From NCBI GenBank assembly GCA_024690825.1, contig JAILOK010000004.1, forward strand, positions 1 to 38,239: a DNA stretch of 38,239 bases, in the 5' to 3' direction. Both the position numbers and the translations under genes were made by a program. Under the pieces are notes generated by a model. The model saw only the letters and a list, made by a program, of their open reading frames with translations. It was not told the origin of the DNA and searched no databases. Shown here piece after piece: positions 1 to 38,239 of the stretch. Every line of letters begins with the position of its first letter. The stretch's first letter is position 1. The DNA comes from Lachnospiraceae bacterium (GTDB taxonomy: Bacteria > Bacillota > Clostridia > Lachnospirales > Lachnospiraceae).

Positions 1-1
1 T

Positions 2-1030
2 GAGGAAAGCAAAAAGCTCCTTGATATCATGCTTGAGCTTAAGAAGCAGGGAATAACCTGTATCATCATTTCCCACAAGCTCAACGAGATAGAATACGTT
101 TCCGATTCCGTAACTATCATCAGAGACGGAAAGACCATAGAAACCCTTGTAAAGGGAGTGGATGATTATTCTGAAGACAGGGTGATCAAGGCTATGGTCG
201 GACGTGAAATGACCAATCGTTATCCCGTCAGAGAGGGAGTAAACATTGGAGACGTCATCTTTGAGGTCAAAGATTGGAATGTTTACCATCCCGATGATGA
301 GAACCGGCAGATGCTGAAGAATATAAACATAAAGGTACGCGCCGGAGAGGTCGTTGGTCTGGCAGGGCTCATGGGAGCAGGCAGGACCGAGTTGGCAATG
401 AGCCTTTTCGGACACAGCTACGGACAGAAGATAACGGGTACTGTTCTGATAAACGGCAAGGAAGTTCAGTTAAAGACCGTTAAGGATGCGGTCAAAAACA
501 AGCTGGCGTACATATCCGAGGACAGAAAGACCTATGGTCTCAATCTTATCGGTGATATCAAGGAAAATATGACTATTGCCGCAAGGCCGTTCTATTTTTC
601 CAAACACGGAGTGATAAATGAAAATGACGAGATCGTTGAAGCCCAGAAATACAGAGAAAAGATAAATGTCAAATCCAATTCCATCAATCAGGTGGTCGGA
701 TCGCTTTCCGGAGGCAACCAGCAAAAAGTTGTGGTTTCAAAATGGATGATGACTCAGCCGGATGTCCTGATAATGGATGAACCTACCAGAGGAATTGATG
801 TAGGTGCAAAGTATGAGATCTATTGTGTCATAAATGATCTTGCAAAACAGGGAAAGGCAGTGGTGATCATATCCTCGGAAATGCCGGAGATAATAGGAAC
901 CTGTGACAGAGCCTATGTGATCAATGAAGGTGAGATAGCAGGAGAACTGGCAAAGGAAGATATGACCCAGGAAAAGATCATGCAGTGTATCATGGCACAT
1001 CAAAGGAAGGGAGATGGAAATGGAAACTAA
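2..1030 (+). CDS. Monosaccharide ABC transporter ATP-binding protein (5'-truncated)
   Basis: ATPase of a sugar importer of the ribose/xylose/galactose class (MglA/XylG/GguA/MmsA-like), working at the inner face of the membrane. The gene enters from the left edge already in frame: coding sense runs from base 2, well before the first ATG. What remains is the end of the first nucleotide-binding domain (the ISHKLNE switch region) and a complete second domain. The second domain has the degenerate Walker A typical of this family (GLMGAGRTE, Arg in place of Lys), signature LSGGNQQK and Walker B LIMDEPTRGID. The permease gene overlaps its end, which fits an ATPase-permease operon whose binding-protein gene would lie upstream, outside the window. 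The sugar cannot be read from the ATPase; xylose, galactose or arabinose are all possible. Confidence 0.93.
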   Translation, partial: EESKKLLDIMLELKKQGITCIIISHKLNEIEYVSDSVTIIRDGKTIETLVKGVDDYSEDRVIKAMVGREMTNRYPVREGVNIGDVIFEVKDWNVYHPDDENRQMLKNINIKVRAGEVVGLAGLMGAGRTELAMSLFGHSYGQKITGTVLINGKEVQLKTVKDAVKNKLAYISEDRKTYGLNLIGDIKENMTIAARPFYFSKHGVINENDEIVEAQKYREKINVKSNSINQVVGSLSGGNQQKVVVSKWMMTQPDVLIMDEPTRGIDVGAKYEIYCVINDLAKQGKAVVIISSEMPEIIGTCDRAYVINEGEIAGELAKEDMTQEKIMQCIMAHQRKGDGNGN

Positions 1031-2195
1031 TAAAAATAAAACCGTCAAGCTGGACATGAAACAGTATGGAATGTTTTTTGCTCTTATCATAATCTATCTG
1101 GTTTTTGCCGTATTGACCGGAGGAGCAAACATGACTCCCATGAACGTCAACAACCTTATCATGCAGAACGGATATGTGGTAATTCTTGCAATAGGTATGT
1201 TGTTGTGCGTTCTCACCGGTAACATCGACCTCGGAGTCGGTTCTGTAGTTGCTGTGACAGGCGCTTTTGCCGGTATCATAATGATGGATATGAAGATGAA
1301 CATGTGGGTGGCGATCATAGCCGCGATGCTGGTGGGACTGCTGACAGGTGTTTTTGCCGGTTTCTTCATTGCATATCTTGGGATTCCGCCTTTTGTCACA
1401 ACTCTTGCAACGATGCTTATGGGAAGAGGCCTGACATATACGCTGCTTCAGGCTCAGACCAAAGGACCTTTTGATCCTTCATACAACTTCATAGGAGCAG
1501 GTTTCCTGCCGGTAATAAAAATCCCGTTCGGGGACGGAACGCTGGATCTGGTCAGTATATTTGTCGCCATAGCAGCGTCGGTGCTTTTGATCTTTGCCGA
1601 GATTAAAAGTAACGCTACAAAAAAGAAATATAATTTTGCGGTGAATCCCACCTGGCAGATTGCCGTAAAACTGGGAGTGATGCTGTTCATAATATGGTTC
1701 TTCTTTTATAAGCTTGCAAGATATAACGGACTTCCCTTTGTTTTGCTGATCATGGTGATCCTTATTACGATATATGGATTTGTTACAACAAAAACCGTAG
1801 CCGGACGACAGATATATGCGCTCGGAGGAAACAGAAAAGCGGCAAATCTTTCCGGTATCGATACAAATAAGGTGTTCTTCTGGGTGTATGTGAACATGGG
1901 TCTGCTGTCAGGACTTGCAGGTATAGTTCTTTCCGCAAGAAACGGTTCGGCAACACCGAAGGCAGGCGACGGATTTGAGATGGATGCGATCGCGTCCTGC
2001 TACATCGGAGGAGCTGCCGTTGCCGGAGGTTCCGGAAGTATCATGGGAGCAGTCGTCGGAGCTTTCATAATGGGTATACTTAATAACGGTATGTCTCTTT
2101 TCGGATGGTCCACCGATATACAGAAGATCGTAAAAGGAGCCGTACTTCTTGGAGCTGTTACGGTAGATCTTCTGTCAAAACGCAAGAAGGCCTGA
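1020..2195 (+). CDS. Monosaccharide ABC transporter permease
   Basis: Membrane-spanning subunit of the sugar importer encoded with the ATPase just upstream (XylH/GguB/MmsB class). About 391 residues, close to the roughly 390-400 usual for XylH/GguB and longer than RbsC-type permeases. Many hydrophobic segments are visible. The conserved cytoplasmic-loop region reads AGRQIYALGGNRKAANLSGI, followed by GLLSGLAGIVLSARNGSATP. Two ATGs compete, at 1014 and 1020. A Shine-Dalgarno stretch AGGAAGGG at 1004-1011 sits 2 bases from the first and 8 from the second, so I chose 1020. The start overlaps the ATPase gene, implying coupled translation. A strong inverted repeat follows the stop. Confidence 0.93.
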   Translation: METNKNKTVKLDMKQYGMFFALIIIYLVFAVLTGGANMTPMNVNNLIMQNGYVVILAIGMLLCVLTGNIDLGVGSVVAVTGAFAGIIMMDMKMNMWVAIIAAMLVGLLTGVFAGFFIAYLGIPPFVTTLATMLMGRGLTYTLLQAQTKGPFDPSYNFIGAGFLPVIKIPFGDGTLDLVSIFVAIAASVLLIFAEIKSNATKKKYNFAVNPTWQIAVKLGVMLFIIWFFFYKLARYNGLPFVLLIMVILITIYGFVTTKTVAGRQIYALGGNRKAANLSGIDTNKVFFWVYVNMGLLSGLAGIVLSARNGSATPKAGDGFEMDAIASCYIGGAAVAGGSGSIMGAVVGAFIMGILNNGMSLFGWSTDIQKIVKGAVLLGAVTVDLLSKRKKA

Positions 2196-2248
2196 ATATC
2201 CTGTTTCTCTTAACATTCATTGGAGAAAATCATAAATAATTATCATTT

Positions 2249-2281
2249 ACAGGCGCAGTGGTGGCATATCACTGCGCCTGT
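2249..2281 (+). terminator. Perfect 12-bp inverted repeat after the sugar transporter operon
   Basis: Left arm 2249-2260 (ACAGGCGCAGTG), 9-base loop, right arm 2270-2281. The stem is perfect and GC-rich and lies 53 bases after the permease stop. No run of T follows on the plus strand, so it is not a canonical intrinsic terminator. It could mark the transporter transcript's 3' end or lie in the uvrC leader. Confidence 0.5.
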
Positions 2282-2329
2282 GACATAAGCCGGGAATGAT
2301 CAGGATTTATCATATCAAAAAACAATAAT

Positions 2330-4168
2330 ATGGAATTTATCATAGAAGAAGAACTGAAAAAACTTCCGCACAGCCCGGGTGTATACCTGATGCATGATGA
2401 GGATGATGTGATCATATACATAGGTAAGGCTGTCGATCTCTTTAACCGGGTTCATTCATATTTCAGAAAGACCGGCAAAACACAGAAGATCCTTAAGATG
2501 GTTTCAAACATTTCCTGGTTTGAATTTATACTCACGGACTCGGAAATGGAGGCCCTGGTACTGGAATGCAATCTCATAAAGGAGCATCGCCCGAAATACA
2601 ATACGATGCTCAAGGATGACAAAACCTATCCTTATATCAGGGTTACGGTTAATGAGGAATACCCAAGGATACTTGTAACAAGAAGTATGAAAAAAGATAA
2701 ATCCAGATATTTCGGGCCATATACCTCAGCACTTAGTGTTAAAAATACAGTGGAACTCATAAACCGCATATATGGCCTGCGTACCTGCAGCAGAGATCTT
2801 CCGCGTGACAGGGGAAAGGTCAGGGAGTGCTTAAATTATCACATAAAGAAGTGCATGGGTCCCTGCCGGCCTGAGTTTGACAATAAGGAAAAATATGAGG
2901 AAGCCGTTAACGGGGCCCTGGATCTTCTGAACGGAAATTTTGAACGGGTACTGAAACTTCTGAAAGAGAGAATGCAGAAGGCCTCCGATGAGATGAGGTT
3001 TGAGGATGCAGCTGTTGAAAGAGATCTCATAGAATCAGTAAAGGAAGTATCACAAAAGCAGAAGATCACAGCAGGTGATATGCAGGACAGGGATGTGATC
3101 GCTCTTTACAGGGATGAGGAAGATGCTGTCGTGCAGATCTTTTTCGTGAGAAACGGGAAACTTATCGGACGGGATCATTTTATGATGACACATGTTCAAA
3201 ATAAAAAAGATGCCGGGATCTTAAATGAATTTGTAAAACAGTATTACTCGGGAACACCCTTTGTTCCCAAGGAGATAATGATCGAGGAAGAGATAGATGA
3301 AAAGGATCTGATAGCAAGATATCTGGCTGAAAAAAAGGGTTCAAAAGTAAATATCATCATACCCATAAAGGGAAGCAAGGAAAAACTGATCCTGCTTGCA
3401 AAAAAGAATGCGCAGATGATCCTTGAAAACAACAGGGAAAGGATCAGAAAAGAAGAAGGACGGACCCTGGGTGCAGCAAAAGAAATGGCGCAGATCCTTG
3501 GACTTGAAAAAGCTGACAGAGTAGAATCATATGATATATCTCATATCAGCGGCTTTGATCCTGTCGGATCCATGGTGGTATTTGAAAAGGGAAAGGCAAA
3601 ACATTCCGATTACAGGAAATTCAGAATAAGATCAGGTTTTGGAAATGACGACTATGCATCCATGCACGAGGTACTGTACAGACGTTTCACCCACAAAGGA
3701 TCGGATGACGAATTTGATGCATTCAACAGGATGCCGGATCTGATATTGATGGACGGCGGAAAGGGACAGGTGAATGCAGCGCTGGATGTTTTAAGCGGGC
3801 TTGGAATAAGCATACCGGTAGCAGGACTTGTGAAAGATGACAGGCACAGAACAAGGGGCATTTATTATAACAACACGGAGTTGCCGGTTGACAGACACAG
3901 TGAAGCTTTCGCCCTGATGACACGTATTCAGGATGAGGTTCACAGATTTGCAATAGAATACCACCGGTCGCTGAGAAAAGTACATCAGATACATTCAGTT
4001 CTTGATGATATCAAGGGTATAGGAAAAGTAAGAAGGAAAGAACTGATGAAACACTTTGGAAGCATAGAGGATATAAAAAAAGCGGATGTGGAGGAACTTG
4101 CAGCTGTAAACGGGATGGATGCGAAGGCTGCACATGCCGTATACATTTACTTTCACGGGGATAAGTGA
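2330..4168 (+). CDS. uvrC: Excinuclease ABC subunit C
   Basis: Nuclease subunit of UvrABC nucleotide excision repair; it makes the 3' and 5' incisions flanking a DNA lesion. 612 residues, the usual length. Domains in order: GIY-YIG nuclease near residues 13-90 (SPGVYLM, then IIYIGKA), Cys cluster with CMGPC near 180, UVR motif near 205-235 for UvrB contact, RNase H-like C-terminal nuclease (ESYDISHISG near 400), and tandem helix-hairpin-helix at the end (IKGIGKVRRKELMKHFG). No good Shine-Dalgarno precedes the ATG, but the N-terminus begins where the family does. It is separated from hprK by a short gap containing a possible promoter. Confidence 0.97.
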   Translation: MEFIIEEELKKLPHSPGVYLMHDEDDVIIYIGKAVDLFNRVHSYFRKTGKTQKILKMVSNISWFEFILTDSEMEALVLECNLIKEHRPKYNTMLKDDKTYPYIRVTVNEEYPRILVTRSMKKDKSRYFGPYTSALSVKNTVELINRIYGLRTCSRDLPRDRGKVRECLNYHIKKCMGPCRPEFDNKEKYEEAVNGALDLLNGNFERVLKLLKERMQKASDEMRFEDAAVERDLIESVKEVSQKQKITAGDMQDRDVIALYRDEEDAVVQIFFVRNGKLIGRDHFMMTHVQNKKDAGILNEFVKQYYSGTPFVPKEIMIEEEIDEKDLIARYLAEKKGSKVNIIIPIKGSKEKLILLAKKNAQMILENNRERIRKEEGRTLGAAKEMAQILGLEKADRVESYDISHISGFDPVGSMVVFEKGKAKHSDYRKFRIRSGFGNDDYASMHEVLYRRFTHKGSDDEFDAFNRMPDLILMDGGKGQVNAALDVLSGLGISIPVAGLVKDDRHRTRGIYYNNTELPVDRHSEAFALMTRIQDEVHRFAIEYHRSLRKVHQIHSVLDDIKGIGKVRRKELMKHFGSIEDIKKADVEELAAVNGMDAKAAHAVYIYFHGDK

Positions 4169-4174
4169 TAAAAT
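4146..4174 (+). promoter_or_regulatory. Possible sigma-A promoter for the hprK operon
   Basis: TTTACT (4146-4151), 17-base spacer, TAAAAT (4169-4174), overlapping the end of uvrC and about 50 bases before the hprK start. The -10 is good and the -35 is weak. Placement ahead of the tight hprK-to-lipid-kinase run makes it plausible. Confidence 0.35.
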
Positions 4175-4226
4175 TTTTAAGTTCCGGTAAACAAAATAAC
4201 TGTTTCCTGTGATCGGAGGGAGACTT

Positions 4227-5165
4227 ATGGCAACAGTTTCGTTAAAAACCATCATTCAAAAGATGAATCTGAAAAATCTGACACCGGAAGTTGATATCAC
4301 GCATGTCAAGATCACAAAACCCGATATCAACCGGCCGGCTATGGCGCTTGCGGGTTTTTTCGATCATTTTGATTCCGCGCGTGTGGAGATAATCGGTTTT
4401 GTGGAGTTTTCCTATATGGAAAAAATGGAAACCCAGACAAAGGAAAGGATATATAATGAATTCTTTTCCTACGATGACATACCATGCGTGATCTATTGCA
4501 GGGATATGGAGCCCGATGATCTTTTCAGGCAGATCGCAGTTTCGCATAATGTTCCGATACTCAACACTTCAAAAGCCACATCGGATTTTATGGCAGAAAT
4601 AATCAGGTGGCTGAATGTGAAACTGGCCCCCTGTATTTCCATACACGGAGTTCTGGTGGATGTATTCGGCGAAGGCGTGCTTATAACAGGTGAATCCGGT
4701 ATAGGAAAAAGTGAGGCGGCGCTCGAGCTTATCAAAAGAGGACACAGACTCATTACGGATGATGTGGTAGAGATCAGAAAAGTTTCAGATGATACTCTTG
4801 TCGGATCAGCCCCGGATATCACAAAGCACTTTATTGAACTCAGAGGCATAGGAATTGTAGATGTGAAAGCACTTTTTGGTGCGTCCTCCGTTGAGGAAAC
4901 ACAGAATATAGATCTTGTCATCCGGCTTGAAGACTGGGACAAAGATAAGGATTATGACAGACTGGGACTGGAGGAGGAGTATACCGAATATCTCGGGAAT
5001 AAAGTCGTATGCCACAGCATTCCCATAAGACCGGGCAGAAATCTTGCAGTCATATGCGAAACAGCAGCGGTTAACCACAGACAGAAGAAGATGGGTTATA
5101 ATGCCGCGCAGGAACTTTACAAGAGAGTTCAGGAAAATATGAACAGGAAGGGAGAAGATGAATGA
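4227..5165 (+). CDS. hprK: HPr kinase/phosphorylase
   Basis: Bifunctional enzyme that phosphorylates Ser46 of HPr and Crh with ATP or PPi and removes it again, the sensor of glycolytic state in Firmicute carbon catabolite repression. About 312 residues. The N-terminal domain is followed by Walker A GESGIGKS at residues 155-162, then LITDDVVEI, and the HprK signature ELRGIGIVDV. An in-frame GTG lies at 4209, but GGAGGG at 4215-4220 positions the ATG at 4227. The stop overlaps the glucokinase start (ATGA-type overlap). An HPr-like gene lies five genes downstream in the same run, so kinase and likely substrate are encoded in one cluster. Confidence 0.97.
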   Translation: MATVSLKTIIQKMNLKNLTPEVDITHVKITKPDINRPAMALAGFFDHFDSARVEIIGFVEFSYMEKMETQTKERIYNEFFSYDDIPCVIYCRDMEPDDLFRQIAVSHNVPILNTSKATSDFMAEIIRWLNVKLAPCISIHGVLVDVFGEGVLITGESGIGKSEAALELIKRGHRLITDDVVEIRKVSDDTLVGSAPDITKHFIELRGIGIVDVKALFGASSVEETQNIDLVIRLEDWDKDKDYDRLGLEEEYTEYLGNKVVCHSIPIRPGRNLAVICETAAVNHRQKKMGYNAAQELYKRVQENMNRKGEDE

Positions 5166-6103
5166 GTAAATATGCTTTCGGAATAGATGTTGGAGGAACA
5201 ACGGTAAAACTGGGACTTCTTTCAACTGACGGAGATATCCTTGACAAGTGGGAGATACCTACAAGAGTCGAAGACGGTGGAAAGAATATACTTCCCGATA
5301 TTGCAGAGTCCGTAAAGAACAAGATAGAGGAAAAAGGGCTGAAAGCCTCCGATATAGCGGGAGCCGGAATAGGACTTCCCGGACCTGTTGATGGAAACGG
5401 AGTGATAAACAAAGCTGTAAACCTGCATTGGGACAAGGTTTTTAATGTGGCTGATGAATTGTCCGGACTCCTTATGGGGATGAAAGTAAAGGCCGGAAAC
5501 GATGCAAATGTAGCTGCTTTGGGAGAAGTCTGGCTTGGAGCCGGTAAAGGTTACGATGAGATGGTAATGGTAACGCTTGGCACGGGAGTCGGCGGCGGAC
5601 TGATCCATGAGGGAAAGATAATCGCAGGAGCAACCGGAGCCGGAGGAGAGATCGGGCATATCGCTATAAAACATGATGAAACAGAAGCCTGTAACTGCGG
5701 TAATAAGGGTTGTCTGGAGCAGTATGCTTCCGCCACAGGGATAGTAAGGCTCTTAAAGGAAGAACTTGAAAAAAGCGATGAAGACAGTATTATGAGGCAT
5801 ACCGAGATATCCGCAAAGGAAATGTGGGAAGCAGTAAAAAAGGGAGATGCGCTTGCAACAAGAGTTGCGGAAAAATTCGGTTTTTATCTCGGAACAGGTC
5901 TTTCAATAATTGCGGGGGTTTTAAATCCTCAGGTGTTTGTTCTTGGCGGAGGCGTGTCAAGATCGGGGGATGTGATCCTTCCTTTTATAGAAAAAAATTT
6001 TAAGGAGCATGTTTTCCATGCATGCAGCGGAGCAAAGATAGTAAGGGCAACGCTTGGAAATGACGCAGGTATCGTTGGCGCGGCAAAGATGGTGATAGAT
6101 TGA
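5162..6103 (+). CDS. glcK: ROK-family glucokinase
   Basis: Cytoplasmic kinase making glucose-6-phosphate from glucose and ATP. 313 residues. It begins with the ATP-binding phosphate loop FGIDVGGTTVKLGL, has the sugar-binding stretch NDANVAALGE, a GTGVGGG motif, and the ROK zinc motif CNCGNKGCLEQYAS (CxCGxxGCxE). The start overlaps the hprK stop by 4 bases, and the murB start overlaps its own stop. Grouping with hprK suggests coupling of free-glucose phosphorylation to catabolite control. Substrate specificity within ROK is inferred from overall similarity and context; another hexose is possible. Confidence 0.93.
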   Translation: MSKYAFGIDVGGTTVKLGLLSTDGDILDKWEIPTRVEDGGKNILPDIAESVKNKIEEKGLKASDIAGAGIGLPGPVDGNGVINKAVNLHWDKVFNVADELSGLLMGMKVKAGNDANVAALGEVWLGAGKGYDEMVMVTLGTGVGGGLIHEGKIIAGATGAGGEIGHIAIKHDETEACNCGNKGCLEQYASATGIVRLLKEELEKSDEDSIMRHTEISAKEMWEAVKKGDALATRVAEKFGFYLGTGLSIIAGVLNPQVFVLGGGVSRSGDVILPFIEKNFKEHVFHACSGAKIVRATLGNDAGIVGAAKMVID

Positions 6104-7008
6104 ACTCATTTTTCTTAAAAACCATAACAGATCTTGTAGGCAGCGATCGTATCCTTATGAACGAGGATATGTCAAAGCATACCACCTTTAAGACGGGCGG
6201 TCCGGCAGATATTTTCGTAAGCCCGCGTACAGAAGAAGCCGCATCGGATCTGGTCTGGTATTTAAATGAAACGGTCCGGGACTATTTTATTATCGGAAAC
6301 GGGAGCAATTTGCTGGTAAGTGATCTGGGTTACCGGGGAGTTGTGATAGATCTGTCGGGTCTGGATGAAATAAAGGTTACGGGGAACATCATCACTGCAC
6401 AGACCGGAGCGGCTCTTTCAAAAGTTTCTCATATCGCGGCAGACGAAGGATTAGCCGGTATGGAGGGTCTTTCCGGAATCCCGGGAAGTGTCGGCGGGGC
6501 TGCCGTGATGAATGCCGGGGCCTATGGTGACGAGATGTCGATGGTCGTAAAAAGCGTAAAGGTGGCAGCGGGAAAGGGAAGCTCGGTCGTTCTGACAAAA
6601 AGAGAACTGAAATACGGCTACAGGACCAGCGTTTTCAGAACACATAAATACCTGATCCTTTCAGTGGAATTTGAGCTTGAAAAGGGAGACAGGGACGAGA
6701 TCAGAGAAAAGATCAGACAGAATACGGAAAGCAGAAGAAAAAAACAGCCGCTTGATAAACCCAGTGCCGGATCAACATTTAAAAGACCGGAGGGATATTT
6801 TGCCGGAAAGCTGATAATGGATGCAGGTCTTTCAGGTTTTACCGTGGGGGGTGCCAGGGTTTCGGAGAAGCACTGTGGTTTCATAATCAATACCGGCAGG
6901 GCCACATCCGCCGATATATATGACCTTATAAATGAAATAAGGGAAAGAGTTTATGCCAGATTTGGCGTAAAACTCGAACCGGAAATCTGCATGTTGGGAG
7001 AATTCTGA
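6100..7008 (+). CDS. murB: UDP-N-acetylenolpyruvoylglucosamine reductase
   Basis: FAD enzyme reducing UDP-GlcNAc-enolpyruvate with NADPH to UDP-MurNAc, the second committed step of peptidoglycan synthesis. 302 residues. FAD-binding segments are visible: HTTFKTGGPAD, IIGNGSNLLVSD, GMEGLSGIPGSVGGAAVMNAG. The catalytic region reads PSAGSTFKRP near residue 225, the Ser being the expected proton donor. It starts with TTG overlapping the glucokinase stop; the next ATG (6157) would cut into conserved sequence. Operon with rapZ and whiA, as often seen in Firmicutes. Confidence 0.96.
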   Translation: MNSFFLKTITDLVGSDRILMNEDMSKHTTFKTGGPADIFVSPRTEEAASDLVWYLNETVRDYFIIGNGSNLLVSDLGYRGVVIDLSGLDEIKVTGNIITAQTGAALSKVSHIAADEGLAGMEGLSGIPGSVGGAAVMNAGAYGDEMSMVVKSVKVAAGKGSSVVLTKRELKYGYRTSVFRTHKYLILSVEFELEKGDRDEIREKIRQNTESRRKKQPLDKPSAGSTFKRPEGYFAGKLIMDAGLSGFTVGGARVSEKHCGFIINTGRATSADIYDLINEIRERVYARFGVKLEPEICMLGEF

Positions 7009-7013
7009 ATATC

Positions 7014-7883
7014 ATGAAGCTTATCATCGTAACCGGAATGAGCGGGGCGGGAAAAAGCACATCATTAAAAATGCTGGAAGATATGGGATATTTTTGTATC
7101 GACAATCTTCCTGTTTTTCTTATAGAAAAATTTGCCGAACTTTTTGCCGGAAGGGATGATGAATTTGGCAAAATGGCCATCGGATTTGATGTCAGAACAG
7201 GATTAAAGGATGTAAAAAATGCCATTGATGCCATAAAAAAGACCAATATCGATCATGAGATCCTCTATCTTGATGCTTCGGATGATGTGCTGATAAAGCG
7301 TTTCAAAGAAACAAGACGGGCACATCCTCTTGTTGGAGACGGAAGAGTTGAAGAGGGTATTGAAAAGGAAAGAAAACTCTTAAAATATCTGAAGGAAAAT
7401 GCGACATATATAATAGATACTTCGCAGCTTCTTACGAGAGAACTGAAGGCTGAGCTTAATGAGATCTTTCTGAATAATAAGAGTTTTGGCAATATTTTCA
7501 TAACGATCCTTTCCTTTGGATATAAATATGGAATACCCCATGATGCGGATCTTGTTTTTGATGTGAGATTTCTGCCAAATCCTTATTATATTGATGAACT
7601 TAAGGCTCATACCGGAAATGACAGAGAAGTCCGGGATTTTCTCATGGGTTTTCCGGAATCGGAGGCATTCTTAAACAAACTGGAAGATATGCTCGATTTT
7701 CTGATCCCGAATTATATCACTGAAGGAAAGAACCAGTTGGTGGTGGCAATAGGCTGTACCGGCGGAAAACACAGAAGCGTAACGCTTGCAAACTGCATTT
7801 ATGAGAGACTGAAACAGAAGGAAGATCTGGGTATAAGGATCGAACACAGAGATATAGAAAAGGACGCAAAAAGAGGAAAATAA
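7014..7883 (+). CDS. rapZ: RNase adapter / nucleotide-binding protein RapZ (YvcJ)
   Basis: P-loop protein of the RapZ/YvcJ family. In E. coli RapZ guides RNase E to the GlmZ RNA and so controls amino-sugar synthesis; in Bacillus YvcJ hydrolyses nucleotides and affects competence, so the role here is less certain. 289 residues, usual length. Walker A GMSGAGKS at residues 8-15, DNLPVFLIEKFAEL, the ETRRAHPL stretch, and C-terminal CTGGKHRSVTLA with the conserved His and Arg. It sits between murB and whiA. In many Firmicutes a yvcK-type gene separates rapZ and whiA; here whiA follows immediately. Confidence 0.95.
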   Translation: MKLIIVTGMSGAGKSTSLKMLEDMGYFCIDNLPVFLIEKFAELFAGRDDEFGKMAIGFDVRTGLKDVKNAIDAIKKTNIDHEILYLDASDDVLIKRFKETRRAHPLVGDGRVEEGIEKERKLLKYLKENATYIIDTSQLLTRELKAELNEIFLNNKSFGNIFITILSFGYKYGIPHDADLVFDVRFLPNPYYIDELKAHTGNDREVRDFLMGFPESEAFLNKLEDMLDFLIPNYITEGKNQLVVAIGCTGGKHRSVTLANCIYERLKQKEDLGIRIEHRDIEKDAKRGK

Positions 7884-8792
7884 ATGTCTTTTTCACAGGA
7901 TATAAAGGAACAGATAGCCCGACACTTGCCGCAAAAAAGAAAGGATCGCATTTCTTTTCTTGCGGCAATGTTCATGCAGTGCGGACACAGAAAAGAGATC
8001 TCTGAAAACTGTCCGGCTGTTTATTTTGTAACGGAGAGAGAGGATGTCGCAAGAATATGCTTTACTTTGCTTAAGAAAACATATAATATAAACATTGGCT
8101 GTTCCGTAAAATACGCTCACACAGAGGTTTTCAGGCTAAAGATCAAAGGAGCGGAATCTTTGGATATATGCCGTGATCTGTGCGTTGAAAGAGATCTGGC
8201 AGGACTTGATCTTGATGATGCCGAAAGCCGCAGAGCCTTCATTTCGGGGGCTTTTTTGTGTTCGGGATCCTGCAATGATCCTCAAAAGTCCTATCACCTT
8301 GAAATAGTGTGTGATACTGATGAAAAAGCTGATTTTTTGAAGGAACAGATGGAAAGGTTTGATATAAAGGCAAAAACAGTCTGCCGAAAGAACCATCGGG
8401 TCATATATCTGAAAAACGGGTCGCAGATCGTCGATATGCTGGCATTGATGGATGCCCATGTCAGTCTCATGGTAATGGAGAATTCCAGGATCCTCAAGGA
8501 TATGAGAAATTCGGTAAACCGCAGAGTGAACTGTGAGACGGCCAATATATCAAAAACGGTTTCGGCGGCTGTTAAACAGATAGAGGATATCAGATTCCTC
8601 GAAGAAACAGGCAGACTAAGCGAGCTGAATGCCGGACTTAAGGATATGGCCCGTATAAGACTTGAAAACCCGGAACTTCCTCTTCAGGAACTAGGGAAGT
8701 TTTTTGATCCGCCGATAGGAAAATCCGGGGTAAATCACAGACTCAGGAGTTTATGTGAAGAAGCGGCAAAATACCGTAAGGTAAAAGCCTGA
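7884..8792 (+). CDS. whiA: Sporulation/cell-division regulator WhiA
   Basis: DNA-binding protein needed for sporulation septation in Streptomyces and influencing division and chromosome segregation in Bacillus. 302 residues. The N-terminal two-thirds is a degenerate LAGLIDADG homing-endonuclease-like fold (AFISGAFLCSGSCNDP), and the C-terminal part is a helix-turn-helix domain near residues 220-300 (KSGVNHRLRSL). The ATG directly follows the rapZ stop, with AGAGGAAAA upstream. It is followed within 20 bases by the HPr-like gene, the same order as whiA-crh in Bacillus. Confidence 0.95.
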   Translation: MSFSQDIKEQIARHLPQKRKDRISFLAAMFMQCGHRKEISENCPAVYFVTEREDVARICFTLLKKTYNINIGCSVKYAHTEVFRLKIKGAESLDICRDLCVERDLAGLDLDDAESRRAFISGAFLCSGSCNDPQKSYHLEIVCDTDEKADFLKEQMERFDIKAKTVCRKNHRVIYLKNGSQIVDMLALMDAHVSLMVMENSRILKDMRNSVNRRVNCETANISKTVSAAVKQIEDIRFLEETGRLSELNAGLKDMARIRLENPELPLQELGKFFDPPIGKSGVNHRLRSLCEEAAKYRKVKA

Positions 8793-8811
8793 TTATATGA
8801 GGAGAATTATT

Positions 8812-9069
8812 ATGAAAAAGAAAGAGATCACCGTAAATGTGAAAGGCGGCGATGATGCCAGACCCATCGCTCTTTTGGTCCAGACTGCAAACAGGTATGA
8901 CTCAACTGTTTACATTGACTGGAACCAAAAGCATGTAAATGCAAAGAGTATCATGGGAATGATGTCCCTGGCACTGAAAAACGGAGAAGAAGTTACAGTG
9001 GTAACCGAAGGCGGCGATGAAGAAGAAGCATTAAAGGGAGTAGGAGAATATCTCACAAGTGCGACATAA
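8812..9069 (+). CDS. HPr-like protein lacking His15 (Crh-type regulator)
   Basis: 85-residue HPr-fold protein. HPr normally carries phosphate on His15 for the PTS and is phosphorylated on Ser46 by HprK for CcpA co-repression. Here the active-site segment reads GGDDARPIALLVQ, with Asp at position 15 (codon 8854-8856), so it cannot accept phosphate from Enzyme I through His15. The Ser46 segment AKSIMGMMSLAL is intact (codon 8947-8949). This is the logic of Bacillus Crh, which has Gln15 and Ser46, and the gene likewise follows whiA. I infer a regulatory HprK target and CcpA partner, not a PTS carrier. An in-frame ATG at 8797 exists, but AGGAG at 8800-8804 points to 8812. The fold and residues are certain; the function is inferred. 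Confidence 0.9.
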   Translation: MKKKEITVNVKGGDDARPIALLVQTANRYDSTVYIDWNQKHVNAKSIMGMMSLALKNGEEVTVVTEGGDEEEALKGVGEYLTSAT

Positions 9070-9949
9070 AAAACTGTTTTTTGTATACAATCCCTTCGCC
9101 GGCAAAGAAAGAATAAGGAGCAATTTGCTTGATATAATCGGTATTCTTTCCGGAGCCGGCTATGAGGTTACGGTTCACCCCACCATGAAAAGAGGAGATG
9201 CCGTGAAGGCAGTATCCGAAATATCGGACGATTACGCCATGATCGTGTGTTCCGGGGGTGACGGGACTTTAAACGAGACCATATCCGGCATGATGAAGGG
9301 GAAAAAGCACATACCTCTCGGTTACATACCTGCCGGGACGACCAATGATTTTGCAAGATCACTTGGCATTCCGTCAAGAATGATGGCAGCGGCCGATGCA
9401 ATAGTTTCCGGGAAAAACTTTAGCTGCGATATAGGCACCTTTAATGAAAGATATTTTGTGTATGTAGCGGCATTTGGTCTGTTTACGGATGTGTCCTATG
9501 ATACGGATCAGTATTTAAAAAACACCCTCGGACATTCAGCATATATACTTGAAGGTGCAAAAAGGCTGGGGGAAATAAAGAATGTTCATGTAAAAGCAGC
9601 CTTTAACGGGATCACTCTTGAAGATGATTTTATGTTCGGGATGGTTACAAATTCCCGATCGGTCGGCGGATTTAAGGGACTTACAGGTCCGGATGTCGAT
9701 TTAAATGACGGAGAATTTGAAGTGCTGCTGGTACGCACCACAAAGACGGCTGCTGAATTTCAGGAGGTACTGCGCGCTTTCTTTCTCGGAAAAGGCGATG
9801 CCAAATATGTATATACATTTAAAACCTCTCACATGATAATAGACACGGATGAAGATGTTTCATGGACTTTGGACGGCGAATTCGGGGGCTCCATCCGGCA
9901 CGCACAGATAACGAACTTGAAAAGTGCGGTTGAAATGAAGATACCGTAG
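9059..9949 (+). CDS. Diacylglycerol kinase-family lipid kinase (YegS/BmrU-like)
   Basis: Probable lipid kinase of the DagK/YegS/BmrU family, phosphorylating diacylglycerol or a related lipid at the membrane. 296 residues. N-terminal NPFAGKERI, nucleotide-binding motif SGGDGTLNE near residues 66-73, PAGTTNDFARSLGIP, and the C-terminal beta-sandwich with a late DGEFGG motif. It begins with GTG inside the end of the HPr-like gene, 12 bases after GGAG. The overlap places it in the hprK-whiA transcription unit. The exact lipid substrate cannot be told from sequence. Confidence 0.92.
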   Translation: MRHKKLFFVYNPFAGKERIRSNLLDIIGILSGAGYEVTVHPTMKRGDAVKAVSEISDDYAMIVCSGGDGTLNETISGMMKGKKHIPLGYIPAGTTNDFARSLGIPSRMMAAADAIVSGKNFSCDIGTFNERYFVYVAAFGLFTDVSYDTDQYLKNTLGHSAYILEGAKRLGEIKNVHVKAAFNGITLEDDFMFGMVTNSRSVGGFKGLTGPDVDLNDGEFEVLLVRTTKTAAEFQEVLRAFFLGKGDAKYVYTFKTSHMIIDTDEDVSWTLDGEFGGSIRHAQITNLKSAVEMKIP

Positions 9950-9958
9950 TGATATATT
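9930..9958 (+). promoter_or_regulatory. Sigma-A-type promoter for fba
   Basis: TTGAAA (9930-9935), 17-base spacer, TATATT (9953-9958), overlapping the end of the lipid-kinase gene. It would give a leader of roughly 90 bases before fba, with AGGAAAGGA just ahead of the start codon. Confidence 0.5.
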
Positions 9959-10055
9959 ATGGGATAGGGTTGCGGGGTATGCCGCAGGAGATACTGTTAA
10001 GCAGCCCGCTTGATAAATATCAGTTTTTATTACACAGGAAAGGAAGTAAAACATT

Positions 10056-10991
10056 ATGCCTTTAGTAACAACAACCGAGATGTTCAAAAAAGCTTATGAC
10101 GGTGGATATGCCATCGGCGCATTCAATGTTAACAACATGGAGATAGTTCAGGCCATTACCGAAGCCGCAAACGAACTTCATTCGCCTATAATCCTTCAGG
10201 CATCTGCAGGAGCACGTAAGTATGCAAAGCAGATATATCTGATGAAACTGGTGGAGGCTGCTGTTGAGGATACCGATATTCCGATCGCCATGCATCTTGA
10301 TCACGGTGCTGATTTTGAGATCTGTAAAGCCTGTGTGGACGGAGGTTTCTCTTCTGTAATGATAGATGCTTCCTCCCAGTCTTTTGAAGATAATGTTGCT
10401 GTTTCAAAGAAGGTTGCTGATTATGCTCACGATAAGGGAGCTGTTGTTGAGGCAGAGCTCGGAACACTTGCCGGAGTTGAGGATGATGTTAATGTAGCGG
10501 ATGATAAGGCAATGTATACAGATCCCGATCAGGTAGAGGAATTTGTAAAGAGGACCGGAGTGGATTCTCTTGCCATCGCTATCGGAACGAGCCACGGAGC
10601 TTACAAATTCAAGCCCGGCACAGATCCGAAACTTCGTCTGGATATTCTGGCAGAAGTTGCAAAGAGGCTTCCCGGTTTCCCGATCGTACTTCATGGATCT
10701 TCATCAGTTCCTCCTAAATATGTCAAGATAATAAATGAGCACGGAGGAGCTCTGAAGGATGCCATCGGTATTCCCGAGGATCAGCTTCGTGAGGCAGCAA
10801 AGGGAGCTGTATGTAAGATAAACATCGATTCAGATCTTCGTCTTGGAATGACTGCAGGCATCAGGGAACACTTTGAAGCGCATCCCGATCATTTTGATCC
10901 CCGTCAGTATCTGACTGATGGACGTGCATATGTCAAAGAGATCGTTCATAACAAGATAATAAATGTACTTGGATCTGACAACAAGGCATGA
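10056..10991 (+). CDS. fba: Class II fructose-1,6-bisphosphate aldolase
   Basis: Zinc-dependent glycolytic enzyme that splits fructose-1,6-bisphosphate into dihydroxyacetone phosphate and glyceraldehyde-3-phosphate. 311 residues, class IIA size. Zinc and catalytic region HLDHGADFE with H80, D82 and H83; further conserved EAELGTLAGVED, GTSHGAYKF, VLHGSSSVP and INIDSDLR segments. It has its own promoter candidate and a strong terminator, so it looks monocistronic, as expected for a highly expressed glycolytic gene. The strong Shine-Dalgarno supports this. Confidence 0.97.
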   Translation: MPLVTTTEMFKKAYDGGYAIGAFNVNNMEIVQAITEAANELHSPIILQASAGARKYAKQIYLMKLVEAAVEDTDIPIAMHLDHGADFEICKACVDGGFSSVMIDASSQSFEDNVAVSKKVADYAHDKGAVVEAELGTLAGVEDDVNVADDKAMYTDPDQVEEFVKRTGVDSLAIAIGTSHGAYKFKPGTDPKLRLDILAEVAKRLPGFPIVLHGSSSVPPKYVKIINEHGGALKDAIGIPEDQLREAAKGAVCKINIDSDLRLGMTAGIREHFEAHPDHFDPRQYLTDGRAYVKEIVHNKIINVLGSDNKA

Positions 10992-11014
10992 GAAGTCTGT
11001 AATTACCATGATAT

Positions 11015-11047
11015 AAACACTCCCGGTTGAGCCGGGAGTGTTTTTTT
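11015..11047 (+). terminator. Intrinsic terminator of fba
   Basis: A perfect 12-bp stem, left arm 11015-11026 and right arm 11032-11043 around loop TTGAG, continuing into a run of T. It lies 23 bases after the fba stop: a textbook Rho-independent terminator. Confidence 0.93.
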
Positions 11048-11276
11048 GTCAGTATATGATAATCTGCCGTTTAAAAGGGAGGATGCCGGAATTTTCATTC
11101 CGGCATTTATTATGAAAAAGTTTTTACTAAGTATGAAGTACTGATTTTTGGTATTAATAGCGGCACTTCTTCCGTTTGAAATAAGTATACATAACGAAAG
11201 TGAATAAAAAACTTTATGTTAGTGAAGAATCTTTAAAATAAATGTTAACAAATAAGGAACAAACACCCATAATCCG
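11048..11276. other. Gene-free AT-rich stretch with one hairpin
   Basis: No coding region is supported between fba and the repeat-protein gene (359 bases in all). The stretch is AT-rich and holds a 10-bp hairpin (11083-11106) and, beyond its right end, a promoter. I recognise no riboswitch or small RNA in it. Confidence 0.6.
11083..11106. repeat. 10-bp inverted repeat (hairpin)
   Basis: Left arm 11083-11092 (ATGCCGGAAT), loop TTTC, right arm 11097-11106. It lies 36 bases after the fba terminator. No T-run follows, so it may be a secondary 3'-end structure or part of an unannotated RNA. Confidence 0.6.
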
Positions 11277-11304
11277 TTGACAATCCCCAATCCAAAGGTA
11301 TAAA
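11277..11304 (+). promoter_or_regulatory. Sigma-A promoter for the repeat-protein gene
   Basis: Consensus -35 TTGACA (11277-11282), 16-base spacer, -10 TATAAA (11299-11304), about 47 bases before the chosen start codon. The near-perfect match predicts strong constitutive expression. Confidence 0.7.
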
Positions 11305-11350
11305 CTGTGTGGGAAAATGTATTGCTTACATTATTGAAGGGAGAAAAGCA

Positions 11351-12013
11351 ATGGCAATAGTAAAGAGGGCAGTTGCACCGGCTGCCGTAAAGGAAGAAGT
11401 AAAATCGGATGTAGTTAAGATCAATCCTCCTGTCAGTGCGACAGTGTCAGGATATGAATCATCAGTAAAGAAAAAAACGGTACCTGCAGAAAAGAAGGCG
11501 GCGCCTGCAAAGGCAGAAAAGAAGGCGGCGCCTGCAAAAGCAGAAAAGAAGGCAGCGCCTGCAAAGGCAGAGAAGAAGGCAGCACCTGCAAAGGCAGAGA
11601 AGAAAGCAGCACCTGCAAAGGCAGAAAAGAAGGCAGCACCTGCAAAGACGGTAAAGAAAGCAGCACCTGCAAAGACGGTAAATAAAGCAGCGCCCGCTAA
11701 GGCAGAAAAGAAGGCAGCACCTGCAAAGACAGTAAAGAAAGCAGCGCCCGCAAAGGCAGAAAAGAAGGCAGCACCTGCAAAAGCAGTAAAGAAAGCAGCA
11801 CCTGCAAAGGCGGTAAAGGTTGATATTACTGTCCAGCTTGGCGGAAGGGATATCAGAAGAAAGGATATCGAAAAGGCATTTGAAGGTGTCTGGACTTATG
11901 ATTTGAACAGAAAGATCTCCGAAGTAAAGAATGTGAATCTCTACTTCAAAGCAGAGGAGTCGGCAGTTTATTTTGTTACCGATGACGGAACAGACGGAAG
12001 GTTCAATATCTGA
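11351..12013 (+). CDS. Lys/Ala/Pro-rich tandem-repeat protein with DUF6465-like C-terminus
   Basis: 220 residues of unknown function. Residues 1-46 form a short lead. Residues 47-154 are twelve tandem 9-residue units of consensus EKKAAPAKA (E/V at position 1, A/T at position 9), very basic and probably disordered, like histone H1 tails or AlgP-type proteins. Residues 155-220 are a compact domain starting VDITVQLGGRDI and ending near the C-terminus; I match it by memory to DUF6465, found in Lachnospiraceae. AGGGAG at 11338-11343 selects the ATG at 11351 over an earlier ATG at 11309. A nucleic-acid or cell-wall polymer-binding role is possible from charge alone. It has its own promoter and a terminator at 12036. 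Confidence 0.85.
   Translation: MAIVKRAVAPAAVKEEVKSDVVKINPPVSATVSGYESSVKKKTVPAEKKAAPAKAEKKAAPAKAEKKAAPAKAEKKAAPAKAEKKAAPAKAEKKAAPAKTVKKAAPAKTVNKAAPAKAEKKAAPAKTVKKAAPAKAEKKAAPAKAVKKAAPAKAVKVDITVQLGGRDIRRKDIEKAFEGVWTYDLNRKISEVKNVNLYFKAEESAVYFVTDDGTDGRFNI
11489..11812 (+). repeat. Twelve 27-bp tandem repeats inside a coding region
   Basis: Contiguous 27-base units, in frame, each encoding a 9-residue KKAAPAK unit. The first six are nearly identical at DNA level; later ones vary at unit positions 1, 2 and 9. There are no spacers. Copy number could change by slippage or recombination without breaking the frame. Confidence 0.95.
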
Positions 12014-12016
12014 TAT

Positions 12017-13771
12017 ATGACAGCAAAAAAGAGGGCTGCCGGATACGAAAGCATCCGGCAGTTTTTCATTAAAAAAAATATCATGAATGCCGTAGGTATC
12101 TGTATTCTTGTCTATGCACTTATTCTGATAATAAAGATATGCAGGACAACATTTTTGGGAATAGCGTTTCCGAATGAATACAGAGAAGCGGCAAATATTC
12201 AGCTGACCATGGAATTCCTGAAGGGCAGCAACCCTTATTCTCTCAGTGCCTATAACGGACCTGTACCGGGAATGATCTATGTTTACGGACCGTTATACTC
12301 TCTGTTTACTGCTCTTTTATGTCTTTTCATCCCGGCAGATGTGGTAACAATGCATTACATTGTTACTTTTGTCTCTGTTATCGCCGGAGCATTGATCTGT
12401 GCATATATGACATATGAAAAGACGCAGTATCTGGCTGCACCGGCCGCAGTTTTTCTCTTTATCATAAACTGCAGCTGGAGATATGGATATATCAATGCAG
12501 TGCCTGATGCTTTTGCGGTTTTTATCATGATATTTGTCTTTTTTATCGTAAGCAGAAGGGAGTTTAAATTTAAGGATACGATCCTTGCTATCCTTTCATT
12601 GATGCTGTTTTTCGTGAAGCAGTATTTTCTTGTGGTTTCCGTTTCGGTAATTATCTTCAGATTTATCAATGACAGAAAAAAAGCCATCAGACTGACGATA
12701 CAGACTCTTTTGATATCTGCAGCTGTGTTCATTACAGTAGCCGTGACCTGCCCACTATATTTTACCTACACGGTCTTTATGGCGCATGGACCTTTCGGAA
12801 TGTCAGAGGAGCTGTTTTCGGAACTTTATGATTATCTGGAAGAGGAAAACGCGGAAGATGAGCACTATGAAGAAGAGGCGGAAAAAGAAGAGATAAAAGA
12901 AAAAGGGACTGAAAAAGAAGAAGAGGCTGTATTGACAAACAACAGCGAAAATACAGACCCGGTAACAGGATTTTCTTATGAGATTCTCCAGCTTAAGTCT
13001 TTAGCGGGAATGTTCATTCTTGTTTTTTTCTTTGCTTTTGCCGGGATAGTAACGGAGGCAGCGGGAGGCTTTAAGCATAAAGGAGAAATCGAGTTTTTTC
13101 TTATCATACATATGATCATCGCTTTTGCCGCCCTGATCTATCTGGGAAGAAATGACGGAGCCTGGCTTTCTTATTATCTTCAGCTTTTTATGCCGGCTGT
13201 CATAATATACGCCTTTATCATTTCTGACAGATTCATAGCGGAGAAAGAAAATGTCATGGGAAATATCCTGACAGTTCTTTTTATAGTCACCGTGACCTTT
13301 ACTGCATACAGGACAGGCACGAGATTAAAGATATATGAAAAGACTGACGAGCAGATAAAGTCATGGGAAAGGGCTTATGAAATAACATCGAATGCCGCAA
13401 AAAAGGGGGAAGTGTATTATGTACCGCCGTTAGGATACTGTGCTTTCTCTGACGGACAGTATCTGTATAATAATGGACACAATATGGTAGTAAATATCCA
13501 GTTTCTGATGGAATATAATTCCACATTATGGGAGCAGAAGCTGTTTCCGAATGCCGGTATGGTCATCAATGCTCATTATGACGAGCAGATGAAGATCAAA
13601 GAAAAAGTAAAGAACAGAGAATATGAGCTTGTCACGCTGATCGACGGAATGGATACGGATTATGACAGGCTTGATATTGCGGATCTTAAAAAGGCGGGCT
13701 ACAGCAAAACGGATGATATTTTGCTGTACAGCGGCCGTCTGTCTTATGATGTCCAGTTCTGGAGCAGATAA
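12017..13771 (+). CDS. Multispanning membrane protein, GT-C glycosyltransferase-like
   Basis: 584 residues, roughly ten to eleven hydrophobic segments between about residues 22 and 445, then a soluble C-terminal part (446-584). The early loop (PNEYREAANI, later LKGSNPYSLSAYNG and YVYGPLYSLFTALL) resembles lipid-linked-sugar glycosyltransferases of the GT39/GT87/DUF2029 type, so transfer of a sugar at the outer membrane face is the best guess; no catalytic residue is proven. An unusual Glu-rich loop lies near residues 262-315. The start is uncertain: ATG 12017 has only a distant GGAAGG, and codons 7-17 coincide with a terminator hairpin; ATG 12083 (562 residues) would begin just at the first membrane segment but also lacks a Shine-Dalgarno. 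Confidence 0.72.
   Translation: MTAKKRAAGYESIRQFFIKKNIMNAVGICILVYALILIIKICRTTFLGIAFPNEYREAANIQLTMEFLKGSNPYSLSAYNGPVPGMIYVYGPLYSLFTALLCLFIPADVVTMHYIVTFVSVIAGALICAYMTYEKTQYLAAPAAVFLFIINCSWRYGYINAVPDAFAVFIMIFVFFIVSRREFKFKDTILAILSLMLFFVKQYFLVVSVSVIIFRFINDRKKAIRLTIQTLLISAAVFITVAVTCPLYFTYTVFMAHGPFGMSEELFSELYDYLEEENAEDEHYEEEAEKEEIKEKGTEKEEEAVLTNNSENTDPVTGFSYEILQLKSLAGMFILVFFFAFAGIVTEAAGGFKHKGEIEFFLIIHMIIAFAALIYLGRNDGAWLSYYLQLFMPAVIIYAFIISDRFIAEKENVMGNILTVLFIVTVTFTAYRTGTRLKIYEKTDEQIKSWERAYEITSNAAKKGEVYYVPPLGYCAFSDGQYLYNNGHNMVVNIQFLMEYNSTLWEQKLFPNAGMVINAHYDEQMKIKEKVKNREYELVTLIDGMDTDYDRLDIADLKKAGYSKTDDILLYSGRLSYDVQFWSR
12036..12067 (+). terminator. Terminator-like hairpin inside the nominal start of the next gene
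   Basis: Left arm CTGCCGGAT (12036-12044), loop ACGAAAGC, right arm ATCCGGCAG (12053-12061), then five Ts and an A-rich stretch. It starts 23 bases after the repeat-protein stop and has the form of an intrinsic terminator, yet lies within codons 7-17 of the membrane-protein reading frame if that starts at 12017. Confidence 0.75.
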
Positions 13772-13811
13772 ATCTGATCCCGGACATATCTGGTGTATAA
13801 AAATCCCCGGG

Positions 13812-13840
13812 TTGACAAAAAGAAATTGCGGTGATATAAA
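13812..13840 (+). promoter_or_regulatory. Sigma-A promoter of the heat-shock operon
   Basis: TTGACA (13812-13817), exactly 17 bases, TATAAA (13835-13840). Transcription would start near 13847, just before the CIRCE operator at 13856, the usual arrangement for HrcA control. Confidence 0.88.
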
Positions 13841-13855
13841 TATGTGGTGAAGGTA

Positions 13856-13882
13856 TTAGCACTCAAACCTAATGAGTGCTAA
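13856..13882 (+). promoter_or_regulatory. CIRCE operator (HrcA binding site)
   Basis: TTAGCACTC, nine bases, GAGTGCTAA: a perfect 9-9-9 match to the CIRCE consensus. It lies between the promoter and hrcA. HrcA, folded with help from GroEL, represses here; heat stress frees the operon. An ATG within the operator (13872) is in frame with hrcA but is probably not the start. Confidence 0.98.
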
Positions 13883-13904
13883 TACAGAAAACAGGGTGTG
13901 CTAC

Positions 13905-14939
13905 ATGGAACTGGATGAAAGAAAGATAAAAATACTCACCGCAGTCATAAAAACCTATCTGGAGACAGGTGAACCCGTAGGATCAAGAACTATTTCCAAG
14001 TATACGGATTTAAGCTTAAGTTCCGCAACGATCCGGAACGAGATGGCCGACCTTGAGGAGATGGGCTATATTCTTCAGCCGCATACCTCAAGCGGAAGGA
14101 TACCGACCGACAAGGGTTACAGGTTTTATGTGGACAGTCTTATGGAGACAAAGGAGAGAGAGATAGAGGACATGAAGGAAGTTGTTCTCGAAAAAGCGGA
14201 CAAGCTCTCCGAAGTCCTCAAACAGGCTGCAAAGCTTCTGGCTTTAAATACAAATTATGCTGCCATGGTTTCCACGCCTGAGATACATCGTAACAAATTA
14301 AAATTCATTCAGCTTTCAAGAGTGGATGAAAACAGCATTCTGGCGGTCATAGTTGTGGAGGGCAATATCATCAAGAACAAGATGATAGATACGGAAGCGC
14401 CTCTTGACGACGATACGATATTAAAGCTGAACCTGCTGTTGAACACTCATCTGAACGGACTGTCTCTTGAAAAGATCAACCTGGGGCTCATAACCCTGTT
14501 GAAGGAAAAAGCAGGAATACATACGGATGTGGTCAGTTCCGTCATAGATGCGGTAGCGGAGGCCATCCGCGCTGACGAGAATCTGGAAATATATACCAGC
14601 GGCGCCAACAACATATTCAGATATCCGGAACTTGCGGACAATGACAGGGCAAGCGATATAATAAATACCTTTGAAGAAAAGAAACAGCTTGAAAAGATGG
14701 TTACCGAAAGACTTTCCGAGGACAATCCCGAAAAGAACGGGATACAGGTATATATCGGAAGCGAAGCACCGGTGCCCGCCATGAAGGACTGCTCCGTAGT
14801 CACGGCCACTTATGAACTTGGAGAAGGCATGAGAGGAACGGTCGGAATCATAGGACCGAAGAGGATGGATTATGAGAAGGTCATGGGTACAATAAAGAAG
14901 CTCATGGATCAGCTGGATCAGATATACAATAATACATAG
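13905..14939 (+). CDS. hrcA: Heat-inducible transcription repressor HrcA
   Basis: Dimeric repressor of class I heat-shock genes; binds CIRCE. 344 residues from the chosen ATG. N-terminal winged helix (ELDERKIKILTAVIKTYLETG, then EPVGSRTIS, SATIRNEMADLEEMG), GAF-like middle part and a dimerisation region. An ATG at 13872 would add 11 residues and lies in the operator; the family normally starts at LDERK, and AGGGTG precedes 13905 by six bases. The first gene of the operon, so it autoregulates through the CIRCE at 13856-13882. Confidence 0.97.
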   Translation: MELDERKIKILTAVIKTYLETGEPVGSRTISKYTDLSLSSATIRNEMADLEEMGYILQPHTSSGRIPTDKGYRFYVDSLMETKEREIEDMKEVVLEKADKLSEVLKQAAKLLALNTNYAAMVSTPEIHRNKLKFIQLSRVDENSILAVIVVEGNIIKNKMIDTEAPLDDDTILKLNLLLNTHLNGLSLEKINLGLITLLKEKAGIHTDVVSSVIDAVAEAIRADENLEIYTSGANNIFRYPELADNDRASDIINTFEEKKQLEKMVTERLSEDNPEKNGIQVYIGSEAPVPAMKDCSVVTATYELGEGMRGTVGIIGPKRMDYEKVMGTIKKLMDQLDQIYNNT

Positions 14940-14952
14940 CGGAGGCGGGGAT

Positions 14953-15564
14953 TTGAAAAACACGGAAGCAAAAAAAAAGAAAACAGAAGAAGTTATGCCT
15001 GAAGAAATAACAGAACAGAATATCGAAGAGGAAGAGACTGAAAAAGAAACAACGGAAGATCTTCCCGAAGAAGAAAAGGCAGCATCAGATGAGACAGAAA
15101 AAACAGAGGAAGAAAAAAAAGATCCTAAAGATTCAAAGATCGAAGAACTCAACGATAAGGTCATGCGCCAGATGGCTGAGTTTGATAACTTCAGAAAGCG
15201 GACCGAAAAGGAAAAAGAGCAGATGTTTGAGGTTGGAGCCAAAAGCATCATAGAAAAGATCCTTCCGATCATAGATAATTTTGAAAGAGCATTGGAGATG
15301 GCCGGCAGTAAAGAGGATGAAAAACAGGATCCCTTTATGGATGGAATGGAAATGGTTTACAGACAGCTGATGGATGAACTGGAAAAGGCCGGAGTCACTC
15401 CCATAGATGCGGTAGGAAAGGATTTCGATCCCGAGTTTCATAATGCCGTGATGCAGGAAGAAGGCGAAGAGGATCAGTCCGGAAAGGTGATAAGGGAGCT
15501 TCAGAAGGGTTATATGTACAGAGATTCGGTAGTAAGACACAGCATGGTCTGTGTAGGACAGTAA
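14953..15564 (+). CDS. grpE: Nucleotide exchange factor GrpE
   Basis: Co-chaperone that releases ADP from DnaK. 203 residues. The first 60 or so are highly acidic (Glu/Thr/Lys-rich, low complexity), then the coiled-coil (EELNDKVMRQMAEFDNFRKR) and the beta-domain with VGKDFDPEFHNAVMQEE and a final VRHSMVCVGQ. The TTG start is positioned by GGAGG at 14941-14945; the next ATG at 14996 lies within the acidic tail and would also leave the fold intact. Thirteen bases after hrcA. Confidence 0.96.
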   Translation: MKNTEAKKKKTEEVMPEEITEQNIEEEETEKETTEDLPEEEKAASDETEKTEEEKKDPKDSKIEELNDKVMRQMAEFDNFRKRTEKEKEQMFEVGAKSIIEKILPIIDNFERALEMAGSKEDEKQDPFMDGMEMVYRQLMDELEKAGVTPIDAVGKDFDPEFHNAVMQEEGEEDQSGKVIRELQKGYMYRDSVVRHSMVCVGQ

Positions 15565-15618
15565 ATATTTTAAGATTATTATAAGGCGCAATATGATCTG
15601 CGCGGAAAGGACAAAGAT

Positions 15619-17505
15619 ATGAGCAAGATAATAGGAATCGATCTGGGAACAACTAACAGCTGTGTGGCGGTTATGGAAGGCGGAAAGCCTACCGTTATAG
15701 CAAATCAGGAAGGCGCAAGGACAACGCCTTCAGTAGTGGCGTTTACAAAAACAGGTGAAAGGCTCGTGGGAGAACCTGCAAAGAGACAGGCCGTGACCAA
15801 TGCCGACAGGACCATATCTTCCATCAAGAGAGATATGGGTACCGATCACGGACGTTCGATAGATGACAAAAAGTACTCCCCTCAGCAGATATCGGCAATG
15901 ATCCTTCAAAAACTGAAAGCGGATGCTGAAAGTTATCTGGGTGAAAAGGTATCAGATGCGGTAATCACCGTACCGGCTTATTTCAATGATGCTCAGAGAC
16001 AGGCTACAAAGGATGCCGGAAAGATCGCGGGACTTGATGTCAAGCGTATCATAAACGAGCCTACGGCAGCAGCTCTGGCATATGGTCTTGATAATGAAAA
16101 AGAGCAGAAGATCATGGTCTATGATCTCGGAGGAGGCACCTTTGATGTATCGATCATAGAGATAGGTGACGGAGTCATCGAGGTTCTTGCCACAAACGGT
16201 GACACTCACCTCGGAGGAGATGATATAGATAATGTCATCACAAATTACATGATCGATGATTTTAAGAATAAAGAAGGTGTAGATCTTTCAAATGATAAAA
16301 TGGCCCTCCAGAGACTGAAGGAGGCGGCTGAAAAGGCAAAGAAAGAACTTTCATCCGCAAATACGACAAACATTAACCTTCCGTTCATTACGGCAACCTC
16401 TGACGGACCCAAGCACTTTGATATGACTCTTACGAGAGCGAAGTTCGAAGAACTTATTCACGACATCGTTGAAAAGACTGCTATACCTGTACAGAACGCA
16501 ATGAAAGATGCAGGACTTACCAACTCCGATCTCGGAAAGGTTCTTCTGGTTGGTGGATCGACACGTATACCCTGTGTACAGGAAAAGGTAAAGCAGCTTA
16601 CCGGACAGGAGCCTTCAAAGACGCTCAATCCCGACGAATGTGTAGCGATAGGCGCTTCCGTACAGGGTGGTAAGCTTGCAGGTGATGCGGGAGCCGGGGA
16701 TGTCCTCCTTCTTGATGTCACACCTCTTTCTCTTTCCATAGAGACGATGGGTGGTGTTGCCACGAGGCTGATCGAAAGAAATACTACAATACCCACAAAG
16801 AAAAGCCAGGTATTTTCCACGGCAGCCGATAATCAGACAGCCGTTGATATCAATGTGCTTCAGGGTGAGAGGCAGTTTGCCCGTGACAATAAGAGTCTCG
16901 GACAGTTCAGACTTGACGGAATACCTCCTGCAAGAAGAGGCGTTCCTCAGATAGAGGTTACTTTTGATATCGACGCAAACGGCATAGTCAATGTGTCGGC
17001 AAAAGATCTGGGTACAGGAAAGGAACAGCATATCACGATTACTGCCGGATCCAATATGTCGGATGAAGATATCGAAAAGGCAATCAAAGAGGCTCAGGAA
17101 TATGAAGCTCAGGACAAAAAGCGCAAGGAAGCCATAGATACAAAGAATGATGCAGATTCCTTTGTTTTCCAGACAGAAAAGGCCATGGAAGAGGTCGGCG
17201 ACAAGATAGATGCCAATGACAAGGCAGCACTGGAGGCAGATCTGCAGTCACTCAAAGACATACTTGCAAAGCATTCCGATGTGGAGAATATGAGTGATTC
17301 GGATGTTGACGAGATTAAATCAGCCAAGGAAAAACTCATGGAAAGCGCACAGAAGCTTTTTGCGAAAGTATATGAAAATGCGCAGGCAGCCGGAGCGGGA
17401 AGCGGTGCAGGTTCTGATTATACGGATACATCCTCATCCGGAAGTTCCGATGGATCCGATGGTCCCGGGCCCGATGTGGTAGACGGAGATTACCGAGAGG
17501 TATAA
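15619..17505 (+). CDS. dnaK: Molecular chaperone DnaK (Hsp70)
   Basis: ATP-driven chaperone binding exposed hydrophobic peptides. 628 residues. ATPase domain with [14 protein letters not shown] at residue 4, [12 protein letters not shown] and [13 protein letters not shown]; linker region [12 protein letters not shown]; substrate domain with [15 protein letters not shown]; Gly/Ser-rich tail ending [10 protein letters not shown]. The segment expected after AVTN lacks the roughly 24-residue insertion typical of Gram-negative DnaK, as in other Firmicutes. Preceded by a 54-base gap with AAAGGA before the ATG. Third gene of the CIRCE operon. Confidence 0.98.
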
Positions 17506-17514
17506 TACTGAAAG

Positions 17515-18684
17515 ATGGCAGAGCAAAAGAGAGATTATTACGAGGTTCTCGGAGTTGACAAAAATGCCGATGAAGAGACCATAAAAAAAGCATACAGGGT
17601 TCTTGCCAAAAAGTATCATCCCGACATGAATCCGGGTGATAAGAATGCCGAGGCTAAATTCAAAGAGGCTTCCGAGGCATATGCAGTCTTAAGCGATCCG
17701 CAAAAGAAGGCGCAGTATGATCAGTTTGGCCATGCCGCTTTTTCTCAGGGCGGCGGAGGCTATGGAGGCGGCTTCGATTTCAACTCAATGGATTTCGGAG
17801 ATATCTTTGGGGATCTTTTCGGGGATATGTTCGGCAGCAGACGCGCAAACAGGACAGGTCCCAGAAAAGGTGCAAATCTGCGCACTTCTGTGAGGATTAC
17901 CTTTGAAGAGGCTGTATTCGGCTGCGAAAAGGAGATAGAACTCACTCTGAAGGATGAGTGCACGAAATGCCATGGTACCGGGGCGAAGCAGGGTACTTCT
18001 CCGGTAACATGTCCGAAGTGCGGGGGCAAGGGACAGATTGTTTATACCCAGCAGTCTCTTTTCGGGACTGTACAGAATGTCCAGACATGTCCTGACTGTT
18101 CGGGCACAGGCAAGATAATAAAGGAAAAGTGTACAGACTGTTACGGCACGGGTTATATCTCAAACAGGAAAAAGATAGAAGTAAGCATTCCCGCCGGCAT
18201 AGATAACGGACAATGCGTGAGGATCAGAGAAAAAGGAGAACCCGGAGCCAATGGCGGACCGAGGGGCGACCTTCTGGTCGAGATAAATGTATCGAGACAT
18301 CCCATCTTCCAGAGAAGAGATTATGATATCTTTTCAACGGCGCCCATATCGTACGCTCAGGCCGCGCTTGGCGGGGAGATATTGATAGATACCGTTGACG
18401 GAAAGGTTATAAATACGATAAAACCCGGCACTCAGACCGACACGAAGATCAGGTTAAAAGGCAAGGGAGTACCTGTTCTTAACCGGAATAATACAAGAGG
18501 AGATCATTATGTCACGCTTGTGGTTCAGGTGCCCACGGGACTTACGCAGAGTGCAAGGGAACTGTTGAAACAGTTTGATCAGGTGACAGGTGATTCCCTG
18601 AATTATGTAAAAAACCACACGGATGAGGCGTCATCGGATAATTCTGCAAAGAACAAAAAGAAAAAGAAAGGGATTTTTAACTGA
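17515..18684 (+). CDS. dnaJ: Chaperone DnaJ (Hsp40)
   Basis: Type I J-protein delivering substrates to DnaK and stimulating its ATPase. 389 residues. J domain with the HPD triad ([11 protein letters not shown], near residue 36), Gly/Phe-rich linker, four CxxCxGxG zinc repeats ([32 protein letters not shown]), C-terminal substrate domains and a Lys-rich end. Nine bases after dnaK. Its stop overlaps the next start by one base (TGATG). Confidence 0.98.
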
Positions 18685-19757
18685 TGAAGGTTACGGCTCT
18701 GATCATGGCAGGCGGACGGGGGGAAAGATTCTGGCCCAGATCCAGAAAGGATCTTCCCAAGCAGTTTTTATCACTCACCAATGACGGAAAGACACTGATC
18801 CAGCTCACTATGGAAAGGATCCTTCCTATAGTCGACAAAGAAGATATTTTCATTTCAACAAACAGAAATTATCTGCCGCTTGTAAAGGAGCAGTTACCGG
18901 GGATAAAACCCGAAAATATCATATGTGAGCCTGTAGGAAGAAATACGGCGCCCGGTATAGGCCTGGGGGCATCTTATATTTCAAAAAGGTATGACGAGGA
19001 TGTGGTAATGCTCGTTCTGCCTTCGGATCATCTGATCAAATATAATCAGATGTTTCTGGCGACATTAAAGGATGCAATAGAGGTTGCGGAAGACGGGGAT
19101 AATCTTGTTACCATGGGTATAGCACCCGATTTTCCCGAAACAGGCTATGGTTATATCAAGTTCATGCCTGATGATATGTACAAGAGAAGCTACAGGGTGG
19201 AACATTTTGCCGAGAAGCCGAATCTTGAAACAGCAAAGGAATATCTTTCAACAGATCAGTATCTTTGGAATTCCGGTATGTTTGTATGGAAGGTCTCCTC
19301 GATAATGAAATGCTTTGAGAGATTCATGCCGGATGTGTATGAAGGTCTTTCTATAATAAGAGATGCCGTGAACACAAGTCAGGAGCAGGAGATCATAGAG
19401 AAGATATATCCGGGTTTTCCGTCTATATCAATAGACTATGGCATCATGGAAAAATCAAAGGATATATATACGATCCCCGGAAATTTCGGATGGGATGATG
19501 TGGGGAGCTGGCTGGCACTGGAGAGGATACAGACTTCAAATGAAATGGGAAATATTACTGCCGGTAATGTGATCACTGTCGGAACGAATAACTGTATCAT
19601 TCAGGGAAAGGAAAAGCTAATAGCAACGGTAGGCATAGAAAACTGTGTTATCGTTGATACGGATGACGCTCTCCTTATTTGTTCGAAGGATGATACAGCC
19701 GATATCAAGAAGGTATTGGAAAATCTGAAGATCTGTAACAGAAATGAATATCTGTAG
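18684..19757 (+). CDS. manC: Mannose-1-phosphate guanylyltransferase
   Basis: Makes GDP-mannose from GTP and mannose-1-phosphate, a precursor of mannose- and fucose-containing glycans. 357 residues, so only the nucleotidyltransferase part, without the isomerase domain of the bifunctional enzymes. N-terminal pyrophosphorylase signature MAGGRGERFWPRSRKDLPKQF, then EPVGRNTAPGIGL, LPSDHLI, GYGYIKF, FAEKP and LWNSGMFVW. The ATG overlaps the dnaJ stop, so it should be co-transcribed with the heat-shock genes, which is an uncommon partner. A hairpin follows. A closely related UTP- or GTP-sugar enzyme is not excluded, but the motifs fit GMP. Confidence 0.92.
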   Translation: MKVTALIMAGGRGERFWPRSRKDLPKQFLSLTNDGKTLIQLTMERILPIVDKEDIFISTNRNYLPLVKEQLPGIKPENIICEPVGRNTAPGIGLGASYISKRYDEDVVMLVLPSDHLIKYNQMFLATLKDAIEVAEDGDNLVTMGIAPDFPETGYGYIKFMPDDMYKRSYRVEHFAEKPNLETAKEYLSTDQYLWNSGMFVWKVSSIMKCFERFMPDVYEGLSIIRDAVNTSQEQEIIEKIYPGFPSISIDYGIMEKSKDIYTIPGNFGWDDVGSWLALERIQTSNEMGNITAGNVITVGTNNCIIQGKEKLIATVGIENCVIVDTDDALLICSKDDTADIKKVLENLKICNRNEYL

Positions 19758-19772
19758 GGTATAAGGATCATG

Positions 19773-19818
19773 AAACGCGCTGCTCTTTCCTGGGACAGGG
19801 AAAGACAGCGCGTTTATT
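19773..19818 (+). terminator. Hairpin ending the heat-shock/manC operon
   Basis: Left arm from AAACGCGCTG at 19773 through CTCTTTCC, right arm GGAAAGA through CAGCGCGTTT ending at 19818. About 17 bp pair with one bulge. The T-run after it is short (ATTATTTC), but the long stem and position make a terminator likely. Confidence 0.75.
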
Positions 19819-19862
19819 ATTTCGATATGCCCCGCCACGCGTGGAGATCCGCAGAAATAAAA

Positions 19863-19891
19863 TTGTAGAATATCTGTTTTTATGGTATAGT
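19863..19891 (+). promoter_or_regulatory. Extended -10 promoter for ispE and following genes
   Basis: TTGTAG (19863-19868), 17-base spacer, TATAGT (19886-19891) preceded by TGG (an extended -10). It lies about 60 bases before ispE and after the preceding terminator, so it probably starts the long run that follows. Confidence 0.6.
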
Positions 19892-19951
19892 GATACGGTG
19901 TTGCAGCACAATCTGTCGTTTGCCATATTTACGGGGAGAGCGTAAGGGGAT

Positions 19952-20833
19952 ATGCAGATCAACGCTTATGCAAAGATAAATCTGGGACTTGATATAACCG
20001 GAAGAAGACCGGACGGATATCATGAACTTAATACGGTGATGCAGACCTTAGATCTTCATGATGTGATCACCCTGGGAGCCATTCCGGAAGTAAACGGGAG
20101 TACAGAGGAAGGGACCATAATCCTTACATGCAGCGACCCGTCACTTCCCGTTGATGAGAGAAATCTGGCAAACAGGGCAGCCAGGTTGCTTTTCAGTGAA
20201 TTTTCCATCACCGATAATCTTGAGATAGATATACAGAAAAACATACCGGTTGCAGCCGGACTCGGTGGAGGAAGTGCCGATGCCGCAGCGGTACTTAAGG
20301 GAGTGAACGAATACTTCGGTCTGGAGCTTACAGATGAGGATCTCATGGAACGAGGTGCCGAATTGGGAGCGGACATCCCTTTTCTGATAAAAGGAGGTAC
20401 AGCATCGGCACAGGGTATCGGTGAGATAATAGAGCCTTTGGGTGCGCCCTGCGGTCTGTCCGTGATAGTGGCTGCTCCGGACATCAGGGTTTCCACAAAA
20501 GATGTATATGAAGAATATGACAGAATAAAACTTTCGGGATTCCATCCCGATATAGAACACCTGAAAGCCGCCATAGAGATGGAAGATAGTGGCTGTATTC
20601 CCGAATTTCTGGGCAATGTACTGGAAGAAGTCACCATACAGGATCACCCGGTAATACAGGATATAAAGGACATAATGATGAAAAACGGGGCTGCGGGAGC
20701 ATTGATGAGTGGCAGCGGACCATCTGTTTTCGGGCTTTTTGTGGATGATGCTTCTATAGAAAAGGCATATAACTCCCTTGAGGAGTCAGGAATAGCAGAC
20801 AGGATCTTTTTAACGGGTTTTTATAATGGATGA
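19952..20833 (+). CDS. ispE: 4-diphosphocytidyl-2-C-methyl-D-erythritol kinase
   Basis: GHMP-family kinase of the methylerythritol phosphate pathway, making isoprenoid precursors for undecaprenyl and quinone lipids. 293 residues. N-terminal AYAKINLGLDITGRRPDGYHEL, ATP-binding loop PVAAGLGGGSADAAAVL near residues 98-114, and C-terminal GALMSGSGPSVFGLF. The reading frame ends inside the start of the GntR gene (8-base overlap). Confidence 0.97.
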   Translation: MQINAYAKINLGLDITGRRPDGYHELNTVMQTLDLHDVITLGAIPEVNGSTEEGTIILTCSDPSLPVDERNLANRAARLLFSEFSITDNLEIDIQKNIPVAAGLGGGSADAAAVLKGVNEYFGLELTDEDLMERGAELGADIPFLIKGGTASAQGIGEIIEPLGAPCGLSVIVAAPDIRVSTKDVYEEYDRIKLSGFHPDIEHLKAAIEMEDSGCIPEFLGNVLEEVTIQDHPVIQDIKDIMMKNGAAGALMSGSGPSVFGLFVDDASIEKAYNSLEESGIADRIFLTGFYNG

Positions 20834-21479
20834 TCAGTTTTTACCTTTAAGGGATGTTGTTTTTAACACCTTAAGAGATGAGATATTATACGGAAAATTA
20901 AAGCCCGGATCAAGACTGATGGAGATATCGATCTCCGAAAGGCTTGGTGTGAGCCGTACTCCCGTGAGAGAGGCGATCAGGAGACTGGAGCAGGAGGGAT
21001 TGGTGGATATGTTCCCCCGCAGGGGAGCACAGGTTTCGGGTGTAACGGAAAAGAGCCTGGCAGATGTTCTTGAGGCAAGGAAAACTCTTGAAACCTTCAC
21101 GGTAAATGCAGCATGCTCAAGGATCACAAAAGAACAGCTATTAAGACTGAAACAGGCCAATTCTGCATTTGAGGAAGCAACTGATCACAGGGATGCCGCA
21201 CAGATAGCGGAGGCAGATGAAAGTTTTCACCATATCATCATAGAAGCGGCGGGTAACGAAAGAATAGCTGAGACGCTGAACAATTTAAAAGAACAGCTTT
21301 TCAGGTTCAGATATGTATACTTAAAGGATGTGAAGGAGTATTCTCACCTCGTTGAAGATCACAGGATGCTGATAGGAGCCATAGAGGCCGGAAAGAGTGA
21401 TCTTGCGGTGGAGATCATAAAACTCCATATAGAACAGCAGACGATGGGGATATACGGGAATATCTCAAAAATGCCATGA
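20826..21479 (+). CDS. GntR-family transcriptional regulator (FCD/FadR subfamily)
   Basis: 217-residue repressor-type protein. N-terminal winged helix with the GntR pattern (LKPGSRLMEISISERLGVSRTPV, read here from residue 22 or so) followed by REAIRRLEQEGLV; C-terminal FCD helical domain with FHHIIIEAAGN and a later metal-binding His candidate (VEDHRMLIGAIEAG). The family usually senses an organic acid or related metabolite; the ligand and targets are not visible. It overlaps ispE and murI, so it is embedded in a housekeeping run rather than beside an obvious catabolic target. Confidence 0.92.
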   Translation: MDDQFLPLRDVVFNTLRDEILYGKLKPGSRLMEISISERLGVSRTPVREAIRRLEQEGLVDMFPRRGAQVSGVTEKSLADVLEARKTLETFTVNAACSRITKEQLLRLKQANSAFEEATDHRDAAQIAEADESFHHIIIEAAGNERIAETLNNLKEQLFRFRYVYLKDVKEYSHLVEDHRMLIGAIEAGKSDLAVEIIKLHIEQQTMGIYGNISKMP

Positions 21480-22297
21480 GCGAGAAGAATAAAGCCATAG
21501 GGGTCTTTGATTCGGGCGTCGGCGGACTGACGGTTTTCCGCGAGATGATGAAGCAGATGCCGAACGAACGACTGATTTTTTTCGGGGATACTGCCAGAGT
21601 ACCTTATGGTTCAAAATCAAAAGAGACCGTAACACAGTATTCGAGACAGATCATCAGATTTCTCAAGTCACAGAGTGTAAAAGCCATTGTTGTTGCCTGC
21701 AATACGGCAAGCGCGCTGGCTCTTGACGAGATAGAAAAAGAGATAGATATTCCGATCATAGGGGTGGTGAAACCCGGGGCAGTATCAGCTGCAAAAAAGA
21801 CGAAAAACGGCAATATCGGATTGATCGGTACCGAGGCGACGATCTCCTCCGGAATATATGAGAGGATTCTTCATGAAATGAATGAGGACTTCCGGATCAT
21901 AGGCAAAGCCTGTCCTCTCTTTGTACCGCTTGCCGAAGAGGGCCTGATCGATGATCCTGTCACGACAGAGATTGCGGGAAGGTATCTTGCGGATCTGACA
22001 GATTCAGATATAGATACACTCATAATGGGTTGTACACATTATCCCCTGATCAAGGATACGATAAAAAAAGTCCTGGATGAAAAAGTAGAGCTTGTAAATC
22101 CGGCTTATGAAACAGCCCTGGAATGCTCGCAGATGCTTAAGGACAACGGTATTATGAATGACAGGGAGATCGAGCTGGGGGAAACTCCTTACAGGTTTTT
22201 TGTCAGTGACGATGCAGAAAAGTTCAAAACTATCGCAAATATGATCCTTCCCTACGGTATCCTGGGAGCAAAAAGGATCGCCATTGAGGATTATTGA
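21476..22297 (+). CDS. murI: Glutamate racemase
   Basis: Converts L- to D-glutamate for peptidoglycan. 273 residues. N-terminal IGVFDSGVGGLTVFREM, first catalytic Cys in VVACNTASALAL, second in MGCTHYPLIKD; GDTARVPYGSKS is also conserved. The ATG overlaps the GntR stop by 4 bases. Followed after three bases by the DUF1934 gene. Confidence 0.97.
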   Translation: MSEKNKAIGVFDSGVGGLTVFREMMKQMPNERLIFFGDTARVPYGSKSKETVTQYSRQIIRFLKSQSVKAIVVACNTASALALDEIEKEIDIPIIGVVKPGAVSAAKKTKNGNIGLIGTEATISSGIYERILHEMNEDFRIIGKACPLFVPLAEEGLIDDPVTTEIAGRYLADLTDSDIDTLIMGCTHYPLIKDTIKKVLDEKVELVNPAYETALECSQMLKDNGIMNDREIELGETPYRFFVSDDAEKFKTIANMILPYGILGAKRIAIEDY

Positions 22298-22300
22298 ACG

Positions 22301-22702
22301 ATGACAAAGAACTGTCATGTGTGTATAAGAGGGCACAGCGATGCTTTGGATATTGAAGGAAAAGCCCGATATCACAAAAAGGATTCCGAGCATTATCTGT
22401 TTTTTGAAAGAGAAACGGGTGGTATTATGGAAAAATTTTCACTCAGATTCGGAAAGGATCATCTGTCCTATAAAAGGGACGGAGAGGTGAAAACGGAGGT
22501 TTTTCTGGAGCCCGGACAACTGCATGAGTCCTGTTTTGTTACACCCTATGGAACATTTGAGATCGGTTTTAAATCAAAGGATTTTTCATTTGAAGAAACG
22601 GAGAGCGAAATAATAATATCTGCAGTATATGATATGACTCTCAACGGAGAACCCCACGAAGAGGGAAGGATACAGATTGAGATAACGGAGGTGAAAACTT
22701 GA
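22301..22702 (+). CDS. DUF1934 domain protein (YwiB-like)
   Basis: 133-residue protein of a Firmicute family of unknown biochemical function, predicted as a lipocalin/calycin-like beta-barrel. Alternating beta-strand patterns run through the length (HYLFFERETG, KFSLRFGKDHLSYKRDGEV, EIIISAVYDMTLNGE), and the final ITE-type strand fits the family. No signal peptide. Directly after murI and overlapped by the next gene. The family name is from recognition of the pattern; the function is unknown. Confidence 0.8.
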   Translation: MTKNCHVCIRGHSDALDIEGKARYHKKDSEHYLFFERETGGIMEKFSLRFGKDHLSYKRDGEVKTEVFLEPGQLHESCFVTPYGTFEIGFKSKDFSFEETESEIIISAVYDMTLNGEPHEEGRIQIEITEVKT

Positions 22703-23169
22703 ATACCGGATGGATAGTTTTGATTATTGTTACGGTTCTGCTCATAGCGGCGACAGTCGGACTTTATTTTTTCGGCAAAAAGATGCAGAAAAAGCAGGCT
22801 GAACAGCAGGCCCAGATCGATGCGGCCGCCCAGACCGTGCAGATGCTTATCATTGACAAAAAAAAGATGAAATTAAAGGATGCGGGACTGCCGGCTGTGG
22901 TCATGCAGAACGCTCCAAAGCTCATGAGATTTTCAAAGGTTCCCGTGGTCAAGGCAAAGGTCGGGCCGCAGGTGATGTCCTTTATCAGTGATGCGGCAAT
23001 ATTTGACACGATACCTACAAAAAAAGAAGTTAAGGCTACCGTCAGCGGGATTTACATCACTGCAGTAAAGGGTGTAAGGGGAAGCATCAAGGCGGAACCG
23101 GTAAAGAAGAGCAAATTTGCGCAGTTCAAAGAAGATCTGCAGAAAAAAGCGGGAGCAAAACCGATCTGA
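22699..23169 (+). CDS. Membrane-anchored protein of unknown function
   Basis: 156 residues. One N-terminal membrane segment (about residues 4-24), then a Lys/Gln-rich helix (KKMQKKQAEQQAQIDAAAQ), then a basic domain without Cys or obvious catalytic residues (about 45-135) with many Lys, ending KKSKFAQFKEDLQKKAGAK. The TTG start overlaps the DUF1934 stop and is placed by GGAGGTG at 22687-22693. The topology looks like a single anchor with a cytoplasmic basic domain, which could contact ribosomes, RNA or acidic lipid; this is inference. I do not recognise the family. Confidence 0.75.
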   Translation: MNTGWIVLIIVTVLLIAATVGLYFFGKKMQKKQAEQQAQIDAAAQTVQMLIIDKKKMKLKDAGLPAVVMQNAPKLMRFSKVPVVKAKVGPQVMSFISDAAIFDTIPTKKEVKATVSGIYITAVKGVRGSIKAEPVKKSKFAQFKEDLQKKAGAKPI

Positions 23170-23200
23170 CCGGAAAATAAACTACAGGGAGAAGTGAAAA

Positions 23201-24631
23201 ATGACAGATAAGCTTGTTGAAAACATTACCTCAATGGAGGATGACTTCGCAAAATGGTATACGGATATCGTAAAGAATGCGGAGCTGATAGATTATTCAA
23301 GCGTGAAGGGCTGTATGATAATAAAACCGGCCGGCTACGCGATATGGGAAAACATACAGAGGGAACTTGACCGGAGATTCAAGGAAACCGGTGTTGAAAA
23401 TGTATATATGCCGCTTTTTATTCCGGAGAGTCTCCTTCAAAAAGAAAAGGATCATGTCGAGGGTTTTGCACCTGAAGTGGCATGGGTTACACAGGGAGGA
23501 CTGGAGCCTCTTACCGAAAAACTCTGCGTGCGTCCTACTTCAGAGACCCTTTTCTGTGATCTGTACAAAAATGATGTACATTCATACAGGGATCTGCCCA
23601 AAAATTACAATCAGTGGTGTTCGGTCGTGAGATGGGAAAAAACGACAAGACCGTTCTTGAGAAGCCGTGAATTTTTGTGGCAGGAAGGTCATACGATACA
23701 TGCTACATATGAGGAAGCCAAAGAGCGTACAGTGCAGATGCTGAATGTATATGCAGATTTCTGCAGGGAGTTTCTTGCCATTCCGACCATCAGAGGCAGG
23801 AAAACAGACAAGGAAAAGTTCGCAGGTGCGGAAGAAACCTATACGATCGAAGCGATGATGCACGATGGAAAAGCCCTTCAGTCTGGCACGAGCCACAATT
23901 TCGGAGACGGCTTTGCCAGGGCGTTTGGCATAGAATATACAGACAGAGACAATAAGCCCCATCATCCTTTCCAGACTTCCTGGGGAGTGTCTACCAGAAT
24001 AATAGGCGCGATCATCATGGTACATGGGGACAGCGAAGGATTGGTGCTTCCGCCGAAAGTTGCGCCCACACAGGTGGTGATCATACCCATACAGCAGAAA
24101 AAGGAGGGAGTGCTTGAAGAAGCCCGCAGGCTGCAGGGCGTTTTAAAGGATCTGAGGGTGAAGCTGGATGATTCAGACAGATCACCGGGTTACAAATTTG
24201 CAGAGCAGGAGATGAGAGGTTTCCCTGTAAGGATTGAGATAGGACCGAAGGATATCGAGAACGGTCAGTGTGTTGTTGTAAGACGTGATACCAGGGAAAA
24301 GTATACGGTTGAACTTGAAAATGTTGAATCATTTGTAAAGAAGCTTCTTGATGATATTCACAACGATATGTACGAGAGAGCAAAGAAGCATCTGGAAAGC
24401 AGCATGTACGATGCCGTTACATATGACGAATTTAAGAAGACCATGAATGAAAAGCCTGGATTTGTCAGGGCGATGTGGTGTGGAAATGTAGAGTGTGAAG
24501 ACAGGATAAAGGCTGATACCACAGCAACCTCAAGATGCATTCCTTTCGAAGATAAGGATGAGATATCAAAGACATGCATCTGCTGCGGAAAGCCTGCAAA
24601 GCATCTGGTATATTGGGGCAAAGCTTATTAA
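23201..24631 (+). CDS. proS: Prolyl-tRNA synthetase, archaeal/eukaryal type (ProS type 3)
   Basis: Charges tRNA-Pro. 476 residues, no bacterial editing insertion, so the short eukaryote/archaeon-like form that some Clostridia and Mycoplasma carry. Class II motifs: motif 2 region [23 protein letters not shown], motif 3 region [19 protein letters not shown]. The C-terminal extension with a Cys cluster ([11 protein letters not shown] and CICCGKPA) ends in Tyr, as in this type. No T-box leader is visible upstream (31-base gap). Good Shine-Dalgarno GGGAG. Confidence 0.96.
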
Positions 24632-24644
24632 AAAGGAGAAACAG

Positions 24645-25838
24645 ATGAAGGTACTTGTCATTAACTGCGGTTCGTCATCATTAAAGTATCAGCTGATAGA
24701 TACAGAATCAGACATAGTTCTCGCGAAGGGCCTCTGTGAAAGGATCGGTATAGACGGGAGCAATTTTGAATATAAGTCTAATGACGGGAAGAAGATATCA
24801 AAGCTTACGGAAATGAAGGATCATAAGGATGCCGTTACCGTAGTTATAGATGCTCTGACCGATGTAAACGACGGAGTGGTGAAGGATCTCTCTGAGGTTG
24901 ATGCTGTCGGTCACAGGGTAGTTCATGGTGGTGAGCATTTCAAAAAAGCAGTTGTTGTAAATGATGAGGTTATAAGCGCCATAGAAGATGTGAGTGATCT
25001 TGCGCCTCTTCATAATCCGGGGGCTGTTACGGGGATCAGGGCCTGTATGGATCTGATGCCGTCGCTTCCTCATGTGGCGGTGTTTGATACGGCATTTCAC
25101 CAGACAATGGAAAGAGAAGCTTACCTGTACGCAATCCCTTATGAATATTATGAGAAATACCGGATACGCAGATACGGTTTTCATGGAACAAGCCATGAGT
25201 ATGTTTCCGAGAGAACGGCGGATATCCTTGGAAAAGATAAAACACAGTTAAAGACGATAGTCTGTCATCTTGGAAACGGTGCTTCCATATCTGCCGTAAA
25301 AAACGGGAAGTGTGTTGATACATCAATGGGACTCACCCCGCTTGAAGGGCTTATCATGGGTACAAGATCCGGTGATATAGATCCCGCCGTGATAACATAT
25401 CTCATGGAAAAGGAGAATATAACCGGAAAAGAAGTAATAGACATATTAAACAAAAAATCCGGAGTTTTGGGAATGACAGGGATATCATCTGATTTTCGGG
25501 ATATCCTTAAGGCTGTAAACGAGGGAAATGAAAAGGCAAAGATGACATTGAGAGCTTATGCTTTGAGGGTGGCAAAGTATATAGGCGCATATGCTGCAGC
25601 CATGAACGGAGTAGATGCCATATCCTTTACCGCAGGCATAGGAGAAAACAATTACGTCATCCGGAAGATGATATGTGAGCATCTTACCTTCCTGGGGGTA
25701 CGGTTTGATGATGAAAAGAATGAAAACGGATCAGATGAAAGGATCATATCAGAAGAAGGTTCGCATCCGGTCATTCTGGTGGTTCCTACAAACGAGGAAC
25801 TTTCGATAGCCATGCAGACAGTGGAGCTTGTCAGATGA
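24645..25838 (+). CDS. ackA: Acetate kinase
   Basis: Interconverts acetyl phosphate + ADP and acetate + ATP; the ATP-yielding last step of acetate fermentation. 397 residues. Motifs: LVINCGSSSLKYQL at the N-terminus, GHRVVHGG, FDTAFHQTM, YGFHGTSHEYVS, HLGNGAS, GLTPLEGLIMGTRSGDIDP, FTAGIGENN. AAGGAG at 24632 or so selects the ATG at 24645; an upstream in-frame extension runs into proS. The partner gene pta is not adjacent in this window. The stop overlaps the cca start. Confidence 0.97.
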   Translation: MKVLVINCGSSSLKYQLIDTESDIVLAKGLCERIGIDGSNFEYKSNDGKKISKLTEMKDHKDAVTVVIDALTDVNDGVVKDLSEVDAVGHRVVHGGEHFKKAVVVNDEVISAIEDVSDLAPLHNPGAVTGIRACMDLMPSLPHVAVFDTAFHQTMEREAYLYAIPYEYYEKYRIRRYGFHGTSHEYVSERTADILGKDKTQLKTIVCHLGNGASISAVKNGKCVDTSMGLTPLEGLIMGTRSGDIDPAVITYLMEKENITGKEVIDILNKKSGVLGMTGISSDFRDILKAVNEGNEKAKMTLRAYALRVAKYIGAYAAAMNGVDAISFTAGIGENNYVIRKMICEHLTFLGVRFDDEKNENGSDERIISEEGSHPVILVVPTNEELSIAMQTVELVR

Positions 25839-27256
25839 AATTTGTCCTTCCGGGGAAAGTCAACCTAATAATAAAAACCTTAAAGAACGCAGGCTTCGAG
25901 GCATATGCCGTCGGAGGCTGCGTTCGTGATCTTTTGTTAAAAAGAGAGCCTAACGACTGGGACATCACCACAAATGCCAGGCCTGAAGAGGTAAAATCTC
26001 TTTTCAGGAGGACATTTGACACAGGAATAAAACATGGAACGGTTACGGTGATCCAGGGAAAAGAGCATTTTGAAGTTACAACTTATCGTATAGACGGGAC
26101 TTACGGGGACAACAGACATCCGGATGAAGTGATCTTTACAAGAAGTCTTAAAGAGGATCTGAAAAGAAGAGATTTTACAATAAATGCCCTTGCCTATAAT
26201 GAGGAAGAAGGCCTTATAGATGAATTTAACGGCAGGGAGGATCTGCTAAGCGGTATGATAAAGGCTGTGGGAGATCCAAAGGAAAGGTTTAATGAGGATG
26301 CCTTAAGAATACTGAGGTCTTTCCGTTTTGCTGCGCAGCTTGGATTTACGATAGAAGAAAAAACTCTGAAAGCGGCAGGTGAACTGGCCGGGAATCTGAA
26401 AAGCATTTCTGCCGAGCGGATATATGAGGAGTTTACTAAACTCATATGTTCCCCTCATCCCGAGATCCTGAGGGATATGTACGAGACGGGGATCACTTCA
26501 GTGATCCTTCCCGAGTTTGATGTATGCATGAGAACGGATCAGAAAAACAAGCATCATCTTTATAATGTAGGTGAGCATACCATAAGAGCCCTTATGGCAG
26601 ATGCAGTCGATCCGCATACAATACCCCCGCAGTTTGTGACCGAAGAAGAGTGGAAGGATTTTCTCATCTCCTACGAAAGGATCAGAAACAGCGTTGGATA
26701 TGAGGAAAAAAATATTAAGAAAAAAATCAGATATGCCCTGCTCTTTCATGATATGGGAAAACCTTCCTGTATGACGGAAGATGAGGACGGGAGCAGGCAT
26801 TTTAAGGGACATGCCGAGGTTTCCGAAAAAATGGCAGTGGAAATCCTTCATCGTTTTCGTTCTGACAACGATACAACTTCAGCGGTACGCAATCTTGTCA
26901 GATTTCATGATCATCGTCCCGAGGCAAAAAAGCATCTGATCCGAAAGGCGATGAACAGGATCGGTGATGATTACAGACTTCTTTTTCCGATCAGAGTTGC
27001 CGACACACTGGCTCAGAGTTCTTACAGAAGACGGGAAAAACTTTCATATGAGAGGGAAGTCATGGAACTGTATATGGAAATAATCCGTGACAGAGAGTGT
27101 GTATCTTTGGTTGATCTTGCGGTGAACGGGTCAGATCTGATAAAGGCCGGCATCAGTCCCGGACCGGGTCTGGGAAAAAAACTCAATGAACTTTTGGAAT
27201 TGGTCCTGGAGGATCCGAAGTGCAACACAAAAGAGTATCTTTTATCAAGATTATAA
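25835..27256 (+). CDS. cca: CCA tRNA nucleotidyltransferase
   Basis: Adds or repairs the 3' CCA end of tRNAs. 473 residues, class II. Nucleotidyltransferase motif YAVGGCVRDLLL with DWDITTNA (DxD metal ligands), RRDFTINALAYN, RFNEDALRILRSFRFA, and SAERIYEEF. An HD domain (LLFHDMGKP, GHAEVSEKMA) near residues 300-390 suggests added phosphohydrolase activity, as in E. coli Cca, though activity is not shown. The ATG overlaps the ackA stop; the PEGA gene starts inside its 3' end. Confidence 0.95.
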   Translation: MKFVLPGKVNLIIKTLKNAGFEAYAVGGCVRDLLLKREPNDWDITTNARPEEVKSLFRRTFDTGIKHGTVTVIQGKEHFEVTTYRIDGTYGDNRHPDEVIFTRSLKEDLKRRDFTINALAYNEEEGLIDEFNGREDLLSGMIKAVGDPKERFNEDALRILRSFRFAAQLGFTIEEKTLKAAGELAGNLKSISAERIYEEFTKLICSPHPEILRDMYETGITSVILPEFDVCMRTDQKNKHHLYNVGEHTIRALMADAVDPHTIPPQFVTEEEWKDFLISYERIRNSVGYEEKNIKKKIRYALLFHDMGKPSCMTEDEDGSRHFKGHAEVSEKMAVEILHRFRSDNDTTSAVRNLVRFHDHRPEAKKHLIRKAMNRIGDDYRLLFPIRVADTLAQSSYRRREKLSYEREVMELYMEIIRDRECVSLVDLAVNGSDLIKAGISPGPGLGKKLNELLELVLEDPKCNTKEYLLSRL

Positions 27257-28629
27257 GTGTTTATATCATGCTCATTTTTGCCGTCTGCGGATGTGGGAAA
27301 ACGGCGGCAGATCCGGCATCCGGGGTTGTATCCGAAGATACGGAAGCAGAATCTCTGACTGACGGACTTTCCGCAACCGATACGGCGGTATATATTTCCC
27401 ATGATGAAGAAAACAGTACGATAAGGCTCTTAAATCCCGAAAATAACAAAGTTTATGAGGTCAATTATGACCGGCTTACGCAGATTTATGACAGATTCGG
27501 CAAGGTTTCGGTAATAGAGCTGTTTGATACCGGGATCATTGTTGATGTCGATATATCCGTGCATTCTAAAAATGTGACAAGGATTCAGCAGAGTCCCGAA
27601 GCCTTCATCAGGAGAAACATAGAAAGTTACAAGGTAAATGCAAACAGGGGAGTGCTGACCTTTGATGGCGAGAATTACAGGATAAGCACGGATACGCCGG
27701 TATTTAAAGGAGGGAAACGGCTTAAGCCCGCGGATATATCAGAGGGTGATACCATCACCGTCATGGGAATGGATAAGAATGTATACAGTATCATCATCAC
27801 CAGTGGAGACGGGCATGTCCGGCTTACGGGTACGGAATATTTCATAGGCGGCTGGGTGCAGATAGGAAGGGATATAATAAAACCCGTCACTGAAGAGATG
27901 ATAATCGATGTTCCGGAAGGTTCTTACGATATGGTGGTAACTTACAACGGACGGGGTGGTACAAAGCATATCGATATAGAACGCGGAAAGGAGATAACAG
28001 TAGATATCAGTGATCTCAAGGGAGAACTCATAAAATACGGAACCCTCGTTTTTACGATCCTGCCGGCTTCCGCGGATCCGAAGGTAAAGATAGACGGAGA
28101 GGAGATCGACTATCTTGAACCCAGGGAGCTGGAATATGGTGTATACAGGATAGAGGTAGAAGCCAGGGGATTCCTTCCGATCAGGGAAAATATAAGTGTA
28201 GGCCAGGACATGGCAAATATACAGATAGAACTCACAAAGACAGATGAAGACACGGATCAGAATGCCATAAAGGAAGATAATACACAGGCGCCCCCTGTAT
28301 CCTTAAATGCGCCGGTAAATAATGATGCAGCATCCTCATCTTCATCATCTGTCATGTCCTCTTCGTCCTCCTCTTCATCGTCTTCGTCTGCCTCAGGCAG
28401 TATTCCGACGACCACAAAGGGCAGGCTGTATATAGATTCACCGGAGGGTGCTGAGGTATATTATGACGGTTCCTACAAGGGAGTGGTTCCTACGGGCTTT
28501 TCAAAGACACCGGGGACTCATGTCATAACCTTAAGAAAAGACGGTTACAGGACCAAAACCTATACGGTGACATTTGATGATTCAACAGATGATGAAACAT
28601 ATTCTTTCACGGAACTTGCGGAAGAATGA
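27220..28629 (+). CDS. PEGA-domain lipoprotein
   Basis: 469 residues. N-terminal signal with lipobox-like V22-C23-G24-C25, so probably lipid-anchored outside the membrane at C25. An extracellular N-terminal beta-rich part (about 55-215, small protein-specific fold), then PEGA-like beta domains near 215-270 and 275-345 (LEPRELEYGVYRIEVEARGF), a Ser-rich linker (372-394) and a last PEGA domain at 401-469 (GRLYIDSPEGAEVYYDGSY). PEGA domains often occur in surface-exposed or wall-associated proteins. The GTG start is placed by GGAGG at 27208-27212 with 7 bases spacing, inside cca. Ligand and function unknown. Confidence 0.85.
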   Translation: MQHKRVSFIKIISVYIMLIFAVCGCGKTAADPASGVVSEDTEAESLTDGLSATDTAVYISHDEENSTIRLLNPENNKVYEVNYDRLTQIYDRFGKVSVIELFDTGIIVDVDISVHSKNVTRIQQSPEAFIRRNIESYKVNANRGVLTFDGENYRISTDTPVFKGGKRLKPADISEGDTITVMGMDKNVYSIIITSGDGHVRLTGTEYFIGGWVQIGRDIIKPVTEEMIIDVPEGSYDMVVTYNGRGGTKHIDIERGKEITVDISDLKGELIKYGTLVFTILPASADPKVKIDGEEIDYLEPRELEYGVYRIEVEARGFLPIRENISVGQDMANIQIELTKTDEDTDQNAIKEDNTQAPPVSLNAPVNNDAASSSSSSVMSSSSSSSSSSSASGSIPTTTKGRLYIDSPEGAEVYYDGSYKGVVPTGFSKTPGTHVITLRKDGYRTKTYTVTFDDSTDDETYSFTELAEE

Positions 28630-28644
28630 TATAAAGGAGCATAT

Positions 28645-29406
28645 ATGAGGTATATTTCATGGAATGTGAACGGCCTGAGGGCCTGTCTTGAAAAGGGATT
28701 TGCGGATTATTTTGAAAGCGCGGATGCAGATGCTTTCTGCCTTCAGGAGATAAAACTGCAGGAGGGACAGACAGACTTTGCTCCGGAAGGCTATGAATGT
28801 TTCTGGAACTATGCCGAAAAAAAGGGATATTCGGGAACAGCCATATTTTCAAAAAAGAAGCCCTTAAGTGTTTCCTACGGGATGGGGATTCCCGAACATG
28901 ATACGGAAGGACGGATTATCACGGCTGAATACGAAGATCATTTTCTTATCACCTGCTATACTCCGAATTCCAAACAGGATCTGTCAAGACTGTCCTACAG
29001 GATGGTATGGGAGGATGATCTGCGCGGATATATGAAGGAACTTGAAAAGAAAAAGCCTGTGATCCTGTGCGGAGACTTAAATGTAGCCCACGAAGAGATA
29101 GATCTGAAAAATCCCGGATCGAATCATCATAATGCAGGATTTACCGATGAGGAAAGAGAAAAGATGACGGTACTTCTTGACTCGGGATTCACGGATTCCT
29201 TCAGATATCTGTATCCTGATACGAGGGATGTTTATTCATGGTGGTCCTACAGATTCAATGCCAGACAGAAAAATGCCGGATGGCGTATTGATTATTTTAT
29301 TCTTTCGGATATACTTAAGAAACGGATAAAAGATGCGAAGATACATACGGATATAACGGGTTCGGATCACTGCCCGGTAGAATTGGAATTTGAGACAATA
29401 AACTGA
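28645..29406 (+). CDS. xth: Exodeoxyribonuclease III
   Basis: AP endonuclease and 3'-5' exonuclease of base-excision repair (ExoA/XthA family). 253 residues. N-terminal YISWNVNGLRACLEKG with active-site Asn, LQEIKLQ with metal-binding Glu, GDLNVAHEEIDL, and final GSDHCPVELEF with catalytic His. The Shine-Dalgarno AAGGAG at 28633 or so fits the ATG. No close promoter is visible, so it is probably read from the operon upstream. Confidence 0.96.
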   Translation: MRYISWNVNGLRACLEKGFADYFESADADAFCLQEIKLQEGQTDFAPEGYECFWNYAEKKGYSGTAIFSKKKPLSVSYGMGIPEHDTEGRIITAEYEDHFLITCYTPNSKQDLSRLSYRMVWEDDLRGYMKELEKKKPVILCGDLNVAHEEIDLKNPGSNHHNAGFTDEEREKMTVLLDSGFTDSFRYLYPDTRDVYSWWSYRFNARQKNAGWRIDYFILSDILKKRIKDAKIHTDITGSDHCPVELEFETIN

Positions 29407-29428
29407 GATTATCATAGGAGGAAGAAAA

Positions 29429-29626
29429 ATGGCTGAGATAACAAAGGATACAACGATAGGAGATGTGCTGAGGATCAAACCGAATGCGGTACCGCTTTTG
29501 ATGGAGATAGGCATGCACTGCATAGGTTGTCCGGCGTCTATGGGTGAGACCGTGGAGGAAGCCGCCATGGTGCACGGAATTGATTCAGATGATCTTGTAG
29601 CTCAGATGAATGCGATAGAGGATTGA
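29429..29626 (+). CDS. DUF1858 redox-disulfide domain protein
   Basis: 65 residues. Matches the short DUF1858 family, often called hybrid-cluster-protein-associated disulfide domain: N-terminal ITKDTTIGDVLRIKPNAVPLL, then a CxxC (MHCIGCPASMGETVEEAA) that is a likely redox or metal site. The start is placed by AGGAGG upstream. Followed by a ferredoxin gene with its own promoter. A redox partner role is plausible; the partner is not in this window. Confidence 0.88.
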   Translation: MAEITKDTTIGDVLRIKPNAVPLLMEIGMHCIGCPASMGETVEEAAMVHGIDSDDLVAQMNAIED

Positions 29627-29651
29627 ACAGTCGGAAGCAATGTAGTATAAT
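29623..29651 (+). promoter_or_regulatory. Sigma-A promoter for the ferredoxin gene
   Basis: TTGAAC (29623-29628), 17-base spacer, consensus TATAAT (29646-29651), overlapping the end of the DUF1858 gene. A start near 29658 gives a leader of about 27 bases with AGGAGG at 29671-29676. Confidence 0.8.
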
Positions 29652-29684
29652 TACAAGACATCATACAACAAGGAGGAAATTGTT

Positions 29685-29855
29685 ATGGCACATGTGATCA
29701 ATGATACATGCATCAGTTGTGGTTCCTGTGCAGCACAGTGTCCCGTGAACGCTATTTCTGAAGGAGACGGGAAGTATGTGATCGACGCAGCAGCATGTAT
29801 AGACTGCGGAGCATGCGAGGCAGGATGCCCCGTAGGCGCAATAGCTGCAGAATAA
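29685..29855 (+). CDS. 2[4Fe-4S] ferredoxin
   Basis: 56 residues, a clostridial-type low-potential electron carrier. Two CxxCxxCxxxCP motifs: C9, C12, C15, C19 and C38, C41, C44, C48, each followed by Pro. MAHVINDTCISCGSCAAQCP opens the protein; VGAIAAE closes it. Strong Shine-Dalgarno (AGGAGG, 8 bases from ATG) and its own consensus promoter predict high expression, as is usual for this carrier. Terminator follows. Confidence 0.96.
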   Translation: MAHVINDTCISCGSCAAQCPVNAISEGDGKYVIDAAACIDCGACEAGCPVGAIAAE

Positions 29856-29881
29856 TAACCGAAAATAGGAAATCAGACAGG

Positions 29882-29912
29882 ACAGGGGGACAGTTTAGTC
29901 CCTCTGTTTTGG
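29882..29912 (+). terminator. Terminator after the ferredoxin gene
   Basis: Left arm ACAGGGGGAC (29882-29891), loop AGTTTA, right arm GTCCCTCTGT (29898-29907) with one G-T pair, then T-rich. Lies between convergent genes; the minus-strand histidine kinase ends just beyond, so it may serve both. Confidence 0.8.
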
Positions 29913-29924
29913 TTTTAAACTGAT

Positions 29925-31343
29925 CTATTCATTATCAGAGATCTTCAATGTAAAGATAAATTCGCTCCCGACGCCTTCTGTTGAGATAACATTGATATTC
30001 TGGTTATGTGCCTGGATTATCTCCTTTGTGATCGCCAGACCCAGGCCGGTTCCTTTTTTATCCTTTCCTCTTGAAAGATCGGTCTTATAGAATCTGTCAA
30101 AAACAAGCTTTATCGAATCCTTGGGTATCCCTATCCCGCTGTCCTTTACCGAGATGAATGCCTTATCATTTTTTTCGGTGGTTTCGATCTTTATGATCGA
30201 ATTACTATGGGAAAATTTGATGGCATTGTCTATCAGATTATAGAGTACCTGTTTAATCTTATCTGCGTCGGCATTTACAAAGAGTTCGTGACCCGTCAGG
30301 ATAAGTTCGAAAGCGATCTTTTTCTTATTACACTGTACCTCAAAGGTTTCACAGGTCTGTTTTATCACCGAATTTATGTCAAAATCCGTGATAGTCAGGA
30401 TCATACCTTTTTCATTGAAAGAATTGAGTTCCAAAAGACCGTTTGTCAGTTTGGTGAGGCGCTCAGTCTCGTTAAGCACGATGGTCAGGTATTTTTCATG
30501 CAGTTCGGGTGGAATGGTTCCGTCGATCATCGCGGCAAGATAACCTCTGATGGAGGTCAAAGGAGACCGGAAATCATGGGAGATATTGGAAATGAATTTT
30601 TTCTGGTCATCCTCTGATCTGGCTATTTCCTGTGCCATGAAATTCAAAGTGCCCGAAAGATATCCCATCTCGTCATGCCTGTGTATCTCAAGCGGATATT
30701 CCATATTACCGCGCGCATATTCCTCCGCGGCTCGTATGGTCTTTCTTAACGGGTTATAGACGGCATGAGAAAACAGAATCAGTATCAGCAGGCTTAATAT
30801 AAAGATCGCAAGAAAAGTAATATAGGTTATATTCAGCAGTCTGTTTGAAAGATCGGATATTTCAGCCATCGGAGCATGCGCTATGACATAGCCCAGAATA
30901 GTATAGCGATATGTTATGGGATAAAAAACACTCAGGTGAGGTTCATCAAAAACTCCGTAGAAATCACCGGTCATATAATAAGTGCCTGAGGAAGCTGCAT
31001 CAAAGTCAGAAATATTAGACGAAGTCACGGACCCCTCATTATCACCGGAATAAAGGATCTGGCGTCCGTTTGTGTCAATGATCCGGATATCGCACCCGGA
31101 ATATCCGGCAGTTCTTGTAAGCTCCCTTAGTGCATCATCCCGTTCCTTCAGGGCTTTTCCGAGTTCCACTCCATAATCGGCAGCTATCAGCTGGCAGGTG
31201 GCATAAAGCCTCGAAGCCTCATTCTGGACAAGAAAACGCAGGATCATCCGGCTTGTAAGGGCAGAGATAAGTATGAATCCCAGAATACCGAAGATAAGGT
31301 AGGTAAGCAGGAATTTTAGGTAAAGAGTCTTGTGAAACTTCAT
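29925..31343 (-). CDS. Sensor histidine kinase, two-component system
   Basis: 472 residues. N-terminal membrane segment (about 9-31), extracellular sensor part (about 32-165), second membrane segment (about 168-192), HAMP-like linker, HisKA with phospho-acceptor H256 in ISHDFRSPLTSI, then HATPase with the N box YNLIDNAIKFS, DSGIGIP and GTGLGLAI. Pairs with the response regulator read just before it (start overlaps its stop by 4 bases). The signal is unknown; the short sensor domain has no motif I can name. Confidence 0.95.
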   Translation of the reverse strand: MKFHKTLYLKFLLTYLIFGILGFILISALTSRMILRFLVQNEASRLYATCQLIAADYGVELGKALKERDDALRELTRTAGYSGCDIRIIDTNGRQILYSGDNEGSVTSSNISDFDAASSGTYYMTGDFYGVFDEPHLSVFYPITYRYTILGYVIAHAPMAEISDLSNRLLNITYITFLAIFILSLLILILFSHAVYNPLRKTIRAAEEYARGNMEYPLEIHRHDEMGYLSGTLNFMAQEIARSEDDQKKFISNISHDFRSPLTSIRGYLAAMIDGTIPPELHEKYLTIVLNETERLTKLTNGLLELNSFNEKGMILTITDFDINSVIKQTCETFEVQCNKKKIAFELILTGHELFVNADADKIKQVLYNLIDNAIKFSHSNSIIKIETTEKNDKAFISVKDSGIGIPKDSIKLVFDRFYKTDLSRGKDKKGTGLGLAITKEIIQAHNQNINVISTEGVGSEFIFTLKISDNE

Positions 31344-32041
31344 AGTGTTTCGAATTTGTATCCGATACCCCAGACTGTGGAGATACGCCAGGATTCATGA
31401 TCCTTTATTTTTTCCCGCAGGCGCTTGATGTGTACATCTACAGTCCTTGTATCACCTATATATTCGTAACCCCATATATGATCTAAGAGCTGTTCTCTCG
31501 TAAAAACCTGATTTGGCGAGGAAGTAAGAAAAAATAACAGTTCCAGTTCTTTTGGGGGCATATCCACACTTTTTCCGAAATATGTTACGGAATAATTTGT
31601 CAGATTGATACAGAGATCGGGATATTCAACGACTTTTGCTGTCTGATCTTCCGTCTTTGCAGCCGGCTGCATGTTGTAGCGCCTCAACACAGCCTTTGCT
31701 CTGGCGATGAGCTCCTTTGAATCAAAGGGTTTTTCCATATAATCATCTGCTCCAAGCTCAAGACCGAGTACTTTGTCAAAAACTTCGCCTTTTGCGGAAA
31801 GCATGATGATGGGAACAGAGCTTTTTGACCTTATCTCCCGGCATACCTGATATCCGTCTATTCCGGGAAGCATCAGATCAAGCAGAATGATATCCGGCTT
31901 AAAGGTATCAAAAACGGAGAGAGCACTTTCACCATCGTTAACTATCTGTGTATTGAAACACTCCTTGGTGAAGTAAAGGGATATGAGCTCCGCTATATTC
32001 TGATCATCATCCACTATGAGAACCTTTTGTTTATCGACCAT
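31340..32041 (-). CDS. OmpR/PhoB-family response regulator
   Basis: 233 residues. Receiver domain with the acidic pair DDD at residues 11-13, phosphorylated Asp D55 in IILLDLMLPG, conserved switch residues around SAKGE and Lys in MEKPF; C-terminal winged-helix DNA-binding domain (ELELLFFLTSSPNQVFTREQ, then HIWGYEY and RTVDVHIKRLREKI). Reads just after mutS2 and just before the histidine kinase. Target genes are not visible from this window; the divergent HtrA-like gene is a candidate. Confidence 0.96.
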   Translation of the reverse strand: MVDKQKVLIVDDDQNIAELISLYFTKECFNTQIVNDGESALSVFDTFKPDIILLDLMLPGIDGYQVCREIRSKSSVPIIMLSAKGEVFDKVLGLELGADDYMEKPFDSKELIARAKAVLRRYNMQPAAKTEDQTAKVVEYPDLCINLTNYSVTYFGKSVDMPPKELELLFFLTSSPNQVFTREQLLDHIWGYEYIGDTRTVDVHIKRLREKIKDHESWRISTVWGIGYKFETL

Positions 32042-32043
32042 TA

Positions 32044-34401
32044 CTATTCCCCCTTAAACCGCACTATGGTGACACCGGCATCCCCTTCGCCGAATTGTCC
32101 GTTTCTGTATTCTTTCACATATTTTATATTTTTCAGGGCATCCTGTACCGCGCTTCGAAGAGCTCCCGTTCCTTTACCGTGAACTATGCGTACCTCGGGA
32201 AGATGCGATACATAGGCATCATCAAGATACTTTTTCATCATTTCAACTCCGTCAACCGTTGTCTGTCCGATTATGTTCAGCTCCGGAGAAATGGTCATTG
32301 CATGGCCTTTTGCGCCTCCCGGAGATCTCCTTTTTTTCCTGTCATAAGGATCCTTTATCACGGTTTCGTTAAGATCGGCACAGTTTGTACGATACTTTAT
32401 TATACCACAAAGTACGGTAAGATTACCTTTAATATCGGGTTTTGTGGCGACCGTACCCTTAAATCCGCTTGAGACGATCTCAACTTCCATGCCGATATAT
32501 ATCTTTGAAGGATCTATTCCGTCGGCCTTTTTTTCAACAGCCCTGTCGCTGTTTTTATCAATGGAAAGTCTTAAGCCTGCTCTGTCAGCTTCCATTTTTC
32601 TGATTGCTTCTTTGTCAACGGCGGTTCCGTATTTCTGGATGTTTCGCAGGACTTCATCGGATTCATCTTTTGCCTTTTGCAGGATGGATCTGGCTTCCTG
32701 TCTGGCTTCGCTTATTATCCTTTCCCTTTCCTTTTCAAGGTGTTCGTTCTTTTTGCGGAGACGGGAGGCGTTTTCCTCTGCTTCTGCTCTTTTTCTTTCG
32801 GATTCCGTTTTTATGTTTTCAAGTTCGATGCGTGCTTTTTCAAGCTTCCCGACTACATCTTCAAAGCCCCTGTCCTTTTCGTCCATTCTACGCTCGGCTT
32901 CTTCGATAACATAACCCGGAAGGCCGAGTTTTTTTGAAATGGCGAAAGCATTGCTTTTTCCCGGTACTCCGATCAGAAGGTGGTATGTCGGGGAAAGGGT
33001 TTCAACATCAAATTCTTCACAGGCATTTTCTATGCCGTCGGTATTCAGGGCGTATATCTTAAGTTCCGAGTAGTGGGTCGTGGCGATCGTACGGACCCCC
33101 CGAACATGAAGGAAGTTCAGTATGGACTGTGCCAGAGCGGCTCCTTCCTCGGGATCGGTCCCGGCGCCCAGTTCGTCAAAAAGGCAGAGAGAATCTTTTG
33201 TGTAAGAACGCAGGATACCGACTATATTCGTCATGTGAGAAGAAAAGGTGGACAGAGACTGCTCTATGGACTGTTCATCTCCGATATCGGCAAAGATCTC
33301 CGAAAAAAGGCCCAAAGTCGAATCATCCGCTGTCGGTATGAAAAGACCCGAAAGTCCCATAAGATGCAGAAGACCTACAGTTTTTAATGTTACAGTTTTT
33401 CCTCCTGTGTTTGGACCGGTGATCACAAGCTGGTCAAATTCCTTTCCGAGCCGGATATCTGTAGGGACTACTTTTTTTCTGTCAAGGAGAGGATGTCGGG
33501 CTTTTTTTAATTCGAAAGAAAGATCATCCGAATATTTGGGGCGCATGGCATTCATATCGGCTGCCAGCTTTGCTCTGGCAAAGATATGATCCAGCGAAGC
33601 TGCGATATCCAGATCGGCAGTGATCTCTTCGCTGTGCAGAGCCACTTTTGAAGAAAGATCTGCCAGGATCTGCTGAATCTCCTGTTTTTCGCTGATCTGA
33701 AGTTCGCGGATATCGTTGTTTCGTTTTACACATCCTTCCGGTTCTATGAAAAGGGTGGATCCGGTGGAGGAGGTATCATGCACCATGCCGGGCACCTGAT
33801 TTTTACATTCAGCCTTTACAGGTACGCAGAATCTCCCGTTTCTTAAAGTGATAACGGGATCCATGAGATAAGTGCGTAAAGAGCCGTTTATCATCGAGTT
33901 TAAGTCAGACCGTATACGGTCATTTGAGGTTCTGATCTTTCTTCTGATCTCCTTCAGTTTTGATGAAGCATCATCTGCTATCTCATCCTCTGAAATGATA
34001 CACTTTCTTATCTGTATGCAGATACCCGGAAGAGTACAGATGCATGAAAAAAGATCGGAAAGGCTGTCAACGGCCTCTTCTTTTCCATAATCGTAAAGAG
34101 AAGCAAAGCCTTCAAGAGAGGAGGCAATATCAAGAAGTTCAGATGTTGAAAGGATGAACTCCTGCTTTGTGCTGAGGATACATCTGCGGATATCCTTTAT
34201 CGAACCGAAAGAAGGAGCACCGTTTTTAAATATCCGGTTCAGCGCATCTTCATTTTCCTGCTGAAGCCGTTCAAGCTCCCGGATATCTTTCAGAGGAGCT
34301 GTATTTTTACAAAGATCTTTTGCTTCTCTGCCTGCAGCGAAGGAGATCAGCATGTCGAGAACTTTATCAAATTCGAGTTTTTTTAATACTTTTTCGTTCA
34401 T
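32044..34401 (-). CDS. mutS2: Endonuclease MutS2
   Basis: 785 residues, the same length as the Bacillus protein. MutS-type core: coiled parts, Walker A GPNTGGKT near residues 330-340, Walker B LCLFDELGAGTDPEEGAA, then a long Glu/Lys/Arg coiled coil, and a C-terminal Smr nuclease domain (RIVHGKGTGALR). MutS2 suppresses recombination and acts on collided ribosomes in Firmicutes. The usual Smr LDLxG motif reads LNIIG here. A longer frame starts at 34443 (MKFNTPLL), but MNEKVLKKLEFDKV at 34401 matches the family start; neither has a Shine-Dalgarno. First gene of the operon mutS2 - response regulator - histidine kinase. Confidence 0.93.
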   Translation of the reverse strand: MNEKVLKKLEFDKVLDMLISFAAGREAKDLCKNTAPLKDIRELERLQQENEDALNRIFKNGAPSFGSIKDIRRCILSTKQEFILSTSELLDIASSLEGFASLYDYGKEEAVDSLSDLFSCICTLPGICIQIRKCIISEDEIADDASSKLKEIRRKIRTSNDRIRSDLNSMINGSLRTYLMDPVITLRNGRFCVPVKAECKNQVPGMVHDTSSTGSTLFIEPEGCVKRNNDIRELQISEKQEIQQILADLSSKVALHSEEITADLDIAASLDHIFARAKLAADMNAMRPKYSDDLSFELKKARHPLLDRKKVVPTDIRLGKEFDQLVITGPNTGGKTVTLKTVGLLHLMGLSGLFIPTADDSTLGLFSEIFADIGDEQSIEQSLSTFSSHMTNIVGILRSYTKDSLCLFDELGAGTDPEEGAALAQSILNFLHVRGVRTIATTHYSELKIYALNTDGIENACEEFDVETLSPTYHLLIGVPGKSNAFAISKKLGLPGYVIEEAERRMDEKDRGFEDVVGKLEKARIELENIKTESERKRAEAEENASRLRKKNEHLEKERERIISEARQEARSILQKAKDESDEVLRNIQKYGTAVDKEAIRKMEADRAGLRLSIDKNSDRAVEKKADGIDPSKIYIGMEVEIVSSGFKGTVATKPDIKGNLTVLCGIIKYRTNCADLNETVIKDPYDRKKRRSPGGAKGHAMTISPELNIIGQTTVDGVEMMKKYLDDAYVSHLPEVRIVHGKGTGALRSAVQDALKNIKYVKEYRNGQFGEGDAGVTIVRFKGE

Positions 34402-34442
34402 AGCCGGTTCATACTTTTTTAACAAGGGAGTGTTAAACTTCA

Positions 34443-34471
34443 TTGATTATACGGTTATTATAAACTATAAT
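34443..34471 (+). promoter_or_regulatory. Sigma-A promoter for the HtrA-like gene
   Basis: TTGATT (34443-34448), 17-base spacer, consensus TATAAT (34466-34471). A start near 34478 gives a leader of about 30 bases. It interleaves with the mutS2 promoter region, so the two directions may compete. Confidence 0.6.
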
Positions 34472-34485
34472 AATACATTATTCAC
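34457..34485 (-). promoter_or_regulatory. Possible promoter for mutS2 and the two-component genes
   Basis: On the minus strand a TATAAT (34462-34457) with weak -35 GTGAAT (34485-34480) at 17-base spacing. Transcription would start near 34450, leaving about 50 bases before the preferred mutS2 start at 34401. A second TATAAT lies at 34451-34446. The region is very AT-rich, so chance matches are likely. Confidence 0.35.
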
Positions 34486-34509
34486 GAAAAAAAGTATTTT
34501 GAGGTGGAT

Positions 34510-35823
34510 ATGTCATCCGGTTTTATAAAAGAAAAAATCAAAGACAGACCTGTTAACAAGAAGAAACTGATCGTGAGATTTTTTACGACAGTTTTTTTGG
34601 CAGCGGTTTTCGGTGTGGTCGCGGCGGTATGTTTTTATTATACGATGAGGAGCATGGAAACTGTCAGAGGAGAAGAAAAACCGCAGGAGATAAATCTGTC
34701 CTCTGAAGAAAGCATATCTTCCGATGAAGCTGTATCAGAGGATGAAGCCGGCGAAGCTGATGGAAATACAGAATTGCAGGAGTATCAGAAGGAAGAAAAG
34801 ACCGAGCCGAGAAAAACCGTCATAAACAATATAACAAATAAAGTCCTTATGACACCGGAAAGCTATGAAAAGCTGTACGCCTCCCTGCATGAGACTGCCG
34901 AAGAGGCGGCCAGATCGATAGTAACGGTGACAGGATCCGTATCCAACACGGACTGGTTTGACAATACCTATGAAAACAGCAGTAACGGGGCAGGACTTAT
35001 AATTGCACAGAGCGATAAAGAACTGATGATCCTTACTGCAAAAAACATCACTGACGGAGCGGAAAAAGTATCGGTATCTTTTGTAAACGGTGAAACTGTC
35101 GATGCAAGGATAGTAAAAGCCGATGCAAATACGGGACTGGAAACAGTAGGCGTGAGCCTGGATGATATAAGCAGCAAGACAAAAGAGATCATCGAAACGG
35201 CCAAACTCGGATCCTCCGGAGGGTCGCTGGTGGGAACGCCTGTGATAGCCATAGGAAATCCTTTTGGGATCAGGGGTTCCGAGGGATACGGACTCGTCAC
35301 CTCAAGTTCCGAGGAGGAACAGATGACGGATATGAATACACACCTGATAACAACGGATATTTACGGAAGCGCCAATGCTTCGGGCGTACTCATTAATTAT
35401 TCCGGAAGAGTGATGGGGATAATCACGACCCGCTACGGTGAAGAGGATACAAAAAACATTATCACAGCCTATTCTATCTCTGATATGAGAGCTCTGCTTG
35501 AAAGGCTGGCCAATGACAGGGATGCCATATATATGGGGATATACGGTACAGATGTGACAGACGAAGCAGCAAAGGATCTGGGTATCCCAAAGGGAGCTTA
35601 TGTCACATCCACGATAGCGGGGTCACCCGCCATGGCATCCGGTATCCAGAGCGGGGATGTCATAGTAGAAATGGGAGACAGACAGATCTCGAACTTTGCT
35701 GATTATTCCAGAGCGTTGGGGCAGCTTAAGCCCGACGAAGATGTGAATGTAACGGTTCAGAGATATTCAAGGGGTGAGTATCAGGAGATGAAGCTGGAAG
35801 CGACAGTGACTTCAAAGGAGTAG
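34510..35823 (+). CDS. HtrA-like membrane protein with PDZ domain and inactive protease triad
   Basis: About 437 residues from the ATG at 34510 (an in-frame GTG at 34504 lies in the Shine-Dalgarno). N-terminal cytoplasmic tail, one membrane segment near residues 20-45, acidic Ser/Glu-rich linker (50-95), trypsin-like S1C domain (about 120-320) and a PDZ domain near 345-430 (TSTIAGSPAMASGIQSGDVI). The fold aligns well to DegP/HtrA, but the triad is lost: His position is N179 (LTAKNITDGAE), Asp position is G209 (ANTGLETV), and the GNSGG Ser position is A290 (ANASGVLI, with a Ser one residue later). So it is likely a binding or sensing pseudoprotease at the outer membrane face, not a peptidase. 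Overlaps or abuts yhaM. Confidence 0.9.
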   Translation: MSSGFIKEKIKDRPVNKKKLIVRFFTTVFLAAVFGVVAAVCFYYTMRSMETVRGEEKPQEINLSSEESISSDEAVSEDEAGEADGNTELQEYQKEEKTEPRKTVINNITNKVLMTPESYEKLYASLHETAEEAARSIVTVTGSVSNTDWFDNTYENSSNGAGLIIAQSDKELMILTAKNITDGAEKVSVSFVNGETVDARIVKADANTGLETVGVSLDDISSKTKEIIETAKLGSSGGSLVGTPVIAIGNPFGIRGSEGYGLVTSSSEEEQMTDMNTHLITTDIYGSANASGVLINYSGRVMGIITTRYGEEDTKNIITAYSISDMRALLERLANDRDAIYMGIYGTDVTDEAAKDLGIPKGAYVTSTIAGSPAMASGIQSGDVIVEMGDRQISNFADYSRALGQLKPDEDVNVTVQRYSRGEYQEMKLEATVTSKE

Positions 35824-35825
35824 AA

Positions 35826-36773
35826 ATGCGGTATTTAAAGGAAGTTAAAGAAGGAGATAAGCTTTCTGACATATATCTTTGCAAGCAGGTGACAACAGCC
35901 GTTACAAAAAACGGCAAGGAATATCTGAATGTGATCCTTCAGGACAAGACCGGGACAGCGGATGGAAAGGTATGGGAGCCTTCATCATCAGGGATCGGCG
36001 ATTTTGAAAATCTCGATTACATCTATGTTGTGGGTGATGCGGTAACCTTTAACAATCAGATACAGATCTCGATCAAAAGACTGAGAAAAGCGTCGGAGGG
36101 AGAATATGATACAGCGGACTATCTTCCGGTAAGTCCGAGAGATAATGACGAAATGTACAGAGAGCTTCTGGCTGCCTGTGAAAGAGTGAAAAATCCTTTT
36201 CTTCATGAGCTGCTCCTTTCATTCTTTGAAAGAGACAGGGATTTCGTAACATCCTTCAGAAAGAGTTCGGCTGCGAAGCTTGTGCATCATGGATTTGTCG
36301 GCGGACTCATGCATCATACTCTTGCAGTCACCGCAATGTGTGAGTTTTATACAAAAGCCTATCCTCTTTTAAATCATGATCTTCTCATCAGCGCCGCCCT
36401 GCTTCATGACATAGGAAAGGTGAAGGAGCTGTCCAGTTTTCCGCAGAATGACTATACCGATGAAGGGCAGCTTTTGGGACATATCGTGATGGGAAGCGAG
36501 ATGATAGCCGATCATATAAGGGATATACCGGATTTTCCGGAAAAACTGAAGCATGAGCTGCAGCACTGTATCCTTGCACATCACGGTCAGCTCGAATTCG
36601 GATCCCCCAAGGTCCCGGAGCTGATTGAGGCTATGGCCTTGAATATGGCAGATAATACGGATGCCAAGCTTGAGACCTTAAGCGAACTTCTTGGAAGTAC
36701 CACAGGAACGCAGTGGCTTGGATACAACAGGTTTTTGGATGCAAATATCAGAAAGACATCAGATGGAAATTAA
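35826..36773 (+). CDS. yhaM: 3'-5' exoribonuclease YhaM-family protein
   Basis: 315 residues. N-terminal OB-fold (LSDIYLCKQVTTAVTKNGKEY, then VILQDKTGTADGKVW), C-terminal HD domain with HHGFVGGLMHHTLAV, LLHDIGKVKEL and HCILAHHG, giving the metal-binding His/Asp set. In Bacillus, YhaM trims single-stranded RNA and can act on DNA. Strong Shine-Dalgarno AAGGAG at 35815 or so. Two bases after the HtrA-like gene; the rlmD start lies in its last codons. Confidence 0.94.
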   Translation: MRYLKEVKEGDKLSDIYLCKQVTTAVTKNGKEYLNVILQDKTGTADGKVWEPSSSGIGDFENLDYIYVVGDAVTFNNQIQISIKRLRKASEGEYDTADYLPVSPRDNDEMYRELLAACERVKNPFLHELLLSFFERDRDFVTSFRKSSAAKLVHHGFVGGLMHHTLAVTAMCEFYTKAYPLLNHDLLISAALLHDIGKVKELSSFPQNDYTDEGQLLGHIVMGSEMIADHIRDIPDFPEKLKHELQHCILAHHGQLEFGSPKVPELIEAMALNMADNTDAKLETLSELLGSTTGTQWLGYNRFLDANIRKTSDGN

Positions 36774-38157
36774 GAAAAACAACATTATATCACTTGAAAT
36801 AATTTCGCTTGGATCAGATGGGGAAGGCATAGCAAAGGCTGATGGCTTTCCCATTTTTATTAAAGATTCCGTGCCGGGGGATGTATGTGAGGTAAGGATC
36901 ACAAAGGTAAAAAAGAAGCTTGCCTATGCAAAGATCCTTCGTATAATAAAACCTTCGAAGGACAGAGTTGAGGCGGCCTGCTCTGTTGCAGGACCATGTG
37001 GGGGCTGTACGCTGCAGACTCTGGTTTATAAAGGGCAGCTTGAATATAAAAGAGAGAGAGTAACAGAGTGTTTTGTCAGGATAGGAGGGATCGACAGAAA
37101 GACCGTTACCGGGATCACAGACGAAACTGTCGGGATGGAATATCCATACAGATACAGAAACAAGGCTCAATACCCGATAGGCTATGATAATTCGGGAGAA
37201 TTGGTGGCCGGGTTTTATGCGGGCAGGAGTCACAGGATCGTTTCAAACGGAGACTGTATGTTGCTGCCGGTTGAATTTGCAGGGATATGCAAAGCTCTGC
37301 TTGATCTTATGAAGGAGAAAGGTATAAGTGCTTATGACGAAGAAACAAGGGTGGGATTGATCAGACATCTGGTGCTTCGAAAAGCATTTGCCACAGGCGA
37401 GATCATGCTGGTACTTGTCCTGACTTCAGAAAGCATTCCATATGAAGAAGAAATAATAAAAATTCTTTCTGCCGCCGGAAATGTAAAGACTATAGTGTTG
37501 AACATAAACAGGGAGGATACAAATGTCATCCTGGGAAGAGAAAACAGGATCATTTATGGAAAGGGATATATCACCGACACCCTGTGTGGCTTGAATTATC
37601 GTATATCTCCGCTTTCTTTTTATCAGGTTAATCCGTATATAGCTGCAAAACTATATGAAACTGCACTGGAATTTGCCGGACTTACCGGAAACGAAACTGT
37701 GTGGGATGTGTGCTGCGGCATAGGTACCATCACGCTTTTTCTTGCTGGACATTGTAAAAAGATCAGGGGTATTGAGATAATAGAAGATGCCATAAATGAT
37801 GCAAAGGTAAATGCGGAGCTGAATGGTATAGACAATGCGGATTTTATAGTAGGTGCTGCAGAAGATATTTTGCCAAAGCTGACAAAAGCAAATGAAGATA
37901 AGCCGGATGTCATCATTCTTGACCCTCCCCGTTCCGGTATGGAAAGAACGGCGCTTGATGCAGTTATCAAAGCAGAACCGAAAAGGATTGTTTATGTATC
38001 CTGTGATCCGGCGACCCTTGCACGCGATGTGAAGATCCTTTCAGATAGTTGTTATGAATTGAAGAGAGTCCGACCGTTTGACCAGTTTTGTCAATCAGCT
38101 CATGTTGAGGTGGTTGTTATGCTGTCGCGAGCCGAAGGTGAAGCGAGAGCATTATAA
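36763..38157 (+). CDS. rlmD: 23S rRNA (uracil-5-)-methyltransferase RlmD/RumA family
   Basis: SAM-dependent enzyme making m5U in 23S rRNA (U1939 in E. coli; some Firmicute homologues modify other uridines). 464 residues from ATG 36763. TRAM domain at the N-terminus (ISLGSDGEGIAKADG), [4Fe-4S] ligands C73, C79, C82 and probably C165, SAM-binding VWDVCCGIGTITLFLAG, DPPRSGM and the nucleophile C414 in VSCDPATLARD. An in-frame ATG at 36691 lies deep inside yhaM and is unlikely. The end reads HVEVVVMLSR, the usual family end, then AEGEARAL before the stop, a tail I cannot place in the family. Confidence 0.95.
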   Translation: MEIKKNNIISLEIISLGSDGEGIAKADGFPIFIKDSVPGDVCEVRITKVKKKLAYAKILRIIKPSKDRVEAACSVAGPCGGCTLQTLVYKGQLEYKRERVTECFVRIGGIDRKTVTGITDETVGMEYPYRYRNKAQYPIGYDNSGELVAGFYAGRSHRIVSNGDCMLLPVEFAGICKALLDLMKEKGISAYDEETRVGLIRHLVLRKAFATGEIMLVLVLTSESIPYEEEIIKILSAAGNVKTIVLNINREDTNVILGRENRIIYGKGYITDTLCGLNYRISPLSFYQVNPYIAAKLYETALEFAGLTGNETVWDVCCGIGTITLFLAGHCKKIRGIEIIEDAINDAKVNAELNGIDNADFIVGAAEDILPKLTKANEDKPDVIILDPPRSGMERTALDAVIKAEPKRIVYVSCDPATLARDVKILSDSCYELKRVRPFDQFCQSAHVEVVVMLSRAEGEARAL

Positions 38158-38173
38158 ACCACCCATGCGATAG

Positions 38174-38209
38174 CTGTCTGCGATTGGCAAGTGCGAAGCA
38201 CGAAGACAG
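38174..38209. repeat. Nested hairpin just after rlmD
   Basis: Outer arms CTGTCT (38174-38179) and AGACAG (38204-38209); inner arms GTGC (38191-38194) and GCAC (38198-38201) around GAA. No T-run follows. It lies in an 82-base tail that ends at the window edge. Confidence 0.5.
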
Positions 38210-38239
38210 AGCAGAAACAGCGAACCGCGGAGGCATGCG

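Follow-up and report, generated by a model that had tools for sequence, protein, structure and literature searches.

In Bacillus, a single HPr protein combines regulatory and phosphotransfer functions. Bacillus subtilis Crh and its relatives (structures 1zvv, 1mo1, and 2rlz) have the HPr fold and Ser46 with SIMG and lack His15; Bacillus Crh has Gln at this position and CcpA as its partner, and the gene directly follows whiA in the order rapZ-whiA-crh. Gln15 was also described for Crh of P. thermoglucosidasius (PMC9631020). According to the available excerpts of a study on G. kaustophilus, crh is transcribed above ptsH, ribose-induced repression was proposed to be exerted by Crh, together with HprK and CcpA, and not by HPr, and unphosphorylated Crh reportedly inhibits methylglyoxal synthase (PMC13130090). 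A clostridial Crh-like protein, Ccel_0806 of Clostridium cellulolyticum, was proposed to act with LacI homologues (PMC3656788). In C. phytofermentans, a cre-like motif was tied to the LacI regulator Cphy2742, in a report whose available text does not mention HPr (PMC5171806). Asp at the phosphohistidine site is known from laboratory His15Asp mutants of HPr (T. saccharolyticum, PMC3526391; Listeria, as cited there; structures 1cm3 and 3ccd). No description of a natural HPr with an acidic residue 15 was found in the available portions of the open-licence literature searched, which is weak evidence.

We analyzed a stretch of 38,239 nucleotides from a Lachnospiraceae bacterium, referred to here as the window. 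The crh-like gene (positions 8812 to 9069, forward strand) starts with the ATG at 8812, with AGGAGA just 5′ of it, and encodes a protein of 85 residues, MKKKEITVNVKGGDDARPIALLVQTANRYDSTVYIDWNQKHVNAKSIMGMMSLALKNGEEVTVVTEGGDEEEALKGVGEYLTSAT. An alternative ATG at 8797, taken from a mechanical list of open reading frames, overlaps the likely ribosome-binding site. The protein matches Pfam PTS-HPr (PF00381) with an E value of 2.9e-26. Codon 15, the site of the PTS phosphohistidine, is GAT (8854 to 8856, forward strand); Asp15 thus stands where a PTS phosphocarrier has its phosphoacceptor, His15. In this respect, the window protein resembles the laboratory mutants, but these are mutations of a PTS HPr, whereas the Asp15 seen here is naturally fixed in a second gene. 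Residue 17 is Arg, and codon 46 (AGT, 8947 to 8949, forward strand) encodes Ser, the presumed target of HprK, in the context NAKSIMGMMSL. The AlphaFold2 model, built from 42 aligned sequences, had a pLDDT of 90.5 and a pTM of 0.81. The lowest ten-residue block was the active-site loop (residues 11 to 20; mean pLDDT, 73), and helix 1 spans residues 17 to 27. Using Foldseek, HPr and Crh structures were the best matches, with T. tengcongensis HPr first; Crh as solved in complex with CcpA and DNA (1zvv) ranked sixth (TM 0.92). The five best PDB sequence matches were all Crh chains. NCBIfam NF010354, which we take to be the Crh model, was the best model for the protein, with 101.2 bits, below its cut-off of 123.

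The gene lies in a run of genes on the same strand, in the order uvrC, hprK, ROK glucokinase, murB, rapZ, whiA, the crh-like gene, lipid kinase, and class II aldolase. The gene for the HPr(Ser) kinase/phosphorylase, hprK (4209 to 5165, TIGR00679; start possibly the ATG at 4227), has a product that, at 367.9 bits, is well above its curated cut-off of 240. HprK carries GESGIGKS, presumably the Walker A motif, aligns along its length with the solved HPr kinase/phosphatase 1ko7, and has no companion in this genome among matches to its C-terminal family. It is followed by the gene for a ROK-family glucokinase (5162 to 6103), which shares 4 bases with hprK at the stop of the latter, and by murB (6100 to 7008), rapZ (yvcJ; 7014 to 7883), and whiA (7884 to 8792). 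A gene for a YegS/BmrU-type lipid kinase (9059 to 9949) begins within the last bases of the crh-like gene, and the gene for a class II fructose-bisphosphate aldolase lies at 10056 to 10991. Fructose-bisphosphate is a known activator of HprK. Short overlaps of a few bases between several of these neighbors suggest an operon. rapZ and whiA abut at 7883-7884. Together with codon 15, Ser46, and the Pfam match, this gene run confirmed the original prediction, made from the letters of the window, of an HPr-fold protein with Asp at the His15 site and an intact Ser46 in an hprK cluster. The Crh-like anatomy that it had proposed was also borne out: an HPr fold, no His15, the Ser46 motif, and a gene after whiA.

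We then tabulated residue 15 at 80 whiA-linked loci of the order Lachnospirales. These comprised 34 WhiA loci of the window's genus (the window's own excluded), 13 of the same family (13 of 14 genomes, G088 being omitted), 16 of other families (from 23 WhiA-positive genomes, with G038, G040, G047, G048, G050, G051, and G055 omitted), and 17 further loci chosen regardless of HPr. The loci were selected without regard to residue 15, and the presence of the gene at 80 of 80 loci is not a linkage frequency. Indeed, the 7 omitted genomes of other families had no HPr beside whiA among the matches listed, so the crh-like gene does not occur throughout the order. Residue 15 was Asp at 40 loci, Glu at 36, Gly at 2, and Val and Ile at 1 each; neither His nor Gln occurred among the 80. 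Ser46 was conserved at 80/80, SIMG at positions 46 to 49 at 77/80, and Arg17 at 76/80. Within the window's genus, Asp prevailed (32 of 34 loci, with one Gly and one Val), while Glu was the main residue in other genera of the family (Glu 11, Asp 1, and Gly 1 of 13) and in other families of the order (Glu 25, Asp 7, and Ile 1 of 33). The nearest relative (L058), 95% identical, also has Asp15. The Asp15 of the window protein is therefore no local oddity, and an acidic residue, found at 76 of the 80 loci, is common to most sampled relatives. This bears out the suspicion that the substitution is lineage-wide.

A scan of named genomes gave a comparable picture (Glu 61, Asp 9, Gln 8, Gly 1, and Ala 1 among the best 80 of 580 confirmed loci), but its peptide patterns contained NAKSIMG and E or D at residue 15, so these tallies are biased and illustrative only. 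Five of the eight Gln15 loci belong to Bacillales (Robertmurraya, Geomicrobium, Domibacillus, Metabacillus, and Mesobacillus). Without these five, the 75 remaining loci had Glu 61, Asp 9, Gln 3, Gly 1, and Ala 1, and all 75 had SIMG. Merging both samples gives 155 rows, 149 of them distinct and some from the same species; our counts rest on the 80. No whiA was seen at 2 of the 75 named loci, at one of which (L189) the contig ends. At the other (L175), a Gln15 relative has an aldolase gene in its locus but no whiA in the 6 kb upstream, and it is possible that this gene has left the whiA cluster.

The named loci also allowed us to assess gene linkage. The original prediction had placed hprK and a glucokinase gene in one tight run with the crh-like gene, which holds for the window, and had suggested that this could be a self-contained module; linkage with glucokinase is common but not general. 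At 59 of the non-Bacillales named loci, the upstream sequence is at least 7.5 kb long. Of these, murB was found upstream at 59 and rapZ at 51, but hprK at only 41, with none found at 18, and glucokinase at 32. The linkage of the crh-like gene to hprK is thus common but not universal. Of the 61 non-Bacillales loci with at least 3.5 kb downstream, 21 had the aldolase gene and 22 the lipid kinase gene. The five Bacillales loci share the order rapZ-whiA-crh with the window and with B. subtilis but differ in two respects. hprK was in the same run at none of them (one had only 4 kb upstream), and all five have a yvcK-sized gap between rapZ and whiA, compared to 3 of 61 measurable non-Bacillales named loci; the window cluster has no such gap.

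Outside the order, we analyzed 139 WhiA loci from class and phylum samples, chosen regardless of HPr (L245 was dropped as a repeat of G077). An HPr-like gene was present in the stretch at 23 of them. Residue 15 was His in 15 of these, Gln in 4, and Tyr, Thr, Asn, and Lys in 1 each, and none of the 23 had an acidic residue. Ser46 was found in 23/23 and SIMG in 18/23. In this sample, an acidic residue 15 marks the order, and the whiA-linked position outside it often holds a full HPr with His15. Such whiA-linked HPrs of other Bacillota (e.g., L336, L342, and L272) occupy the same place behind whiA and share the Ser46 motif with the window protein, but they keep His15 and could therefore serve both functions.

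To relate these proteins, a tree was calculated from 106 rows and 78 columns, with column 15 omitted and 15 long rows dropped. Sixty whiA-linked sequences of the order formed one side of a branch with a support of 99/95, and the Bacillales Crh sequences were placed among whiA-linked sequences with His15. Parsimony gave five changes between His and not-His on the tree, which favors several independent losses of His15. By this measure, Bacillales Crh and the order likely lost the histidine independently. However, the 78 columns are few, and the AU test did not reject a tree that unites Bacillales Crh with the order clade (p 0.30). Likewise, the whiA-linked sequences are not all joined in the free tree, but holding them together was equally good (p 0.51). 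The window protein probably works like Crh, as a variant of the Bacillus Crh kind. We did not file it as Bacillus Crh itself, since it has Asp instead of Gln at residue 15, scores below the NCBIfam cut-off, and comes from a genome in which no CcpA partner was recognized; strict orthology was neither supported by the tree nor rejected by the AU test.

The rest of the system was searched for in the genome assembly, which is 99.41% complete. It contains three HPr-family matches: the window protein, an HPr with His15 on contig 114, and a short form on contig 97. The contig 114 protein has a Pfam HPr match, sits behind a glmM-like gene, and reads NAKSVLSVLGA at the Ser46 site; it is the second, true HPr that was expected elsewhere in the genome. 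The suggested search for ptsI was also successful. The genome encodes an Enzyme I with all three domains (N-terminal, mobile, and PEP-binding), and its mobile domain keeps a His in GSGSGHAALIAR, which we take to be the motif of that domain. On contig 112 (L034, 477 to 3213), the Enzyme I gene lies directly behind a gene for a PfkB-family sugar kinase, an arrangement that suggests a fructose-type PTS operon. In having a separate His15 HPr, this genome differs from C. cellulolyticum, which is said to lack an HPr orthologue in the available text of the report (PMC3656788).

We next compared the whiA-linked proteins of the order with 64 HPrs that are not linked to whiA (L001; 23 loci from the matches listed; and 40 picked from the matches listed). 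This set is non-random: about half of it comes from the same genus or shows SVLS, and it does not include HPr domains that are part of long fused frames. Residue 15 was His in 63 and Gln in 1. Residue 46 was Ser in 50, Lys in 8, Ala in 5, and Gly in 1. SIMG at positions 46 to 49 was found in none of the 64, compared to 77 of the 80 whiA-linked loci; the commonest form was SVLS (32/64). The 14 proteins with Lys, Ala, or Gly at position 46 (e.g., L011, L015, L017, L032, L381, and L388) have no Ser46 and cannot be HprK targets there. The regulatory and the phosphotransfer faces of HPr thus appear to reside in separate proteins in the sampled order. We regard this split as the strongest new point of the analysis, within the limits of 64 non-randomly chosen proteins, many from the window's genus. 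HprK might also act on the 50 of these 64 HPrs that have Ser46.

Binding to CcpA, which the original prediction had proposed to assay, is not supported by the content of this genome. Five LacI-type proteins matched the CcpA model TIGR01481, the best with 175 bits, and none of the five reached the cut-off of 442. The cut-off was passed by none of 146 genomes of the order, two of which had a match at an E value of 1e-80 or better, and by none of 138 genomes of the class (six of them from this order), of which 11 had such a match. As the model is thus strict for Clostridia, the absence of CcpA rests on the residues that contact HPr, which we take to be Tyr295, Asp296, Arg303, and Lys307 (B. megaterium numbers). 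In B. subtilis CcpA, Arg304 was described as a contact of the Ser46 phosphate (PMC4591507). All four residues were present in 7 of 12 class-level matches, and an eighth has Phe295 and the other three. Conversely, Asp296, Arg303, and Lys307 did not occur together in any of 20 order-level matches (a few alignments stop before 307). The two best matches in this genome, L115 and L116, have His, Glu, Arg, and Asp at positions 295, 296, 303, and 307. A third (L117) has Ala and Gln at 295 and 296, after which the alignment ends, and the other two have a sensor-like build without a visible LacI DNA-binding part. L116, the second best, has a gene for a malQ-type 4-alpha-glucanotransferase in its locus (Pfam, 541 bits), and L115, the best, has a closely similar neighbor gene. 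These two closely similar LacI and 4-alpha-glucanotransferase loci (contigs 17 and 120) are possibly a recent duplication. No recognizable CcpA is present in this genome, judging by these residues. A diverged CcpA-like partner may nevertheless exist, because TIGR01481 is strict.

Together, these results make it likely that the window protein is a Crh-type regulatory HPr that is controlled by HprK and uncoupled from the PTS, that the PTS is served by the His15 HPr and Enzyme I, and that the output is probably not classical CcpA. According to this model, HprK from the same gene run would phosphorylate and dephosphorylate Ser46 depending on the glycolytic state of the cell. Having no His15, the protein would carry no PTS phosphoryl group and would take no part in PTS transfer. 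The separate His15 HPr and Enzyme I, both present, would run the PTS branch. As no CcpA was found, the target of the window protein is presumably a different one.

Several explanations for the acidic residue itself were considered. An error of sequencing or a decaying gene, to which only the missing histidine points, was set aside as extremely improbable: His15 was seen at none of the 80 fetched whiA-linked loci of the order, the nearest relative also has Asp, and the rest of the protein is conserved. We also rejected a salt bridge between Asp15 and Arg17 as the whole reason, because the four of 80 loci without Arg17 are still acidic and the four non-acidic ones keep Arg17; the biased named set gave the same pattern (4/75 without Arg17 acidic, and 5/75 non-acidic with Arg17). 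The loss of Arg17 with retained acidity, together with the dedicated His15 HPr, also speaks against the idea that Enzyme I phosphorylates Asp15 or Glu15 to an acyl phosphate, which would couple the protein to the PTS by other chemistry. Enzyme I is present, but the His15Asp mutant of E. coli HPr reportedly accepted the phosphoryl group at a very low rate. Although the titles of His15Asp HPr structures (3ccd and 1cm2, also 1cm3) name post-succinimide and ringed species, we consider such an acyl phosphate very improbable. It is possible, but rather doubtful, that the acidic residue is purely structural and stabilizes the start of helix 1 once His is dispensable, the Gln of Bacillus Crh being another solution. 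Residue 15 lies just before helix 1, Glu and Asp interchange within the order, and the 8 of 23 HPrs outside the order that lack His have various residues (Gln 4, Thr 1, Tyr 1, Asn 1, and Lys 1). However, Glu, which is less suited as an N-cap than Asp, Ser, or Thr, occurs almost as often as Asp (36 and 40 of 80), and the acidic fraction was higher in only 1 of 79 columns (column 69; column 70 was equal), which suggests selection for charge.

The acidic residue could also permanently mimic phospho-His15, a possibility that the original prediction had raised alongside metal binding. The protein would then stay in a state that is not bound by classical CcpA, would remain usable by HprK at Ser46, and would change its choice of partner beyond the mere loss of PTS transfer. 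The available text on T. saccharolyticum reports that the HPr His15Asp mutant relieves catabolite repression (PMC3526391). An acidic residue 15 would thus be expected to weaken classical CcpA binding. This agrees with the picture in the order, where 76 of 80 loci are acidic and the CcpA cut-off is passed by 0 of 146 genomes, but does not prove the mimicry. Yet Gly, Val, or Ile occurs at four of the 80 loci, the four without Arg17 are still acidic, and the class sample also has no genome over the cut-off (0/138) although none of its 13 whiA-linked HPrs has an acidic residue 15. We therefore judge the mimicry unlikely; helix-start stabilization and mimicry explain residue 15 about equally well. 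The occurrence of Glu in about half of the loci and of Gly, Val, or Ile in 4/80 argues that an acid at this position is preferred, not essential. Finally, the window protein could be an ordinary corepressor of a diverged LacI-family protein that replaces CcpA and is adapted to the acidic residue. This too seems improbable, though less so than an acyl phosphate. A genome with a Glu15 protein (G041) has a LacI-type protein, L120 (318 bits), with His for Asp at CcpA position 296 and Arg303 kept, and in the available text C. cellulolyticum was modelled with a Crh-like protein acting via LacI homologues (PMC3656788). This is a single case, however, and L120 lacks Lys307, while L115 and L116, with their His, Glu, Arg, and Asp and the malQ-type locus of the latter, look like local maltose regulators. 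We do not claim a covariation of residue 15 with CcpA position 296, since L120 is the only case.

Extending the Crh-type reading to the order, we tentatively propose that in Lachnospirales the HprK pathway may run via a dedicated Crh with an acidic residue 15, which would have taken over Ser46 signaling from the PTS HPr and would act on a target other than CcpA; at present we hold this broader proposal to be possible rather than probable. Lachnospiraceae are major fiber degraders of the gut and rumen, and the literature searched says little about their order of preference among carbon sources. If the proposal is true, a large gut and rumen group has a carbon catabolite control that is free of CcpA and uncoupled from the PTS. 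If the split between HPr proteins holds, the Bacillus model, with one HPr for both jobs and CcpA as output, is not simply transferable, and the missing target of the phosphorylated window protein becomes a directly testable question. Moreover, His, Gln, Glu, and Asp at residue 15 in one gene position provide a natural series for studying the control of partner choice by the phosphohistidine.

The third HPr-family match of the genome is a short HPr-fold protein encoded on contig 97 (L003, 1456 to 1686). It has 76 residues, matches PTS-HPr with 23.8 bits, and lacks the His15 loop, but retains DAKSIMGIFSL at the Ser46 site. These features would make it a candidate for a further substrate of HprK, one that has no phosphotransfer site. 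A close likeness of this protein was found in Fusicatenibacter (L186).
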